From: Burkholderia metallica
GTDB lineage: Bacteria > Pseudomonadota > Gammaproteobacteria > Burkholderiales > Burkholderiaceae
DNA length: 64,000 nucleotides
NCBI RefSeq assembly: GCF_902832845.1
Contig: NZ_CADFDB010000020.1
Span: 16,736-80,735 of the forward strand
Reading direction: 5' to 3'
Shown: in pieces, positions 1-64,000 of the stretch
Numbering within the stretch: the first letter of the stretch is position 1
Layout: each line of letters starts with the position of its first letter
Notes under the pieces: model-generated
What the model was told of the DNA's origin: nothing
The model's database searches: none
The model's input: the letters and a program-made list of their open reading frames with translations, nothing else
Program-made: the position numbers and the translations under genes

Positions 1-168
1 GGCGACGACCCGATGGCGCTCGCGCTCGACAACTGCGCGAAGCAGGACGCGGGCGCATGCCGGCTGTATGCGGTCAACGACCGGGTCGTGTGGAACGCGA
101 CGCAGACGGCCGACAACGACGACGCCCACGCACGCGACACCGGTACGCCGGCGCTGGCTTCGCGCTAA
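1..168 (+). CDS. C-terminal end of an unidentified protein (partial)
   Basis: Frame 1 is open from the window edge and ends at TAA 166-168, giving the last 55 residues of a protein whose start lies outside the window. The visible part has two cysteines in a short pattern (DNCAKQDAGAC) followed by LYAVNDRVVW, then a polar low-complexity tail. Paired cysteines suggest an exported protein, but this is inference. I do not recognise the family. Codon use matches the surrounding Burkholderia genes. It ends 500 bp before the biotin operon on the same strand. Confidence 0.6.
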   Translation, partial: GDDPMALALDNCAKQDAGACRLYAVNDRVVWNATQTADNDDAHARDTGTPALASR

Positions 169-667
169 ACGCACGGCCGCATTTCCGTCCATTACCCGTC
201 ACGCCGACGCCATCGGGGCGTCGACAAGCGGGAAGCCTTCAAGCGGATGGTCTTCAACCTCGTCGTGAGCAACGACGAGGCCCTCGCTGCGCAACCACGG
301 ATCATCCACGCCTCCACGTCGATCAGGCAGCGCGAGACGCTCGATCTGTCGATCTCCCGCTGTCGCCGCACCCCACCCCCCTCATCATTCCCCATATTTC
401 CGCGTCGTCGCGCACCGCCCGCCCCCACGATTTTTTTCGGTGGGGAAGGCTCACTCGAACGTCGTCATCTGCGGTCATTTCGGGATATCTGAACCGTACC
501 GTTCCGAGCCGTCCCGATCTACGCCGAACTCCCGCCCAGCAAGGCTTTGCGGCGTTTGTAACCGGTAGTGCAACGGGTCGCGGAACACGCTAATCTCAGC
601 GCGTTTCGTGTCCCGCCGCGCGGCATCCCTTCGATGCCGCGCGGCCGTTTTGTCCCCCGGAGTCGCC
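169..667. other. Intergenic region before the biotin operon
   Basis: No convincing gene. A perfect 9-bp hairpin lies at 258-280 (CCTCGTCGT, 5-nt loop, ACGACGAGG); it lacks a following T-run, so it is at best a weak terminator for the upstream gene. At 423-446 a CCCCAC/GTGGGG pair encloses a T-run. The promoter of the bio operon should lie between about 450 and 650, but I could not fix clear -35/-10 boxes or a biotin repressor operator. The ribosome binding site GGAG at 659-662 belongs to bioA. Confidence 0.5.
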
Positions 668-2014
668 TTGAGTACGCCAGCCACCGACGACTGGGTCGCG
701 CGCAGCCTGCGCGCGGTCTGGCATCCCTGCACCCAGATGAAGCACCACGAGCGCCTGCCGCTCATCCCCGTCGCGCGTGGCGCGGGCGTGTGGCTGTACG
801 ACCGTGACGGCCGCCGCTACTTCGACGCGATCAGTTCGTGGTGGGTCAACCTGTTCGGCCATGCGAACCCGGACATCAACGCGGCGCTGAAAGCGCAGCT
901 CGACACGCTCGAGCACGCGATGCTCGCCGGCTGCACGCACGAGCCCGCGATCGAGCTCGGCGAACGGCTGCATGCGCTCACCGCGCGCACGCTCGGCCAT
1001 GCGTTCTTCGCGTCGGACGGCGCGTCGGCCGTCGAGATCGCGCTGAAGATGAGCTTCCACGCGTGGCGCAACCGCGGCCGCGCGAACAAGCAGGAATTCG
1101 TCTGCGTCGCGAACGGCTATCACGGCGAAACGATCGGCGCGCTCGGCGTGACCGACGTCGCGCTGTTCAAGGACGCGTACGACCCGCTGATCCGCCATGC
1201 GCACGTCGTCGCGTCGCCCGATGCGCGCGGCGCGCTGCCGGGCGAAACGGCCGCCGACGTCGCCGGCCGCGCGCTCGCGGACGTGCGCCGCCTGTTCGCC
1301 GAACGCGGCGACCGGATCGCCGCGCTGATCGTCGAGCCGCTCGTGCAGTGCGCGGCCGGCATGGCGATGCACGATCCGTCATACGTGCGCGGGCTGCGCG
1401 CACTGTGCGACGAATTCGGCGTACACCTGATCGCCGACGAGATCGCGGTCGGCTGCGGCCGCACCGGCACCTTCTTCGCGTGCGAGCAGGCCGGCGTCTG
1501 GCCCGATTTCCTGTGCCTGTCGAAAGGCATCAGCGGCGGCTACCTGCCGCTGTCGCTCGTGCTCACGCGCGACGACGTGTTCGCCGCGTTCTACGACGAC
1601 GACACGACGCGCGGCTTCCTGCACTCGCATTCGTACACCGGCAACCCGCTCGCGTGCCGCGCGGCGGTCGCGACGCTCGACCTGTTCGCGCGCGACGACG
1701 TGCTCGCGAGCAACGCCAGCAAATCGGCGACGCTGCGCGCGGCGCTCGCGCCGCTCGGCGCGCACCCGCAGGTGCGCCATCTGCGCGAACGCGGCACGCT
1801 GTTCGCATTCGACGTCGCGCTCGACGGCGACGCGGCGCGTGGCTTCTCGCGGCGCTTCTTCGAACGCGCGCTGGAACGCGAGCTGCTGCTGCGCCCGATC
1901 GGCACGACCGTGTACCTGATGCCGCCGTACGTGATGAGCGACGACGACATCGCGTGGCTCGCGCAACGCACGCGCGACACGCTCGACGCCACGCTGGAGG
2001 AAATCGGCCGATGA
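668..2014 (+). CDS. bioA: Adenosylmethionine-8-amino-7-oxononanoate aminotransferase BioA
   Basis: PLP-dependent class III aminotransferase that moves the amino group of S-adenosylmethionine to 7-keto-8-aminopelargonate (KAPA), giving 7,8-diaminopelargonate in cytosolic biotin synthesis. The 448-residue product has the early WHPCTQM motif typical of Bio[11 protein letters not shown] near 57-65, the cofactor Asp in HLIADEIA (about 257) and the Schiff-base lysine in LSKGISGG (about 286). I chose the TTG at 668 because GGAG lies 5 nt upstream and the protein then begins MSTPATDDW like other BioA proteins; an ATG at 608 would add 20 unconserved residues. The stop overlaps the bioF start (ATGA), so translation is probably coupled. 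A TTG start may limit expression. Confidence 0.95.
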
Positions 2015-3321
2015 CACGACCGCCCGCACACACGCTTCGTTCGCGGCTCCCCGACGGGGCCGCCGCTTCCGCAGGGACGGCCCGGCGGGACGCCGCGACG
2101 CACCCGCTGCTCGATACGCTGCAACGCGGCCTCGCCGATCTCGACGCGCAAGGGCTGCGCCGCGTACGCCGCACCGCCGATACCGCGTGCGATGCGCGCA
2201 TGACCGTCGACGGCCGCGAGATCGTCGGCTTCGCGAGCAACGACTATCTGGGCCTCGCCGCGCATCCGGCGCTCGTCGCCGCGTTCGCCGAAGGCGCGCA
2301 GCGCTACGGCTCCGGCAGCGGCGGCTCGCACCTGCTCGGCGGCCATTCGCGCGCGCACGCGACGCTCGAGGACGACCTCGCGGCCTTCTCGGGCGGCTTC
2401 TGCGACGCGCCGCGCGCGCTGTACTTCAGCACCGGCTACATGGCGAACCTCGCCGCGATGACCGCGCTCACCGGCAAAGGCGCAACGATCTTCTCCGACG
2501 CGCTGAACCACGCGTCGCTGATCGACGGGATGCGGCTGTCGCGCGCGAACGTGCAGGTCTATCCGCATGCGGATACGGTTGCGCTCGCCGCGCTGCTCGA
2601 TGCATCGGATGCCGAAACGAAACTGATCGTCAGCGACACCGTGTTCAGCATGGACGGCGACATCGCGCCGCTGGCCAAGCTCGTCGCGCTGGCCGAACGC
2701 CACGGCGCGTGGCTCGTCATCGACGATGCGCACGGCTTCGGCGTGCTCGGCCCGCAGGGCCGCGGCGCGCTCGCGGCCGCCACGCTGCGTTCGCCGCATC
2801 TCGTGTACGTCGGCACGCTCGGCAAGGCGGCCGGCGTCGCAGGCGCATTCGTGATCGCGCACGAGACCGTAATCGAATGGATGATCCAGCGCGCACGCAG
2901 CTACATCTTCACGACGGCCGCGCCGCCGGCCGTCGCGCACGCGGTCTCGGCCAGCCTGAAGGTGATCGCGGGCGACGAAGGCGACGCGCGGCGCGCGCAT
3001 CTCGCCGCGCTGATCGAACGCACGCGCACGCTGCTGCGCAATACGCGCTGGCAGCCGGTCGATTCGCACACGGCCGTGCAGCCGCTCGTGATCGGCAGCA
3101 ACGATGCGACGCTCAAGGCGATGCGCGCGCTCGACGCCCACGGCCTGTGGGTGCCCGCGATCCGGCCGCCGACGGTGCCCGTCGGCACGTCGCGGCTGCG
3201 CGTGTCGCTGTCGGCCGCGCATTCGTTCGACGATCTCGCGCGGCTCGAAGCCGCGCTGATCGAAGCCAGCGAAGGCGCCGACGTCGCGCTCGAAACGGCC
3301 CCGCGGGAGGCCGCAGCATGA
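2011..3321 (+). CDS. bioF: 8-amino-7-oxononanoate synthase BioF
   Basis: PLP enzyme of the alpha-oxoamine synthase family that condenses pimeloyl-ACP (or CoA) with alanine to KAPA. Of 436 residues, about 1-33 form a low-complexity extension not seen in shorter BioF proteins (about 385-390 residues). The core shows FASNDYLGL (74-82), [10 protein letters not shown] (102-111), [11 protein letters not shown] (163-173), the cofactor Asp and His in IDDAHGFG (238-245) and the Schiff-base lysine in TLGKAAG (about 272). The start at 2011 overlaps the bioA stop and the stop overlaps bioD, so the gene sits inside a coupled biotin operon. A start further inside the extension cannot be excluded. Confidence 0.95.
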
Positions 3322-4037
3322 CCGCCCCGCTCTCGCTGTTCGTCACCGGCACCGACACCGAAATCGGCAAGACCTTCGTATCGGCCGCGATGCTGCACGG
3401 CTTCGCGCGGCACGGCCTGCGCGCAGCCGCGCTGAAGCCCGTCGCGGCCGGCGCGTATGAACGCGACGGCGTGTGGCGCAACGAGGACGCCGACCAGCTC
3501 GACGCGGCCGCGAACGTCGTGCTGCCGCCCGAGCTGCGCACGCCGTTCCTGCTGAAAGCACCGGCCGCGCCGCATATCGTCGCCGCCCAGGAAGGCGTGA
3601 CGCTCGACATCGACACGATCGCCGCGTGCCATCGCGAAGCGCTGACGCGCGCGGACGTGGTCGTCGTCGAAGGCGCCGGCGGCTTTCGCGTCCCGCTGAA
3701 CGACACGCAGGACATGGCCGATCTCGCGGTCGCGCTCGGCGTGCCGGTCGTGCTCGTGGTCGGCGTGCGGCTCGGCTGCATCAACCACGCGCTGCTCACC
3801 GCCGACGCCATTGCCGCGCGCGGCCTCAAGCTCGCGGGCTGGGTCGCGAATCACGTCGACCCGGCGATGTCGTTCCCCGACGAGAACGTCGCGACGATGC
3901 GCGACTGGCTCGCCCGCGAGCACGGCGCACTGCTGCTCGGCCGCATTCCGCACATGAGCCCGGCCGCCCCCGAATCCGCCGCGGCGATGCTCGACGTCGC
4001 CGCGCTCGTCGAGACGCTGCGCGCCGCGCAGCCTTGA
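3318..4037 (+). CDS. bioD: Dethiobiotin synthetase BioD
   Basis: ATP-dependent carboxylase that closes the ureido ring of 7,8-diaminopelargonate to dethiobiotin. The 239-residue protein starts [13 protein letters not shown], whose GTDTEIGKT (11-19) is the P-loop of this family; KPVAAG (about 41) and [13 protein letters not shown] (about 114-126) are the other substrate and Mg-ATP motifs. Length fits the family (220-240). The start codon overlaps the bioF stop (3318 against 3321), so it is likely translated by coupling. A 56-nt gap separates it from bioB. Confidence 0.96.
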
Positions 4038-4093
4038 CCCCACCGAAACCGATCTCCCGATCCCCTCATCCCCGACCAGGACAGGAAAACGAT

Positions 4094-5116
4094 ATGACCC
4101 AAGCCCAGACTGCCGCCACCGTGCAACCCGACGCGATTCCCGTGGCCGCTCCGGCCACGCCGCGCTGGCGCGTCGCCGACGTCGTCGCGCTGTTCGAGCT
4201 GCCGTTCAACGACCTGATCTTCCGCGCGCAGCAGGTGCACCGCGAGCACTTCGACGCGAACGCGGTACAGCTGTCGACGCTGCTGTCGATCAAGACGGGC
4301 GGCTGCGAGGAAGATTGCGGCTACTGTTCGCAGTCGTCGCACCACGACACGGGCCTGAAGGCCGAGAAGCTGATGGACGTCGACGCGGTGCTCGACGCCG
4401 CGCGCGCGGCGAAGGCGAACGGCGCGAGCCGCTTCTGCATGGGCGCCGCGTGGCGCAACCCGAAGGAGCGCCACATGCCCGCGCTGACCGAGATGGTGCG
4501 CGGCGTGAAGGAACTCGGCCTCGAAACCTGCATGACGCTCGGCATGCTGGAAGACGAGCAGGCGCAGGAACTCGCGAACGCGGGCCTCGACTACTACAAC
4601 CACAACCTCGACACGTCGCCTGAGTTCTACGGCCAGGTGATCTCGACGCGCACCTACCAGGATCGCCTCGACACGCTCGACCGCGTGCGCGACGCGGGCA
4701 TCAACGTGTGCTGCGGCGGCATCATCGGGATGGGCGAATCGCGCCGCGAACGCGCGGGCCTGATCTCGCAGCTCGCGAACCTGAACCCGTATCCGGATTC
4801 GGTGCCGATCAACAACCTCGTCGCGATCGAGGGCACGCCGCTCGAAGGCACCGCACCGCTCGACCCGTTCGAGTTCGTGCGCACGATCGCCGTTGCGCGC
4901 ATCACGATGCCGAAGGCCGTCGTGCGCCTGTCGGCCGGCCGCGAGCAGCTCGACGACGGCTTGCAGGCGATGTGCTTCCTCGCCGGCGCGAACTCGATGT
5001 TCTACGGCGACCAGTTGCTGACGACGAGCAACCCGCAGACGCAGAAGGATCGCGCGCTGTTCGAGCGCCTCGGCATCCGCGCGAGCGACGCGGACGCGAT
5101 GTCGGCGAACGCGTAA
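4094..5116 (+). CDS. bioB: Biotin synthase BioB
   Basis: Radical SAM enzyme that inserts sulfur into dethiobiotin to make biotin. The 340-residue sequence carries the [4Fe-4S] motif CEEDCGYC (cysteines about 71, 75 and 78) and conserved family segments such as [34 protein letters not shown] and SAGREQ. The N-terminal 24 residues are a variable Ala/Pro-rich leader. An AGGACAGGAAAAC stretch just upstream supplies the ribosome binding site. It is the last gene of the bioAFDB operon and is followed 36 nt after the stop by a hairpin terminator. Confidence 0.97.
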
Positions 5117-5151
5117 GCGCAGCGCCCGGCGGATTCGTCCGCCTCATCGAG

Positions 5152-5178
5152 AAGCCGGGATGCGTCCCGGCTTGTTTG
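5152..5178 (+). terminator. Terminator after bioB
   Basis: A perfect 9-bp stem AAGCCGGGA / TCCCGGCTT (5152-5160 and 5165-5173) with loop TGCG is followed by GTTTGTG. It lies 36 nt after the bioB stop and just before the convergent cutC, and probably ends the biotin transcript. Confidence 0.8.
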
Positions 5179-5227
5179 TGCGCGCGTTGCGCGCCCACGG
5201 TGTCCTGCCGTTACTTGATCGCGCGCG

Positions 5228-5953
5228 TCACACGTGCGATGCCGCGCCGTCGAGCGCCGCGCGCACACGCTCGACGCGCGCTTCGTCGACGGGCGCGAGC
5301 ACCTCGCCGCGCGGGCGCACGCCCGAGCCGAAATGCACGGCGCGCACGCCGGTCGCGCGGACGAAATCGCCGACCGCGTCGATCGTGAGCCCGGAGCCCG
5401 CCAGCACCGTGCACGTCGAGCCCGCCGCCTGCCGCACGAGCCGCGTGATCGTCGCGACCGCGTCGAGCACCGACGGATGGCCGCCCGACGTCAGCACCGA
5501 CGTGACGGCCGGCACGCGCAGCAGCGCGTCGAACGCGGCGTTGAGGTCGCGCGACACGTCGAACGCGCGATGGAACGTGAGCGCGCGGCCGTCGGCCGCG
5601 GCCGCGATGCGGGCCAGCGCGCCGAGATCGACGTCGCCGTGCGCATCGAGCGCGCCGAACACGACGCCGTTCGCACCGGCCGCGACGGCCGCGCGCACGT
5701 CGCGCTCGATCACGCGCAGATCGTCGGCGTCGTAGACGAACGACCGGCTGTGCGGGCGCACGATCACGTTGACGGGAATCGGCACGGCGGCCACGACGGC
5801 TTCGATCAGGCCGACGCTCGGCGTCAGCCCGCCTTCGGTGATCGCGGTCACGAGTTCGAGGCGGTCGGCGCCCGCGCGGGCGGCGGCCTTCGCATCGCCG
5901 ACGGTCGTGGCGATCACTTCGAGGAGTACGGAGGAAGCGGCGTTTCGGTTCAT
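5228..5953 (-). CDS. cutC: Copper homeostasis protein CutC
   Basis: TIM-barrel cytosolic protein linked to copper tolerance in bacteria; its molecular activity is not settled. The 241-residue product has the family signatures LLEVIATTVGDA at the start, AGADRLELV (about 28-36), EGGLTPS (about 40-46), VIVRPHSRSFVY (about 63-74) and TSGGHPSVLD (about 155-164), and the length matches CutC. The start ATG is on the minus strand at 5953. It converges with bioB and ends next to the terminator at 5152. No copper-responsive operator was found in front of it. Confidence 0.93.
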   Translation of the reverse strand: MNRNAASSVLLEVIATTVGDAKAAARAGADRLELVTAITEGGLTPSVGLIEAVVAAVPIPVNVIVRPHSRSFVYDADDLRVIERDVRAAVAAGANGVVFGALDAHGDVDLGALARIAAAADGRALTFHRAFDVSRDLNAAFDALLRVPAVTSVLTSGGHPSVLDAVATITRLVRQAAGSTCTVLAGSGLTIDAVGDFVRATGVRAVHFGSGVRPRGEVLAPVDEARVERVRAALDGAASHV

Positions 5954-6096
5954 GGGCGACCCGCGAATCGTCTGGACAATTCGCGCATCCTAGCCGAGCC
6001 GCGTGACGGACGCCAGCGTGCCGGCCACCGCGCGGTCAGTCGCGCCGGCGGTCGCACTGGCAGCCGGCCGCTCGCCGCCTTCGGTGCATCCGGCGT

Positions 6097-7383
6097 TCAG
6101 CCGGCGCCGGCTTCGTCGTCGTCCCAGTCGATGTCGCCGCACAGCACGCGCTGCGCATCGCCGACGCGCACGGCCACCGACAACGTCACGCACGGCTGCG
6201 CCTCGTTGATCGACAGGTACGGCCGCGTGACCTGCACGCGCCCCGGCTCGGCGATCGCCGAGCGGAAATACGGCCGGCGCAGCCAGTTCGCGCCCTGCGC
6301 ATCCGCCAGCGGCGAGAAGCGCGCCTCGGCGAGCGCACGGTCGGCGCGCAGCACGACGTTGCGGCCCGACTGCCGGCCGTGCGCGTCGAGCAGGAAGCAG
6401 CGTGCGGCCGCGTGGAGCGCGAGGAAGTTCCAGCACACCTCGTCGAGCGGCTCGCCGGCCGCGAGGCGCTCGGCCGCGCGTTCGAACGCGCGCAGGTACG
6501 GCGCGAGCCGCTGCGCGTCGCGCCGCTCGCGCGCCTCGGTCTGCTGCCGGTAACGCTCGGTCAGTTCACCGATACAGCCCGTCGCGGCCTCACTGTCGGG
6601 CAGCCCCGGCGCCGGCCGGCCGAAGTAGTAGCCCTGCACGAAATCGGCCTCGCACGACAGCGCGATCTGCGCCTCGTGCTCGGTCTCGATGCCCTCGACG
6701 AGCACGAGCTTGCCGGCCTCGTGCAGCAGCGTCACGAGCCCGTGCAGGATCGCGGTGAGCCCGGTGCGGTGCGCCGCGTGCGACAGCATGATCCGGTCGA
6801 GCTTCACGATGTCCGGGTTCAGTTGCCAGATCCGCTCGATGTTCGAGTGCCCCGCGCCGAAATCGTCGAGCGCGATCAGGAAACCGTGCGTGCGGAATTC
6901 GCGCACGGCCTCGGCCAGCCGCTCGACGTCTTCCGCGCGCTGTTCGAGCACCTCGAGCACGACCCGGCGCGGCGGCATGCCGAGCCGCTTCAGGTTCGCG
7001 AGCAGCGCGGCCGCCTGGAACGGGTCGGTGAGTACGCCCGGATGCACGTTGAGGAACAGCCATTCGCGCTCGGCCCCGAGCAGCGTGAAGTTCTCCAGAT
7101 GCAGCGCCTGCGCGAGCCGGTCGAGCTGCAGCAGTTCGCCCTGGCGCGCGGCTTCGCCGAACACGTCGAGCGGCGACACAGGGCGATCGAGCGCATCGTG
7201 CGCGCGCAGCAGCGCCTCGTAGCCCACCGCACGCTGGTGCGACAGGCTGAAAATCGGCTGGAACACGGTGGTGAGCGTCAGATCGCGGTGCTGCGTCGCC
7301 AGACGTTCGAAGCCGGAGCTCACTTCCCGCTCGAACCGGTACGGCGACGCGGCGGCCGGACGCTCCTGTTGCACGATCGTCAT
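6097..7383 (-). CDS. EAL-domain cyclic-di-GMP phosphodiesterase with C-terminal sensory-like domain
   Basis: Predicted soluble phosphodiesterase that hydrolyses c-di-GMP. The EAL domain covers about residues 30-270 of 428 and keeps every catalytic motif I can check: YEALLR (EAL at 56-58), FLNVHP, the Glu in LEVLEQ, LDDFGAGHSN, VKLDR, EGIETE and QGYYFGRP. There is no GGDEF domain. The remaining ~150 residues look like the EAL-associated domain of the YkuI_C type (PAS-like), suggesting a ligand-controlled enzyme; that assignment is from memory of the family. No signal peptide or membrane segment is visible. The gene is divergent from the antiporter across 296 bp. Confidence 0.88.
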   Translation of the reverse strand: MTIVQQERPAAASPYRFEREVSSGFERLATQHRDLTLTTVFQPIFSLSHQRAVGYEALLRAHDALDRPVSPLDVFGEAARQGELLQLDRLAQALHLENFTLLGAEREWLFLNVHPGVLTDPFQAAALLANLKRLGMPPRRVVLEVLEQRAEDVERLAEAVREFRTHGFLIALDDFGAGHSNIERIWQLNPDIVKLDRIMLSHAAHRTGLTAILHGLVTLLHEAGKLVLVEGIETEHEAQIALSCEADFVQGYYFGRPAPGLPDSEAATGCIGELTERYRQQTEARERRDAQRLAPYLRAFERAAERLAAGEPLDEVCWNFLALHAAARCFLLDAHGRQSGRNVVLRADRALAEARFSPLADAQGANWLRRPYFRSAIAEPGRVQVTRPYLSINEAQPCVTLSVAVRVGDAQRVLCGDIDWDDDEAGAG

Positions 7384-7679
7384 GCCTTCCTCCTGGTAGT
7401 GCCTTCGAACGCGGCGTCCGGCGAAGCGAACGGCGTGCGCAATGTCATGGTTGGACCCTCGGTTGCCCGGTCGACGCCGGACGGCTGGCCAACATCAAGC
7501 AAGCTCCGTGCAAGGTACCGAAGACCCATGCGCCGCGCGGACGCACCGGGCTGCCGCACCGGCGTGGCGCACGTCGCGCGCACCATTTTCGTGCGCGCGC
7601 ACCGGCCGCTCGAACGCACCCGTCACGCTGTCACGCTACACTCCGTACGATCGTTTCATTCCCCGTATTCGCCGTATCG

Positions 7680-9347
7680 ATGGAAATCGTCTTCACCGTC
7701 CTGATTTTGCTGCTGACCGTCGCGCTGTCCGGCGCCGTCACGCGCATCCTGCCGTTCCAACTGCCGTTGCCGCTGATGCAGATCGCGTTCGGCGCGATCC
7801 TCGCGTGGCCGAAGTTCAACCTGCACGTCACGTTCGATCCCGAAATCTTCATGCTGCTGTTCATTCCGCCGCTGCTGTTCGCGGACGGCTGGCGGATTCC
7901 GAAGCGCGAGCTGTACCTGCAGCGCCGCGCGATCCTGATGCTCGCGTTCGGGCTCGTGTTCATGACGGTACTCGCAGTGGGCTACTTCGCGCACTGGCTG
8001 ATACCCGAGTTGCCGCTGCCGATCGCGTTCGCGCTCGCGGCCGTGCTGTCGCCCACCGACGCGGTCGCGCTGTCGGGCATCGCCGGCAAGGGCCGGATCC
8101 CGCCGCAACTGATGCACATCCTCGAGGGCGAGGCGCTGATGAACGACGCGTCGGGCCTCGTCGCGCTGAAATTCGCGATCGCGGCCGCGCTGACGGGCAT
8201 GTTCTCGCTGCGCGACGCGTCGGTCACGTTCGTGATCGTCGCGGCCGGCGGGCTCGCGACGGGCGCGATCGTGGCGTGGGTGTTCAGCACGCTGTCCACG
8301 CGCTTCCTGAACGCCGAGCAGGAAGGCGACCCGGCGCCCGGCATCGTGATGACGCTGCTCGTGCCGTTCGCGGCCTACCTGTTCGCCGAGCACCTCGACC
8401 TGTCGGGCGTGCTGGCGGCCGTGTCGGCCGGGATGATGATGAACTACACGAGCTTCTCGCGCAAAAGCACCGTCGCGTCGCGCGTGCGCGCCGAGAGCAC
8501 GTGGGCGATGATCGAGTTCGTGTTCAACGGCATGGTGTTCATCATGCTCGGGCTGCAGTTGCCGCACATCATCGGCCGCACGCTCGTCGACGCGCATCAC
8601 ACGAGCGACGCGCTCGTCGGCCGGATGATCTTCAACGTGTGCGCGATGATGCTCGCGCTGTATGCGATCCGCTTCCTGTGGGTCTGGCTGCTGCGCTGGT
8701 TCGCGAGCCGTCGCGCCGCGCGCCACGGCCTCGCGGGCACGATGGCCGGCATCCGCACGATCGCGGTGATGACGGTCGGCGGCGTGCGCGGCGCGGTCAC
8801 GCTCGCCGGCGTGCTGTCGATTCCGGTCGCGCTGTCCGACGGCGTGCCGCTGCCGGGGCGCGACACGGCGATCTTCGTCGCGTCGGCGGTGATCCTCGGC
8901 TCGCTCGTCGTCGCGGTGATCGGCCTGCCGCTGCTGCTGCGCGGCGTGCGCTCGTCGCGCAACACGCTCGGCGACGAGGAACGCGCGGCGCGCGCGGCCG
9001 CGGCCCAGGCCGCGATCCGCGCGATCGATTCGTCGCACGACGCGATCTCGGCCGATCTCGACGAATCGGGCGCCGCGCGCTGCGCGGACATCTCCGCGCG
9101 CGTGATGGACCAGTACCGCCGCCGCCTCGCGACCCTCGCCGAGGACGGCCCCACGCCGCGCGCGGAAGCGAAGCAGACCGAAACGATGGAACTGCAGATG
9201 CGGATCGCGGCCGTGCGCGCGGAACGCTCCGCGCTGTACCGGCTGCGCAGCGAGAGCAGGATTTCCGACGAGACGCTGACCAAGCTGCTTCGCGAGATCG
9301 ACCTGTCCGAAACCGCACTGTCCACGCGCAAGAAAGGCATTCTCTGA
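7680..9347 (+). CDS. Na+/H+ antiporter, CPA1 family
   Basis: Inner-membrane monovalent cation/proton antiporter of 555 residues. The first ~420 residues are strongly hydrophobic with about 12 membrane segments starting with VFTVLILLLTVALSGAV. CPA1 signatures are present: LSPTDAVALSG (about 124-134), EGEALMNDASGLV (about 148-160) with the Asn-Asp pair of the transport core, and GGVRGAVTLA (about 370) in a late helix. The last ~130 residues form a charged cytoplasmic tail, as in bacterial NhaP/YjcE-type antiporters. Substrate preference (Na+, K+ or Li+) cannot be read from sequence. Confidence 0.9.
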   Translation: MEIVFTVLILLLTVALSGAVTRILPFQLPLPLMQIAFGAILAWPKFNLHVTFDPEIFMLLFIPPLLFADGWRIPKRELYLQRRAILMLAFGLVFMTVLAVGYFAHWLIPELPLPIAFALAAVLSPTDAVALSGIAGKGRIPPQLMHILEGEALMNDASGLVALKFAIAAALTGMFSLRDASVTFVIVAAGGLATGAIVAWVFSTLSTRFLNAEQEGDPAPGIVMTLLVPFAAYLFAEHLDLSGVLAAVSAGMMMNYTSFSRKSTVASRVRAESTWAMIEFVFNGMVFIMLGLQLPHIIGRTLVDAHHTSDALVGRMIFNVCAMMLALYAIRFLWVWLLRWFASRRAARHGLAGTMAGIRTIAVMTVGGVRGAVTLAGVLSIPVALSDGVPLPGRDTAIFVASAVILGSLVVAVIGLPLLLRGVRSSRNTLGDEERAARAAAAQAAIRAIDSSHDAISADLDESGAARCADISARVMDQYRRRLATLAEDGPTPRAEAKQTETMELQMRIAAVRAERSALYRLRSESRISDETLTKLLREIDLSETALSTRKKGIL

Positions 9348-9382
9348 CGGCCCGGCCGCGGCCGCAGCGGCCGCTCCAATGA

Positions 9383-9412
9383 AAAACGGCGACGCACCTG
9401 CGTCGCCGTTTT
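9383..9412. terminator. Bidirectional terminator between antiporter and oxidoreductase
   Basis: A 13-bp perfect stem AAAACGGCGACGC / GCGTCGCCGTTTT with loop ACCT lies between two converging genes. It carries an A-run on one side and a T-run on the other, so it can stop transcription from both directions. Confidence 0.9.
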
Positions 9413-9432
9413 CACATCCGCCCGCGCGTGCG

Positions 9433-12400
9433 TTACTTCGCGACGACGACCGGAATCCCCTTCAGCATCCCCGCGCCCTTCATCTCGTCGAGCGCGTGCT
9501 GCACGGCCGCGCTCGTCGCCGCGTCGATGCCGAGCTGCAGCGCGAGTTCGCGCTCCGCGCGCTTCACGCCGGCCAGGTTGCGCACCTTCACGTGACCGAA
9601 GCCGCGCACGCGGGCGTGCAGGTCGGCCAGTTGCACGACCTGCGCGGCATTGCCGGCCGTCATCGCGGCGAACGCACGCGTGATCGTCGTTTCGTAGTCG
9701 TCGGCGAGCGCGCGCTCCATCTTCCGCTCGACGGTGCGGCCGAACGGATCGAGCCACGTGCCGCGCAGGCTGCGCACGCGCGCGAGCATGCCGAACACCG
9801 GCCACATCCACTGGCCGAACACGCGCTTTTTCGGCACGCTGCCGTCGCGGCCGACCTTCGCGACCGTCGGCGGCGCCAGGTTGAACTTCACGCGGTACGC
9901 GTGCCCCGGCACGCCTTCGAACTGCGCTTCGAGCGCGGTGCGGAACGCGTCGTCCGTGTACAGCCGCGCGACCTCGTATTCGTCCTTCACCGCGAGCAGC
10001 CGGTAGAACGTCGTCGCGACCGCGCGTGTCAGCGCGTCGTCGCCCTTCGCGGCCGCCGCGTTCACGAGCGCCCGGTAGCGCTCGACGTAGCGCGCGCCGC
10101 CGTATGCGTTCAGACGCGCTTCGCGATCGGCGATCAGCTCGGCGAGCGTCTCCGGTGCAGCATGCACGGCCACCGCGTGCCGCGCGTTCCACAACGCGTC
10201 GAGGCCCGCCGCGTCGCCGGCCGCCATCCGGCCGATCGAGAACGCGAGCTTGTTCATCGGCACCGCGACGTTGTTCAGCTCGATCGCGCGCATCATCGCC
10301 GCGAGCGACACCGGCACGAGGCCGAGCTGCCACGCGTAGCCGAGCATCAGGATGTTCGCGCCGATCGAGTCGCCGAGGAACTTTGCGGCGAGCGCCTGCG
10401 CATCGCAGCTCGACAGGTAGCCGTCGCCGGCCGCGTGATGCATCTTTTCGAGCAGCGCATCCGCGTGCAGGTTCGCATCGGGGTTCTGCACGAACGACGC
10501 GTTCGGGATCCGGTGCGTGTTGACGACGATCCGCGTGCGCTCGTGGCGCACCGTCTGCAGCGCCTCGGCGCTCGCGCCGACGACCATGTCGCACGCGAGC
10601 AGCACGTCGGCCTGCTGCGTGTCGATGCGCACCTGGTTCAGCCACCGGTCGCTCGACGCGATCCGCACGAACGACAGCACCGAGCCGCCCTTCTGCGCGA
10701 AGCCCATGAAGTCGAGCACCGACGCGCTCTTGCCTTCGAGGTGCGCGGCCATGCTGATCAGCGCGCCCACCGTCACGACGCCGGTGCCGCCGACGCCCGT
10801 CACGAGCATGTCGAACGGCGCCGCATCGAGATGCGTGGCCGGCACCGGCAGCGCATCGACGCGCGCGGCGAGCGCCGCTTCGTCGAACGCGGCACCGGCC
10901 GCCTTCTTCAGCGCCGCGCCTTCGAGCGTCACGAAGCTCGGGCAGAAGCCGTTCACGCACGAGTAGTCCTTGTTGCACGACGACTGGTCGATGCGGCGCT
11001 TGCGGCCGAGCGGCGTCTCGAGCGGCTCGACCGACAGGCAGTTCGACTGCACGCCGCAGTCGCCGCAGCCTTCGCACACCGCGTCGTTGATGAACAGGCG
11101 CTTGTCCGGGTCGGGGAATTCGCCTTTCTTGCGGCGGCGGCGCTTCTCGGCCGCGCAGGTCTGATCGTAGATCAGCACGGTGACGCCCGGCGTCTCGCGC
11201 AGCTCGCGCTGCACGGTGTCGAGTTCGCTGCGGTGATGGAACGTCGTGCCGGTCGGGAACTGGCCGTGATGGCCGTCGTACTTCTCCGGTTCGTCGGACA
11301 CGACGACGAAGCGCGACACGCCTTCCGCCTCGACCTGCCGCGCGATCTGCGGCACCGAGATGCTGCCGTCGACCGGCTGGCCGCCCGTCATCGCGACCGC
11401 GTCGTTGTAGAGGATCTTGTACGTGATGTTCGCTTTCGCGGCCACCGCCTGGCGGATCGCGAGGATGCCCGAGTGGAAGTAGGTGCCGTCGCCAAGGTTC
11501 TGGAACACGTGCTTCGTGTTGGTGAACATCGCATGCGCGGCCCAGTCGACGCCCTCGCCGCCCATCTGGATCAGCCCCGTCGTGTCGCGCTCCATCCAGG
11601 ACGCCATGAAGTGGCAGCCGATGCCCGCCTGCGCGATCGAGCCTTCCGGCACCTTCGTCGACGTGTTGTGCGGGCAGCCCGAGCAGAAGTACGGCGTGCG
11701 CTTCACCGCGTCGGCTTCGTTCGACAGGATCTGCGGCGCGACGAGATCGACGACGCGCTCGCGGCGATCGAGCGCCGGCTTGTGGCGTGCGAGCCATTCG
11801 GCGAACACCGGCAGGATGCGCGACGGGCGCAGCTCGCCGAGCTCGGACAGCAGGCACGCGCCGGCCGCATCGTGCTTGCCGAGCACGCGCGGGCGCGCGC
11901 CTTCCGTGCGGTTGTACAGGTAGTCCTTGATCTGCTGCTCGATGACGGGGCCCTTCTCCTCGATCACGAGCACTTCGGCGAGCCCGTCGACGAAGGTGTC
12001 GAGCCGTGTCGTTTCGAGCGGATACGACAGGCCGACCTTGTAGATCCGCACGCCGGCCGCGTCGAGGTCGGCCACCGTCAGGTCGAGGCGGCGCAGCGCT
12101 TCCATCAGGTCGAGGTGCGCCTTGCCGCAGGTGACGATACCGACGTTCGCCTGTGCGCTCGGTGCGATCCACTTGTCGATGCTGTTGGCGCGCGCGAAAT
12201 GGCGCACCGCGTCGAGCTTCGCGGCGAGCCGCGCCTCGATCGTCAGGCTCGGCAGGTCGGGCCAGCGGTTGTGCAGGCCGCCGGCCGGCGGCGTGAAGCC
12301 TTCCGGCGCGGGCCAGCGCGTCTGCAGCGCGTCGAGGTCGACGGTGGAGCCCGACTCGACCGTTTCCGAGATCGCCTTGAAGCCGACCCACGCGCCCGAA

Positions 12401-13005
12401 TAGCGCGACAGCGCCCAGCCGTACAGGCCGAATTCGAGCATGTCGGCGATGTTCGCCGGATTCACGACCGGCATGTGCCACGCGATCATCGCGAAGTCGC
12501 TCTGGTGCGGCATCGACGACGACACGCAACCGTGGTCGTCGCCCGCGACGACGAGCACGCCGCCGTGCGGCGACGAACCGTACGCGTTGCCGTGCTTCAG
12601 CGCGTCGCCCGCGCGATCGACGCCCGGGCCCTTGCCGTACCACATCGCATACACGCCTTCGACCGTGCGTTCGGGATCGGCTTCCACGCGCTGCGTGCCG
12701 AGCACCGCCGTGCCGCCGAGTTCCTCGTTGATCGCGGGCAGGAAGCGCACGCCGCCGGCGTCGAGCAGTTTCTTCGCCTTCCACAGCTGCTGGTCGACCA
12801 TCCCGAGCGGCGACCCGCGGTAGCCGCTGACGAAGCCGGCCGTATTCAGGCCCTGTTCGGCGTCGACGGTGCGCTGCATCAGCAGCAGGCGGACCAGCGC
12901 CTGCGTGCCGGTCAGGAAGATCCGGCCGCGCGTCGCGGTCAGGTTGTCGGTGAGGCGGTAGTCGGACAGGGAGGGCGTGCCGTCGACGGGCAGGCGGGCG
13001 GTCAT
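9433..13005 (-). CDS. Indolepyruvate ferredoxin oxidoreductase, fused subunits
   Basis: Thiamine-diphosphate and iron-sulfur enzyme that oxidatively decarboxylates indolepyruvate and other aryl pyruvates to aryl-acyl-CoA, passing electrons to ferredoxin. The 1190-residue chain joins an N-terminal pyruvate-ferredoxin-type domain (GFVSGYRGSPLG near 50), a central TPP-binding half (FCSGCPHNTS and GIGCHFMASWM), a cysteine cluster (CEGCGDCG and CNKDYSCVNGFC, roughly 640-690) and a C-terminal gamma-type domain (VTGVGGTGVVTVG). Such long fusions are usual in proteobacteria. I chose the ATG at 13005 (MTARLPVDG) because AGGAGA lies 8 nt upstream; an ATG at 13044 is poorer. A role in aromatic amino acid catabolism is inferred. 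Confidence 0.93.
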   Translation of the reverse strand: MTARLPVDGTPSLSDYRLTDNLTATRGRIFLTGTQALVRLLLMQRTVDAEQGLNTAGFVSGYRGSPLGMVDQQLWKAKKLLDAGGVRFLPAINEELGGTAVLGTQRVEADPERTVEGVYAMWYGKGPGVDRAGDALKHGNAYGSSPHGGVLVVAGDDHGCVSSSMPHQSDFAMIAWHMPVVNPANIADMLEFGLYGWALSRYSGAWVGFKAISETVESGSTVDLDALQTRWPAPEGFTPPAGGLHNRWPDLPSLTIEARLAAKLDAVRHFARANSIDKWIAPSAQANVGIVTCGKAHLDLMEALRRLDLTVADLDAAGVRIYKVGLSYPLETTRLDTFVDGLAEVLVIEEKGPVIEQQIKDYLYNRTEGARPRVLGKHDAAGACLLSELGELRPSRILPVFAEWLARHKPALDRRERVVDLVAPQILSNEADAVKRTPYFCSGCPHNTSTKVPEGSIAQAGIGCHFMASWMERDTTGLIQMGGEGVDWAAHAMFTNTKHVFQNLGDGTYFHSGILAIRQAVAAKANITYKILYNDAVAMTGGQPVDGSISVPQIARQVEAEGVSRFVVVSDEPEKYDGHHGQFPTGTTFHHRSELDTVQRELRETPGVTVLIYDQTCAAEKRRRRKKGEFPDPDKRLFINDAVCEGCGDCGVQSNCLSVEPLETPLGRKRRIDQSSCNKDYSCVNGFCPSFVTLEGAALKKAAGAAFDEAALAARVDALPVPATHLDAAPFDMLVTGVGGTGVVTVGALISMAAHLEGKSASVLDFMGFAQKGGSVLSFVRIASSDRWLNQVRIDTQQADVLLACDMVVGASAEALQTVRHERTRIVVNTHRIPNASFVQNPDANLHADALLEKMHHAAGDGYLSSCDAQALAAKFLGDSIGANILMLGYAWQLGLVPVSLAAMMRAIELNNVAVPMNKLAFSIGRMAAGDAAGLDALWNARHAVAVHAAPETLAELIADREARLNAYGGARYVERYRALVNAAAAKGDDALTRAVATTFYRLLAVKDEYEVARLYTDDAFRTALEAQFEGVPGHAYRVKFNLAPPTVAKVGRDGSVPKKRVFGQWMWPVFGMLARVRSLRGTWLDPFGRTVERKMERALADDYETTITRAFAAMTAGNAAQVVQLADLHARVRGFGHVKVRNLAGVKRAERELALQLGIDAATSAAVQHALDEMKGAGMLKGIPVVVAK

Positions 13006-13113
13006 GGGGGGTGTCTCCTGATTGTGCTGTTCTGGGCTGCGCACCGGGGCGTCGGGCGACGCCGGCCGGAGGCGGCTGGATGGCTCTATTTTTTCGCGGG
13101 GAGACGAGAAAGT

Positions 13114-13153
13114 TTTTTCTCATCTTGCTCGGCCAGCCCCGAAGTGAGAAAAA
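13114..13153. promoter_or_regulatory. 9-bp inverted repeat upstream of the oxidoreductase
   Basis: TTTTTCTCA at 13114-13122 and TGAGAAAAA at 13145-13153 are exact inverted copies 22 nt apart, about 110 bp upstream of the indolepyruvate oxidoreductase start. The sites could bind a dimeric regulator or form a leader hairpin in the minus-strand transcript. There is no T-run after the stem, so it is not a normal terminator. The surrounding 13006-13208 holds no gene. Confidence 0.4.
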
Positions 13154-13212
13154 CCGCGTAGGTTTCGGGAGGGAATTGAGAGAATTTTCGCGCCGGGTGG
13201 TGGGCGGCGGTT

Positions 13213-13320
13213 GGGCGGTTGGGCGGTTGGGCGGTTGGGCGGTTGGGCGGTTGGGCGGTTGGGCGGTTGGGCGGTTGGGCGGTTGGGCGGTTGGGCGGTT
13301 GGGCGGTTGGGCGGTTGGGC
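13213..13320. repeat. Octamer tandem repeat GGGCGGTT, 13.5 copies
   Basis: Thirteen and a half exact head-to-tail copies of GGGCGGTT. The plus strand is a regular series of GGG and GG runs split by C and TT, a pattern able to form G-quadruplexes. All six frames stay open and give Pro/Asn/Arg or Gly/Trp-rich junk peptides, which I do not believe are proteins. The repeat lies about 200 bp upstream of the oxidoreductase start and about 120 bp before the 89-bp repeat array. Octamer arrays change copy number easily, so the length should differ between strains. Confidence 0.95.
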
Positions 13321-13437
13321 GAGATGGGTGGGCGCTTGCCTCGACATCGCGGGTGACGAGCGGGACGTCGGCCGCTGGTACGGCGGCGGGTGCTCGGGGC
13401 CCGTGCGACAAGGTTTCGGCGGGGAAGCGGCGGCGTG

Positions 13438-14983
13438 CTCACCGATGGAATGCACAGCGTTCGGAGTGATTGCGGGCGCGGGATGTCCACAATGCCGGGG
13501 CTGCCGGCCGAGCGGGCGATCGCGCTCACCGTTCGATCGCACAGGGTTTCGAGTCGCGTCGTGCGCCGGATGTCCACACCTCGATCTGTCCGCCGTTCAT
13601 GCGGACGCCGACGCTCACCGTCGAAATTCACAGCGCGACGAGTCGATGCCGGCAGGAGATATCCACACCGCTGGATCGCTGCGTGGCCGCTGCGACGTTC
13701 GCGCTCAGCGTCCGGATGCACAGGGGCGTGAGTCGATTCGGCGGCAGGATATCCACATGGCCGTGCGGCCTTCGTGCGCGCCGTTGGGCAGTCGAGCGAG
13801 ACGCCGGTATGGGTGTGGATATCGCCACCCGCGGACACTCAAAGCCCTGTGAATTTCGACGGTGAGTGATGGTACGGACTCGAACGAGGGTGCCGATTCT
13901 GGTGTGGACAGCCCGATCCGCGACGACTCCAAACACTGTGAATTTCAATGGTGAGCGACGGTACGCACTCGAACAAGGGTACCGAATCGGGTGTGGATAG
14001 CCCGATCCGCGACGACTCTGAACACTGTGAATTTCAATGGTGAGCGAAGGTCCGCGCTCGAACAAGGGTGCCGAATCGGGTGTGGATCGCCCGATCCGCA
14101 ACAACTCTGAACACTGTGAATTCCAGCGGTGAGCGACGGCACGACGATCGAACCAGGGCACCGATTCGAGTGTGGACAACCCAACCCGAGAGCAGTCGAG
14201 ACGCTGTGAAATTCAACGGTGAGCGCGGGCGCCCTGTCGCACGAAGGCGGCACTTCGGCGCGATCAGCCGCCCCGCAACCACGCTGCGCCCCGTGGCTCC
14301 GGATTCGCGCAGACGCGGCCGAGCCGCACGCACGCGCCCCTCACCGCTGAAATACACAGCAGGTCGACTGGCTTCGGCGACCGGCTATCCAACTCGGTGC
14401 ACGGACTCGAACGGAACGCGCGATCGCGTGTGCGGTTAGAATGCGCAACCGCTCGAAGCGATGCCGAAGATCACGAACGGGCACGCCGCTCGATCGGCCA
14501 CCGACGCTCACCATTGAAATACACAGCGCTGCGAGTGAATTCGGCTGCGAAATATCCACACCGCGATACGCGCCCGGATCTATCGCCGACCCGCGCGTGC
14601 CGTTAGAATGCGCGGCGCCCCGAATTCCCGCGCGACGCGCGCTCGACTCCCGGAAGTCCACACCAGGCAAGCCTCACCCGCAATCGGTCGCCAACACTCA
14701 CCCTTCGGAAGCACAGCATTTTTCGTCGTTCGGAGTCGCGGTTGTCCACACCCTGCATCACGCTCACCGATGAAAAGCACAGCGTGGCGAGTGATTTGAG
14801 AGCCGGGATATCCACAACCGACGCCGCGCAGGAATGTGCGGCCAGCGCATCGGCAATGTCGGCTCATGCATCTGCCCGCGACCGGTGTCGAATGCCGGGA
14901 AGTCCCGCCGATGCTGGCTCCAGCGATACACTCACCGTTCGCATCCACAGCGTTTCGAGTGGTCGGGGGGCCGGTTGTCCACA
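13438..14983. repeat. Array of ~89-bp repeats with DnaA-box-like cores, in alternating orientation
   Basis: At least 14 copies of a degenerate unit. In forward sense each has CTCACCG, about 8 nt, CACAG, about 8 nt, GAGT, about 20 nt, then TCCACA, a core of about 56 bp. Forward cores start at 13438, 13525, 13614 and 13704; reverse cores span 13812-13866, 13901-13955, 13990-14044, 14079-14133 and 14169-14223; forward again at 14340 (poor), 14507, 14697, 14763 and 14931, with a decayed copy near 14600-14663. Spacing is 87-90 bp in the first two blocks, and spacers are also related (for example ACTCGAACAAGGGT in two adjacent reverse units). The TCCACA end matches the DnaA box TTATCCACA at 8 of 9 bases in nine copies and 7 of 9 in four. 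Since 89 is not a multiple of 3, successive units fall in different frames, arguing against coding. Confidence 0.9.
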
Positions 14984-15017
14984 TTCACGTCGCCGCTGAA
15001 GAGGCGCTCAGCCACCG

Positions 15018-15575
15018 TCACTCGGCAATCGATCGAATGATCCGCGCCGGATTTCCACCGACCAGCGTATTCGGCGGAACGTCCCGCGTCACGACCGAAC
15101 CCGCGCCAACCACCGCGTTCTCGCCTACCATCACGCCGCCGATGATCGTCGCGCCGGCACCGATCCATACGTTCCGCCCGATCACGATCGGCTTCGCGAC
15201 GACGAACTCGCGCCGCCGGGAAGGTTCGACGGGATGGCCGGACGTGATCAGGCTGACGTTCGGCCCGATCATCACGTCATCGCCGATTTCGAGCCCGCCG
15301 AGATCGTAGAACGTGCAGTTCTGGTTGACGAACACGTTGCGCCCGAGCTTCATGCCGGTACCGCCCGTCGCGTAAAACGGCGGGATCAGGACGAAGCGGT
15401 CGTCCACTGGCGTGCCGATCAGATCGCCGAACAACGCACGAACTTCGGCGGCATCGTCGAACGTCAGGCGATTGATCCGCGCAGTGATCGACATCGCCCG
15501 CTTGATCTCGGCCACCATCTCCGCAGATTCCGGCGTTCGTCCTGGAATGATTGTGGTGCGATCGTCGTTTGCCAT
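15018..15575 (-). CDS. Sugar O-acetyltransferase (maltose/galactoside acetyltransferase family)
   Basis: Left-handed beta-helix acetyltransferase of 185 residues, related to Maa, LacA and NodL; it should transfer acetyl from acetyl-CoA to a sugar hydroxyl in the cytosol. Visible features are the family N-terminus with a helical lid (about 15-55), VNQNCTFYDLGGLEIGDDVMIGP, the catalytic His in LITSGHP (about 113) and hexapeptide repeats such as VIGRNVWIGAGATIIGG and NTLVGGNPARII at the end. The acceptor is unknown. It is divergent from the glutathione transferase across a 379-bp gap with a strong palindrome, and its downstream end abuts the 89-bp repeat array. Confidence 0.88.
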   Translation of the reverse strand: MANDDRTTIIPGRTPESAEMVAEIKRAMSITARINRLTFDDAAEVRALFGDLIGTPVDDRFVLIPPFYATGGTGMKLGRNVFVNQNCTFYDLGGLEIGDDVMIGPNVSLITSGHPVEPSRRREFVVAKPIVIGRNVWIGAGATIIGGVMVGENAVVGAGSVVTRDVPPNTLVGGNPARIIRSIAE

Positions 15576-15632
15576 GCGTGGGGCTCTCCGATTAATTCCA
15601 TGTTTCGCGATGCGTCGGCAACCGCCGGCGGA

Positions 15633-15660
15633 TGCCGTGTTGCCGTGTTGCCGTGTTGCC
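15633..15660. repeat. Short octamer repeat TGCCGTGT
   Basis: Three exact copies of TGCCGTGT (15633-15656) followed by a partial fourth. It is a third octamer repeat family in this window and lies in the leader of the acetyltransferase gene, about 60 bp upstream of its start. Confidence 0.85.
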
Positions 15661-15740
15661 GTGCTTCCGTATGAGCCGACGCTGCCGGCTCCGCGATGCC
15701 ATTCGCATAAGTCCGGCTCAAATCAAAATTGCAGGCGCCG

Positions 15741-15773
15741 TTCATAACTAGTATAAATATAACTAGTTATGAA
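15741..15773. promoter_or_regulatory. AT-rich palindromic operator between acetyltransferase and GST
   Basis: TTCATAACTAGT (15741-15752) and ACTAGTTATGAA (15762-15773) are perfect 12-bp inverted copies around a 9-nt AT-only centre. ACTAGT also occurs as a direct repeat. The site is very AT-rich in a GC-rich genome and sits between divergent genes, as expected for an operator of a dimeric regulator (MarR, HxlR or TetR type). No regulator gene is adjacent. The rest of 15774-15954 shows no gene. Confidence 0.65.
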
Positions 15774-15954
15774 TAAACCTCCTTGCAACATAAGCCTTTG
15801 CCCCTCTTTCCGCCCGATCCACGCTCGACGTACCCCCCTCCAACCATCGCCCGCCGCTTGCCGCCGTCGACCGGCCGCCCCTGTCCGAACCTTCGGCGCT
15901 CGGGTACGCTTGAGCATCACCGGACCGACAGCTGCACCCGAACGCGGAGGCGCG

Positions 15955-16569
15955 ATGAAGCTCTATTACTGGCCGAAGACCCGGGCATTCCGGGCGTTGT
16001 GGATGCTCGAGGAGCTCGGCGTGGTGTACGAACTCGTGCCGATCGACCTGCGCTCGCACGAACAGGGCAGCGACGCGTTCGTGCAGGTCAACCCGATGGC
16101 CAAGCTGCCCGCGCTCGACGACGGTAGCGTCCCGTTCGCCGAATCGGGCGCCGTGCTGCTCTATCTTGCCGACCGTTGTCCCGGTGCCGGGCTCGGCGTC
16201 GCGCCCGACGATCCGCTGCGCGGCCGTTTCCTCCAATGGATGTTCTTCACGCCGACCTGCCTCGAACCGGCGATGGCCGAAAAATTCACCGGCGCGTCGG
16301 GCAATCCGGTCGCGTTCGGCTGGGGCAACATCGCACGCGTGCAGCGCGCACTGGCGCAAGCGCTCGCCCATGATCCGTGGCTCGTCGGCGACCGTTTCAC
16401 CGCGGCCGACCTGCTGCTCGCCAGCACGCTGAAAATCGCATTCGACGCGCATCTGCTGCCGCACGAAGGCGTGCTCGGCGACTACGTCGCGCGCGCCGAG
16501 GATCGCGACGCGTTCCGGCGCGCGGTCGCGATCGAACAGCGCGAGGCGGCCCGTCTGCTGCACGCTTGA
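15955..16569 (+). CDS. Glutathione S-transferase family protein
   Basis: Cytosolic GST-like protein of 204 residues. The N-terminal thioredoxin-fold domain (1-80) contains KLYYWPKTRAFRALWMLEE, the cis-proline region NPMAKLPAL and the glutathione-contact motif ESGAVLLYLAD (about 62-72). The C-terminal all-alpha domain has the capping motif GDRFTAADLLLAS (about 144-156). GCGGAGG a few bases upstream of the ATG at 15955 decides the start; the frame is open further upstream without support. Substrate unknown. A palindromic operator lies about 180 bp upstream. Confidence 0.9.
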   Translation: MKLYYWPKTRAFRALWMLEELGVVYELVPIDLRSHEQGSDAFVQVNPMAKLPALDDGSVPFAESGAVLLYLADRCPGAGLGVAPDDPLRGRFLQWMFFTPTCLEPAMAEKFTGASGNPVAFGWGNIARVQRALAQALAHDPWLVGDRFTAADLLLASTLKIAFDAHLLPHEGVLGDYVARAEDRDAFRRAVAIEQREAARLLHA

Positions 16570-16630
16570 CGAGTAGACGCGTAATGCGCGAACGCGGGCG
16601 CAGGCGCCGCCCGACCACCCGCGCGCGCCA

Positions 16631-17590
16631 TTACGCGGCCGGCCCCGACGCAGCGCCCGCATCGACCACCGCGCCCGGCGAGCCCCGTTCGTCGGTATCG
16701 ACATCGACCGGCACCACGTCATGAAAATGCGTGTAGTCGATATGCGTGATGCCGTCCTCGTCGTGCATCAGGTCGACATAGCGGTGACGCCAGCGGATCT
16801 CGCCATGCGTCCACGAATGACGCGCCTGCATCACCTGCGCGGTCGTCTCGTCCGAGCCTTCGATCGTGATCAGCAACGACGCGTCGCGCGCGGCGAGCGA
16901 TTCGGGCGTCTCGCCGAACAGCGCGCTCGATTCGTCGATCACGTGCATCAGGTTCCAGCCGAGCAGGAAGATCGGATGCTCGCTGCGCACGAGCGGCAGG
17001 TCGTGGATCTTGCGCAGCGTGTAGCCCTCGTGCGTGCCTTCGACGCGCATCAGCCGCAACTTCGCCTGCGCCTCGGCAATCACGTTCTGGCGTGCATTCG
17101 CGGCGCGCACCATCAGCGTCATCCGGCCGTTCAACGGCCGCACGACCGCATAGCGCGCGAACAGGATCTTCGCCTGCGGCCGTGAAAACCGCGCGAACAC
17201 CAGCCCCGTGGCCATCGCGATGCCCGACATCCCGATGAAGATCTCGAGCGTCGCGACCAGGTGCGCATAGACGGTCTGCGGATGCATGTCGCCATAACCG
17301 ACGGTCGCGAGCGTCTCGACGCTGAAGAAGAACGCGCCGCCGAACCCGGCCGGCGACTGGTTCGCGATCGACGCGTGGCCGAGCAGGTAGAGCACCGCGA
17401 AGACGCCGTTGAGCAGCAGGAACAGCGCAGCGAGCGCCAGGAAGAAGACGGGCCAGCTCACCGTCAGCGCGCGGTGATAAAGGTCGCGCCAGCCGGGCGG
17501 CGGCATCCCGTACGCGACGACCGGGCGCGTGCCCGACCAGAGCTTGCGGCCACGGCCGCGGGGAGCTGGGGAGGACGAATCGACGTTCAT
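16631..17590 (-). CDS. KirBac1.1-type inward-rectifier potassium channel
   Basis: Inner-membrane K+ channel of 319 residues that closely resembles KirBac1.1 of B. pseudomallei as I remember it. Order: short cytoplasmic N-terminus, slide helix near RDLYHRALTVSW (35-46), first membrane helix (47-71), pore helix and filter TVGYGD (96-101), second membrane helix (about 108-134), then the large cytoplasmic beta domain with RPLNGRMTLMVRAANARQN and HPIFLLGWNLMHVIDE. The start MNVDSSSPAP at 17590 matches the KirBac1.1 N-terminus; an ATG 39 nt upstream would add 13 residues. The pore and gating parts look intact. The gene stands alone, facing the GST gene. Confidence 0.95.
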   Translation of the reverse strand: MNVDSSSPAPRGRGRKLWSGTRPVVAYGMPPPGWRDLYHRALTVSWPVFFLALAALFLLLNGVFAVLYLLGHASIANQSPAGFGGAFFFSVETLATVGYGDMHPQTVYAHLVATLEIFIGMSGIAMATGLVFARFSRPQAKILFARYAVVRPLNGRMTLMVRAANARQNVIAEAQAKLRLMRVEGTHEGYTLRKIHDLPLVRSEHPIFLLGWNLMHVIDESSALFGETPESLAARDASLLITIEGSDETTAQVMQARHSWTHGEIRWRHRYVDLMHDEDGITHIDYTHFHDVVPVDVDTDERGSPGAVVDAGAASGPAA

Positions 17591-17697
17591 CGCGCGGCGC
17601 CGGAAGCAGGGAGGCGATGAGCGTAGCACGCGCGGCGGCGGCCGGGTATGCGTGCCGGTTCGGAACGGGCATCCGCCGCGCCGCCGGCCGCGCGGCG

Positions 17698-17725
17698 AAA
17701 AAAAACCGGCCGCGGAAGCGGCCGG
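17698..17725 (-). terminator. Terminator of the sulfate-binding protein gene
   Basis: Read on the minus strand, CCGGCCGC / GCGGCCGG with a 4-nt loop (17706-17725) is followed by eight Ts (17698-17705). It lies about 45 bp after the end of sbp and should stop its transcript. Confidence 0.88.
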
Positions 17726-17768
17726 CTGCGTCGTCGGCGTGCGGTGGAGCGCACGGCATGCGCGGCGC

Positions 17769-18788
17769 TTACTTGCGGTCGACGATCACCTGGTCGAACG
17801 TGCCGCCGTCGGCGAAGTGCGTCTTCTGCGCGTTCGCCCAACTGCCGAAGACCTGCTCGACGCTGAACGTCTTCAGCGGCTTGAATTCGGCCGCATGCTT
17901 CTTCAGCACGTTCGCGTCGCGCGGGCGCAGATGGTGCTGCGCGATGATCTCCTGCGCTTCCGGCGTATACAGGTAGTCGAGATACGCCTGCGCGACCTTG
18001 CGCGTGCCCTTCTTGTCGACGACCTTGTCGACGACGGCGACGGGCGGCTCCGCGAGGATGCTCGCCGACGGATACACGGCGTCGAACTGCGCGCCCGACG
18101 CGCCTGTGTCCATCAGCGCGACTTCGTTCTCGAACGTGACCAGCACGTCGCCGATGCCGCGCTGCGTGAACGTCGTCGTCGCGCCCCGGCCGCCGGAATC
18201 GAGCACCGGCACGTTGCGGAAGATCGCCTTCTCGAAGTCGATCGCCTGCTGGTCGGTCGCGCCCTTCTGCTTCTGGAAGCCCCACGCGGCGAGATACGCA
18301 TAGCGGCCGTTGCCCGACGTCTTCGGGTTCGCGATGATCACCTGCACACCCGGCTTCGCGAGGTCGCTCCAGTCCTTGATCGCCTTCGGGTTGCCCTTGC
18401 GCACGAGGAACACCATCGTGGTCGAGTACGGCGAGCTGTTGTCCGGGAAACGCGCGCGCCAGTCCTTCGGCAGCAACTGGCCACGCTCGGCGAGCAGGTC
18501 GATGTCGTTCGGCTGGTTCATCGTCACGACGTCGGCCTGCAGCCCCTGCAGCACCGACAGCGCCTGCGCGCTCGACGCGCCGTGAGACTGCTTGATCGCG
18601 ACCGTCTCGCCGGTCTTCTGCTTGTACGCGGCGGCGAAGCTTGCGTTGATGTCCTTGTACAGCTCACGCGTCACGTCGTACGACACGTTCAGGATCGACG
18701 TATCCGCGTGCGCGGCCGTCGCCGCCACGACCAGCGCCGCCGCCGCGCCCGTGTGCAGCCAGCGACCGATCCCCTTCATGCTTGCCAT
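17769..18788 (-). CDS. sbp: Periplasmic sulfate-binding protein
   Basis: Substrate-binding component of the sulfate/thiosulfate ABC importer, 339 residues. An N-terminal signal peptide ends near AHA-DT (about residue 27), followed by LNVSYDVTRELYKDIN. Family signatures include KQSHGASSAQA, GLQADVVTMNQPNDIDLL, PKTSGNGRYAYLAAWG and FTQRGIGDVLVTFENEV, which line the sulfate site. ATG at 18788 is chosen; one three codons later (MKGIGRW) is also possible. The permease and ATPase genes (cysTWA) are not next to it. It is probably under CysB control, which I cannot show. A terminator follows. Confidence 0.92.
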   Translation of the reverse strand: MASMKGIGRWLHTGAAAALVVAATAAHADTSILNVSYDVTRELYKDINASFAAAYKQKTGETVAIKQSHGASSAQALSVLQGLQADVVTMNQPNDIDLLAERGQLLPKDWRARFPDNSSPYSTTMVFLVRKGNPKAIKDWSDLAKPGVQVIIANPKTSGNGRYAYLAAWGFQKQKGATDQQAIDFEKAIFRNVPVLDSGGRGATTTFTQRGIGDVLVTFENEVALMDTGASGAQFDAVYPSASILAEPPVAVVDKVVDKKGTRKVAQAYLDYLYTPEAQEIIAQHHLRPRDANVLKKHAAEFKPLKTFSVEQVFGSWANAQKTHFADGGTFDQVIVDRK

Positions 18789-19004
18789 CGTGATATGCCC
18801 CGTTTCCAGTGGTGGTGAATGTGCGTGACGGCACGCGTACGCGCTGTCATCCAAACGTAAGCGGGCATTCTAGCGGCCGCGCGCGGCACGCTTTCCAATC
18901 AGTCGTGGAAAGCAAATCTCGAATTCTGCTAAACGGCGGCGCGCGCTCGCGCGCGGATCGTAACCGGTGTTAAGATCGCCGCTCAGCCCACTTACGGTTC
19001 CTCC

Positions 19005-19100
19005 ATGTCCGCTACCCTGCGCTCGCTTCCGATCCTCGCCGCCGTCGCGGCAGGTGCGCGCGCGGCCGGGCTGAAACTGAAAAAACGACTCCTCGACTGA
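19005..19100 (+). CDS. Possible 31-residue leader peptide upstream of the DapA-family gene
   Basis: ATG at 19005 preceded by TTCCTCC, then MSATLRSLPILAAVAAGARA and a basic end KLKKRLLD. The stop TGA (19098-19100) lies inside a stem CTGACGGG / CCCGTCAG (19097-19104 and 19115-19122). A short ORF whose stop is buried in a hairpin, 140 bp before a DapA-family gene and with lysine codons near its end, resembles an attenuator arrangement. The ribosome binding site is not convincing. The other part of the 451-bp gap between sbp and this aldolase (18789-19004) shows nothing more. Confidence 0.3.
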   Translation: MSATLRSLPILAAVAAGARAAGLKLKKRLLD

Positions 19101-19239
19101 CGGGGACGTCGCGTCCCGTCAGGCGAATGCCGGACGGGATGCCCGCAGGTCGTTTCTCTTTCCTTGCTTGCACGCCTCGCTCCGGCCCTGCGCCGGCGGA
19201 ACGGTTCCTTCCCACTCCGTTTCCATCATGAGGCTTTGC

Positions 19240-20133
19240 ATGAACACACGTTTCGAAGGTATCTGGCTGCCGATCATCACGCCGTTCCATCACGGCGAAG
19301 TCGACCATGCCGCGCTCGCGCGGCTCGCGCGCCACTATGCGGCCGCGGGCATCGCGGGCTTCGTCGCGGGCGCGACGACCGGTGAAGGCGTGCTGCTCGA
19401 CGCGCGCGAACAGGACGCGGTGTTCGCGACGCTGCGCGAAGCGGCGCCCGGGCTGCCGATCGTCGTCGGGCTGACCGCGAGCGCGACGCATCTCGCGGCG
19501 GCCCGTGCGCGCGAACTCGCGGCGTTGCGGCCCGACGGGCTGCTCGTCACGCCGCCCGTCTACGTCCGGCCGACGCAGGACGGCATCCGCCGCCACGTCG
19601 AGGCGATCGTCGACGCGGCCGACCTGCCGGTGCTCGTCTACAACATCCCGTACCGCACGGGCGTGAACGTCGAACTGGAGACGCTGCAGGCGCTCGCGCG
19701 CGACGCGCGGGTCGCGGGCATCAAGGAGTGCGGCGGCACGCTCGACCGGATGAGCCGGCTCGTGCACGACACGCCGCTCGCGATCCTGTCCGGCGACGAC
19801 AACCAGAACTTCGCGGCGATGTGCGCCGGCGCACACGGCGCGATCGCGAGCAGCGCGCACGTGCTGCCCGAATGGCACGTGCGCATCCATGCGCTGCTGC
19901 GCGACGGCCGGCTCGCCGATGCACGGCGCCTGTCGGTCGCGCTGCAGCCGCTCGTCGCGGCGCTGTTCGCGGAGCCGAACCCGGCGCCGGTGAAGGCCGT
20001 GCTGGCCGCGCAAGGCTGGTGCGAAGACGGGCTGCGGCTGCCGTTCGTGCCGGTGAGTGACGCGTTGAGGGCGCGGCTGGCGGCGATCCGGGCGGCACTG
20101 AACGAAGTCGAGCCGGACATCGCAGCGGCATGA
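19240..20133 (+). CDS. DapA-family aldolase (4-hydroxy-tetrahydrodipicolinate synthase-like)
   Basis: TIM-barrel class I aldolase of the DapA/NAL family, 297 residues. The active-site parts are visible: GATTGEG with the two threonines (46-47), the catalytic tyrosine in YNIPYRTG (134) and the Schiff-base lysine in GIKECGG (162). This would fit condensation of pyruvate with aspartate semialdehyde, but Burkholderia carry several paralogs of other specificity (for example for 4-hydroxyproline or sugar acids), so I do not call it dapA outright. ATGAGG gives a ribosome site 6 nt before the ATG at 19240; a longer start is weaker. A possible leader ORF with a hairpin precedes it. Confidence 0.85.
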   Translation: MNTRFEGIWLPIITPFHHGEVDHAALARLARHYAAAGIAGFVAGATTGEGVLLDAREQDAVFATLREAAPGLPIVVGLTASATHLAAARARELAALRPDGLLVTPPVYVRPTQDGIRRHVEAIVDAADLPVLVYNIPYRTGVNVELETLQALARDARVAGIKECGGTLDRMSRLVHDTPLAILSGDDNQNFAAMCAGAHGAIASSAHVLPEWHVRIHALLRDGRLADARRLSVALQPLVAALFAEPNPAPVKAVLAAQGWCEDGLRLPFVPVSDALRARLAAIRAALNEVEPDIAAA

Positions 20134-20147
20134 ATCCCGTCGGCGGC

Positions 20148-20229
20148 CAAGACTGCGCACCCGTGCGCTGAGCCTGGGGTCGTGGGTCACGACCCACAAA
20201 AAGATGCGCGTATCGAGCAACAACCGCAT
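20148..20229 (-). pseudogene. Remnant of a PIN-domain toxin (VapC type)
   Basis: Minus-strand ATG at 20229 begins MRLLLDTRIFLWVVTHDPRL, the typical first strand of PIN-domain ribonucleases (LLLDTHIFLW with the first metal-binding Asp). Similarity ends after about 27 residues (SARVRSL), and the frame then runs as an antisense shadow of the DapA-family gene. The other acidic residues of the PIN active site are therefore absent, so no toxin activity is expected. It directly follows an antitoxin-like remnant. Confidence 0.65.
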
Positions 20230-20438
20230 CAGCGCCCTTCGAAAGCATCCAGCAGGTCATCGGGCAGCGGAGCGTCGAAATCGTCCGCGATCCGGGCCTG
20301 CCCTTGCAGCACGCCGAACCGCACGGGCGCATCGGCCGTCACGCGCCGATCGGCTGAAGCCCTGTCGCCGTGAATCGCGGCATCTGTCCTTTGACGCCGA
20401 TCGACGTCGCTGCCGCCGGGTGTATTCGCGTCTTGCAT
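20229..20438 (-). pseudogene. Degenerate Phd/VapB-type antitoxin
   Basis: A 69-residue ORF ends RFGVLQGQARIADDFDAPLP-DDLLDAFEGR, the usual C-terminus of Phd-family antitoxins paired with PIN toxins (the dash marks a break added only to shorten the string). The start has a good GGAGG (20450 side) but the N-terminal half, MQDANTPGGSDVDRR, does not look like the DNA-binding Phd fold (expected near VNIHEAKTHLSRL). Another frame over the same DNA gives a better match to parts of it, suggesting frameshifts. The stop overlaps the toxin start by the usual ATG/TGA type junction. I read the pair as a decayed toxin-antitoxin module. Confidence 0.55.
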
Positions 20439-20558
20439 GATGACCTCCGTTTCAAGTGAACCCCACTGTAATCAGGTTCACGCGATCGATCCATTCGACC
20501 GATCGGCAGAGGGCTTGCCGAACCGCACCGCAACCCACGGCGCAAAGCGAGCGTCTTG

Positions 20559-21623
20559 TCACGCCGCCAGCACCGCCCCCTCCGTCGCCTCCCGCACCGC
20601 CTGCTTCACGATCCGCGCGAGCCGATCGACGGTCGGCGTCGCCGACGACGTGCGCCGCAGCAGGATCAGCGGCAGGCTGGGCAGCGCCGGCAGCCCGCAC
20701 GAAGCCGCATCGAGCACGCGCACCGACGCCGGCAGCCCGTAGTGCGAGCGCACCGTCAGCCCGAGGCCGGCCGCCGCCGCGGCCCATAACCCGGCGAGAC
20801 TCGGCGTCGTGAACGCAACGCGCCAGGGCATGCCGGCGCGGTCGAGCGCGGCGGTCGCCGCGCCGAAGAACCGGCACGGCCGGTCGAACACGACGAGCGG
20901 CAGCGGCTCGCCCGGCACGGCCATCGCGCCGATGCCCGTTTCGCCGCGCGGCGCCTCCGTGTCGTCGGCCTCCGTGCCGCCGCCCGGCGTGCCGAAACCG
21001 CCCGCGCCCGGGCCCGCCGCGCCGACCCACTGCATCGGCACGTGCGCGATCGCTTCGCTGTCGACGCCCGCGCGCGCCACCAGCGCCGCCGATGCCGGGT
21101 CGCCCCACACCAGCGCGAGATCGAGCTGGTTCGCGTCGAGCCGGTCGAGCAGGTCGGCATTGCGCGCGACGCGCGCCTCGATCCGCACCTTCGGATGCGC
21201 GCGCGCGAACCGCCCGAGCACGTCGGGCAAAATCGCCTCGCCGAAATCCTCCTGCAGCCCGACGCGCACCCAGCCGTCGAGATTCATCCCGCGCACCGCC
21301 GCGGCCGCCTCGTCGTTCAGCTCGATCATTCGCCGCGCATAGCGCAGCATCGCGTCGCCGGCGTCGGTCAGCGCCAGCCCGCGCCCGGCTTTCACGAACA
21401 GCGGCGTGCCGGCCTGCTCCTCGAGCTTGCGGATCTGCGCGCTCACCGCCGACGACGAGCGCGCGACGCGATCGGCCGCCTTCGCAAAACTGCCGAGATC
21501 CACGCCCGCGACGAGGCTGCGCAGCGCCGCCACGTCGAAGTTGGGCCGCACCCGTGCGGCATCGGCTTGCGCGAACGACTCGCCGTCGCCGCGCGGAACG
21601 TCTTGTCCGGACATCTCAACCAT
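20559..21623 (-). CDS. LysR-family transcriptional regulator with glycine-rich insertion
   Basis: LysR activator/repressor of 354 residues, longer than the usual 290-320. The winged helix-turn-helix is at about 32-90 (SFAKAADRVARSSSAVSAQI, then FVKAGRGLALTDAGDAMLRY). The ligand-binding domain follows but is interrupted near 197-235 by a Gly/Pro/Glu-rich stretch (GPGAGGFGTPGGGTEADDTE) that I do not expect in the family fold. A 27-residue N-terminal extension precedes the DNA-binding part. It is divergent from an MFS transporter, its likely target. ATG at 21623 or 21614 are both possible. Confidence 0.88.
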   Translation of the reverse strand: MVEMSGQDVPRGDGESFAQADAARVRPNFDVAALRSLVAGVDLGSFAKAADRVARSSSAVSAQIRKLEEQAGTPLFVKAGRGLALTDAGDAMLRYARRMIELNDEAAAAVRGMNLDGWVRVGLQEDFGEAILPDVLGRFARAHPKVRIEARVARNADLLDRLDANQLDLALVWGDPASAALVARAGVDSEAIAHVPMQWVGAAGPGAGGFGTPGGGTEADDTEAPRGETGIGAMAVPGEPLPLVVFDRPCRFFGAATAALDRAGMPWRVAFTTPSLAGLWAAAAAGLGLTVRSHYGLPASVRVLDAASCGLPALPSLPLILLRRTSSATPTVDRLARIVKQAVREATEGAVLAA

Positions 21624-21720
21624 CCTGTTTTATCGAACGATCCATCAAGAACTTTCCGATTTTCAGGATGAATGTAGGCCGCCAGACTGTCGATGTCAAT
21701 TTCCAACCGGGCCTGCCGTC

Positions 21721-23004
21721 ATGGATACCTCGTACGTCGCTTCCCCCTCCTCGCCCGCCCGCGCTGCGCGCGGTCCCGCCCATCGCTGGCGCGTGCTGGC
21801 CGCCGGCGTCGCCGCGAACATGAGCTTCTCCGCGGCGGCGGCCGGCATTCCGACCACGGCCGTCTGGATGCGCACGGCCTACCACCTCGACAACCACGCA
21901 CTCGGCCTCGTGCTCGGCGCGCTCGGCTTCGGCGTCGCGCTGTCCGAGCTGCCGTGGGGCATGGCCGCCGACCGCTTCGGCGACCGCCGCGTGCTGCTCG
22001 CCGGGCTCGTCGCGACGGCCTCGATGTTCGCGCTGATGGTGGCCACGATCGTTCCGACCGCGCACGGCGTGCCGCCGCTGCTGCGCGTCGTCGCGGCGAT
22101 GTGCTGCGTCGGGCTGCTCGGCGGCAGCGTGAACGGGTCGAGCGGGCGCGCGGTGATGCGCTGGTTCGGCGAGCGCGAACGCGGGCTCGCGATGAGCATC
22201 CGTCAGACGGCCGTGCCGCTGGGCGGCGGCATCGGCGCGGCGCTGCTGCCGTCGCTCGCCTCGCACCTCGGCTTTGCTGCGGTATTCGGCGCGCTGATGC
22301 TGCTGTGCGCCGGATCGGCGGCGCTGACCTGGCGCTGGCTGCACGAACCGCCCGCGGCCCCGGCCGTCGCGGCCGCCGCAGCCATTGCCGCGCCACGTGC
22401 GACCGGGCCCGCGCATCGTGCCGCCCCGCGCAGCCGCGGCCCGCTGACGAGCGGCCCCGTGTGGCGCATCGTGCTCGGCATCGGCGCGCTGTGCGCACCG
22501 CAATTCGCGGTGCTCACGTTCGCGACGGTGTTCCTGCACGACTTCGGGCGGCTCGGCCTCGCCGGCATCAGCACGGCGATGGTCGCGCTGCAGCTCGGCG
22601 CGATGGTGATGCGCGTGTGGAGCGGCCGCCATACCGACCGGCACGGCAACCGGCGTGCGTACCTGCGCGGTTCGGTGCTCGTCGCGGCCGGGTCGTTCGC
22701 GCTGCTCGCCGCGGCGACGGCCGGCAGCCCGGCTGTCCCGCTCGCGGCGATCGTCGCGATTCTCGTGTGCGCCGGCGTCTGCGTGTCGGCGTGGCACGGC
22801 GTCGCGTATACGGAGCTCGCAACGCTCGCGGGCGCCAACCACGCGGGCACCGCGCTCGGAATGGCGAACACGATCGTCTATCTCGGGCTGTTCGCGACGC
22901 CGCTCGCGATCCCGCCGCTCCTCGCGGCCGGTTCGTGGAGCGTGGTGTGGCTCGCGGCCGCGCTGGTCGCGGGCGCGACCTATCCGCTGTTCGCCGCGCG
23001 CTAG
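21721..23004 (+). CDS. MFS transporter
   Basis: Major facilitator superfamily inner-membrane carrier, 427 residues, with about 12 membrane segments in two halves joined by an Ala/Pro-rich loop (about 215-240). Motif A of the family appears as GMAADRFGDRRVLL (about 80-93) and again in the second half as SGRHTDRHGNRR. The substrate cannot be told; CynX/NimT-like or drug/organic-anion exporters are alternatives. It is divergent from the LysR gene at 20559 across about 100 bp, which suggests local control. Confidence 0.87.
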   Translation: MDTSYVASPSSPARAARGPAHRWRVLAAGVAANMSFSAAAAGIPTTAVWMRTAYHLDNHALGLVLGALGFGVALSELPWGMAADRFGDRRVLLAGLVATASMFALMVATIVPTAHGVPPLLRVVAAMCCVGLLGGSVNGSSGRAVMRWFGERERGLAMSIRQTAVPLGGGIGAALLPSLASHLGFAAVFGALMLLCAGSAALTWRWLHEPPAAPAVAAAAAIAAPRATGPAHRAAPRSRGPLTSGPVWRIVLGIGALCAPQFAVLTFATVFLHDFGRLGLAGISTAMVALQLGAMVMRVWSGRHTDRHGNRRAYLRGSVLVAAGSFALLAAATAGSPAVPLAAIVAILVCAGVCVSAWHGVAYTELATLAGANHAGTALGMANTIVYLGLFATPLAIPPLLAAGSWSVVWLAAALVAGATYPLFAAR

Positions 23005-23018
23005 CCGCCGCGCTTGCG

Positions 23019-23657
23019 TCAGGCCGCTTCCCGCGCCAGCGCGCGCCGGGCGGCCGGTCGTTCGGCCTCGCGCTGCGCATGAGCGGTCCACGCGGGATGC
23101 CGCGTCATGTCGAGCCCGATCGCGACACCCCAGCGATACAACACGAACAGGAACGGATCGACGATCGAGTGGGCGCCGGGCTCGGCCCACATACGGCCGT
23201 CGGCCAGCGCCGCTTCGATCGTGTCGTTTGCGGCTTCGATCACGCCGCGCCCGTGCGTGCTGACGGCGCCGTGCAGCGCCGGATCGCCGATGAAGCGGCC
23301 CGGCCGCCACAGCGCGCCGTAGCCGACGCCGTGCACCCAGCCGACCAGCCACGCGAGCCATTCGTGGCACCGCGCCTCGCGCAGCGGATCGCCGAGCGGC
23401 AGCAATTGCGTGTCGGGATGACGGCGCGCGAGATACGTGAGGATCGCCGGCGTTTCGGTCAGCACGCGCGGCTCGCCCGGGATCGCGAGCACCGGCACGC
23501 GCGCCTTCGCGTTGATCGCGAGATAGCGCGCTTCGAGATTCTGTTGCTGGCGCACGGAGACGATTTCGACGTCGAACGGCGCGCCGGTTTCCTCCAGCGC
23601 GATGTGGGCGGCAAGCGAGCAGGCGCCCGGCGAAAGATAGAGACGATATGCGTTCAT
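23019..23657 (-). CDS. Glutathione S-transferase (beta-class-like)
   Basis: 212-residue GST. It starts MNAYRLYLSPGACSLAAHIA, where SPGACS with the cysteine is the N-terminal signature of bacterial beta-class enzymes. The cis-proline segment KARVPVLAI and ETPAILTYLARRHP (about 67-80) form the glutathione site, and the helical domain contains GAHSIVDPFLFVLYRWG. The start at 23657 is chosen for this match; a long open frame continues upstream as antisense of the LysR gene. It converges with the MFS gene (15 bp apart) and is divergent from the next LysR gene, its probable regulator. Confidence 0.9.
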   Translation of the reverse strand: MNAYRLYLSPGACSLAAHIALEETGAPFDVEIVSVRQQQNLEARYLAINAKARVPVLAIPGEPRVLTETPAILTYLARRHPDTQLLPLGDPLREARCHEWLAWLVGWVHGVGYGALWRPGRFIGDPALHGAVSTHGRGVIEAANDTIEAALADGRMWAEPGAHSIVDPFLFVLYRWGVAIGLDMTRHPAWTAHAQREAERPAARRALAREAA

Positions 23658-23743
23658 GGTGGCGTGGCCCGACGGGCTGTGGAAGACGGAACCGAGTGTA
23701 GGAACGCGGGCCCGCGCGCCGCAAACGATGAATTGTCGTGCTC

Positions 23744-23766
23744 GGGCATTAGTGTTACTAATACCC
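23744..23766. promoter_or_regulatory. LysR-type palindrome between GST and LysR genes
   Basis: GGGCATTAGT (23744-23753), GTT, ACTAATACCC (23757-23766): a 10-bp inverted repeat with one mismatch and the T-N11-A pattern of LysR boxes. It ends only 2 bp before the lysR start codon at 23769, so binding would block lysR expression while facing the GST promoter about 90 bp away. Confidence 0.75.
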
Positions 23767-23768
23767 GC

Positions 23769-24689
23769 ATGCGACGCATCCACCTTCCTCCGCTGCAGAC
23801 GCTGCGTGCGTTCGAGACCGCCGTGCGGCTGCAGAGCTTCACGCGCGCGGCCGACGCGCTCGCGCTCACGCAAGGCGCCGTCAGCCAGCACATCCGCGCC
23901 CTCGAGGCGCAGCTCGGCTATCCGCTCTTCACGCGCGAGCGCAACGGCGCGACGCCGACGCACGCCGCGCACGCGCTCGCGCTGCAGGTCCGCCAGGGCC
24001 TGAGCGTGCTCGAACGCGCGTTCGAGCCGGCCCTCGCCACGCGCAGCCGCCCGCGCACGTGCGACGTCACGCTCAACGTCAGCGTGCTGCCGAGCGTCGC
24101 CGAGCGCTGGCTCGCGCCGCGCCTGCCGCGCTTCTCGGCCGCGCACCCGCACATCGCGATCGCACTGCACCCGGAGGTCGCGCTCGCGCCGCTGCGCAAG
24201 CGCGACCGTATCGACGTCGCGCTGCGCTACGGGCCCGGCGCGTGGCCGGGCGTCGTCGCCGAGAAGCTGATGAACGAGACGATCTTTCCGGTCGCGAGCC
24301 CCGCGTACCGCAATCGCGACGGCATCGCGCCACGCGCGCCGGCCGACCTCGTGCGCGCGACGCTGCTGCGCCATCCCGCGCAGCCGTGGGAACCGTGGCT
24401 TCAGGCCGCACGGCTCGACCTCACCGAATCCGCGCGCGCCCCGCGATTCACCGATGCGAATGCGCTGATCGACGCCGCGCTGAAAGGCCGCGGCGTCGCG
24501 CTCGCGCGCCGCTCGCTGATCGAACCCGAACTCGCGAACGGCTCGCTCGTGCGCGTGTCGACGGTGCGCGTGACCGACGTGTATGCGCACTACGTGGTGT
24601 GGCGCCCCGGCCATCCGCACGAAGCGGCCATCCGCACGTGGCTCGACTGGCTGCGCAGCGAGGTGCGGCGACGCACGCCGCGGCGCTGA
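23769..24689 (+). CDS. LysR-family regulator (GcvA/AmpR-like)
   Basis: 306-residue LysR protein. The N-terminal motif LPPLQTLRAFETAVRLQSFT, followed by RAADALALTQGAVSQHIRAL, is typical of the GcvA/AmpR branch, and the dimerisation helix and two-lobed effector domain follow to the C-terminus. It is divergent from the GST gene and has a LysR-type palindrome immediately before its start, pointing to autorepression and control of the GST. No clear ribosome site precedes the ATG, partly because the palindrome occupies that place. Confidence 0.9.
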   Translation: MRRIHLPPLQTLRAFETAVRLQSFTRAADALALTQGAVSQHIRALEAQLGYPLFTRERNGATPTHAAHALALQVRQGLSVLERAFEPALATRSRPRTCDVTLNVSVLPSVAERWLAPRLPRFSAAHPHIAIALHPEVALAPLRKRDRIDVALRYGPGAWPGVVAEKLMNETIFPVASPAYRNRDGIAPRAPADLVRATLLRHPAQPWEPWLQAARLDLTESARAPRFTDANALIDAALKGRGVALARRSLIEPELANGSLVRVSTVRVTDVYAHYVVWRPGHPHEAAIRTWLDWLRSEVRRRTPRR

Positions 24690-24940
24690 CGCAACGCGAC
24701 CGGCTGCACACGGTCATCATGAACGGCGACGCTGCCGCATACGCGATCGCATCCACGTAAAAGCGCCCTGCCCGCATCCGCATCCGCAAATATTGCGTGC
24801 CGCCGATCGCGCGAAAGCACTTGGTCAGGATGTCGAAAGCATCGTGCGATCACGCGCCGGTCGCAAACGATTCACCGAAACGTCGCATCGCATCGGCATA
24901 CTCGAAAACGTTTCCCGATCAGCCTGCCAGGAGAGAAGTC

Positions 24941-25225
24941 ATGCATCGCGTTTCCGTCGTCGTCGTTCTTTGTGCCGCCGCTCTCGTCGCCGCCTGCAGC
25001 GACGACGCGCCGCACGACGCACACGCGACCGACGCATCGCAGCAGGCCGGCGCATCGGCCGGCTCCGCCAGCGCGTTCAACAACGATGCCGCCGCGAACC
25101 GCGCCGCGTCCGATGCCGCGCCGCTCGCGCCGCCCGTCGTGCACTACCCGCCCGATGACGACGACGACGCGAAGCCCGCGGCCAATGCGGGTGCGTCGAG
25201 TGCCGCCGCGTCGTCGCCCGGCTGA
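24941..25225 (+). CDS. Small putative lipoprotein
   Basis: 94-residue protein with a lipoprotein signal: MHRVSVVVVLCAAALVAACS, lipobox LVAAC with Cys at about 19. The mature part is Ala/Asp-rich, low complexity, and includes a run of five aspartates near PPDDDDDAK. AGGAGAGAAG precedes the ATG at 24941 and fixes the start. It is followed 48 nt later by the phospholipase C gene on the same strand, so the two may be cotranscribed. I do not recognise a function. The 250-bp gap before it shows nothing clear. Confidence 0.7.
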   Translation: MHRVSVVVVLCAAALVAACSDDAPHDAHATDASQQAGASAGSASAFNNDAAANRAASDAAPLAPPVVHYPPDDDDDAKPAANAGASSAAASSPG

Positions 25226-25273
25226 TCCCGCCGCTTTCGTCCCCCGACCGCAGCAGAACCGAGGTGAAACAAC

Positions 25274-27391
25274 ATGACGTCATCGAGCCGCCGCCGTTTC
25301 CTGCATACCGTCGCACAATCCGCGGGCGCCGCCGTCGCCCTGAACGCCTTCCCCGAATCGATCCGCCGCGCGCTCGCGATTCCCGCCGCGCGCGGCACCG
25401 GCACGATCCGCGATGTCGAGCACATCGTCGTGTTCATGCAGGAGAACCGCTCGTTCGATCATTACTTCGGACACCTGCGCGGTGTGCGCGGCTACAACGA
25501 CCGCTTCCCGATTCCGCTGCCGAACGGCAAGCCGGTGTGGTACCAGCCGTCGAAGGCCGATCCGTCGAAACCGGTGCTGCCGTTCCGGCTGAACACGCTG
25601 ACGACGAGCGCGCAGTGCGTCGGCGATCTCGACCACTCGTGGTACAAGACGCACGCGGCGATCGACGGCGGCCGCTACGACCAGTGGCCAGCAAACAAGA
25701 CCGACATGACGATGGGCTATCACGTGCGCGAGGACATCCCGTTCCACTACGCGCTCGCCGATGCGTTCACCGTGTGCGACCACTACTTCTGTTCGCTGCC
25801 GGGGCCGACGCACCCGAACCGTTCGTACCTGATGACGGGCACGGTCGATCCGACCGGCAAGTTCGGCGGCCCGCTGCTCGACAACAGCGACTATGTGGAC
25901 GGCGACGGGCCGCCCGCGTACCAGCTGCTGTCGTGGACGACCTTTCCCGAGCGTCTCGAAGCGCATGGCGTGTCGTGGCAGATCTACCAGCAGGGCACGA
26001 CCGGCAACGATCCGTACAACGGCAACTACGGCACGAACGTGCTGCAGAACTTCGCGAACTTCATCAATGCGAAGCCCGGTTCGTCGCTGTACCAGCGCGC
26101 GCAGACGGCGCGCACGCTCGACAACCTGAAGGACGACGTGATCAACGACCGGCTGCCGCAGGTGTCGTGGCTGTGCCCGCCCGCCGCGTTCTCCGAGCAT
26201 CCGAAATACACGCCCGCGTACGGCGCGAACTACACGTCGCAGATCCTCGATGCGCTCACGTCGAACCCCGACGTCTGGCGCAAGACCGTGCTGTTCATCA
26301 TGTATGACGAAAACGACGGCTTCTTCGACCACATCGTGCCGCCGCAGCCGCCGACGTCGGCCGCGCAGGGCGCGTCGACCGTGACGACCGACGGCGAGCT
26401 GCACACGGTCGTGAATCCCGGCCGCGGCGGCAGCTACACGGCCGACGGCCTGCCCTACGGCCTCGGGCCGCGCGTGCCGATGACGGTCGTGTCGCCGTGG
26501 ACGAAGGGCGGCTTCGTGTGCTCGCAGGTGTTCGACCACACGTCGGTGATCCGCTTCATCGGCGAGCGCTTCGGCATCGACGAGCCGAACATCACGCCGT
26601 GGCGCCGCACCGTGTGCGGCGACCTCACCGCCGCGTTCGACTTCCGTTCGTCCGACGCATCGTTCCCGCCGCTGCCCGATACCAGCCAGTACCGCTCGAT
26701 CGCCGACCAGCAGTGCACGTCGCAGCCCGCGCCGACCGTGCCCGCGACGCCGTCGCCGGTCGAGCCGCAGGAGCCCGGCGTGCGGCCCGCGCGTGCGCTG
26801 CCGTACGAACTGCACGTGAATGCGAGCATCGACGGGACGCGCCTGCGCATCGAGTTCGCGAACCGCGGCAACCAGGGCGCGCACTTCCACGTGTATGCGA
26901 CGAACCGCACCGACGGCCCGTGGCGCTACACGGTCGGCGCGCGCCGCGTGCTGCATGCGGACTTCGACCTGACGGCGACGCACGGCGCGTACACGTTCGC
27001 GGTGTACGGGCCGAACGGTTTCGTGCGCGTGTTCTCGGGCAACGTGTCGGCCCCGGCCGTGCCGCATCGCAATGCGGCGCAGCCGGAAGTGAAGGCCGGC
27101 TACGACGTCGCGAACGGGAACCTGTACCTGAAGCTGCGCAACCATGGCGGCGCGCACGTCACGCTCTCGCTGACCGACAACGCATACGGCGCGCCGCCGC
27201 GGCAGGTCACCCTGCACGGCGGCGACGAACGCGTCGAGCAGTATGCGCTCGCGTCGAGCCACCACTGGTATGACGTCACGGTGAGCGACGGTGCGAACGG
27301 CACGTTCTCGCGCCGGTTCGCCGGCCACGTCGAGAACGGCCGGCCCAGTTACTCGGACCCGGCCGCCGTCAAGCCCGTCTCCGCCGTGTAA
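25274..27391 (+). CDS. plcN: Phosphocholine-specific phospholipase C (Tat-exported)
   Basis: Secreted phospholipase C of the acid-phosphatase-like PlcH/PlcN family, 705 residues, cleaving phosphatidylcholine-type lipids. A twin-arginine signal SSRRRFLHT lies at 4-12 with a hydrophobic stretch after it. The catalytic N-terminal domain begins HIVVFMQENRSFDHYFGHL and includes SLPGPTHPNRSYLMTG and IMYDENDGFFDHIVPP with likely metal ligands. The C-terminal ~220 residues hold two similar beta domains typical of these enzymes. GAACCGAGGTG upstream gives a ribosome site. Several paralogs exist in the cepacia complex, so plcN is a family-level name. It may act in phosphate scavenging or virulence. Confidence 0.9.
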   Translation: MTSSSRRRFLHTVAQSAGAAVALNAFPESIRRALAIPAARGTGTIRDVEHIVVFMQENRSFDHYFGHLRGVRGYNDRFPIPLPNGKPVWYQPSKADPSKPVLPFRLNTLTTSAQCVGDLDHSWYKTHAAIDGGRYDQWPANKTDMTMGYHVREDIPFHYALADAFTVCDHYFCSLPGPTHPNRSYLMTGTVDPTGKFGGPLLDNSDYVDGDGPPAYQLLSWTTFPERLEAHGVSWQIYQQGTTGNDPYNGNYGTNVLQNFANFINAKPGSSLYQRAQTARTLDNLKDDVINDRLPQVSWLCPPAAFSEHPKYTPAYGANYTSQILDALTSNPDVWRKTVLFIMYDENDGFFDHIVPPQPPTSAAQGASTVTTDGELHTVVNPGRGGSYTADGLPYGLGPRVPMTVVSPWTKGGFVCSQVFDHTSVIRFIGERFGIDEPNITPWRRTVCGDLTAAFDFRSSDASFPPLPDTSQYRSIADQQCTSQPAPTVPATPSPVEPQEPGVRPARALPYELHVNASIDGTRLRIEFANRGNQGAHFHVYATNRTDGPWRYTVGARRVLHADFDLTATHGAYTFAVYGPNGFVRVFSGNVSAPAVPHRNAAQPEVKAGYDVANGNLYLKLRNHGGAHVTLSLTDNAYGAPPRQVTLHGGDERVEQYALASSHHWYDVTVSDGANGTFSRRFAGHVENGRPSYSDPAAVKPVSAV

Positions 27392-27451
27392 GCCCGGCGC
27401 CGCGGCGTGGCGCGGCCCTCGCCGTGCCGCGCGCGCCGCCTGCCCGACCCG

Positions 27452-28075
27452 TCAGATCGCGTGCGCGAGCGCGCGGTCGACAAGCGCGGCTTCGAAGCCG
27501 TCGTCCGTATCGCGAAAGCGCAGCGGCGCCGCGCAGTGGACGAGCGTGTCGATGAAATACTTCGCGCGCGGCCACGGCCCGAAGCCGGCCGCGGTGTTGA
27601 TGTGCCCGGCGTCGCCGAGGTTCACGAACGCGCTGCCCAGGTGCTGCGCGAGCGTGCGCGCGTCGGCGAGCGGCATCCACGGATCGGTCTCGCTGCCGAT
27701 CACGATCGACGGCACGGCGAGCCGGCGCGCGTCGAACGGCCCGGCGAACGTGAATTTCTTCGGACTGGCCGGCGCGACGAGCAGCACGCCCGCGACGTCG
27801 CCCGCATGCGGCCACTGCGCGAGCGCATGCGCGGTCGCGAGGCAGCCGAAGCTGTGCGCGGCCAGCACGAACGGGCCGCGTTCGCGGTCGAGCAACGCGC
27901 GTACCGAGCGCGCCCAGCCCGCGAGATCGGGCGCGTCCCAGTCGTCCTGCTCGACGCGCAGCGAGCGCGGAAACTGCCTCTCGAGCCAGGTCTGCCAGTG
28001 AGCGCCTTCGCTGCCGTGCAGGCCCGGAACGGTCACGAGCCGCGGCGGCCACGCCGATTTGCTGCATGCGCGCAT
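27452..28075 (-). CDS. RBBP9/YdeN-family alpha/beta hydrolase
   Basis: Small serine hydrolase-like protein, 207 residues. It shows TVPGLHGSEGAHWQTWLER (about 15-33), the nucleophile elbow AAHSFGCLA with Ser (about 74), GSETDPWMP with the Asp and GDAGHIN with the His, the arrangement of the RBBP9/YdeN family. LVAPASPKKF is also typical. Natural substrate unknown. It stands alone, converging with the phospholipase gene and divergent from the ghrA cluster. Confidence 0.88.
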   Translation of the reverse strand: MRACSKSAWPPRLVTVPGLHGSEGAHWQTWLERQFPRSLRVEQDDWDAPDLAGWARSVRALLDRERGPFVLAAHSFGCLATAHALAQWPHAGDVAGVLLVAPASPKKFTFAGPFDARRLAVPSIVIGSETDPWMPLADARTLAQHLGSAFVNLGDAGHINTAAGFGPWPRAKYFIDTLVHCAAPLRFRDTDDGFEAALVDRALAHAI

Positions 28076-28318
28076 GATTGCCCTCGCTTGCCTGAAAACG
28101 GGATTCGATTGTGGCGCGGCGCGCCCGGCGGCCGAACCAATATTTTGTGCTTTGCTTTTGCGTGGCCCGGCGAGCGGGGGACGACCGCCCGCACCGGGCC
28201 GCCCCGCGCACCGGCGCGATGCGCCGCGAAACCGTAGAATGTGGGCTTCCCGTCAGCTTCACACGGAACCGGGGCCGGGCGCCGACGCGCCGGGCGCCCG
28301 GTCGTCAGGAGACGCCCC

Positions 28319-28408
28319 ATGTCCGCTACGCCCGCCGGCGCGCCGCGCCCGGCTTCCGTCGCCGTTCCCGCTGCGCGCGTCGCCCGCACGCGCGCCGTCG
28401 TCCGATGA
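28319..28408 (+). CDS. 29-residue upstream ORF coupled to ghrA
   Basis: ATG at 28319 has a strong AGGAGA 6 nt upstream (28307-28312), and the ORF ends at TGA 28406-28408, overlapping the ghrA ATG (28405) as ATGA. It would encode MSATPAGAPRPASVAVPAAR plus a basic tail. ghrA itself has no visible ribosome site, so translation of this ORF may deliver ribosomes to ghrA. A TAGAAT box at 28235-28240 is a candidate -10. Peptide function unlikely. Confidence 0.45.
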   Translation: MSATPAGAPRPASVAVPAARVARTRAVVR

Positions 28409-29346
28409 AGATCCTGTTCCATTCCCCGCACCAGGAAGCCGCGGCGTGGCGCGACGAGATCGCGCAGGCGCTGCCGGAAGCCGAACTGCGCGCGTGGCAG
28501 CCGGGCGACACGGCCGCCGCCGATTACGCGCTCGTGTGGCGCGCGCCGCGCGAATTCTTCACGCCGCGCGACGGTCTGCGCGCGATCTTCAACCTCGGCG
28601 CCGGCGTCGACGCGCTGCTCGCGCTCGAGCGCGCGCATCCGGGCACGCTGCCGCCGCACGTGCCGCTCGTGCGGCTCGAAGATTCGGGCATGGCGCGGCA
28701 GATGGTCGAGTACGTGACGCACGCGGTGCTGCGCTACCTGCGCCGCTTCGACGAATACGAAGCGCTGCAGCGCGCGCGCCGCTGGCAGCCGCTCGAACCG
28801 CATGCGCGCGCCGGCTTCACCGTCGCCGTGCTCGGCCTCGGCGTGCTCGGCACGCAGGTCGCGCTCGCGCTCGCCGCGCTCGGCCTGCCCGTGCGCGGCT
28901 ACAGCCGCAGCCCGAAGCAGCTCGACGGCGTCACGACCTTCGCCGGCGACGGCGCGTTCGATGCATGCCTGGACGGCGCGAAGGTGCTAGTCAACCTGCT
29001 GCCGAGCACGCCCGACACCGACGGCATCCTGTCGTCGCACGCGTTCGCGCGGCTCGCGCCCGGCGCGTATGTCGTCAACGTCGCGCGCGGCGCGCATCTC
29101 GTCGACGCCGACCTGCTCGACGCGCTGTCGAGCGGCCGGATCGCCGCCGCGACGCTCGACGTGTTCCATCGGGAGCCGCTGCCGGAAGACCATCCGTTCT
29201 GGCACGCGCCGCGCATCACGATCACGCCGCACAGCTCGGCCGAAACGCTGCGCGACGAAGCCGTCGCGCAGATCGCCGGCAAGATCCGCGCGCTCGAGCG
29301 CGGCGAGCATGTTGGCGGCATCGTCGACTACGCACGCGGCTACTGA
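28405..29346 (+). CDS. ghrA: Glyoxylate/hydroxypyruvate reductase A
   Basis: D-2-hydroxyacid dehydrogenase of 313 residues that reduces glyoxylate and hydroxypyruvate with NAD(P)H. It has the GhrA-type N-terminus KILFHSPHQEAAAW, the segment NLGAGVDALL, the Rossmann motif VAVLGLGVLGTQVA (about 138-151), the active-site Arg in VNVARGAHLVD and His in ITPHSSAETLRDE. The start gives a good family fit but lacks a Shine-Dalgarno; it overlaps a 29-codon ORF that has one. It leads a cluster with hmgL, ybaK and a DUF1289 gene. Confidence 0.92.
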   Translation: MKILFHSPHQEAAAWRDEIAQALPEAELRAWQPGDTAAADYALVWRAPREFFTPRDGLRAIFNLGAGVDALLALERAHPGTLPPHVPLVRLEDSGMARQMVEYVTHAVLRYLRRFDEYEALQRARRWQPLEPHARAGFTVAVLGLGVLGTQVALALAALGLPVRGYSRSPKQLDGVTTFAGDGAFDACLDGAKVLVNLLPSTPDTDGILSSHAFARLAPGAYVVNVARGAHLVDADLLDALSSGRIAAATLDVFHREPLPEDHPFWHAPRITITPHSSAETLRDEAVAQIAGKIRALERGEHVGGIVDYARGY

Positions 29347-29372
29347 ACCGACAGACCAATCAGGAGACAACC

Positions 29373-30305
29373 ATGACCTTCCCCACCGCCGTCAAGATCG
29401 TCGAAGTCGGCCCGCGCGACGGGCTGCAGAACGAGAAGACCTTCGTGCCGACCGACGTGAAGATCGCGCTCGTCGACCGGCTGTCGCGCGCCGGCTTGCG
29501 CAACATCGAAGCCGCATCGTTCGTGTCGCCGAAATGGGTGCCGCAGATGGCCGACGGCGCCGACGTGATGGCCGGGATCGAGCGCCGCGCGGGCACCGTG
29601 TACTCGGTGCTCACGCCGAACCTGAAGGGCTTCGAGAACGCGCTCGCCGCGCGCGCCGACGAAGTGGTGATCTTCGGCGCCGCGAGCGAGGCGTTCTCGC
29701 AACGGAACATCAACTGCAGCATCGCCGAGAGCATCGCGCGCTTCGAACCCGTCGCGAAGGCGGCGAAGGATGCGGGCGTGCGGCTGCGCGGCAGCGTGTC
29801 GTGCGCGCTCGGCTGCCCCTATCAGGGCGACGTGCCGGTCGCGTCGGTCGTCGACGTCGTCGAGCGCTTCGCGGCGCTCGGCTGCGACGAGATCGACATC
29901 GCCGACACGATCGGCGTCGGCACGCCGAAGCGCACGCGCGACGTGCTCGCGGCCGTCACGCGCGTGTTCCCGCGCGAACGCCTGTCGGGCCACTTTCACG
30001 ACACCTACGGCCAGGCGCTCGCGAACATCTACGCGGCGCTGTTCGAAGGGATCGAGATCTTTCACGCGTCGGTCGCGGGCCTCGGCGGCTGCCCGTACGC
30101 GAAAGGCGCGACCGGCAACGTCGCGACCGAGGACGTGCTGTATCTGATGCAGGGCCTCGACATCGACACCGGCGTCGATCTCGCGCAGGTCGTCGCCGCC
30201 GGCGACTTCATCTCGACCGCGATCGGCCGCGCCAACGTGTCGCGCGCCGGTCGCGCATTGCTCGCCAAGGCGCAGAGCGCGGCCGACGCCGCGAACTGCG
30301 CATGA
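29373..30305 (+). CDS. mvaB: Hydroxymethylglutaryl-CoA lyase
   Basis: TIM-barrel lyase that splits HMG-CoA to acetoacetate and acetyl-CoA, the final step of leucine degradation. The 310-residue protein starts TAVKIVEVGPRDGLQNE with the catalytic Arg-Asp, has GHFHDTYGQALAN with metal-binding His and the signature loop AGLGGCPYAKGATGNVATED carrying the active Cys. AGGAGA lies 7 nt upstream of the ATG. It follows ghrA by 26 nt and overlaps the ybaK start. No other leucine or isovaleryl-CoA genes are nearby. Confidence 0.95.
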   Translation: MTFPTAVKIVEVGPRDGLQNEKTFVPTDVKIALVDRLSRAGLRNIEAASFVSPKWVPQMADGADVMAGIERRAGTVYSVLTPNLKGFENALAARADEVVIFGAASEAFSQRNINCSIAESIARFEPVAKAAKDAGVRLRGSVSCALGCPYQGDVPVASVVDVVERFAALGCDEIDIADTIGVGTPKRTRDVLAAVTRVFPRERLSGHFHDTYGQALANIYAALFEGIEIFHASVAGLGGCPYAKGATGNVATEDVLYLMQGLDIDTGVDLAQVVAAGDFISTAIGRANVSRAGRALLAKAQSAADAANCA

Positions 30306-30838
30306 CCCCGGTATTCGACGGATTCCTCAACATGACGACACCCGCTTCATTCGATTCCCTCCCCGATTCCGCGCGACGCGTCGCGCTGCTGCTGCGCGAG
30401 CGCGGCCATGCGAAAGACATCGTGATGCTCGCGGAAACCGGCAAGACGTCGGCCGAGGCCGCGGCCGGGCTCGGCTGCTCGGTCGCGCAGATCGCGAAAT
30501 CGATCCTGTTTCGCCGCCAGTCGGACGGCGCGCCCGTGCTCGTGGTCGCGAGCGGCGTCAATCGCGTCGACGAGAAGAAGGTCGCCGCGCAAGTGGGCGC
30601 GGTCGGCCGCGCGGATGCGAAGTTCGTGCGCGACAACACCGGCTACGCGATCGGCGGCGTCTGCCCGATCGGCCATCTCGTCGAACCGGTCACGCTGATC
30701 GACGCCGACCTGCTCGCGCTCGACAGCCTGTGGGCGGCCGCCGGTCATCCGCACGCGGTGTTCAACCTGTCGCCGAACGAACTCGTGTCGCTCACGGGCG
30801 CGCCGGTCGCGGACGTCGCGCTGCGGGAGCCCGCATGA
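30302..30838 (+). CDS. YbaK/EbsC-family aminoacyl-tRNA deacylase-like protein
   Basis: 178-residue protein of the YbaK/ProX editing family, which removes mischarged amino acids from tRNA. Family segments include AAGLGCSVAQIAKSILFR (about 62-79), the pocket-region lysine in VDEKKVAAQVG, GYAIGGVCPIGH and GHPHAVFNLSPNEL. Its ATG overlaps the mvaB stop (ATGA), so coupling favours 30302, though an ATG at 30332 would give a more usual N-terminus. Amino-acid specificity is unknown. Its stop overlaps the next start. Confidence 0.88.
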   Translation: MTPVFDGFLNMTTPASFDSLPDSARRVALLLRERGHAKDIVMLAETGKTSAEAAAGLGCSVAQIAKSILFRRQSDGAPVLVVASGVNRVDEKKVAAQVGAVGRADAKFVRDNTGYAIGGVCPIGHLVEPVTLIDADLLALDSLWAAAGHPHAVFNLSPNELVSLTGAPVADVALREPA

Positions 30839-31041
30839 GCGACGTGCCGGTGCACGCCGGCACGGTCGGCTCGCCGTGCACCGACGTCTGCCGGATCGAT
30901 CCGCGCACCGACTGGTGCGCGGGTTGCCTGCGCACGCGCGACGAGATCAAGGGGTGGCGCGCATCGGACGACGACGCGAGGCGCGCGTTGCTCGCGCAGC
31001 TCGATGCGCGGCGGCGCCTGCTCGCGCGGAGCGGCGCATAA
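30835..31041 (+). CDS. DUF1289 protein
   Basis: 68-residue protein with the DUF1289 cysteine pattern: SPCTDVCRID, then WCAGCLRTRDEIKGW. Four cysteines could hold iron-sulfur or zinc, which is inference. The start overlaps the stop of the ybaK-like gene (ATGA). DUF1289 genes are common at operon ends and their function is not known. It closes the ghrA cluster. Confidence 0.9.
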   Translation: MSDVPVHAGTVGSPCTDVCRIDPRTDWCAGCLRTRDEIKGWRASDDDARRALLAQLDARRRLLARSGA

Positions 31042-31073
31042 AAAAAAGCCGTTCAGCCTGGCGGGCGAACGGC
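31040..31073 (-). terminator. Minus-strand terminator downstream of the EamA gene
   Basis: Stem GCCGTTC (31067-31073 side on the minus strand) / GAACGGC with a 12-nt loop, followed on the minus strand by a T-run (31040-31047). The stem overlaps the very end of the DUF1289 gene and can also end a minus-strand transcript from the EamA gene or from a small RNA. Confidence 0.8.
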
Positions 31074-31111
31074 ATGAGATCGGAATCCTGTGAACGTGAT
31101 CAACGTCACAG
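31040..31111 (-). ncRNA. Candidate small RNA with strong terminator
   Basis: On the minus strand a TATGAT -10-like box (31117-31122) is followed by about 70 nt with an imperfect inverted repeat CTGTGA...TCACAG (31088-31111) and a GCCGTTC/GAACGGC hairpin ending in a run of Ts. No ORF with a ribosome site fits. The layout resembles a Hfq-type small RNA, but there is no clear -35, and it could instead be the distal end of the EamA transcript that stops 206 bp upstream. Confidence 0.3.
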
Positions 31112-31316
31112 CCCGCATCATACGAGCGACGCGACGGCATCGCATCGGGTGTTTCCCTACAACTTCTTACAGCATCTTTCACGCGTGCGGGCGCGCGGCT
31201 TTTCGCTCGCGCGATCCGTGCCGTCCATGCGTAGTATGCGTTCCCGACATGCGGATTCGACGTACCGCGGCTACGCGCCGCGACGCCCCGCGGCAGCGCC
31301 GAATCGCACGATCGTT

Positions 31317-32219
31317 TCAGTTGCCGACCGCCGCGCGACGCGCGGGCACGATGCGCCAGCCGAGATTCACGCCGGCCGCCGCGAGCAGGATCAGCAGCGC
31401 GCCGACCACCTGCGTCCATGCGAGCGTCTGGCCGAACGCGACGCGATCGACGACGATCGCGACGACCGGATAGACGAACGACAGCGCGCCGGTCATCGCG
31501 GTCGGCAGCTTCTGGATCGCGCCGTACAGCAGCACGTACATCAGGCCCGTGTTGACGACACCGAGCACGACGAGGTCGAGCCATTGCGCGGCGGTCGCCG
31601 GCAACGTGCCGAAGTGCGCGAACGGCGCGAGCAGCAGCACGCCGAGGCCGGCCTGCAGCAGCGCGAGCAGATGCGGCGGCGTGCCCTTCAGGTGCTTCGT
31701 GACGATCGACGAAATCGCATACAGGAACGCCGCACCGAGCGACAGCGCGACGCCCTCCAGATATTCGCCCGGCACCGCGAGCACGGCCGGCTCGACGCGC
31801 ACCACGGAGACGAGCCCGACGAATGCGAGCGCGAGCCACGCGATCGTCGACGCGGAGATCCGCTCCCGGAACACAATCGCGCCGAGCGCGACGAGCATGA
31901 ACGGCTGCGTGTTGTAGACGGCGGTCGCCATCGAGATCGACGCGCGCGAATACGCGGCGAACAGCAGCAGCCAGTTCGCGACGATCGCGACGCTGCCGAG
32001 CGTCGCCAGCGCGAGCATCCGCGGCGAGAACAGCGCACGGCGCAGGAAGCCGAACGCCGCGCATACGATCGCGAGCGTCGCGGCGCCGAACAGGCAGCGG
32101 AAGAACACGACGTTCGTCAGCGGCTGCTGCGACGACATCACGAGCCAGCCGATCGTGCCGGACATCATCATCGCGACGACCATCTCGGCGGCGCCGCGGC
32201 GGATTTCATTCGAAGCCAT
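31317..32219 (-). CDS. EamA/DMT-family exporter
   Basis: Drug/metabolite transporter of 300 residues with ten hydrophobic segments in two EamA repeats (about 10-140 and 155-285). Characteristic segments are NVVFFRCLFGA, ASISMATAVYNTQPFMLVALGA and LSFVYPVVAIVVD. Such carriers export amino acids or other metabolites. It is divergent from an Lrp/AsnC regulator, which by analogy with other Lrp-exporter pairs points to an amino acid as substrate; this is inference. AGAGG precedes the ATG at 32219 on the minus strand. Confidence 0.9.
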   Translation of the reverse strand: MASNEIRRGAAEMVVAMMMSGTIGWLVMSSQQPLTNVVFFRCLFGAATLAIVCAAFGFLRRALFSPRMLALATLGSVAIVANWLLLFAAYSRASISMATAVYNTQPFMLVALGAIVFRERISASTIAWLALAFVGLVSVVRVEPAVLAVPGEYLEGVALSLGAAFLYAISSIVTKHLKGTPPHLLALLQAGLGVLLLAPFAHFGTLPATAAQWLDLVVLGVVNTGLMYVLLYGAIQKLPTAMTGALSFVYPVVAIVVDRVAFGQTLAWTQVVGALLILLAAAGVNLGWRIVPARRAAVGN

Positions 32220-32291
32220 CGTGACCTCTGTTCAGAAGAGTGGATGACTTCGATTCTAGAAACTTGCTTTCGCGACAGCCACGGCTAAACT

Positions 32292-32316
32292 GAAGTAAAT
32301 CGACCGATTCACCTTC
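32292..32316. promoter_or_regulatory. Imperfect palindrome before the Lrp-family gene
   Basis: GAAGTAAATCG (32292-32302), AC, CGATTCACCTTC (32305-32316) form an imperfect inverted repeat in the 112-bp divergent region between the exporter and its neighbour regulator. It ends 16 bp before the regulator start, fitting autoregulation by an Lrp-type protein. Confidence 0.45.
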
Positions 32317-32331
32317 GAAAGAAAAGCGATC

Positions 32332-32823
32332 ATGCCGAAACGCCTTTCCCCGCCCGCCGTCGCGTCGCTCGACGCCACCGACCGCGCGATCCTCGCGGCG
32401 CTGGCCGACGACGCGCGCATCGCCACCAGCGAACTGGCCCGCCAGATCGGACTGTCGGCGCCCGCGACCGCCGACCGCGTGCGGCGGCTCGAGGCGCAAG
32501 GCGTGATCGCCGCGTTCACCGTCGAACTCGACCCGCGCGCGCTCGGCTACACGCTGCAGGCGATCGTCCGCGTGAAGCCGCTGCCGGGCCAGCTGCATCT
32601 CGTCGAGGAGATGCTGCGGCGGATGCCGGAATTCGTGGAGGTCGACAAGGTCACCGGCGACGACTGCTTCATCTGCCGGCTGTACCTGCGCACGATCGAG
32701 CACCTCGACGGCATCCTGTCGAAAGTGACGGAGCGCGCCGAGACGAGCACCGCGATCGTGAAATCGACGCCGGTGCCGCGCCGGCTGCCGCCGCTCGTCG
32801 AGGACGACGGCGCGCACCGCTGA
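32332..32823 (+). CDS. Lrp/AsnC-family transcriptional regulator
   Basis: 163-residue Lrp-type regulator. The helix-turn-helix covers about 13-60 (LDATDRAILAALADDARIAT, then ELARQIGLSAPATADRVRRL), followed by the RAM ligand-binding domain (about 75-150) with FVEVDKVTGDDCFICRLYL. These proteins sense amino acids and form octamers or dimers. It is divergent from the EamA exporter and most likely controls it and itself. The start at 32332 has GAAAGAAAAGCG upstream as a weak ribosome site. Confidence 0.92.
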   Translation: MPKRLSPPAVASLDATDRAILAALADDARIATSELARQIGLSAPATADRVRRLEAQGVIAAFTVELDPRALGYTLQAIVRVKPLPGQLHLVEEMLRRMPEFVEVDKVTGDDCFICRLYLRTIEHLDGILSKVTERAETSTAIVKSTPVPRRLPPLVEDDGAHR

Positions 32824-32856
32824 GCGGCGGGCCGCGCACGCCGGCCAACCGCACGC

Positions 32857-33753
32857 TCAGGCGGCCGCGTCGCGCGCGTCGAAGAACGCGAGCAGTTCGT
32901 CGATCAGCGCGGCGGGCGCCTCTTCCGGAATGTAGTGCCCGCAGTCGAGCGCGCGGCCGCTGACGTCGCGCGCGACGCGGCGCCATTCGTCGAGCGGATC
33001 GAAGCAGCGGCCGACGATCCCGTTCGCGCCCCACAGCACGCGCAGCGGGCACGCGACCTTGTTGCCGCGCTCGAGATCCGCACGGTCGTGTTCGAGGTCG
33101 ATCGTCGCCGATGCGCGGTAGTCCTCGCACATCGCATGCACGGCGCCCGGCTGCGCGAGCGCGGCGCGGTACGCGGCGAGCGCCTCGGGCGCGAACGGCG
33201 CGAGGCCGGCGGACCGGTTGCCCATCACGCGCTCGATGTACGCGTCGGTGTGCGCGCCGATCAGCGTCTCGGGCAGCGGCTCCGGCTGGATCAGGAAGAA
33301 CCAGTGGAAGTACGCGGTCGCGAATGCGCGATCGGTTTTCTCGTACATCGCGAGCGTCGGCGCGATATCGAGCAGCATCATCCGCTCGACGGCGTCCGCG
33401 TGATCGAGCGCGAGCCGATGCGCGACCCGCGCACCGCGATCGTGTGCGCATACGTGGAAGTGCTTGAAGCCGAAATGCCGCATCACCGCGACCTGGTCCG
33501 CCGCCATCGCCCGTTTCGAATACGGCGCATGCTGCGCGTCGCTCGGCGGTTTGCCCGACGCGCCGTAACCGCGCAGGTCGGTGGCGATCACCGTGAAATG
33601 ATTCGCCAGCGTCGCCGCGACGCGATGCCAGATCATGTGGGTTTGCGGATGCCCGTGCAGCAACAGCAGCGGCGGGCCCGCGCCTCCTTTGACACCGAAG
33701 ATGTCGGTGTCCTGCACCCTCACGCGAAACGGTGCAAACGCCTCAAACGACAT
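32857..33753 (-). CDS. Haloacetate (fluoroacetate-type) dehalogenase
   Basis: Alpha/beta hydrolase of 298 residues resembling DehH1 and the fluoroacetate dehalogenase RPA1163. It begins with LLLLHGHPQTHMIWHRVA and has the nucleophile motif CAHDRGARVAHR: Asp105, with Arg106 and Arg109 in the place of the carboxylate-binding pair. Asp129 (LLDIAPT) and His273 (DCGHYIPEE) complete the triad. His150-Trp151 (YFHWFFLIQP) and Tyr212 (CEDYRA) correspond to the residues that hold the fluoride leaving group in RPA1163. I therefore predict hydrolysis of haloacetates, fluoroacetate included. The gene is divergent from a nitronate monooxygenase. Confidence 0.88.
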   Translation of the reverse strand: MSFEAFAPFRVRVQDTDIFGVKGGAGPPLLLLHGHPQTHMIWHRVAATLANHFTVIATDLRGYGASGKPPSDAQHAPYSKRAMAADQVAVMRHFGFKHFHVCAHDRGARVAHRLALDHADAVERMMLLDIAPTLAMYEKTDRAFATAYFHWFFLIQPEPLPETLIGAHTDAYIERVMGNRSAGLAPFAPEALAAYRAALAQPGAVHAMCEDYRASATIDLEHDRADLERGNKVACPLRVLWGANGIVGRCFDPLDEWRRVARDVSGRALDCGHYIPEEAPAALIDELLAFFDARDAAA

Positions 33754-33904
33754 GGTTTGTTTCTCGTTGGTTTGTTATGGCGGCTATTTTAGGAGCGCGC
33801 GCGCATCTTCACAGCGCGGTAAGCACCGGAAACCATAGAAAGAGAACACTCACTCGATTGCATGCACGCCGCACATTTTGTTAAGCTCGCGTAGAATCGC
33901 ACGA

Positions 33905-33926
33905 TCGTTCGTATTAATATGAACGA
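33905..33926. promoter_or_regulatory. 22-bp palindrome before nitronate monooxygenase
   Basis: TCGTTC (33905-33910), an AT-rich centre GTATTAATAT, and GAACGA (33921-33926) form a 22-bp palindrome with a single mismatched pair. It lies 90 bp before the nitronate monooxygenase start and 150 bp from the dehalogenase start, a position suited to a TetR-type operator. No such regulator is adjacent. Confidence 0.6.
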
Positions 33927-34015
33927 ACGCGTTCGCAGCTACACTCAAATTACCGTTCGACCGCAACGCAGGGTATCGGCGTCAGGGCGCCGCCCCTCGA
34001 GACTGGAGACATCAC

Positions 34016-34975
34016 ATGGCCTTGCCCGCTGTCCTGCAGAACCTGACGCTGCCCGTCATCGCGTCGCCGATGTTCATCGTCAGCTACCCCGAACTCGTGC
34101 TCGCGCAATGCAAGGCGGGCATCGTCGGTTCGTTCCCCGCACTCAACGCCCGCCCGGCCGAACTGCTCGACGAGTGGCTCACGCAGATCCAGGCCGAGCT
34201 TGCCGACCACAAGGCGAAGCACCCGGACGCGGTGATCGGCCCGATCGCGGTCAACCAGATCGTCCATCAGTCGAATGCGCGGCTCGAGCACGACGTGCGC
34301 GTGTGCGTCGAGCACAAGGTGCCGATCTTCATCACGAGCCTGCGCGCACCGGCGCGCGAGATCGTCGACGCGGTGCACAGCTACGGCGGCATCGTGCTGC
34401 ACGACGTGATCAACCTGCGCCATGCGCAGAAGGCGCTCGAAGCCGGCGTCGACGGGCTGATCCTCGTCGCGGCCGGCGCCGGCGGCCACGCGGGCACGAC
34501 GTCGCCGTTCGCGCTCGTCGGCGAAGTGCGCAAGGTGTTCGACGGCCCGATCGTGCTGTCCGGCTCGATCGCGAACGGCGGCTCGATCCTCGCCGCGCAG
34601 GCGATGGGCGCCGACTTCGCATACATGGGCACGCGCTTCATCGCGACGCAGGAAGCGCACGCGATCGACGACTACAAGCACGCGATCGTGAACGCGAAAT
34701 CGTCGGACATCATCTACACGAACCTCTTCACCGGCGTGCACGGCAACTACATCCGCGAGAGCATCGAGAAGGCCGGCCTCGATCCGGACGCGCTGCCGGA
34801 ATCCGACAAGACCAAGATGAATTTCGGCAGCGACAAGACGAAGGCGTGGAAGGACATCTGGGGTGCCGGCCAGGGTGTCGGCCTGATGGACGACCTGCCG
34901 AGCGTCAGCGCGCTGGTCGAGCGCCTGAAGCGCGAGTACGACGACGCGAAGGCGCGACTCGGCATTCCGCGCTGA
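34016..34975 (+). CDS. Nitronate monooxygenase
   Basis: FMN-dependent TIM-barrel enzyme (2-nitropropane dioxygenase family) of 319 residues that oxidises alkyl nitronates such as propionate-3-nitronate. Family features: LPVIASPMFIVSYPELV near the start, GPIAVNQIVHQSN, VLHDVINLRHA, the motif AAGAGGHAGT with the likely catalytic His158, and LSGSIANGGSILAAQAMGAD with YMGTRF for the phosphate. GACTGGAGACATCAC precedes the ATG. It is divergent from the dehalogenase and followed by a strong terminator. Confidence 0.92.
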   Translation: MALPAVLQNLTLPVIASPMFIVSYPELVLAQCKAGIVGSFPALNARPAELLDEWLTQIQAELADHKAKHPDAVIGPIAVNQIVHQSNARLEHDVRVCVEHKVPIFITSLRAPAREIVDAVHSYGGIVLHDVINLRHAQKALEAGVDGLILVAAGAGGHAGTTSPFALVGEVRKVFDGPIVLSGSIANGGSILAAQAMGADFAYMGTRFIATQEAHAIDDYKHAIVNAKSSDIIYTNLFTGVHGNYIRESIEKAGLDPDALPESDKTKMNFGSDKTKAWKDIWGAGQGVGLMDDLPSVSALVERLKREYDDAKARLGIPR

Positions 34976-35025
34976 CGGCGGCGGCGGCCATCGCGGCCGC
35001 CGGCACCGCGCATGCCGTCGGACAT

Positions 35026-35059
35026 AAAAAAACGCGAACCGCAGCGGTTCGCGTTTTTT
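35026..35059. terminator. Bidirectional terminator between nitronate monooxygenase and LysR
   Basis: Stem CGCGAACC (35033-35040) / GGTTCGCG (35046-35053), extendable by 2 bp, is flanked by an A7 run and a T7 run. It lies between two converging genes and should work in both directions. Confidence 0.93.
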
Positions 35060-35090
35060 TCATCGTCCCGCCGCGGCGGGAACGGCACGC

Positions 35091-36053
35091 TCACACCGCG
35101 CGCTTCATCCGCGTGATCGGCAGCACGCGCAGGCGCGATTCGATCGACGGGCACAGCGACTGCCCTTCGAAACGCGCGGCCAGGAAGTCGACGAACGAAC
35201 GCACCTTCGCGGACACGTGACGACGGCTCGCATAGACCGCATAGATCGGCGCCTCGTGCGGCGGCACCGCATCGAGCAGCACCGGCACGAGCCGGCCGGA
35301 CTCGATGTCGTCGCCGACCACCTCGGTGCCGAGCAGCGCGATACCCGCGCCCGCGAGCACGGCTGCACGCAGCCCCTCGAGGTGATTCACGATCAGGTTG
35401 CCGTTCAGGTTCACGCGCGACGCGGCGGCCGCGTCGATCACCAGCGCGTCGAGCATCGTCGAATTCGAGTCGCGCCGCAGGTAGTTGTGATGCGCGAGAT
35501 CGGCGATCGTCGCGGGCGTGCCGTGCTTTTCGAGATACTCGGGCGACGCGACCAGCAGGATGTGCGCGGTCGCGATCTGCCGCGCGACCAGCGACGACGA
35601 TTTCAATCCGTTCGGCGCCGCGCGCACCGCGACGTCGTAGCCCTCCTCGATCAGGTCGACCACGCGATCGGACAACGTCATGTCGACGATCACGTCCGGG
35701 AACCGACCCGCATAGTCGGTGACGGCCTGCATCACGTGGCGCAATCCGAACGCGGACAGCGACGTCACGCGCAGCCTGCCTTGCGGCACCACGCTCGCGG
35801 CGCCGACGGCCTGCCCGGCTTCGTCGAGTTCCGACAGCGCCTGCACGAGGCGCTCATAGTATTCGCGTCCGGCCTCGGTAGGGGCGACGCGTCGTGTCGT
35901 GCGATGCAGCAGCCGCGCACCGAGCTGCTGCTCGAGATGCATCACGTGCTTGCTCGCCATCGCAGCCGACATCTGCATGCGTTCGGCCGCGCCGACGAAG
36001 CTGCCCACTTCGACGACGTAGCGAAACACATTCATGCTGACGAGGGTATCCAT
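35091..36053 (-). CDS. LysR-family transcriptional regulator
   Basis: 320-residue LysR protein. The DNA-binding part is at about 1-60 (MDTLVSMNVFRYVVEVGSFV, then GAAERMQMSAAMASKHVMHL), with RRVAPTEAGREYYERL after it; the effector domain starts near 90 (GRLRVTSLSAFGLRH). It looks like the large group often annotated as regulators of efflux or redox genes (DhcR/PA1422-like). The start MDTLVS at 36053 is preferred over an ATG 33 nt upstream because it matches the usual LysR N-terminus. Its target cannot be named; the same-strand porin lies upstream, separated by a terminator. Confidence 0.88.
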   Translation of the reverse strand: MDTLVSMNVFRYVVEVGSFVGAAERMQMSAAMASKHVMHLEQQLGARLLHRTTRRVAPTEAGREYYERLVQALSELDEAGQAVGAASVVPQGRLRVTSLSAFGLRHVMQAVTDYAGRFPDVIVDMTLSDRVVDLIEEGYDVAVRAAPNGLKSSSLVARQIATAHILLVASPEYLEKHGTPATIADLAHHNYLRRDSNSTMLDALVIDAAAASRVNLNGNLIVNHLEGLRAAVLAGAGIALLGTEVVGDDIESGRLVPVLLDAVPPHEAPIYAVYASRRHVSAKVRSFVDFLAARFEGQSLCPSIESRLRVLPITRMKRAV

Positions 36054-36136
36054 CGAACTAGCTCGTAATGACGGGGAATGGTCCAATTACGAGATAGGGT
36101 AGCAAAGGCGAGGAAACAGAAAGGTCAAGAAAGGCA

Positions 36137-36165
36137 AAACGGCGCCGCGGGTGGCGGCGCCGTTG
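36137..36165 (-). terminator. Terminator of the porin gene
   Basis: AACGGCGCCGC (36139-36149), loop GGGTG, GCGGCGCCGTT (36155-36165): a perfect 11-bp stem that on the minus strand ends in TTTT. It is about 70 bp after the porin stop. Confidence 0.85.
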
Positions 36166-36232
36166 TGGCGGGAAATCATGCAGCCCGGCCGCGCTTTTCG
36201 CGCGCGGCCGGCGCGGCGCTCGCGCGTGCGCG

Positions 36233-37309
36233 TCAGAACTTCGCGCGGATACCGGCGCCGAACGTGTTGCCGGTCGACAGGCCGCTGATGTGATCGTTCA
36301 TGTACGCAGCGTAGACGTCCGTGCGCTTGGACAGCGGATAGTCGTAGCCGACGGCCCACGTCTGGCGCGTCTGGTCGAGGCCACCCGCATCGCGCGAGTA
36401 CGCGTACGACGCCATCGCGTTGCCGACGCCGAGCGGCACCGACACGCCGCCTTGCGCGGTGTTCACGTGCCAGCTGCCCGCGACCTGGTCGTTCTTCGTG
36501 TACATGTACTGGCCGAACAGCTTCACGTACTTCAGATCGTAGGTCGCGCCGACTTGCGCGATGCCCTGGCTCTTCATGCCGGCCACCAGCGCGCTCAGGT
36601 CACGCGGGCCGTTGTTGAAGTTCACGTACTGGTAGACCGCGGTCGCCGCGAACGGGCCGTTCGCGTAGTTGAACTGCGCGCTCCACTTCTTCGAGCCGTT
36701 GTCGCCGGCCTGGTTGCCGAGTGCGTACATCGCGCCGAAATTCAGGCCACCGAACGACGGCGACGTATACGACAGCGCGTTGTTCCAGCCCGAATCGCCC
36801 ACCGCACCCTGATCGCTCGGGTAGGTCGGGAACGTGCCGAGGCCGAGGAACACGTGGTACACCATCGGCGAGAACGTGTACGAGTCGTAGAACGGGTTGA
36901 ACAGGATCGTCGACAGGAACAGGTGCGTCGTCAGGCGCCCGGCCGTTACCGTGCCGTACGGCGAATCGATGCCGACGTACGCGTTGCGCGCGAAGAACGT
37001 GTCGCCCTGGAAGCGGCCGAACTGGCCGTTCTGTGCGCGGAAGAAGCTTTCCAGCGTGAAGATCGCCTTGTAGCCGTTGCCGAGATCCTCGGCGCCGTGC
37101 AGGCCCCAGTACGACGTCGACATCCCGCCGCCGCTCACGTTCCATGCACGGTCGCCGCCCGGGAACTTGGTGGCGCCGATCCATTCGTCGACCTGACCGT
37201 AGAGCGACACGCTCGATTGTGCATGGACGGGTGCGGCCGCGGCCACGCAGGCGGCCGCGGCGATCAGCTTGACGGACGTGCGCGACGCACGGCGAGCGAG
37301 TGCTTTCAT
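36233..37309 (-). CDS. Outer-membrane porin (Gram-negative porin family, OmpC-like)
   Basis: Trimeric beta-barrel porin of 358 residues typical of beta-proteobacteria. A signal peptide covers about 1-30 (LIAAAACVAAAAPVHA, cleaved before QSSVSLYGQVD). The mature part is a series of amphipathic strands with SVSLYGQVDEWIG at the start and ends GNTFGAGIRAKF with the terminal Phe needed for outer-membrane assembly. LGNGYKAIFTLES and the FFARNAYVGI segment are family hallmarks. ATG at 37309 follows GGAGATCCC. Pore specificity is unknown. Confidence 0.93.
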   Translation of the reverse strand: MKALARRASRTSVKLIAAAACVAAAAPVHAQSSVSLYGQVDEWIGATKFPGGDRAWNVSGGGMSTSYWGLHGAEDLGNGYKAIFTLESFFRAQNGQFGRFQGDTFFARNAYVGIDSPYGTVTAGRLTTHLFLSTILFNPFYDSYTFSPMVYHVFLGLGTFPTYPSDQGAVGDSGWNNALSYTSPSFGGLNFGAMYALGNQAGDNGSKKWSAQFNYANGPFAATAVYQYVNFNNGPRDLSALVAGMKSQGIAQVGATYDLKYVKLFGQYMYTKNDQVAGSWHVNTAQGGVSVPLGVGNAMASYAYSRDAGGLDQTRQTWAVGYDYPLSKRTDVYAAYMNDHISGLSTGNTFGAGIRAKF

Positions 37310-37654
37310 GGGATCTCCAGGTTTTGTCGAATAGTCGATAGGTGGCGCGAGCGTTGTTGTTTGGAGCCGAGTGCTTGCGTCGTATGGGGCGCAGCCATCT
37401 TTACGGATCATTCGTCCGGTCAAAATTGCGCACGCTTATTGCGGGTATAGCGGCAGCATTAACTTCGCGGATTTGATCCATGGCCGGCTGCCCGCCGGCG
37501 GCCGCGCGTGCGCGCGGTCGCGCGGCAGGGCGGCGGCGTGGCGCACCCGAACCGGGCGCGAAAGATAGCGCAATGCAGCGGGAAAATCAGCGGAAATCTG
37601 TGCGCGACTGTGGCGAATTCGCATCAGCCGGCGGAGGGACGCGCGCGGGGGCGG
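37310..37654. other. Intergenic region upstream of the porin
   Basis: 345 bp between the porin start and the end of the secreted-protein gene on the same strand. It must hold the porin promoter; the AT-rich part is at about 37310-37480. I see no convincing gene, repeat or operator here. Confidence 0.4.
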
Positions 37655-38137
37655 TCAGTTTCGGTAGAACGGGGAGAAAAACGGCGAATGCGCAGGCTCT
37701 TCCTGCGAGCGGGGCGGCGGCATCGGACGGCCGCCGCGCTCCTCGTTGTAGCGCGCGACGTCGGCGCGGATCGAACCGGCGCGCAGCGGCACGTTGCCGC
37801 CGCCCGGCGGGCGCGGCATCTGGCGCGCGTCGGCACTGATCGGGCGATACGGGCTTTGCGCGGCGTAATGGCCGTACGACGGCGTCGGCCGCAGCCCCCA
37901 GCGGGAGCCGTAGCCGCTCACGCCGCCGGCACGGGCACCGGCGGGAGGTGCGACGTGGCGCCAGATGGGCAGGCCGCCTGCCGGCTGACCGTACGCGCGC
38001 ATGTCGCCGCCACCGAAGCCGTGGCCGCCGAACCCATGACCGCCGTGGGGCGGCTGCGCGAGCGCGAGCGGCATCAGCAGCGCGCCGAGCACGCCTGCCA
38101 CCCATCGTCCGATCTTCCGTTTCACCCGTTCCGTCAT
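37655..38137 (-). CDS. Putative secreted Gly/Pro-rich protein
   Basis: 160-residue protein with a basic N-terminus and a hydrophobic stretch (GRWVAGVLGALLMPLALAQP), a likely signal peptide cleaved near residue 28. The mature part is rich in Gly, His, Pro and Arg (GGHGFGGHGFGGGD and similar), then a more ordered C-terminus with PGGGNVPLRAGSIRADVARY and NEERGGR. I recall similar small exported proteins called peptide-binding in Burkholderia, but I cannot assign a function. Codon use is normal for the region. Confidence 0.65.
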   Translation of the reverse strand: MTERVKRKIGRWVAGVLGALLMPLALAQPPHGGHGFGGHGFGGGDMRAYGQPAGGLPIWRHVAPPAGARAGGVSGYGSRWGLRPTPSYGHYAAQSPYRPISADARQMPRPPGGGNVPLRAGSIRADVARYNEERGGRPMPPPRSQEEPAHSPFFSPFYRN

Positions 38138-38483
38138 CGTTCAGTGCCTGTCCACGCCCGCCGCCGGCTCCTTTCGGCCGACCCAAGGCTTTCAGCAGTA
38201 ATTTATGAGCGGGCCGAAAGCGTGTCGAGCCAAAAAGTGTTATGTCGCCGGCATCGGTGTAACACCATGTTACTGCTAGGTTTTTTCACTTCGACGCCCG
38301 CCCCGGACGGAACATTCTTCTGCCGATTTGCGCGTACCGGGGCCGATGTCGTGGCCGTTTTTTCATGCCACCGATTCATCAATCGATTCACACAATGAAT
38401 TTGTGTAGTGAATCGCCAACCGGGACAATGGCGCCATCCGCGCGCGCGACGCGCGCCTCCGTCGTTTTCGAATCGAGTTCCCG
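38138..38483. other. Divergent intergenic region with nested palindromes
   Basis: 346 bp between divergent genes. GTAACA-CCA-TGTTAC is a perfect hairpin at 38259-38273, and it overlaps GTGTTA (38237-38242) / TAACAC (38260-38265). Farther right, GATTCAC (38385) and GTGAATC (ending 38414) enclose ACAATGAATTTGT, an AT-rich inverted repeat about 70 bp before the BASS transporter start and a candidate operator. No gene is visible. Confidence 0.45.
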
Positions 38484-39515
38484 ATGGCCCGTCCCCGTTT
38501 TCTTCCCGACAACTTCACGCTCGCGCTCGTCGGCACCGTCGTGCTCGCGAGCTTCCTCCCCTGCCGCGGCCCGGCCGCCCACGCGTTCAACTGGGCGACC
38601 AACATCGCCGTCGGCCTGCTGTTCTTCCTGCACGGCGCGAAGCTGTCGCGCGAAGCCGTCGTCGCGGGCGCGACCCACTGGCGGCTGCACGCGGTCGTGC
38701 TGCTCAGCACGTTCGCGCTGTTCCCGCTGCTCGGCCTCGCGCTGAAACCCGTGCTGCAGCCGCTCGTCACGCCAACGCTATATGCGGGCGTGCTGTTCCT
38801 GTGCACGCTGCCGTCGACGGTGCAGTCGTCGATCGCGTTCACGTCGATCGCGAAGGGCAACGTGCCGGCCGCCGTGTGCGCGGCCTCCGCGTCGAGCCTG
38901 CTCGGAATCTTCGTCACGCCGGCGCTCGTCGGGCTGATGATCACGTCGCAGTCGGCCGCCGCCGCGTCGCCGTGGAGCACCGTCGGCAGCATCGTGATGC
39001 AGTTGCTCGTGCCGTTCATCGCGGGCCAGTTGCTGCGGCCCGTGATCGGCGGCTGGATCGACCGCAATCGCGGCGTGCTGCGCTTCGTCGACCAGGGCTC
39101 GATCCTGCTGGTCGTCTACGTCGCGTTCAGCGAGGCCGTCAACGAGGGCCTGTGGCACCAGATCCCGCCGCGCGCGCTCGGCGGCCTGCTCGTGGTGAAC
39201 CTCGTGCTGCTCGCGATCGCGCTGTTGCTGACCGCGTTCGTCAGCAAGCGGCTCGGCTTCAACCGCGCCGACCAGATCACGATCATCTTCTGCGGATCGA
39301 AGAAGAGCCTCGCGGCCGGCGTGCCGATGGCGAAGGTGATCTTCTCGGCGAACGCGGTCGGCGCGATCGTGCTGCCGCTGATGCTGTTCCACCAGATCCA
39401 GCTGATGGCGTGCGCGGCGCTCGCGCAGCGCTGGGGCGCGCGCGACATGAGCGGCGAACACGACGAGGGCGACGCGGCACGGGCGTCCGGCGCGTTGAAC
39501 GCCGGCAAGCGCTGA
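38484..39515 (+). CDS. Bile acid:sodium symporter (BASS) family transporter
   Basis: Inner-membrane carrier of 343 residues with about ten hydrophobic segments, similar to the YfeH/SBF-like branch of the BASS family. Segments typical of it are NWATNIAVGLLFFLHGAKLS (about 37-56), LCTLPSTVQSSIAFTSIAKG with a helix-breaking motif, and FCGSKKSLAAGVPMAKVIF in the second half. BASS proteins move organic anions with Na+; the substrate here is unknown. The start at 38484 begins MARPRFLPDNFTLAL. An octamer repeat array follows. Confidence 0.9.
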   Translation: MARPRFLPDNFTLALVGTVVLASFLPCRGPAAHAFNWATNIAVGLLFFLHGAKLSREAVVAGATHWRLHAVVLLSTFALFPLLGLALKPVLQPLVTPTLYAGVLFLCTLPSTVQSSIAFTSIAKGNVPAAVCAASASSLLGIFVTPALVGLMITSQSAAAASPWSTVGSIVMQLLVPFIAGQLLRPVIGGWIDRNRGVLRFVDQGSILLVVYVAFSEAVNEGLWHQIPPRALGGLLVVNLVLLAIALLLTAFVSKRLGFNRADQITIIFCGSKKSLAAGVPMAKVIFSANAVGAIVLPLMLFHQIQLMACAALAQRWGARDMSGEHDEGDAARASGALNAGKR

Positions 39516-39604
39516 CGATCGGCGGGCGCCGGGACGGCCGCCGCGGGTGGCGCTGTCCTGGCGGTCGTGCTGTTCGCCGTTTTGCCTCCTGCCTTTCCGC
39601 AGCA

Positions 39605-39850
39605 CCGCCTCCCGCCTCCCGCTTCCCGCTTCCCCGCTTCCCCGCTTCCCCGCTTCCCCGCTTCCCCGCTTTCTCGCTTTCTCGCTTTCTCGCTTTCTCG
39701 CCTTCCCGCCTTCCCGCCTTCCCGCCGTTCCGCCTTCCCGCCTTCTCGCCTTCCCGCCTTCTCGCTTTCCCGCTTTCCCGCTTTCCCGCTTTCCCGCTTT
39801 CCCGCCGTTCCGCCTCCTACCTTCGCGCTTTCCCTTCCCGCCGCCCCGCT
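39605..39850. repeat. Pyrimidine-rich octamer array, about 24 or more degenerate copies
   Basis: Head-to-tail 8-bp units of the type CTTCCCCG, CTTTCTCG, CCTTCCCG and CTTTCCCG, arranged in runs of 4-6 identical copies. Almost all bases on the plus strand are C or T apart from the G ending each unit. The array lies between the BASS gene and the EAL-GGDEF gene, about 100 bp upstream of the latter's start. Frames are open and would give Pro/Leu/Ser/Arg-rich peptides; one is in phase with the EAL-GGDEF gene, so a copy-number change could join or separate them, but I take the region as non-coding. Confidence 0.92.
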
Positions 39851-39946
39851 CTTCCGGCTGAGCCACCACGCATATCCGCCGCGATGCACCAGCAGCGCCC
39901 GTCGCGTCACGAAATCTTCATTCAATTCTCCGCCGGCGGTGCCGTT

Positions 39947-41821
39947 ATGTCGGTCGTCCCGTCGATTCGGCTGCCCTCGCCCATGCCCCCGCCTCCCTCC
40001 GACTCCGCTGCCGCCAGCACCTCGCGCCTGATCGCGGATCGCGCGCTCGCCGCCGTCTTCCAGCCGATCGTCGATCTCGGGTCGGGGACCGTCGTCGGCT
40101 ACGAAGGCCTGATACGCGGCCCGCGCGGCACCGACCTCGAACTGCCCGCCGCGCTGTTCGCGCAGGCCGCCCGCGAAGGCGAGACCATCGCGCTCGAACA
40201 GGCCGCCGCACGCACCTGCCTCGACGCGTTCGCGGCGCTCGGCTGCGACGGCAAGCTGTTCCTCAATTTCAGCGCGGGCACGATCCTGCAGCTCGCGCGC
40301 GAACGCGAGCGAGCGCGCCTGCTGCTGGGCCGCGCGCGGGTCGGCGCCGAGCGCATCGTGATCGAGCTGACCGAGCAGAACGCGTCGACGGACATCGCCC
40401 ACATCGGGCCGGCGGTCGCGTCGCTGCGCGACGCCGGCATCCAGTTCGCGCTCGACGACTACGGCACCGCGAACGCGAGCATGAACCTGTGGCTGCGCCT
40501 GCACCCGGACGTCGTGAAGATCGACCGCTTCTTCATCCACGACATCGCCCGCGACCCGCTGAAGTTCGAAGCCGTGAAGGCGATGCAGCACTTTGCGCAG
40601 GCGAGCGGCGCGCAACTGATCGCCGAAGGCATCGAGAACGAGTGCGACCTGATCGTCGTGCGCGACATGGGCATCTGCTGCGTGCAGGGCTTCCTGCTCG
40701 GCCGGCCGAACGCGCAGCCGTCGCCGGTCGTCGCGCCGGCCGCGCGCGACGCGATCCGCGCGCCGCACATCGCGGTGTTTCCGGGCGCGACGCGCACCGT
40801 GCGGCCGGCCGGCACGATCGCCGCGAAGATGCTCGTGCCCGCGCCGGCGCTGCCGCGCGACGCGACCAGCAACGACGTGCTCGACCTGTTCAACCGGATG
40901 CCCGACCTCCACGCGGTCGCGCTCGTCGAACGCGGGCGGCCCGTCGCGCTCGTGAATCGCCGCGGCTTCATCGACCGCTTCGCGCTGCCGTACCACCGCG
41001 AGGTATTCGGGAAGAAGCCGTGCCTGCAGTTCGCGAACGACGCGCCGCTGATGATCGACAACGCGACGACGTTCGAGCAGCTCGCGATGCTGCTCGCGAG
41101 CCACGACCAGCGCTATCTCGCGGACGGCTTCGTGATCACCGAACACGGCCGCTACGTCGGGCTCGGCACCGGCGAGAGCCTCGTGCGCGCGGTGACCGAG
41201 ATGCGCATCGAGGCCGCGCGCTACGCGAATCCGCTGACGTTCCTGCCCGGCAACATCCCGATCAGCGCGCACATCGACCGCCTGCTCCAGCGCGACGCCG
41301 GCTTTCATGCGTGCTACGTCGACCTGAACCAGTTCAAGCCGTTCAACGACCAGTACGGCTACTGGCAGGGCGACGAGGTGCTGAAGTTCGCCGCGACGGT
41401 GCTGGCCGGCGTGTGCGATCCGCAGCGCGACTTTCTCGGGCACGTCGGCGGCGACGATTTCCTCGTGCTGTTCCAGCGCGCCGACTGGCGCGAACGCGCC
41501 GCCGACGCGATCGCGCGCTTCAACGACGGTGCGCGGCTCTTCTACACGCAGGCCGACCGGCAGGCAGGCGGGCTGCGCGGCGAGGACCGCCACGGCAACC
41601 CGGCGTTCTTCGGCTTCGTGACGATGGCGATCGGCGTGGTCGGCGTGCCGGCCGGCGCGCACGGCGCCAAGCGCTACGGCAGCGACGAAATCGCGTCGGT
41701 TGCCGCGCTCGCGAAGCGGCGCGCGAAGCAGCAGCCGGACGGGCTCGCGGTCGTCGATCTCGATGCGGGCCGCGCCGCGCTGCGCGATCGCGGCGAACCG
41801 CCGGCCGTCGCGATACGCTGA
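39947..41821 (+). CDS. EAL-GGDEF cyclic-di-GMP protein with central CBS-like part
   Basis: 624-residue cytosolic c-di-GMP enzyme with the unusual order EAL first. The EAL domain (about 20-255) keeps EGL in GYEGLIRG, LFLNFSAG, the Glu in IELTEQN, LDDYGTANAS, VKIDRF, EGIENE and QGFLLGRP, so phosphodiesterase activity is likely. A middle part (about 300-430) resembles a CBS pair. The GGDEF domain (about 440-600) has YVDLNQFKPFNDQYGYWQGD but the signature reads GGDDF, which may reduce cyclase activity; no inhibitory RxxD is visible. ATG at 39947 is chosen; an in-frame ATG at 39884 lacks a ribosome site. Confidence 0.9.
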   Translation: MSVVPSIRLPSPMPPPPSDSAAASTSRLIADRALAAVFQPIVDLGSGTVVGYEGLIRGPRGTDLELPAALFAQAAREGETIALEQAAARTCLDAFAALGCDGKLFLNFSAGTILQLARERERARLLLGRARVGAERIVIELTEQNASTDIAHIGPAVASLRDAGIQFALDDYGTANASMNLWLRLHPDVVKIDRFFIHDIARDPLKFEAVKAMQHFAQASGAQLIAEGIENECDLIVVRDMGICCVQGFLLGRPNAQPSPVVAPAARDAIRAPHIAVFPGATRTVRPAGTIAAKMLVPAPALPRDATSNDVLDLFNRMPDLHAVALVERGRPVALVNRRGFIDRFALPYHREVFGKKPCLQFANDAPLMIDNATTFEQLAMLLASHDQRYLADGFVITEHGRYVGLGTGESLVRAVTEMRIEAARYANPLTFLPGNIPISAHIDRLLQRDAGFHACYVDLNQFKPFNDQYGYWQGDEVLKFAATVLAGVCDPQRDFLGHVGGDDFLVLFQRADWRERAADAIARFNDGARLFYTQADRQAGGLRGEDRHGNPAFFGFVTMAIGVVGVPAGAHGAKRYGSDEIASVAALAKRRAKQQPDGLAVVDLDAGRAALRDRGEPPAVAIR

Positions 41822-41923
41822 ACGGTGGGCAGTGGGCGGTGGGCGGACATGGCGGCGCTCCTTGTAGCGGCGGTGCGCCTTCGCACGTCACGGGGCCGGG
41901 CCGTTCATTGTGCCCCGGGCTTC

Positions 41924-42016
41924 TCGGCTTCTCGGCTTCTCGGGCACGCGCCCTCTCGCGCTCCCGGACTCCCGGTTTCCCTGCTTCCGGGACGCCCGGT
42001 TTCCCTGCTTCCCCGC
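41924..42016. repeat. Second pyrimidine-rich repeat tract
   Basis: CTTCTCGG occurs three times in tandem (41930-41953), and a 24-bp period follows in which CCCGGTTTCCCTGCTTCC appears at 41971 and again at 41995. It is close in style to the array at 39605 and also falls in an intergenic gap (41822-42272), which further holds GTGGGCGG-type repeats at 41824-41850. Confidence 0.75.
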
Positions 42017-42124
42017 GCCCCGCGCAAACCATCGGACATGCTGCGCAATCGCGTTGCCCCCGCCCGCTTACCGCCCCCTTCACCTTCGCCACACACCCTC
42101 AACCCAACCTTGCCTTTTTCGCGT

Positions 42125-42258
42125 TTTGTTTAGTATTTTTAGTAACGGCGTTTTCGCAGATTAGCGCTTAAAAACCCCGAATTTGCGGGTATTCCCCGCC
42201 TATCCGGCCCGAATTCCGCGATGTGTTTTACTATACAATCGCTTTCACCCTAAACAAA
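42125..42258. promoter_or_regulatory. Promoter region of the LacI operon with distant inverted 9-mers
   Basis: The 150 bp before the lacI-type gene are AT-rich. A TATACAAT box (42232-42239) is a likely -10. TTTGTTTAG (42125-42133) and CTAAACAAA (42250-42258) are perfect inverted copies 116 bp apart on both sides of it, which could be half-sites for looping or chance. I see no compact LacI-type palindrome. Confidence 0.35.
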
Positions 42259-42272
42259 CCGGATCCCGAACG

Positions 42273-43292
42273 ATGGGTACCACCATTCGCGATGTGGCGC
42301 GGGCGGCAGAGGTCTCGATCGGCACCGTCTCCCGCGCGCTGAAAAACCAGCCGGGCCTGTCCGAAGCCACGCGTGCGCGCATCGTCGAGATCGCGCAGCG
42401 GCTCGGCTACGATCCCGCGCAACTGCGGCCGCGCATCCGCCGGCTCACCTTCCTGCTGCACCGCCAGCACAACCGCTTTCCGGCCAGCCCGTTCTTCTCG
42501 CACGTGCTGCACGGCGTCGAGGACGCGTGCCGCGAGCGCGGTATCGTGCCGACGCTGCTCACGGTCGGGCCGAACGACGACGTGCTGCGCCAGATGCGCC
42601 CGCACGCGCCCGACGCGATCGCGGTGGCCGGCTTCATCGAGCCGGAAACGATCGAGGCGCTCGCCGCGACCGGCCGGCCGCTCGTGCTGATCGACCTGTG
42701 GGCGCCCGGGCTGCGCTCGGTCAACATCGACAACGCGACGGGCGCGGCGCTCGCGATGCGCCATCTGCTCGCCACCGGCCGCACGCGGATCGCGTTCATC
42801 GGCGGCTCGCCCGCGCACTACAGCATCGCGCAGCGCGCGATCGGCTACCGGCGCGCGTTCTTCGAGGCCGGGCGGCTGTTCGATCCCGCCTACGAAGTAA
42901 CGATCGACGCGGGGCTCGACCCCGACACGGGCGCCGCGCGTGCGATGGAGCAGCTGCTCGACGCGCCGGGCCCGCGCCCGGAAGCCGTGTTCGCATACAA
43001 CGACGCGGCCGCGCTCGCCGCGCAGCGCGTGTGCACCGCGCGTGGGCTTCGCATTCCCGACGACATCGCGATCGTCGGCTTCGACAACATCCCGGCCGCC
43101 GCGCACGCGAGCCCGCCGCTCACGACGCTCGCGGTCGACAAGGAGGCGCTCGGCCGCCGCGGCGTCGAGCTGCTGCTCGCGGAAGCGCCCGAGCGCACCG
43201 AGATTTCCCTGCCCGTCGAGCTGATCGTGCGGGCCAGCAGCCAGCCCGCCGGCTCCCCGGCACTCGATACCGCAACGGTCACCGAATCATGA
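42273..43292 (+). CDS. LacI-family regulator of the mannose operon
   Basis: LacI/GalR repressor of 339 residues. Helix-turn-helix at 4-25 (TIRDVARAAEVSIGTVSRAL) and hinge near YDPAQLRPRIRRL, then a periplasmic-binding-protein-like effector domain with AVFAYNDAAALAAQR and DIAIVGFDNIPAA. The effector is probably a sugar or sugar phosphate of the pathway encoded downstream. Its stop overlaps the isomerase start (ATGA), so regulator and enzymes form one operon. Confidence 0.92.
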   Translation: MGTTIRDVARAAEVSIGTVSRALKNQPGLSEATRARIVEIAQRLGYDPAQLRPRIRRLTFLLHRQHNRFPASPFFSHVLHGVEDACRERGIVPTLLTVGPNDDVLRQMRPHAPDAIAVAGFIEPETIEALAATGRPLVLIDLWAPGLRSVNIDNATGAALAMRHLLATGRTRIAFIGGSPAHYSIAQRAIGYRRAFFEAGRLFDPAYEVTIDAGLDPDTGAARAMEQLLDAPGPRPEAVFAYNDAAALAAQRVCTARGLRIPDDIAIVGFDNIPAAAHASPPLTTLAVDKEALGRRGVELLLAEAPERTEISLPVELIVRASSQPAGSPALDTATVTES

Positions 43293-44569
43293 ACATGCCC
43301 CCGGTCCAACCCTGCACGGCCGCGCCGGCCGCCCACACGCAAGCCGCGCCGTTCGTCGCGAGCTTCCGCGATCCGTCGTTCCTGCTGTCGCACATCGAGG
43401 ACACGCTGCGCTTCTACGCAACGAATGCGTTCGACCCGACGGGCGGCTTCCATCACTACTTCCGCGACGACGGCAGCATCTACAACCGCACGTCGCGCCA
43501 CCTGGTCAGCAGCTGTAGGTTCGTCTTCAACTACGCGATGGCGTACCGGCATTTCGGCGACCCGCGTCACCTAGACTACGCACGCCACGGGCTGCGCTTC
43601 CTGCGCGACGCGCACTGGGACGATGAACTGCAAGGCTACGACTGGGAACTCGACTGGCGCGACGGCGCGAAGCACGCGACGCTCGACGGCTCGCGCCACT
43701 GCTACGGGCTCGCGTTCGTGCTGCTCGCGGCCGCGCACGCGACGATGGCCGGCATCGACGAGGCGCGCCCGCTGATCGCCGCCACCTACGAACTCGCCGA
43801 GCACCGCTTCTGGGATGCGGCCGCGGGCCTCTATGCGGACGACGCGACGCCGAACTGGAACGTGTCGTCGTACCGCGGCCAGAACGCCAACATGCACATG
43901 ACGGAGGCGCTGCTCGCGGCGTACGAGGCGACCGGCCACCTCACCTACCTCGATCGCGCGGAAAAGCTCGCGACCCACGTCACGCAGCGCCAGGCCGCGC
44001 TGTCGGGCGGGCTCGTGTGGGAGCACTACCACGCGGACTGGTCGGTCGACTGGGACTACAACAAGGAAGACAGTTCGAACATCTTCCGCCCGTGGGGCTT
44101 CCAGCCCGGCCACCAGACCGAGTGGGCGAAGCTGCTGCTGATCCTCGAGCGGCACCGCCCGCTCGACTGGCTCGTGCCGCGCGCGGCCGAACTGTTCGAC
44201 GCCGCGCTCGCGCACGCGTGGGACGCCGATCACGGCGGGCTGTACTACGGCTTCGGCCCCGATTTCACGATCTGCGACCACAACAAGTATTTCTGGGTGC
44301 AGGCGGAAACCTTCGCGGCCGCCGCGATGCTCGGCGCGCGCACCGGCAGCGAGCGTTTCTGGGACTGGTACGACGAAATCTGGCGCTACAGCTGGGCGCA
44401 CTTCGTCGATCACCGCTACGGCGCCTGGTACCGCATCCTTACCTGCGACAACCGCAAGTACAGCGACGAGAAGAGCCCGGCCGGCAAGACCGACTACCAC
44501 ACGATGGGCGCGTGCTACGACGTGCTGTCGACCCTCGCGCGTATGCAGCGCAGCGAGCCGACGCAATGA
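43289..44569 (+). CDS. Mannose isomerase / N-acylglucosamine 2-epimerase family enzyme
   Basis: (alpha/alpha)6-barrel AGE-family enzyme of 426 residues, most like D-mannose isomerases (mannose to fructose). Typical segments are GGFHHYFRDDGSIYN, TSRHLVSSCRFVFNYAMAY, LDGSRHCYGLAFVLLAAAH, QNANMHMTEALLAAYEA and ICDHNKYFWVQAETFAAA, with the catalytic histidines in RHCYG and NMHMTEA regions and in the final TDYHTMGA. The N-terminal ~20 residues are a variable leader. ATG overlaps the regulator stop; its stop overlaps the kinase start. Cellobiose 2-epimerase or other AGE specificities remain possible. Confidence 0.85.
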   Translation: MNMPPVQPCTAAPAAHTQAAPFVASFRDPSFLLSHIEDTLRFYATNAFDPTGGFHHYFRDDGSIYNRTSRHLVSSCRFVFNYAMAYRHFGDPRHLDYARHGLRFLRDAHWDDELQGYDWELDWRDGAKHATLDGSRHCYGLAFVLLAAAHATMAGIDEARPLIAATYELAEHRFWDAAAGLYADDATPNWNVSSYRGQNANMHMTEALLAAYEATGHLTYLDRAEKLATHVTQRQAALSGGLVWEHYHADWSVDWDYNKEDSSNIFRPWGFQPGHQTEWAKLLLILERHRPLDWLVPRAAELFDAALAHAWDADHGGLYYGFGPDFTICDHNKYFWVQAETFAAAAMLGARTGSERFWDWYDEIWRYSWAHFVDHRYGAWYRILTCDNRKYSDEKSPAGKTDYHTMGACYDVLSTLARMQRSEPTQ

Positions 44570-45474
44570 GCGGCGGCACGTTTCCGGCTTTCGTGTCGGC
44601 GGGCGACATCCTGACCGACATGGTGCGCGCGGGCGACGCGCAATGGACGTCGGTGCCGGGCGGCGCCGGCTGGAACGTCGCGCGCGCGGTCGCGCGGCTC
44701 GGCATGCCGAGCGCGCTCGCGGGCGCGATCGGCGAAGACTGCTTCTCCGACGTGCTGTGGCGCACGAGCGAAGCGGCCGGGCTGGACCTGCGCTTCCTGC
44801 AGCGCGTCGCGCGGCCGCCGCTGCTCGCGATCGTCCACGAGACGCAACCGCCCGCGTACTTCTTCATCGGCGAAGCGAGCGCCGATCTCGCGTTCGATCC
44901 GGCGCGGCTGCCGGCCGGCTGGACCGACCACGTGAAATGGGCGCATTTCGGCTGCATCAGCCTCGTGCGCGAACCGCTCGCCGGCACGCTGGCCGCGCTC
45001 GCGGGCGAGCTGCACGCGCGCGGCGTGAAGATCAGCTTCGACCCGAACGTGCGCAACCTGATGACGGCCGCGTACCGGCCGACACTGGAGAAAATGGCCG
45101 CGCTGGCCGATCTGATCAAGGTGTCCGACGAGGACCTGCGGCACCTGTTCGGCGGCGACGGCCCCGACGCGATCGACGCGGTCCGTGCGCTGAACCCGCG
45201 CGCGGCGGTGCTCGTCACGCGCGGCGCGCAGGCGGCGACGCTCTACGCGGACGGCGACGTGCATGAAGCCCGCCCGCCGCGCGTCGAGGTGGCCGACACC
45301 GTCGGCGCGGGCGATGCGTCGATCGGCGGCCTGCTGTTCAGCCTGATGGCCGCGCCGCAGCGGTCGTGGCGCGAGCATCTCGTGTTCGCGCTCGCGGCGG
45401 GCGCCGCGGCGTGCCGGCATACGGGCGCGCACGCGCCGACGCTCGACGAGGTCGTCGCGCTGATCGAACGATGA
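44566..45474 (+). CDS. PfkB-family sugar kinase, probable fructokinase
   Basis: Ribokinase-fold kinase of 302 residues. PfkB signature 1 appears as VPGGAGWNVARAVARLG (about 30-46) and signature 2 as DTVGAGDASIGGLL (about 244-257) with the catalytic Asp. ATP-site segments LIKVSDEDLRHLFG and VLVTRGAQAA are present. With a mannose-to-fructose isomerase directly upstream (start and stop overlap), fructose 6-phosphorylation is the likely reaction. It ends the operon; no transporter follows. Confidence 0.88.
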   Translation: MSGGTFPAFVSAGDILTDMVRAGDAQWTSVPGGAGWNVARAVARLGMPSALAGAIGEDCFSDVLWRTSEAAGLDLRFLQRVARPPLLAIVHETQPPAYFFIGEASADLAFDPARLPAGWTDHVKWAHFGCISLVREPLAGTLAALAGELHARGVKISFDPNVRNLMTAAYRPTLEKMAALADLIKVSDEDLRHLFGGDGPDAIDAVRALNPRAAVLVTRGAQAATLYADGDVHEARPPRVEVADTVGAGDASIGGLLFSLMAAPQRSWREHLVFALAAGAAACRHTGAHAPTLDEVVALIER

Positions 45475-45573
45475 CGGAAAGGCGGTGACCGGCCCCGTTC
45501 GGTCACCGATTCGCCGCGCTGTACATGCTGCGCCGCAGTGCTACGATGAAGTGTCCTTTTGCAGGAGAGCACG

Positions 45574-45795
45574 ATGGACACCAACACGTTCACGAAGGGT
45601 ATCTACACGGCCAAGGCGCATACCCAGCAAGCGGGCAACGGGCAGTTCCAGGGTTACGTGATCCTCTCGCGGGACGACGGCGACGACACCGAGAACACGC
45701 GCTACGACGTCCACTCGACGAGCCCCAGCGAGGAAGAAGCGTTCGACGAGGCGAAGGCGCTCGCCCACCGGATTCTCGGCGAAATCGAGCTGTAG
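45574..45795 (+). CDS. Small conserved-looking acidic protein
   Basis: 73-residue protein beginning MDTNTFTKGIYTAKAHTQQA and ending in an acidic helical part SPSEEEAFDEAKALAHRILG. GCAGGAGAGC precedes the ATG at 45574 and is a strong ribosome site; an ATG 15 nt upstream is less likely. No signal peptide or known domain. Similar in size and style to the 72-residue product at 53440 (both end in an acidic alpha-helix with DEA/DDAREA), which may mean one family of small cytosolic proteins. Function unknown. Confidence 0.7.
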   Translation: MDTNTFTKGIYTAKAHTQQAGNGQFQGYVILSRDDGDDTENTRYDVHSTSPSEEEAFDEAKALAHRILGEIEL

Positions 45796-45835
45796 CGCGC
45801 GCCGCACCGGATGCGCGCCGGCGCGTCGGCGCGGC

Positions 45836-46030
45836 TCAGAGCAGCCGCGCCACCATCGACACCAGCATCGTCAGCACCAGCGTCGACATGAACGGGAACG
45901 GGTAGCGCCGCCCGCCGAGCGTCAGCGTGACGTCGCCCGGCATCCGCCCGATGCCGAGCTTGCCGAGCCACGGCCAGCAGCGCGTCAGGATCATCACCGC
46001 GACGAACGACGCCATCAGCCAGCGCAGCAT
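45836..46030 (-). CDS. DUF2905 membrane protein
   Basis: 64-residue protein with two hydrophobic segments (LMASFVAVMILTRCWPWLG and FPFMSTLVLTMLVSMVARLL) and the DUF2905 core LGKLGIGRMPGDVTL with GGRRYPFPF between them. Small inner-membrane protein of unknown function. It starts 11 bp after the methyltransferase stop on the same strand, so it is probably cotranscribed with it. Confidence 0.88.
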   Translation of the reverse strand: MLRWLMASFVAVMILTRCWPWLGKLGIGRMPGDVTLTLGGRRYPFPFMSTLVLTMLVSMVARLL

Positions 46031-46041
46031 GCCGGCTCCCG

Positions 46042-47235
46042 TCAGAGCGCGTGCGAGCGGTCGCCGCGCGCGAACGCGTCGAGCGTGCCGTCGATGCCGC
46101 GCGAAAACGCGATCACCTTGAACAGCTCGCCCATCTCGGCTTCCGAGATCAGCTTCTGCACCGCGTTCGCGGCCGGCAGGAACGCGTGGAAGTCCGACGG
46201 ATCGATCGCGGCCAGCGCGTCGGTGATGCCCGCGTTCAACAGGAAGCGCGCCTGCGACGTGTAGCCGAGCAGGTCGGCGCCGGTGGCGACGGCCGCCTCG
46301 TAGATGCCGGTGAATTCGACGTGCGCGGTGATGTCCTGCAGCCCCGGGTACAGGAACGGATCGTCGTGCGCGTGGTGGCGGTAGTGGCACATCAGCGTGC
46401 CGCGGTCGCGCTGCGGGTGGTAGTACTCGTGCGCGGGAAAGCCGTAGTCGACCAGCAGCACCGCACCGCGCCCGAGCATCGTGCACACGGTGCGGGTGAA
46501 CGCAAGCGCGGCCTCGTGCGTTTCGGTCACGTAGCCGTCGTGCACATCGTCGAGCCCCGCGAGCACCGGCGGCAGACTGGCCGGCGCGGCCGGACGGTCG
46601 TCGAACACGAACGCGTGGCGCGCGTCGAGCGCGACGCCGCGCTCGTGCCACGCGCCGCCCGCCTTCGCGAACAGCCGCACCGGCATCGCGTCGAGCACCT
46701 CGTTGCCGACCACGACGCCGTCGAACCGCTCGGGCAGCGCGTCGAGCCAGCGCACCTTCGCGGCGAGCGCCGGGGCGGCGGCCGCGATCGTGTCGCGCTG
46801 CCGTTCGCGCAGCTCGCCGGACAAGTCGACGATCAGGTACGCGTCGAGTTCGACGCCGAGCGCGTCGAGCGCCGCGAGCAGCCCGGCCGCGAGCTTGCCC
46901 GTGCCGGCGCCGAATTCCATCACGCAACGCGTGCCGCTCGCCGCGAGCGCTTGCGCCACCGGTTGCGCCAAAGTTTGCGCGAACAGCGGCGACAACTCCG
47001 GTGCGGTGACGAAGTCGCTGCCGTCGTCGGCGCGGCGCCCGAACTTGCGCGCGCCGCCGCTGTAATAGCCGAGGCCGGGCGCATACAGCGCACGCTCCAT
47101 GAAGCGATCGAACGGCAGCCAGCCGCCGGCCGCCGCGATCTCGTCGCGCAGTTGCGCGGCGAGGGTTTCGGACTGCGCGAGCGCGTCGGGGCCGGGAGCA
47201 GGTAAACTAGCGGGTTCGTGAGCTTTCGGGTTCAT
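46042..47235 (-). CDS. MidA/NDUFAF7-family SAM-dependent methyltransferase
   Basis: 397-residue methyltransferase of the DUF185 family; the mitochondrial homolog NDUFAF7 methylates an arginine of a complex I subunit, but the bacterial substrate is not known. Family features: GWLPFDRFMERALYAPGLGY (about 38-57), FVTAPELSPLFAQ, the SAM motif MEFGAGTGKLAAGLL (about 105-119), LPERFDGVVVGNEVLDAMPV and LLVDYGFPAHEYYHPQR. The start MNPKAHEPAS at 47235 is divergent from the SDR gene with only 13 bp between starts, so the two promoters overlap or lie inside the genes. Confidence 0.9.
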   Translation of the reverse strand: MNPKAHEPASLPAPGPDALAQSETLAAQLRDEIAAAGGWLPFDRFMERALYAPGLGYYSGGARKFGRRADDGSDFVTAPELSPLFAQTLAQPVAQALAASGTRCVMEFGAGTGKLAAGLLAALDALGVELDAYLIVDLSGELRERQRDTIAAAAPALAAKVRWLDALPERFDGVVVGNEVLDAMPVRLFAKAGGAWHERGVALDARHAFVFDDRPAAPASLPPVLAGLDDVHDGYVTETHEAALAFTRTVCTMLGRGAVLLVDYGFPAHEYYHPQRDRGTLMCHYRHHAHDDPFLYPGLQDITAHVEFTGIYEAAVATGADLLGYTSQARFLLNAGITDALAAIDPSDFHAFLPAANAVQKLISEAEMGELFKVIAFSRGIDGTLDAFARGDRSHAL

Positions 47236-47248
47236 CCCGGCATTGTAA

Positions 47249-47992
47249 ATGACCGTTTCAGCCGATACGTCGCCCCACCGCGTGGTGCTCGTCACGGGCG
47301 CCCTGGGCAGCGCGGCCGACGCCGCGTCGATCGGACGCGCGCTCGCGACGGGTTTCGCCCGGCGCGGCTGGGACGTCGCGCTGCAGCGCAGCCCCGGCGC
47401 GCCGCACGCGGCCGCCGATGCGCTCGTCGCCGAAGTCGCGGCGCTCGGCCGCCGCGCGGTCGTGCTCGACGCCGATCTGGCCCTGGAAGCCGACGCCGCC
47501 GCGCTCGTCGCCGCGTGCGGCACGGCGCTCGGCCGGCCCGCGTGCGCGGTGTTCGTGAGCGCCAGCGCGGGCGCCGACGATGCCCACACGGTGGACGGCG
47601 CGGCGCTCGCCGGCGCACTCGCGCGCAACGTGACGGCGCCGCTCGCGCTGGCCCGCGCGCTCGCCGATGCGACGCCCGACGCCGCGCGCGAGCACGAAGC
47701 GCTGCGCGCCTGTGCGATCCACGTGCTCGACCAGGCGCTGTTTCACCCAGCGCCGGCGCAGTTGTCGCACGCGCTGATGCAGGCCGCGCTGAACCGCGCG
47801 ACGTCGGCGCTCGCGCTCGCGCTCGCGCCGAAGGTGCGGGTGGCGGCGCTGGTGCGCGGCCACGCGCCGCACGCGGACGACATCGCGGCGGCCGCCTGCT
47901 ATCTCGCGAGCGCGCCCGGCGTCACGGGCGCGACGCTGACCGTCGACGGCGGCGAGCACCTCGTGCCGCCCGCCGCCGGCCCGAATGAATGA
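47249..47992 (+). CDS. SDR-family protein lacking the catalytic Tyr and Lys
   Basis: 247-residue short-chain dehydrogenase/reductase fold. The N-terminus RVVLVTGALGSAADAASIGR has an expanded, altered glycine motif, and the end VTGATLTVDGGEHL is a normal SDR C-terminus. Where FolM-like enzymes have YxxxK followed by AAL, this protein reads SHALMQAAL (173-181), placing His and Gln at the Tyr and Lys positions. Reductase activity is therefore doubtful. It precedes folB by about 75 bp on the same strand, hinting at a pterin-linked or structural role, or decay of a FolM-type reductase. Confidence 0.8.
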   Translation: MTVSADTSPHRVVLVTGALGSAADAASIGRALATGFARRGWDVALQRSPGAPHAAADALVAEVAALGRRAVVLDADLALEADAAALVAACGTALGRPACAVFVSASAGADDAHTVDGAALAGALARNVTAPLALARALADATPDAAREHEALRACAIHVLDQALFHPAPAQLSHALMQAALNRATSALALALAPKVRVAALVRGHAPHADDIAAAACYLASAPGVTGATLTVDGGEHLVPPAAGPNE

Positions 47993-48067
47993 ACTGCGCG
48001 GCTCGCGCGGCCTGACGCCGCCGCCCGCCGCTTTGCGTGTGCGCACGCCAATTTGACTGGGACGACC

Positions 48068-48472
48068 ATGTTTTCCGCTCTCCTGCACCCCCGCCTCGCG
48101 GATTGCCGCAGGCTCTACCTGCGCGACTACGAAGTGCACATCAACATCGGTGCGTTCGAACACGAGAAGCGCGGCGAGCAGCGCGTCGTCATCAACGTCG
48201 ACCTGTTCGTGCCGCTCGCGCTGTCCACGCCCGTCGACGACCGGCTGCACGAAGTCGTCGACTACGACCTGATGAAGCAGAGCGTCGCGCAATGCGTGGC
48301 GCGCGGCCACATCCACCTGCAGGAAACGCTGTGCGACGCGATCGCCGCGCACCTGCTGGCGCACGACGCCGTGCGCGCGGTACGCGTCTGTACCGAAAAA
48401 CCGGACGCTTATCCGGACTGCGACGCCGTCGGCGTCGAAGTCTTTCGCATCAAGGACGAGGAGCGCGCATGA
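48068..48472 (+). CDS. folB: Dihydroneopterin aldolase FolB
   Basis: 134-residue aldolase that turns 7,8-dihydroneopterin into 6-hydroxymethyl-dihydropterin in folate synthesis. Family motifs: [20 protein letters not shown] (about 18-37), VVDYDLMKQ (about 70-78), [15 protein letters not shown] (about 91-105; the Glu binds pterin) and [18 protein letters not shown] with the catalytic Lys. MFSALLHPR at 48068 is chosen; an ATG at 48053 adds five residues. Its stop overlaps the ttcA start. Confidence 0.92.
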
Positions 48473-49464
48473 ACGCCCCCCACATGAACGACACGGCGGC
48501 CGCTGCCGCCACCCCGGACACCCCCGCCGCCCCGGCCGGCCGCCCGGCGCTCACGCGCCGCGAGCAGAAGGACGCGTACGAGAACAACAAGCTGTTCAAG
48601 CGGATCGTGCGCCAGGTCGGCCAGGCGATCGGCGACTTCAACATGATCGAGCAGGGCGACAAGGTGATGGTGTGCCTGTCCGGCGGCAAGGACAGCTATG
48701 CGATGCTCGACGTGCTACTGCGCCTGCGCGAGCGCGCGCCGATCGATTTCGACATCGTCGCGGTGAACCTCGACCAGAAGCAGCCGGGCTTCCCCGAGCA
48801 CGTGCTGCCGGAATATCTGAAGCAGGTCGGCGTGCCGTTCCACATCGAGAACCAGGACACCTACAGCATCGTCAAGCGGCTCGTGCCCGAGGGCAAGACC
48901 ACCTGCTCGCTGTGCTCGCGGCTGCGCCGCGGGATCCTGTACCGCGTGGCCGGCGAGCTCGGCGCGACCAAGATCGCGCTCGGCCATCACCGCGACGACA
49001 TCGTGCAGACGCTGCTGCTCAACATGTTCTACGGCGGCAAGCTGAAAGGGATGCCGCCGAAGCTGCAGTCGGACGACGGCAAGAACATCGTGATCCGGCC
49101 GCTCGCGTACGTGAAGGAGACCGATCTCGAGAAATACGCGGAGCTGCGCGAATTTCCGATCATCCCGTGCAACCTGTGCGGCAGCCAGCCGAACCTGAAG
49201 CGCGCCGAAATGAAGGCGCTGATCCGCGAATGGGACAAGCGCTTCCCGGGCCGCGTCGACAACATGTTCAACGCGCTCGCGAAAGTCGTGCCGTCGCACC
49301 TGATGGACACGACGCTGTACCCGTTCCAGTCGCTGCGCGCGAGCGGCGTTGCCGACCCGCAGGGCGACATCGCATTCGACGAGGAACCGTGCGCGTCGGG
49401 CGACGACACCGCGGCGCCGGGCGGCGCGAAACCGATCTCGATCGTCCAGTTCGACGACCTGTAA
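48469..49464 (+). CDS. ttcA: tRNA 2-thiocytidine biosynthesis protein TtcA
   Basis: ATP- and iron-sulfur-dependent enzyme that thiolates cytidine 32 of some tRNAs. The 331-residue protein has an Ala/Pro-rich leader (1-27), the PP-loop SGGKDS (71-76), two CxxC pairs [11 protein letters not shown] (about 144-154) and [12 protein letters not shown] (about 235-246), and [17 protein letters not shown]. Its ATG overlaps the folB stop, so it is coupled to folB. The C-terminal 25 residues are acidic and variable. Confidence 0.95.
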
Positions 49465-49598
49465 GCAGGGCCGGAACGCTTGCCGGATCGGGGCCGCAAG
49501 CCCCCTTTCCGGCACTGTCGCCCCGCCGCGACAGGCCCGGAACGCCGGGGGCCGCATGCTAAAATGACCGGCTTCGAACTCCTCTTACAGCTGGCGCC

Positions 49599-50960
49599 AT
49601 GAATATCGTGATTTTGGCGGCAGGCACCGGCAAGCGCATGCGTTCCGCGCTGCCGAAAGTGCTTCATCCCCTGGCCGGCAGGCCGCTCCTCTCCCACGTC
49701 ATCGACACCGCGCGCACGCTGCAGCCGTCCCGGCTCGTCGTCGTCGTGGGTCACGGCGCCGAGCAGGTCCAGGCCGCCGTCGCCGCGCCCGACGTCCAGT
49801 TCGCGGTGCAGGCCGAGCAGCTCGGCACCGGCCATGCGGTGCGCCAGGCGCTGCCGCTCCTCGATCCCGCGCAACCGACGCTCGTGCTGTACGGCGACGT
49901 GCCGCTCACGCGCGCGTCCACGCTGCAGCGCCTCGTCGATGCGGCGCGCGACGGCCGCTACGGGATTCTGACCGTCACGCTCGACGATCCGACCGGTTAC
50001 GGCCGCATCGTGCGCGACGCGGCCGGCTTCGTCACGCGCATCGTCGAACAGAAGGACGCGTCGCCCGAACAGCTGAAGATCGCCGAAATCAACACCGGCA
50101 TCATCGTCACGCCCACCGCCCAGTTGTCGATGTGGCTCGGCGCGCTGAAGAACGAGAACGCGCAGGGCGAGTACTACCTGACCGACGTCGTCGAACTCGC
50201 GATCGAGGCCGGTTTCGAGGTCGTCACCGCGCAGCCCGACGACGAATGGGAAACGCTCGGCGTGAACAGCAAGGCGCAGCTCGCCGAGCTCGAACGCATC
50301 CACCAGCGCACGATCGCCGACGCGCTGCTCGTCGACGGCGTCACGCTCGCCGACCCGGCGCGCGTCGACGTGCGCGGCACGCTGCGCTGCGGCCGCGACG
50401 TATCGATCGACGTGAACTGCGTGTTCGAGGGCAACGTGACGCTCGCCGACAACGTGACGATCGGCGCGAACTGCGTGATCCGCAACGCGTCGATCGGCGC
50501 GGGCACGCGCATCGACGCGTTCTCGCACATCGACGGCGCCGAGCTCGGCGCGCACACGGTGATCGGCCCGTACGCGCGGTTGCGCCCCGGCGCGCGGCTC
50601 GCGGACGAAGCGCACGTCGGCAACTTCGTCGAGGTGAAGAACGCGGTGATCGGCCACGGCTCGAAGGCGAACCACCTCACGTACATCGGCGACGCCGACA
50701 TCGGCGCGCGCGTGAACATCGGCGCGGGCACGATCACGTGCAATTACGACGGTGCGAACAAGTTCCGCACCGTGATCGAGGACGACGTGTTCGTCGGCTC
50801 CGACACGCAGCTCGTCGCGCCGGTGCGCGTGGGCCGCGGCGTGACGATCGCGGCCGGCACGACGATCTGGAAGGACGTGGCCGACGGCCTGCTCGCGTTG
50901 AACGAGAAGACCCAGACCGCGAAGAGCGGCTACGTCCGACCGGTCAAGAAGAAAAGCTGA
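49599..50960 (+). CDS. glmU: Bifunctional N-acetylglucosamine-1-phosphate uridyltransferase / glucosamine-1-phosphate acetyltransferase
   Basis: Makes UDP-N-acetylglucosamine for peptidoglycan and lipopolysaccharide. The N-terminal nucleotidyltransferase domain (1-225) has [20 protein letters not shown] with the LxxGxGTxM-like loop and the uridine contact LGTGHAV; the C-terminal left-handed beta-helix (about 245-453) has hexapeptide repeats and the active His in [21 protein letters not shown]. 453 residues is the normal length. A TAAAAT box at 49560-49565 may be the -10. glmS follows 54 bp later, an order seen in many proteobacteria. Confidence 0.97.
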
Positions 50961-51014
50961 ACCCCTTGCGGGCGCCCGGCGGCGTCCGCGTCGACTTACA
51001 GGACTGACTCATTC

Positions 51015-52832
51015 ATGTGCGGCATTGTCGGCGCAGTTGCGCAGCGTAATATCGTTCCGGTGCTGATCGAAGGATTGCGGCGCCTCGAATACCGTGGCTA
51101 CGACTCGTGCGGCGTCGCCGTGCTCGAGCCGGGCGCACCGAAGCGCGCGCGCAGCGTCGCGCGCGTCGCCGATCTCGACGCGCAGGTACGCGAGTCGCAC
51201 CTCGAAGGCACCACCGGCGTTGCGCACACGCGCTGGGCGACGCACGGCGCGCCCGTCACGCACAACGCGCACCCGATCTTCTCGTCGAACGCGCTTGCGC
51301 TCGTGCACAACGGCATCATCGAGAACTTCGAATCGCTGCGCGAAGCGCTGCGCGCGAAGGGCTACGAATTCGTATCGCAGACCGACACGGAGGTGATCGC
51401 GCACCTCGTGCACAGCCTGTATCGCGGCAATCTGTTCGACGCGGTGCGCGAAGCGGTCGGCCAGCTGCACGGCGCGTATGCGATCGCCGTGATCCACAAG
51501 GACCAGCCGCACACCGTCGTCGGTGCGCGCCAGGGTTCGCCGCTCGTGGTCGGCCACGGCGACGGCGAGAACTTCCTCGCGTCCGACGCCCTCGCGCTCG
51601 CCGGCAGCACCGACCGCTTCACGTTCCTCGAGGAAGGCGACGTGTGCGAGCTGTCGCTCGACGGCGTGAAGATCGTCGACCGCCACGGCGCGCTCGCGCA
51701 GCGCGAAATCCGCGTGGTCAGCGCGTACGGCGGCGCAGTCGAGCTTGGGCCCTATCGCCACTTCATGCAGAAGGAAATCTTCGAGCAGCCGCGCGCGATC
51801 AGCGACACCGTGCCGCAAACCGAAGCGTTCGACGCGACGCTGTTCGGCGACGCCGCACCCGCCGCGTTCGCGGCCATCGACAGCCTGCTGATCCTCGCGT
51901 GCGGCACGAGCTACTACTCGGGCCTCACCGCGAAGTACTGGCTCGAATCGATCGCGAAGATCCCGACGCAGGTCGAAATCGCGAGCGAATACCGCTACCG
52001 CGAATCGGTGCCGAACCCGCGCCAGCTCGTGCTGGTAATCTCGCAGTCTGGCGAGACGGCCGATACGCTCGCGGCGCTCAAGCACGCGCAGTCGCTCGGC
52101 CACACGCATACGCTGGCCGTGTGCAACGTCGCGACGAGCGCGATGGTGCGCCTCACCGAAATGCAGTTCCTGACGCACGCGGGCACCGAAATCGGCGTCG
52201 CGTCGACGAAGGCGTTCACGACACAGCTCGTCGCGCTGTTCGTGCTCGCCGCAACGCTCGGCAAGCTGCGCGGGCACGTCGACGCCGCGCAGGAAGCGCA
52301 ATTCCTGAAGGAGCTGCGCCACCTGCCGGCCGCGCTGAACAGCGTGCTCGCGCTGGAGCCGCAGATCATCGCGTGGTCGGAAGAATTCGCGCGCAAGGAA
52401 AACGCGCTGTTCCTCGGCCGCGGGCTGCACTACCCGATCGCGCTCGAAGGCGCGCTGAAGCTGAAGGAAATCTCGTACATCCATGCGGAAGCCTATCCGG
52501 CCGGCGAGCTGAAGCACGGGCCGCTCGCGCTCGTCACGGAAGCGATGCCGGTCGTCACGGTCGCGCCGAACGACACGCTGCTCGAGAAGCTGAAGTCGAA
52601 CATGCAGGAAGTGCGCGCGCGCGGCGGCGAGCTGTACGTGTTCGCGGATGCCGACACGCAGATCGTCAACGACGACGGCCTGCACGTGATCCGGATGCCG
52701 GAGCATTACGGGCAACTGTCGCCGATCCTGCACGTGGTGCCGCTGCAACTGCTCGCGTACCACACCGCGTGCGCACGCGGCACCGACGTCGACAAGCCGC
52801 GCAACCTCGCGAAATCGGTGACGGTGGAGTAA
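51015..52832 (+). CDS. glmS: Glutamine-fructose-6-phosphate aminotransferase (isomerizing)
   Basis: Makes glucosamine-6-phosphate from fructose-6-phosphate and glutamine, the first step of amino-sugar synthesis. 605 residues: N-terminal glutaminase domain (1-240) with the nucleophile Cys2 in MCGIVGAV and HTRWATHG; two SIS sugar-phosphate domains (about 285-420 and 455-590) with [24 protein letters not shown] and the C-terminal [28 protein letters not shown] precedes the ATG. No glmS ribozyme is present, as expected outside Firmicutes. Confidence 0.98.
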
Positions 52833-52975
52833 CGCCGGTCGCCGGGATGGCCCTGGCGGACTCGACCGAGCGGCATCGCGGCCCGGATGCTCCAGATCGT
52901 CGAGAAGCACGGGCTCGAGGTGTTCTCCTGCACGGCCGGCCGAACGCGGGCCGCAACGAATATGACGGAGAGACA

Positions 52976-53440
52976 ATGGCAAGACTGATTGGATGCGGTT
53001 TGCTGGCGCTGACGTTCGCGTCGACGGGCTGGGCCGCCGAGCATTACGTCGAGGTCTGGAACCCGCCCGAGGCGCGGCAGCCGGCAGCCCGCACGCCGGA
53101 CGCCCGGACTGCGCCTGCCGCTCGCACGGGCGCCGACGCGCGCGCCGCGAAGGGCGTGGAGAAACATGCGAATGCCACCGCGAAAGCCGCGGTGAAGCCG
53201 CACAAGCGCCGCGTCGCGCAGGCCGTGAAAGCCAGTTCGAATCGTCCGCCCGCGGCCGGGAAGCCGGCCGCCCCGCGCCCCGTCGCGCAGCCCGCACCGG
53301 GGCGCCTGACGGTGATGCAGCCGGCCGCGCCCGCTGCGCCGCACGCGCTCGACTACGCCGCCATCCCGCGGCAATACACGCCGGACGGCAACGTGCTGCA
53401 GGTCGGCACGCACGGCCGCTCCGCGGAGGTGACTCGATAA
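52976..53440 (+). CDS. Putative exported Ala/Pro-rich protein
   Basis: 154-residue protein with a signal peptide MARLIGCGLLALTFASTGWA (cleavage near AAEH). The mature part starts EHYVEVWNPPEARQ and then is a long Ala/Pro/Lys/Arg-rich low-complexity stretch, ending in a more ordered QYTPDGNVLQVGTHGRSAEV. GACGGAGAGACA before the ATG is a good ribosome site. Its stop TAA overlaps the next ATG (TAATG), so both are coupled. Between glmS and this gene (52833-52975) a short open stretch reads MLQIVEKHGLEVFSC but has no start signals. Function unknown. Confidence 0.7.
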   Translation: MARLIGCGLLALTFASTGWAAEHYVEVWNPPEARQPAARTPDARTAPAARTGADARAAKGVEKHANATAKAAVKPHKRRVAQAVKASSNRPPAAGKPAAPRPVAQPAPGRLTVMQPAAPAAPHALDYAAIPRQYTPDGNVLQVGTHGRSAEVTR

Positions 53441-53658
53441 TGGAAGCGCAAACCTACCACGGCTACCAGATCTGGGGCCACGCGATCCTGCAGCAGGACG
53501 AGATCCTGCAGCCGGAGCGCTTTGCGGCGAGCGGCACGATCACGCAGAACAACAAACTGGTGGAAGCGTCCGGCGTGCTCGGCGTGTTCGACACCGAGGA
53601 CGACGCGCGCGAAGCCGGGCTCGAGTGGGCCCGCGCGTGGATCGACAGCCACCGCTGA
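53440..53658 (+). CDS. Small protein, CDPK-adjacent-type unknown (72 residues)
   Basis: 72-residue product MEAQTYHGYQIWGHAILQQD ... ending in VFDTEDDAREAGLEWARAWI. The first part looks like a beta sheet and the end an amphipathic helix. The start overlaps the previous stop (TAATG) with GCGGAGGTGAC just upstream, so translation is well supported. No known domain recognised; a bidirectional terminator follows 63 bp later, ending the transcript. The word type in the call marks only that I cannot name a family. Confidence 0.7.
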   Translation: MEAQTYHGYQIWGHAILQQDEILQPERFAASGTITQNNKLVEASGVLGVFDTEDDAREAGLEWARAWIDSHR

Positions 53659-53720
53659 CCGCGTGGCCGCGTGCATCCGGCGTGCCGCCGCGCACGGGCG
53701 CTGGCTGCTGCGAACCGCAA

Positions 53721-53757
53721 ACGAAAGAAGGGGCGTCCATGACGCCCCTTCTTTCGT
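53721..53757. terminator. Strong bidirectional terminator
   Basis: A perfect 17-bp stem: ACGAAAGAAGGGGCGTC (53721-53737), loop CAT, and its inverted copy (53741-53757), then TTTTC on the plus strand. It lies between the small genes on the left and the converging FTR1 permease gene. Confidence 0.93.
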
Positions 53758-53793
53758 TTTCAACCCGGCAACCCGGAACACTCGCCGGAACAC

Positions 53794-54630
53794 TCACACG
53801 ACAGGCCGCGGCGGCCTCACCGCCACGTGCGGACGACCGACGAGCCGCGTCAGCACGACGATCGCCACCAGCGTCGAGACGTACGCGGCGATCTGGATGC
53901 CCGCCGGCCGCGCCGTATAGCCGATCAGCGTATGCAGCGCCTTGCCGACGATGCTCGTCTCCTTCAGCAGCCACGACGTATCCCAGATCGTGTCGCCCCA
54001 TGACGGTACGAGGCCAGCCGCCAGCAGGAAGCCGACGCACTGGCTCGCCATGCCGGCCGCCAGCAGCACGATCAGCCCGTTGGTGACGGAGAACAGGCGC
54101 TTCAGCGGAATCTGCAGCAGCCCCGCATACATCGCATAACCGAGCCCGGCGCCGCCGAGCACGCCGAGCAGCCCGCCGGCGATCATCTGCGGCGTCTGCC
54201 CGGGATCGCCCGCGGCGATGCCGTACAGGAACAGCACGGCCTCGGAGCCTTCGCGCAGCACCGCGACGCCGACCACGATCGCGAGCCCCGTCAGCGGCCG
54301 GCTGCCGGCCGCGACGGCCCGGCCGACTTCGCCCATGTGCTGCGCCATCTCGCGGCCGTGCCGGCTCATCCAGATGCAGTGCCAGGCCAGCATCAGCGTC
54401 GCGATGAACATCACGCCCGCGTTGAAGACTTCCTGCCCCATGCCGGACGCCCACTGCGAGATCACGTCGGCGAACGCCGCGATCAGGCCCGCGCCGATCA
54501 CGCCGCCGACGAGCCCGCCGCCGACCCACCAGCCGCGCCGCGGCACGCCCTTCGTGGCGGCCATCACGATCGAGACGACCAGCGCGGCCTCGAGCACTTC
54601 ACGGAACACAATCAGCGCGGTAGACAGCAT
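53794..54630 (-). CDS. ftrC: FTR1-family high-affinity iron permease
   Basis: Inner-membrane iron permease of the EfeU/FTR1 family, 278 residues, seven hydrophobic segments. The two iron-passing REXXE motifs are present: FREVLEAAL (Arg10-Glu14) and LREGSEAVLF (Arg126-Glu130). Upstream by 12 bp on the same strand is a cupredoxin gene, matching the FtrB-FtrC pair of FtrABCD systems in Bordetella and Burkholderia. FtrA (P19-like) and the ferredoxin FtrD are not here, so the symbol is by analogy. A strong terminator lies after the gene. Confidence 0.88.
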   Translation of the reverse strand: MLSTALIVFREVLEAALVVSIVMAATKGVPRRGWWVGGGLVGGVIGAGLIAAFADVISQWASGMGQEVFNAGVMFIATLMLAWHCIWMSRHGREMAQHMGEVGRAVAAGSRPLTGLAIVVGVAVLREGSEAVLFLYGIAAGDPGQTPQMIAGGLLGVLGGAGLGYAMYAGLLQIPLKRLFSVTNGLIVLLAAGMASQCVGFLLAAGLVPSWGDTIWDTSWLLKETSIVGKALHTLIGYTARPAGIQIAAYVSTLVAIVVLTRLVGRPHVAVRPPRPVV

Positions 54631-54642
54631 GGCGGGATTCGC

Positions 54643-54975
54643 TTACTTGACGGTCAGGTGGGTCTTCGACTGCGCTTCGTGATACTCGTCGTGAAACTCG
54701 TAGGTGCCGGCCTTCAGCGGCCCGACCAGGATCTCGGCCGACTTGCCGGCAGGAATCACCTTCTCGGCCTTGAAGTCGTCGCTCTCGAATTCCGCGGGCG
54801 TCGCATCGAGGTTCTTCACGACGAACTTCACTTTCTTGCCGGCCGGAATCGTCACGCCATCGGGCGAAAACTTGTGGTCCTTCAGCGTCAGGTTGACGAC
54901 GTCGTCGGCAGCGAATGCGGTGGCGGCCGACGCGCCCAGCAGGGCCACGGTGAAACCCAGTGCGAAACGGTTCAT
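54643..54975 (-). CDS. ftrB: Periplasmic cupredoxin-like protein (FtrB/EfeO type)
   Basis: 110-residue exported protein: signal peptide about 1-22 (LGFTVALLGASAATAFA-AD), then one cupredoxin fold with VNLTLKDHKFSPDGVTIPAG (about 26-45), NLDATPAEFESDD and GTYEFHDEYHEAQSKTHLTV. It likely oxidises or hands over ferrous iron to the FTR1 permease encoded 12 bp downstream. The classic copper ligands (Cys, Met) are not evident, as in other EfeO cupredoxin domains where acidic residues bind metal. A degenerate Fur-like sequence may lie near 55004-55028. Confidence 0.85.
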   Translation of the reverse strand: MNRFALGFTVALLGASAATAFAADDVVNLTLKDHKFSPDGVTIPAGKKVKFVVKNLDATPAEFESDDFKAEKVIPAGKSAEILVGPLKAGTYEFHDEYHEAQSKTHLTVK

Positions 54976-55256
54976 GTGCGTAACGAAATGAAATATCGAA
55001 GGGCACTGATAGTAAGATCGATTCGCATTTCCCTATCGCGTACCCTTACTTCCTTTATGGAGATAGCGCTGCACAAGTATGCGTCGAGCCTTGCCGGACA
55101 AGGCGCTCGTCTCCGGAAGCCGGCGGCGCGTCGGCGTCAATCGGGAAAGATTCCGACTGACGCGTGCGACGGCCTTCCGATTCGTCTGACGTCACGTCGG
55201 CAGGCGATCTCGCCGCGCCGAGGCGGCAATGCATGTGTCACGCTGCATGAATGCGC
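54976..55256. other. Divergent intergenic region, iron and copper genes
   Basis: 280 bp between the cupredoxin start and the CueR-like promoter. The segment at about 55004-55030, read on the minus strand as AATGCGAATCGATC then TTACTATC, loosely resembles a Fur box and sits 30-50 bp before the cupredoxin gene. It is too degenerate for a firm call. Nothing else is seen. Confidence 0.35.
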
Positions 55257-55287
55257 TTGACCTTCCCACCGTGGCAAGCTTCAAGCT
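55257..55287 (+). promoter_or_regulatory. CueR/MerR-type copper promoter
   Basis: TTGACC (55257-55262), a 19-nt spacer and CAAGCT (55282-55287). The spacer starts TTCCCACCGTGGCAAGCTT; the dyad ACCTTCC / GGCAAGC in it fits the CueR operator pattern (TTGACCTTCC...GGNAAGG). A 19-nt spacing is the mark of MerR-family promoters. It lies 36 bp before the copper chaperone start, so the chaperone is probably copper-induced. Confidence 0.78.
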
Positions 55288-55323
55288 GGCGGTATTCGTC
55301 AATCGTCCACTCAGGAGAACACG

Positions 55324-55524
55324 ATGGAATTCGAAGTCCAGGACATGACCTGCGGCGGCTGCGCCAACGCCATCACGCGCGCGGTGACGGCCGCCGATCC
55401 CGCCGCGAAGCTCGACATCGACGTCGCCGCGAAGATCGTCAAGGTCGAATCGGCGCAAGGCGCCGAACGCGTGCAGTCGATCATCGAAGCCGCCGGCTTC
55501 CACCCGGCGCTGCGCGCCGCATAA
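55324..55524 (+). CDS. Heavy-metal-associated (HMA) copper chaperone, CopZ-like
   Basis: 66-residue single-domain metallochaperone with the HMA motif MTCGGCANAI (Cys10 and Cys13) and a beta-alpha-beta pattern ending in VQSIIEAAGFHP. It should bind Cu(I) in the cytosol and pass it to an exporter. CAGGAGAACACG precedes the ATG and a CueR-like promoter lies 36 bp upstream. No copA or cueR gene is in the window, so its partners are elsewhere. Confidence 0.93.
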   Translation: MEFEVQDMTCGGCANAITRAVTAADPAAKLDIDVAAKIVKVESAQGAERVQSIIEAAGFHPALRAA

Positions 55525-55542
55525 CGCGCGCACACGGCGAAC

Positions 55543-55580
55543 CGCGGGCACGCCGCCGTACTTGCGGCGCCGTGCCCGCG
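55543..55580. terminator. Long GC hairpin between HMA chaperone and puuC
   Basis: CGCGGGCACG (55543-55552) pairs exactly with CGTGCCCGCG (55571-55580) and inner bases can extend the stem. It has no T-run but lies between two converging genes, so it may act as a transcription barrier in both directions. Confidence 0.55.
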
Positions 55581-55592
55581 CCCGATTGCGCG

Positions 55593-57083
55593 TCAGCGCA
55601 GCCGGATCAGCGTCGACTTCAGCTCGGTGTACTTCTCGAGCGCGTGCAGCGACTTGTCGCGGCCGTTGCCCGACTGCTTGTAGCCGCCGAACGGGAAGTT
55701 CATGTCGCCGCCTTCGTCGTAGCAGTTCACCCACACGGTGCCCGCCCGCAGCCGGCGCGACACGTCGTGCGCGGTCGTCAGGTCCGATGTCCACACGGCT
55801 GCCGCGAGCCCGTACTCGGTATCGTTCGCGATCCGCACGGCCTCGTCGACGTCGTCGAACACGATCACCGACAGCACGGGCCCGAAGATCTCCTCGCGCG
55901 CGATCTTCGCATCCGGCTTCACCTCGAACACCGTCGGCTCCACGTAGAAGCCGCCCGTTTCCTGCTTCACGCGCGCGCCGCCCGTGACGAGCGTGCCTTC
56001 GCTGCGCCCGGCCTCGATGTAGCCGAGCACGCGCTCGAGCTGGATGCCGTCGACGATCGCGCCCATCGACACCGACGGATCGAGCGGATTGCCGGGCACG
56101 TAGGCGCGCGCGGCCGCGACGAGCTTCTCGATGAACGCGTCCTTGATGTCGCGATGCACGAGCAGCCGGGAGCCTGCCGTGCACATCTCGCCCATGTTGT
56201 AGAAGATCGCGCCGGCCGCGGTCCGGGCCGCGCGGTCGAGATCGGGACAATCGGGCAGCACGATGTTCGGCGACTTGCCGCCGAGTTCGAGCCACGCGCG
56301 CTTCAGGTTCGACTGCGCGGCGTACTGCATGATCAGCTTGCCCACCGCCGTCGAGCCGGTAAACGCGATGCAGTCCACGTCGCGATGCAGCGCGAGCAGC
56401 TTGCCCGGTTCGCCCGCGCCCGGCACGACGTTGAACACGCCGGCCGGGATGCCGGCTTCGAACGCGAGCTGCGCGACACGAATCGCGGTGAGCGGCGACT
56501 TCTCCGACGGCTTCAGCACGACGCTGTTGCCGGCCGCGAGCGCCGGGCCGAATTTCCACGCGGCCATCAGGATCGGGAAGTTCCACGGCACGACGGCGGC
56601 GACCACGCCTACCGGCTCGCGCGTGACGAGCCCGACCAGATGATGATCGGCCGGCGCAACCTCGCCGCCCACCTTGTCGATCGCTTCCGCGAACCATTCG
56701 ACGCAGTACGCGGCGCCCGGCACGTCGACCGTCGTCGTGTCGCCGATCGGCTTGCCCGCATCGAGCGTTTCGAGCAGCGACAGCTCGTCGAGATGCTCGC
56801 GCATCAGCGCGGCCCAGCGCAGCAGCACCGCCTTGCGCGCACGCGGGTCGAGCCCGGCCCACACGCCCGCGTCGAACGCGCGGCGCGCGGCGGCAACAGC
56901 CGCGTTCACGTCGGCTTCGCCGCAATCGGCGACCTTCGCGAGCACGCGGCCGTCGATCGGGCTCACGCAGTCGAACGTCTTGCCGCCGTGCGCGTCGCGC
57001 GACGCGCCGTCGATGAATGCGCGCCCTTCGATTGCGAGCGACGCCGCCTTGTCCTGCCAGTCAGCCAAAGTCAACTTGTTCAT
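55593..57083 (-). CDS. puuC: Gamma-glutamyl-gamma-aminobutyraldehyde dehydrogenase
   Basis: NAD(P)-dependent aldehyde dehydrogenase, 496 residues, of the PuuC branch acting on the aldehyde from gamma-glutamylputrescine or on related aminoaldehydes. Motifs: VVPWNFPILMAAWKFGPALA (about 165-184), KPSEKSP, FTGSTAVGK (about 244-252), the general base in LELGGKSPNIV (about 266-276) and the nucleophile Cys in NMGEMCTAGSRLLV. PFGGYKQSGNGRD is near the end. It lies between a convergent copper chaperone and puuR on the same strand, 97 bp apart. Specificity is inferred from context. Confidence 0.9.
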   Translation of the reverse strand: MNKLTLADWQDKAASLAIEGRAFIDGASRDAHGGKTFDCVSPIDGRVLAKVADCGEADVNAAVAAARRAFDAGVWAGLDPRARKAVLLRWAALMREHLDELSLLETLDAGKPIGDTTTVDVPGAAYCVEWFAEAIDKVGGEVAPADHHLVGLVTREPVGVVAAVVPWNFPILMAAWKFGPALAAGNSVVLKPSEKSPLTAIRVAQLAFEAGIPAGVFNVVPGAGEPGKLLALHRDVDCIAFTGSTAVGKLIMQYAAQSNLKRAWLELGGKSPNIVLPDCPDLDRAARTAAGAIFYNMGEMCTAGSRLLVHRDIKDAFIEKLVAAARAYVPGNPLDPSVSMGAIVDGIQLERVLGYIEAGRSEGTLVTGGARVKQETGGFYVEPTVFEVKPDAKIAREEIFGPVLSVIVFDDVDEAVRIANDTEYGLAAAVWTSDLTTAHDVSRRLRAGTVWVNCYDEGGDMNFPFGGYKQSGNGRDKSLHALEKYTELKSTLIRLR

Positions 57084-57180
57084 CAGGATGCCTCAGTTTT
57101 TGGGCATTCGCGATGCGACGCGCCGCTGCGCGTGACGCGCAGCCGGCCGGCAGCGAATGCAGTGACGCGCGGGGCGAAGC

Positions 57181-57750
57181 TCAGAAGGTCGCCGGCGAAT
57201 TGGCCGACACGACCTCGCAGATCAGGTCCGCGCTGGGATTGCGAAAACGGTGCGGCAAACGGCTTTCGAAGTAGTAGCCGTCTCCGGGGTCGAGCAGCCA
57301 CGTCGCGCCGTCGACGGTCAGCTCGAGCCGGCCCGACACGACGACACCGCCCTCGTGCCCCGCGTGCACGAGCATCTCGGGCCCCGTGTCGGCCTCCGGC
57401 TGGTAGATCTCGCGCAGGATGCACATGTTGCGGTCCTTCATGCTCGCGCCGACCAGATGAAACGCGAGCGTGTCGTTGCCGAGGTTCGGCATCTCGTCGC
57501 GACGCGATACGACCGAACGCGATTCGACGAGCTCGAATGTGAAGAACTCCGCGAGACTCATCGGGATGCATTCGAGCAGCTTCTTCAGCGAGCCGACCGA
57601 CGGGCTCACGCGGCCCTGCTCGATCAGCGAGATCGTGCCGTTGGTCACGCCGGCCCGTTTCGCGAGTTCGCGCTGCGACAGGCCATGCTTGTTGCGCACG
57701 AAACGCAGGCGCTCGGCGACTTCGGTGGACATCGATTCGGTTTCGGACAC
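57181..57750 (-). CDS. puuR: PuuR-type HTH-cupin repressor
   Basis: 189-residue regulator with an N-terminal XRE helix-turn-helix (about 10-65: LRFVRNKHGLSQRELAKRAG, VTNGTISLIEQGRVSPSVGS) and a C-terminal cupin (about 100-180: GPEMLVHAGHEGGVVVSGRL, PGDGYYFESRLPHRFRNP). This layout is that of PuuR, which represses putrescine utilisation and is released by putrescine. It is divergent from puuD-puuA and upstream of puuC. ATG 57750 or 57732 (MSTEVAERL) are possible. Confidence 0.9.
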   Translation of the reverse strand: MSETESMSTEVAERLRFVRNKHGLSQRELAKRAGVTNGTISLIEQGRVSPSVGSLKKLLECIPMSLAEFFTFELVESRSVVSRRDEMPNLGNDTLAFHLVGASMKDRNMCILREIYQPEADTGPEMLVHAGHEGGVVVSGRLELTVDGATWLLDPGDGYYFESRLPHRFRNPSADLICEVVSANSPATF

Positions 57751-57851
57751 GATAAGTGCGATGACAAAGTGAAACGACGCGGTGGACGACCGTTGAATAT
57801 TCTAATCACTTTATGCCGCGCATCAGCGGGGAAAACCCTGAAAGGCGTTCG

Positions 57852-57863
57852 AAATAATGAACA
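57852..57863. promoter_or_regulatory. Candidate PuuR binding site
   Basis: AAATAATGAACA matches most of the E. coli PuuR consensus (AAAATATAATGAACA, from memory). It lies 102 bp from the puuR start and about 80 bp upstream of the promoter facing puuD, a place where PuuR could control both directions. Confidence 0.45.
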
Positions 57864-57941
57864 CCTCGCGGATTATTCCTTTTGCGAATCTTTTGTTCGC
57901 ACTGCTCGGGAAAGCCCTGATGCAGCACTGTTAAAAAACAT

Positions 57942-57969
57942 TTGACGCCGTTTTTGGCTCGTATATGCT
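57942..57969 (+). promoter_or_regulatory. Sigma-70-like promoter facing puuD
   Basis: TTGACG (57942-57947), 16-bp spacer, TATGCT (57964-57969). This is the best -35/-10 pair in the region. It is about 700 bp before puuD, so either the transcript has a very long leader or another promoter is nearer the gene. Confidence 0.6.
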
Positions 57970-58672
57970 GGCTCTCAGGTAAGCGTCATCCAGCATTCAT
58001 CGGCAGCAAAACGCGTTATTGCAACGCAAAAATTGATGCCCATCAATGTAAATAACGCGTAACCGGCGCCTTGATTATTTTAAACGCCCCGCGCGTCGAA
58101 ACGGTCAGGTGTTCAATACTTTCAACAACCAGTCGAGTGTAATCGTGAGAGTCCGTGGCCCTCTGGTGAGGTGGGATCGAGGCGATGTGCGAAGTTTGCG
58201 CAGCACGGCGCCCGCTTCCGACGGCAGTTGCGGCTGGCATAGTCCTCGCCTGCTTCACCTGTCGATCTACACCATCCTGTCCCGTCGTTCCGTTCGACGT
58301 CACAACGCCGTTTCCGCACGCGCATTCGTCGCCGTCGATACCGACGAAGTCGCGTCGCTGCTGCCGTAGCGCCTCTCCTTTCTTTACGTCGTTCGTTTCG
58401 TCTGCCGATTCGCCAACCGCATCGTCCATGCGGTGACGGCACGCGTGCGCGCATCCGTTGCCGCGTCGCGGTTCGTCGCAATTCGTCGCAATTCGCAATG
58501 AAACGAACGACGGCCTGATCGTCGCGCGCAGCGCGGATCGCCGCGCCATCCCGTTGCGCCCATTCACCAGCGGCCCTGCGTCTAGCGCAAGGCTGCGGGG
58601 CAGTTGCACGCCAGCGTTTCGCCCCAGCCGGCAAGCCGTACGCAACGACCCTACGGATAACTGATTGACGTC

Positions 58673-59461
58673 ATGGATAGAAGGAAACCTCTCGTCGGCA
58701 TCACTGCCGACCACACGCAAATCGGTGCGCACGCGTCGCACACGGTCGGCGACAAATACGTCGCCGCGATCGTCGACGGCGCGAACGCGTTCGCGATGGT
58801 GCTGCCCGCGCTCGGCGAGCGCCAGTCGGTCGACGACGTAATCGACACGGTCGACGGCCTGCTGTTTACCGGCAGCTACTCGAACGTCGAGCCGCATCGG
58901 TACGGCGGCGAACCGAGCGCGCCCGGCACGAAGCACGACCCGGCCCGCGACGCGACCACGCTGCCGCTGCTGCGCGCGGCGATCGCCGCGGGCGTACCCG
59001 TGCTGGCCGTCTGCCGCGGCTTCCAGGAGCTGAATGTCGTCTGCGGCGGCACGCTGCACCAGCGCGTGCATGAAGTGCCGGGCCTCGCCGATCACCGCGA
59101 GGACGACGACGCGCCGATGGACACGCAGTACGGCCCCGCGCACGTCGTGCACCTGACGCCCGGCGGCAAGCTGCACGCGCTCGCCGGCGGCCGCGACGAA
59201 GTGCACGTGAACTCGCTGCACAAGCAGGGCATCGCGCAGCTCGGCTCCGGCCTCGCCGTCGAGGCCGTCGCGCCGGACGGCCTGATCGAAGCCGTGAGCG
59301 TCGTCGACGCACCGGCTTTCGCCCTCGCCGTGCAGTGGCATCCGGAATGGCGCCATGCGCAGGACCCGCTGTCGAGCGCGATCTTCCGCGCCTTCGGCGA
59401 TGCGTGCCGCGCCCGCCGCACTGCCCGCACGCGCGCGATGGCCGCCGCCGCGCTCGCCTGA
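58673..59461 (+). CDS. puuD: Gamma-glutamyl-gamma-aminobutyrate hydrolase
   Basis: Class I glutamine-amidotransferase-like hydrolase, 262 residues, releasing GABA and glutamate from gamma-glutamyl-GABA. It starts KPLVGITADHTQIGAH and has the nucleophile Cys114 in LAVCRGFQELNV, plus VNSLHKQGI and the His-Glu pair in AVQWHPEW (about 222-224). The C-terminal ~20 residues are Ala/Arg-rich. It heads the cluster puuD-puuA-aminotransferase-potF-potG. Confidence 0.93.
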   Translation: MDRRKPLVGITADHTQIGAHASHTVGDKYVAAIVDGANAFAMVLPALGERQSVDDVIDTVDGLLFTGSYSNVEPHRYGGEPSAPGTKHDPARDATTLPLLRAAIAAGVPVLAVCRGFQELNVVCGGTLHQRVHEVPGLADHREDDDAPMDTQYGPAHVVHLTPGGKLHALAGGRDEVHVNSLHKQGIAQLGSGLAVEAVAPDGLIEAVSVVDAPAFALAVQWHPEWRHAQDPLSSAIFRAFGDACRARRTARTRAMAAAALA

Positions 59462-59490
59462 GCGCGCCGACCCAACTCACGAGAACAGAC

Positions 59491-60828
59491 ATGCAAGACA
59501 TCGAAGATTTTCTGAAGCAGCACCGGATCACCGAGATCGAAGCGATCATCCCCGACATGGCCGGCATCGCACGCGGCAAGATCACGCCGCGCAACAAGTT
59601 CACGTCCGGCGAATCGATGCGTCTGCCGCAAGCCGTGATGGTGCAGACCGTCACCGGCGAATATCCGGGAGACGGCTCGCTGACGGGTGTGACCGACCCC
59701 GACATGGTGTGCGTGCCCGACACGTCGACCATCCGCCTGATCCCGTGGGCCGTCGACCCGACCGCGCAGGTGATCCACGACTGCGTGCACTTCGACGGCT
59801 CGCCGGTCGAGATCTCGCCGCGCTACGTGCTGCGCCGCGTGCTCGACCTGTACAAGGCGAAGGGCTGGAAGCCCGTCGTCGCGCCGGAACTCGAGTTCTA
59901 CCTGGTCGACATGAACAAGGACCCCGACCTGCCGCTGCGTCCGCCGGTCGGCCGCACGGGTCGCCCCGAAACGGGCCGCCAGTCGTATTCGATCGAGGCC
60001 GTCAACGAGTTCGATCCGCTGTTCGAGGACATCTACGAATACTGCGAATCGCAGAACCTCGACATCGACACGCTGATCCACGAAGTCGGCGCCGCGCAGA
60101 TGGAGATCAACTTCATGCACGGCGACGCGCTGTCGCTCGCCGACCAGGTGTTCCTGTTCAAGCGCACGGTGCGCGAGGCCGCGCTGCGTCACAACATGTA
60201 CGCGACGTTCATGGCCAAGCCGATGGAAGACGAGCCGGGTTCGGCGATGCACGTGCACCAGAGCATCGTCGACGAGGAAACCGGCCGGAACCTGTTCACG
60301 TCGGAGGAAACCGGCGGCGCGACGTCGATGTTCTACAACTACCTCGCGGGGCTGCAGAAGTACACGCCGGCATTGATGCCGATCTTCGCGCCGTACATCA
60401 ACTCGTACCGCCGTCTGTCGCGCTTCATGGCCGCGCCGATCAACGTGCAGTGGGGCTACGACAACCGCACGGTCGGCTTCCGCATCCCGCACTCGGGCCC
60501 GGCGGCGCGCCGCATCGAAAACCGCATTCCGGGCGTCGACTGCAACCCGTATCTCGCGCTCGCCGCGACGCTCGCGGCCGGCTATCTCGGCATGACGCAG
60601 CGCCTCGAGCCGACCGAGCCGCTCGTCAGCGACGGCTACGAACTGCCGTACCAGTTGCCGCGCAACCTCGAGGAAGGGCTGACGCTGATGGCCGCGTGCG
60701 AACCGCTCGGCGAGATCCTCGGCCACAAGTTCCTGAAGGCGTATTTCGCGCTGAAGGAAACCGAATATGAAGCGTTCTTCCGCGTGATCAGCTCGTGGGA
60801 ACGCCGCCATCTGTTGCTGCACGTCTAA
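59491..60828 (+). CDS. puuA: Glutamine synthetase family protein, gamma-glutamylputrescine synthetase
   Basis: ATP-dependent gamma-glutamyl ligase of the glutamine synthetase fold, 445 residues. The N-terminal beta-grasp (IEAIIPDMAGIARGK) and catalytic domain show PELEFYLVD (about 131-139), HEVGAAQMEINF (about 198-209), GSAMHVHQSI (about 251-260) and NRTVGFRIPHSGPAARRIEN. It lacks the adenylylation-tyrosine loop of GlnA, as do PuuA/SpuI enzymes. The ATG at 59491 fits the family; the frame continues upstream over puuD. It likely joins glutamate to putrescine, but spermidine is possible. Confidence 0.9.
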   Translation: MQDIEDFLKQHRITEIEAIIPDMAGIARGKITPRNKFTSGESMRLPQAVMVQTVTGEYPGDGSLTGVTDPDMVCVPDTSTIRLIPWAVDPTAQVIHDCVHFDGSPVEISPRYVLRRVLDLYKAKGWKPVVAPELEFYLVDMNKDPDLPLRPPVGRTGRPETGRQSYSIEAVNEFDPLFEDIYEYCESQNLDIDTLIHEVGAAQMEINFMHGDALSLADQVFLFKRTVREAALRHNMYATFMAKPMEDEPGSAMHVHQSIVDEETGRNLFTSEETGGATSMFYNYLAGLQKYTPALMPIFAPYINSYRRLSRFMAAPINVQWGYDNRTVGFRIPHSGPAARRIENRIPGVDCNPYLALAATLAAGYLGMTQRLEPTEPLVSDGYELPYQLPRNLEEGLTLMAACEPLGEILGHKFLKAYFALKETEYEAFFRVISSWERRHLLLHV

Positions 60829-60864
60829 GCGCGCGCAACCGCCATACGGAATCACGGAGGAAAC

Positions 60865-62307
60865 ATGACTTACCGCAACGAATCTGCCTGGATCCAGCCG
60901 GCCGCGCCGGCCGCCACGGCCGCCGCGCCCCGCGCGACGCAGGCGCGCACGACCGCCGAATACCGCGCGCTCGACGCTGCGCACCACATCCACCCGTTCT
61001 CGGATATGGGCGCGCTGAACCGCGCGGGCAGCCGCGTGATCGTGAAGGCCGACGGCGTCTACCTGTGGGACTCGGACGGCAACAAGGTCATCGACGGGAT
61101 GGCCGGCCTCTGGTGCGTGAACGTCGGCTACGGCCGAAAGGAACTCGCCGACGCCGCGTATCGCCAGCTGCAGGAACTGCCGTTCTACAACACGTTCTTC
61201 AAGACGACGCACCCGCCGGTGATCGAGCTTTCCGCGATGCTCGCGGAAGTGACGCCCGCCGGCTTCAACCACTTCTTCTATTGCAATAGCGGCTCGGAAG
61301 GCAACGACACCGTGCTGCGCCTCGTGCACCAGTACTGGCGCGTGCAGGGCAAGCCGCAGAAGAAGTACGTGATCTCGCGCAAGAACGGCTACCACGGTTC
61401 GACGATCGCGGGCGGCACGCTCGGCGGCATGGGTTACATGCACGAGCAGATGCCGTCGAAGGTCGAGCACATCGTGCACATCGACCAGCCGTACTTCTTC
61501 GGCGAAGCGCAGCCGGGCGAGACGCCCGAAGCGTTCGGCCTCGCGCGTGCGCAGCAGCTCGAAGCGAAGATTCTCGAACTCGGCGCGGAGAACGTCGCGG
61601 CGTTCATCGGCGAGCCGTTCCAGGGCGCGGGCGGCGTGATCTTCCCGCCGTCGACGTACTGGCCGGAAATCCAGCGGATCTGCCGCAAGTACGACATCCT
61701 GCTGGTCGCCGACGAAGTGATCGGCGGCTTCGGCCGCACCGGCGAGTGGTTCGCCCACCAGCACTTCGGCTTCGAGCCGGACCTGATCACGATGGCGAAG
61801 GGCCTGACGTCGGGTTATGTGCCGATGGGCGCGGTCGGAATCCACGAGCGGGTTGCACGGCCGATCATCGACAACGGCGAATTCAATCACGGCCTCACGT
61901 ACTCGGGGCACCCGGTCGCGGCGGCCGTCGCGGTCGCGAACCTGAAGCTGCTGCGCGACGAAGGGATCGTCGAGCGCGTGAAGAACGACACGGGCCCGTA
62001 CTTCCAGGCGCTGATGCGCGAGACGTTCGCGCGTCACCCGATCGTCGGCGAAGTGCATGGCCACGGCCTCGTCGCGAGCCTGCAGCTTGCCGAAGCGCCG
62101 GCCGAACGCCGCCGCTTCGCGAACGGCGGCGACGTCGGCACGATCTGCCGCGACTTCTGCTTCAACGGCAACCTGATCATGCGGGCGACCGGCGACCGGA
62201 TGCTGCTGTCGCCGCCGCTCGTGATCTCGCGTCAGGAAATCGATGAACTCGTATCGAAGGCGAAAAAAGCAGTCGATGCAACCGCCCAGCAACTGGGTAT
62301 TTCGTAA
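60865..62307 (+). CDS. spuC: Class III aminotransferase, putrescine/polyamine-pyruvate type
   Basis: PLP-dependent omega-aminotransferase of 480 residues similar to SpuC of Pseudomonas, moving the amino group of putrescine or gamma-glutamylputrescine to pyruvate. Motifs: GMAGLWCVNVGYGRKELA (about 79-96), SGSEGNDTVLRL, ISRKNGYHGST, LVADEVIGGFGRTG with the cofactor Asp and ITMAKGLTSGYVP with the Schiff-base Lys. CACGGAGGAAAC before the ATG is an excellent ribosome site. It would replace the oxidase PuuB, which is absent here. Confidence 0.9.
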   Translation: MTYRNESAWIQPAAPAATAAAPRATQARTTAEYRALDAAHHIHPFSDMGALNRAGSRVIVKADGVYLWDSDGNKVIDGMAGLWCVNVGYGRKELADAAYRQLQELPFYNTFFKTTHPPVIELSAMLAEVTPAGFNHFFYCNSGSEGNDTVLRLVHQYWRVQGKPQKKYVISRKNGYHGSTIAGGTLGGMGYMHEQMPSKVEHIVHIDQPYFFGEAQPGETPEAFGLARAQQLEAKILELGAENVAAFIGEPFQGAGGVIFPPSTYWPEIQRICRKYDILLVADEVIGGFGRTGEWFAHQHFGFEPDLITMAKGLTSGYVPMGAVGIHERVARPIIDNGEFNHGLTYSGHPVAAAVAVANLKLLRDEGIVERVKNDTGPYFQALMRETFARHPIVGEVHGHGLVASLQLAEAPAERRRFANGGDVGTICRDFCFNGNLIMRATGDRMLLSPPLVISRQEIDELVSKAKKAVDATAQQLGIS

Positions 62308-62369
62308 CGGTTTTGCCTACAGGCGTGCGGCGGGCGCCGCACGCCGCCATCACTCAGGGGAATTCCACC

Positions 62370-63485
62370 ATGCGTGCCTGCTATCTTCGCCAAGCCTGCT
62401 CCGTCGCCGCCCTCGCCGCCGCGGCCGCGTTCACGTCGGTCGCCAGCCCGTCGGCGCATGCCGACGAGCTGAACGTCTACAACTGGTCCGACTACATCGC
62501 ACCGGATACGATCCCGAACTTCCAGAAGCAGACGGGCATTCACGTCAAGTACGACAACTACGACAGCGACGACACGCTTCAGGCGAAGCTGCTGGCCGGC
62601 AGTTCGGGCTACGACATCGTCGTGCCGACGTCGAACTACATGGCCAAGCAGATCCAGGCCGGCGTATACCAGAAGCTCGACAAGTCGAAGATCCCGAACC
62701 TCGCGAACCTCGATCCGCTGCTGATGAAGATGATCTCGGATGCCGATCCGGGCAACCAGTACGGCGTGCCCTGGGCGTACGGCACCGACGGCATCGGCTA
62801 CAACGTACAGGCGGTGAAGAAGGCGCTCGGCGACAAGGCGCCGGTCGACAGCTGGGCACTGGTGTTCGACCCGGCCAACATGGAAAAGCTGAAGGGCTGC
62901 GGCGTGTCGTTCCTCGACCAGGCCGTCGACGTGTTCGCGGCCACGCTGCAGTACATGGGCAAGGATCCGAACAGCAAGAACCCCGGCGACTACCAGGCTG
63001 CATTCGAAGTCCTGAAGAAAGTCCGCCCGTACATCACCCAGTTCAACTCGTCCGGCTACATCAACGACCTCGCGAACAACGACGTGTGCGTCGCGCTCGG
63101 CTGGTCGGGCGACGTCGGCATCGCGCATCGCCGCTCGGCGGAGGCGAAGCGTTCGTACGACATCAAGTTCGCGAATCCGAAGGAAGGCGGGCTGCTGTGG
63201 TTCGACGTGATGGTGATCCCGAAGGATGCACCGCACCCCGAAGCCGCGATGAAGTGGATCAACTACGTGTCCGACCCGAAGGTCAACGCGGCGATCACCA
63301 ACACGGTGTTCTACCCGACCGCGAACAAGGCCGCGCATCAGTTCGTCACGCCGGCCGTCGCGCAGGACCCGACCGTCTACCCGCCTGAAGACGTGCTGAA
63401 GAAGATGGTGCTGATGAAGCCGATGCCGGCCGACATCCTGCGCCTCGAGAACCGTCTGTGGGCGCAGCTGAAAACCGGCCACTGA
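62370..63485 (+). CDS. potF: Polyamine ABC transporter substrate-binding protein
   Basis: Periplasmic putrescine/spermidine-binding protein of the PotF/SpuD family, 371 residues. A signal peptide spans about 1-30 (VAALAAAAAFTSVASPSAHA-DE), followed by LNVYNWSDYIAPDTIPNF with the binding-site Trp and Tyr, YDIVVPTSNYMAKQIQAGVY, and YGVPWAYGTDGIGYN. CTCAGGGGAATTC gives the ribosome site. It follows the aminotransferase by 62 bp and precedes the transporter ATPase. Putrescine is favoured by the neighbours. Confidence 0.93.
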   Translation: MRACYLRQACSVAALAAAAAFTSVASPSAHADELNVYNWSDYIAPDTIPNFQKQTGIHVKYDNYDSDDTLQAKLLAGSSGYDIVVPTSNYMAKQIQAGVYQKLDKSKIPNLANLDPLLMKMISDADPGNQYGVPWAYGTDGIGYNVQAVKKALGDKAPVDSWALVFDPANMEKLKGCGVSFLDQAVDVFAATLQYMGKDPNSKNPGDYQAAFEVLKKVRPYITQFNSSGYINDLANNDVCVALGWSGDVGIAHRRSAEAKRSYDIKFANPKEGGLLWFDVMVIPKDAPHPEAAMKWINYVSDPKVNAAITNTVFYPTANKAAHQFVTPAVAQDPTVYPPEDVLKKMVLMKPMPADILRLENRLWAQLKTGH

Positions 63486-63673
63486 TCGCGATGCATGACG
63501 GCGGCGCAGGCATCGCGGTACGCCTGCCCGCCTGAGATTCGCGGACCTCAGTCCGCCCGCGCGCGCCGCGCGCCCTGTTCCATCCGGCACGAGCCGTTGT
63601 CCGCGAGTCGCGTTGCGCGCCTCGTGAGGGGACGCTCACGCCTGCAATCCGTGAAGAACGAATGGTGACTCCC

Positions 63674-64000
63674 ATGCAATCGATACCCTCTTCCGCTGCT
63701 GCACGACAGACCCAACCGGCCGCCGCGGCCCGGTCGCCGAACGACGCCTTCGTGCGCATCGAAAACGTCGTGAAGAAATTCGGCGACAGCACGGCCGTCG
63801 ACAACGTGAACCTGACGATCGCGAAGAACGAACTGTTCGCGCTGCTCGGCAGCTCCGGCTGCGGCAAGTCGACGCTCCTGCGCATGCTCGCCGGGCTCGA
63901 AACCGCCACCTCCGGCAAGATCTTCGTCGACGGCGAAGATCTTGCCTCGCTGCCGCCGTACCGCCGCCCGGTGAACATGATGTTCCAGTCGTACGCGCTG
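63674..64000 (+). CDS. potG: Polyamine ABC transporter ATP-binding protein (partial)
   Basis: The first 109 codons of an ABC ATPase are in the window. After a variable leader MQSIPSSAAARQTQ the core begins FVRIENVVKKFGDSTAVDNV, with the Walker A motif GSSGCGKST (about 59-67) and the Q-loop MMFQSYAL at the very edge. Walker B and the signature motif lie outside. An in-frame ATG at 63662 (MVTPMQS) is an alternative start. It is the ATPase partner of the upstream binding protein; permeases presumably follow. Confidence 0.92.
   Translation, partial: MQSIPSSAAARQTQPAAAARSPNDAFVRIENVVKKFGDSTAVDNVNLTIAKNELFALLGSSGCGKSTLLRMLAGLETATSGKIFVDGEDLASLPPYRRPVNMMFQSYAL

Follow-up and report, generated by a model that had tools for sequence, protein, structure and literature searches.

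Replication coordination in bacteria with several chromosomes is best known from Vibrio cholerae, through its crtS site, and datA is known as a locus of DnaA titration or inactivation. crtS combines GATC methylation sites with a putative DnaA box, and its action goes through the initiator of chromosome 2 (PMC6090056). In Burkholderia, CTGTGCA 7-mers have been described at the origins (Du et al. 2016, PMC4948915; mSphere 2020, PMC7364216), and the chromosome-2 iteron has been given as ctCCCGAAAAacCTCACCTtt, with another iteron cluster at a distance of 140 kb from the chromosome-2 origin (Du et al. 2016, PMC4948915). CACAG, an SMRT-verified m6A motif clustered at the origins of B. cenocepacia, is N6-methylated there at its fourth base by the type III methyltransferase BCAL3494 (PMC7364216). 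A crtS-like link between chromosomes 1 and 2 of B. cenocepacia has been called worth exploring (Du et al. 2016, PMC4948915). Further ‘timers’ besides crtS are called for in a 2026 survey, which also reports contact between ori2 and Chr1 in B. cepacia (PMC13342612).

The 64-kb stretch of B. metallica DNA analysed here (the window) contains a repeat array that we read, with a probability of roughly 55%, as a chromosome-1 array of composite protein-binding sites taking part in the control of chromosome-2 replication. With a model built from 58 units of this locus and related loci, a profile search of the window delimited 14 units at 13437–14984, nine on the plus strand and five on the minus strand, which bears out the ‘at least 14 copies’ of the initial annotation. 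The units score 38.3–58.1 bits (E 8e-11 or better), the next-best match in the window being 8.1 bits. The five minus-strand units form a single inverted block in the middle of the array, and Tandem Repeats Finder independently recovered this reverse block at 13811–14225 with a period of 89 and 4.7 copies. Start-to-start spacings are 87–90 on the left, 89–90 in the reverse block and 167, 190, 66 and 168 on the right. The array and its neighbours are as follows.

9433..13044, minus strand: left neighbour, indolepyruvate ferredoxin oxidoreductase family gene (NCBIfam NF009589; synteny), outside the array
13437..14984, nine units on plus and five on minus: whole array of 14 units (profile search)
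13437..13492, plus strand: unit 1, 55.9 bits
13523..13580, plus strand: unit 2, 52.7 bits
13611..13670, plus strand: unit 3, with box ATATCCACA, 52.1 bits
13702..13758, plus strand: unit 4, with box ATATCCACA, 38.3 bits
13812..13868, minus strand: unit 5, inverted block, 46.0 bits
13901..13957, minus strand: unit 6, inverted block, 51.6 bits
13990..14046, minus strand: unit 7, inverted block, 52.2 bits
14079..14135, minus strand: unit 8, inverted block, 44.2 bits
14170..14225, minus strand: unit 9, inverted block, 50.5 bits
14338..14391, plus strand: unit 10, right box degenerate, 44.1 bits
14504..14563, plus strand: unit 11, 53.1 bits
14694..14752, plus strand: unit 12, variant ending ...TTTTTCGTCGTT, 38.8 bits
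14760..14818, plus strand: unit 13, 52.9 bits
14928..14984, plus strand: unit 14, 58.1 bits
15018..15575, minus strand: right neighbour, hexapeptide-repeat acetyltransferase, outside the array

The tract is gene-free, as had been claimed: three reading frames cross the array with no Pfam match, and Rfam gave no match anywhere in the 64-kb window. The acetyltransferase lies at the right of seven array-bearing loci (one of them partial) and was not found in three others; it is not part of the element, because it adjoins the array in only some array-bearing genomes. Other simple features were noted in the window. A raw count gives 14 GATC sites within 13431–14990 (28 over both strands). Between the start of the oxidoreductase gene and the array, at 13206–13321, there are 14.5 perfect copies of the 8-mer GGCGGTTG; most of ten related loci scanned have no short repeat like this tract, and three have a different one. 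About 24 copies of a further 8-bp repeat, TCCCGCTT-like and of a length that is not a multiple of 3, lie at 39617–39805.

The initial annotation described an 89-bp unit. This period stands for the reverse block; the conserved part, in contrast, is a core of ~54 bp, and the spacings on the right side are irregular. The core consists of CTCACC, CACAG and CGAGT followed by a TCCACA box, so that the short blocks first listed (CTCACCG, CACAG, GAGT, TCCACA) are real and occur in the order given. Within the window, the cores have a mean pairwise identity of 68% over their first 35 nt, compared with 33% for the 27 nt after the core. A likeness of 85–90% between neighbours of the reverse block holds for part of it only, the identities over the core being 69, 89, 94 and 76%. 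Across 229 units from 20 loci the consensus is (A)C.CTCACCGTT(G)AAATNCACAGCGTTTCGAGT, then 14–15 free bases, then GG[A/T]T[A/G]TCCACA, and the G that precedes the right box lies at an offset of 44 from CTCACC in 160 units and of 43 in 63. The left half of the unit is conserved as strongly as the right box in units partly selected on both: the set was picked by the left motif (at most two mismatches) and by a right-box score, and its block conservation is partly built in, because the blocks themselves helped to choose the units. In a recount that left the tested block free, at loci nonetheless fetched by exact pattern, CACAG was found in 254 of 259 units and CTCACC in 254 of 278.

The comparison of the locus between strains suggested in the initial annotation is covered to the following extent: each fetched locus has 9–18 core matches, and the array occupies the same position in all eight array-bearing genomes whose flanks were compared. 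The arrays of different species correspond unit by unit, and the ...TTTTTCGTCGTT variant of unit 12 can be identified at the equivalent position in other species. Only some species have the middle block in inverted orientation, and near-identical units in the arrays of G011 and G018 point to recent local duplication in some arrays. The early impression of an old array holds, given this correspondence between species and its presence in 52 of 65 congeners. The array is thus old and structured, and it looks selected as DNA. Literature searches gave no named Burkholderia element with this layout. What is new beyond the initial annotation is a proposed tie of the array to the chromosome-2 origin, to DnaA and to CACAG methylation, for which CTCACC, CACAG and the right box give three lines of sequence evidence.

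CTCACC may point to the initiator of the second chromosome. A Rep_3 initiator gene of one type (RepA2) was present in 12 of the 12 genomes first tested, and in near-complete genomes repA2 lies on a 2.1–3.6 Mb contig other than the dnaA contig. RepA2 is a Rep_3 protein with WH1 and WH2 domains (PF01051/PF21205), whose best PDB match is the R6K pi protein (2nra, E 0.0072). PF10134 was rejected as chromosome-2 initiator, having matches in only 4 of 12 genomes. The repeats of the chromosome-2 origin are CCCGAAAAnnCTCACCT, which correspond to the c2 iteron of Du et al. (2016) and have CTCACC as their core word. In the 1400 nt upstream of repA2 in 21 array-bearing genomes, CTCACC is the top of 2080 6-mers (371 seen, 14.1 expected), and it is also the top 6-mer in four array-less chromosome-2 origins. 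It ranks 276 at the chromosome-3 origin, where it is not enriched; the chromosome-3 initiator was rejected as partner of the array on this ground, G001 moreover having the array and no Rep match of the chromosome-3 type. The other blocks behave differently at ori2, CGAGT not being enriched (rank 439 of 512) and TCCACA being enriched weakly (rank 158 of 2080).

Whole-unit comparisons extend this likeness. One ori2 site of the window's own genome matches the unit model with 15.4 bits (E 0.0013 in 74 kb). Scored with the array matrix, ori2 reaches 1.3 to 31.5 in the 21 array-bearing genomes and –1.3 to 15.0 in five array-less ones, against a background with a median of –9.9 and a maximum of 9.6 (73 chunks); much of this excess is due to CTCACC itself. 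Given CTCACC, 348 ori2 sites, of which those from related genomes are not independent, outscore 86 background sites with P = 0.007 (own genome alone, P = 0.08). These comparisons suggest a modest likeness between array and ori2 beyond CTCACC and CACAG. Strict co-occurrence of array and canonical iterons was considered and rejected, since three of five array-less genomes keep iterons: G014 has 14, G186 14 and G210 11, against two each in G006 and G166 (short stretch). The RepA2 proteins of five array-less congeners are at least 89.8% identical to that of G008; since array-less genomes keep a similar RepA2, chromosome 2 in itself does not require the array.

CACAG provides the second line. At ori2 of the 21 array-bearing genomes it is second among 512 5-mers (407 seen against 48.8 expected), and in the own genome it comes first; there are 14–23 copies per 1400 nt of ori2 in 21 of 21 array-bearing genomes versus about three expected. 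It comes fourth both at the ori2 of array-less genomes and at the origin of chromosome 3, and the individual array-less counts are 3, 13, 13 and 4 in four genomes and 2 in a fifth (622-nt stretch). In array units the position preceding CACAG is unconstrained (information 0.14), and so the conserved block is the methylation motif alone. Counting matches at E 1e-100 or better, a methyltransferase gene of the BCAL3494 type is present in 23 of 23 sampled genomes of the genus at 71% identity or more, and in 2 of 177 others at 40%; from its family, size and presence it is probably the BCAL3494 orthologue. Strict co-occurrence of array and CACAG methyltransferase was also rejected, the 23 genus genomes with the gene including four that are array-less. 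The array-less genomes G006, G166 and G210 (ori2 loci L047, L069 and L081) have no clear CACAG enrichment at ori2 (3, 2 in 622 nt, and 4) and the most diverged methyltransferase (71%); array-less G186 (86%) has 13 ori2 copies. The use of CACAG at ori2 may have arisen before the array, to judge from these distributions.

The third line concerns the right box, which lies ~45 bp after the start of CTCACC and in most cases differs from the DnaA box at one or two positions. Its commonest forms among the 229 units are ATATCCACA (95), TTGTCCACA (34) and ATGTCCACA (29), the first two being one mismatch and the third two mismatches from the DnaA box TTATCCACA. A G follows the right box in none of 250 distinct units and in 2 of 192 in another set; since the box is almost never followed by G, it does not form CACAG and is not itself methylatable. 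The box adjoining dnaA is TTATCCACAG, i.e. methylatable, in 11 of 11 dnaA loci. Each unit accordingly combines one methylatable site with a DnaA-like box that stays non-methylatable. All 21 third-replicon origin loci likewise conserve ATATCCACA, and there a following G is not consistently avoided, being present in 4 of the 21. In all 21 of these origins (L056–L065, L083–L091, L093, L094) ATATCCACA adjoins an iteron of the CCCATA type.

The place of the array relative to the chromosome-1 origin is stable. In 13 of 13 near-complete array-bearing assemblies it lies on the dnaA contig, 218–286 kb upstream of dnaA (mean 254); in the own draft assembly, array and dnaA are on different contigs (C20 and C6). 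A position tuned for synchronous termination was rejected, the array–dnaA distance showing no correlation with the value (L1–L2)/2 predicted from chromosome sizes (Spearman 0.23, P 0.44, 13 genomes). A second cluster of 2–5 units, or mini-array, occurs in at least nine genomes, those read having been picked because matches were listed there. It lies ~20–35 kb past dnaA in seven of the eight genomes with dnaA on the same contig, the eighth being G008 with 634 kb, and ~10–12 kb from the methyltransferase gene in G000, G008, G011, G020 and G021 (23 kb in G227). A few weak short matches to the array stretch fall outside the two clusters of chromosome 1, some of them on the contig of chromosome 2 (G001:C2:842313, G023:C2:830049, G019:C11:130190, G010:C1:182915 and others).

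The best reading of these sequence features is that the array is a set of candidate composite sites for RepA2, DnaA and CACAG methylation, which would couple chromosome-2 replication to chromosome 1. RepA2 would bind the CTCACC side of the unit and DnaA its right side, and the CACAG methylation state, altered at fork passage, would change the binding of both. A fork leaving ori1 would pass the mini-array near ori1 and then the main array ~250 kb away, doubling the number of sites. The new sites would be transiently under-methylated: CACAG is methylated on one strand only, so that a fork leaves each CACAG unmethylated on one sister. Doubled and under-methylated, the sites could alter how much RepA2, or which form of it, reaches ori2, and this changed supply would tie chromosome-2 initiation to chromosome-1 replication. 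The array might act as a trigger, as crtS does, or by titration, as sinks of the datA type do. A stronger version, a timer of the B. cepacia group in which CACAG methylation reports that the chromosome-1 fork has gone by, RepA2/DnaA binding is switched and ori2 is licensed, with the non-methylatable DnaA-like box beside the methylatable site as the switch, is put forward tentatively, the odds being against it. crtS activity is independent of the methylation of its GATC sites (PMC6090056), and since crtS works without it, the methylation step gains no support from that example.

The main rival, an unlikely one in our estimate, is a datA-like sink or inactivation locus for chromosome 1, which would bind DnaA and time ori1, the CTCACC likeness being accidental or due to an unrelated protein. 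It would account for the presence of one DnaA-like box per unit, for nine sites in the array within one mismatch of TTATCCACA, for the stable distance to dnaA and for the conservation of ATATCCACA at the third-replicon origin too. However, none of these nine sites is perfect and the array has no perfect TTATNCACA; a scan with the IHF consensus, WATCAANNNNTTR, gave no match in the array. Moreover, in units partly selected on both, the left half is conserved as strongly as the box, and its two main blocks, CTCACC and CACAG, rank first and second at ori2.

Another protein using CTCACC and CACAG both at ori2 and on chromosome 1, for example one that organises the nucleoid, anchors DNA, reads methylation or pairs the chromosomes, is distinctly improbable. 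We know of no such protein. Same-strand unit spacings come close to multiples of 11.1 bp (R 0.88 for the seven classes found two or more times, 126 of 5000 random sets being as good; R 0.65 when all 12 spacing classes are used), a weak hint, because of only seven spacing classes, that units may face the same side of the helix, as would suit a compact nucleoprotein. Scans with the SlmA and parS consensus sequences argue against this alternative, the array having no SlmA palindrome GTGAGTACTCAC within three mismatches and no parS-like palindrome; GTWWAC sites are also missing from it. Two published observations agree with such a protein, namely that CACAG is methylated and common to all origins (PMC7364216) and that Hi-C places ori2 in contact with a broad part of Chr1 in B. 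cepacia (PMC13342612).

Genomic context and distribution bear on a further alternative, a functionless remnant of an iteron plasmid origin that integrated and was then amplified by slippage, which we regard as highly improbable. The order Na+/H+ exchanger, indolepyruvate oxidoreductase, GST, K channel and binding protein is kept around the array in 8 of 8 array-bearing genomes, the sole exception being that no GST turned up in G022. All five array-less congeners examined have the same neighbours in succession, free of the array: the oxidoreductase, then ~0.3 kb, then the GST or K channel. In favour of a relic are this array-free order, the resemblance of the unit's words to iterons and the recent duplications in G011 and G018. 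Against a relic stand the conservation of cores and not of spacers, the unit identities kept across species, the same position in all eight genomes compared and the lack of a G after the box in 250 of 250 units.

Absence from all close relatives, the prospect raised against the array in the initial annotation, did not occur: a model search, whose filters may lose weak matches, found it in 52 of 65 Burkholderia genomes, the other 13 being without it. By DNA similarity the array is present in 23 of 25 genomes of the genus and in none of 16 from other families, and in a 200-genome family sample the model matches 19 of 23 genomes of the genus and 1 of 177 others. The lone outside match, in G118 (genus g24), is a single weak unit with E 1.3e-4. 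A pattern scan of named genomes, which may omit near relatives of the window's own genome, returned 55 stretches, all titled Burkholderia, mostly from species of the B. cepacia group. A single branch of the RepA2 tree sets the 21 array-bearing genomes apart, array-less G186 being adjacent to them. A single gain of the array is likely but not firm, because this branch has a support of 81/63 and occurs in 84% of bootstrap trees. The idea that other genera have a diverged array at this locus was rejected, a matrix scan of five other-genus stretches giving no unit; motif-by-motif reading and a repeat search of other-genus G046, G049 and G052 also gave no array.

A transcribed repeat RNA or small-RNA cluster, which the gene-free intergenic tract might accommodate, is scarcely credible, as no base pairs are predicted in the consensus fold of 58 aligned units (alifold), Rfam has no match and the orientation of units varies between species. 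Of the early proposal that any selection acts on DNA or RNA, only the DNA part thus stands, in line with cores that are kept and spacers that are not.

If the stronger version, a timer read out through CACAG methylation, is true, coupling of replication between chromosomes would occur outside Vibrio, having evolved independently on a Rep_3 initiator and a type III methyltransferase. The array is a concrete candidate that can be deleted and that makes a definite prediction about binding; it would also offer a function for the crowding of CACAG at Burkholderia origins.

The locus can be set beside four known systems. Like datA, it lies on the main chromosome, keeps a stable distance from the origin and has several DnaA-like boxes; it differs from datA in having no perfect box and no IHF consensus, and in that each of its boxes is coupled with a methylation site and an iteron word of ori2. 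The chromosome-2 iteron clusters have the same enrichment in CTCACC and CACAG. However, the iterons CCCGAAAAnnCTCACCT lie on chromosome 2, whereas the array units lie on chromosome 1 and carry CGAGT and a DnaA-like box; they are not the CCCGAAAAnnCTCACC units found next to repA2, as CTCACC is present with no CCCGAAAA upstream. The CTGTGCA 7-mers contain CACAG, the motif methylated in array units too, but the array unit is defined by CACAG with a free preceding base and not by the 7-mer. Compared by description, crtS and the array are both sites on the primary chromosome away from ori1, and the list of parts is similar, the array having CACAG methylation sites, a DnaA-like box and an ori2 iteron word. 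The differences are that crtS is one short site and the Burkholderia element an array of 9–18 core matches with a mini-array; that the initiator is not RctB but a protein assigned by its domains to Rep_3 (PF01051/PF21205); that the methylation motif is CACAG instead of GATC; that the position of the array does not track chromosome sizes; and that the array is absent from part of the genus. Membership of crtS is not claimed, and the best reading, by analogy, is that the array would work like the crtS of Vibrio.
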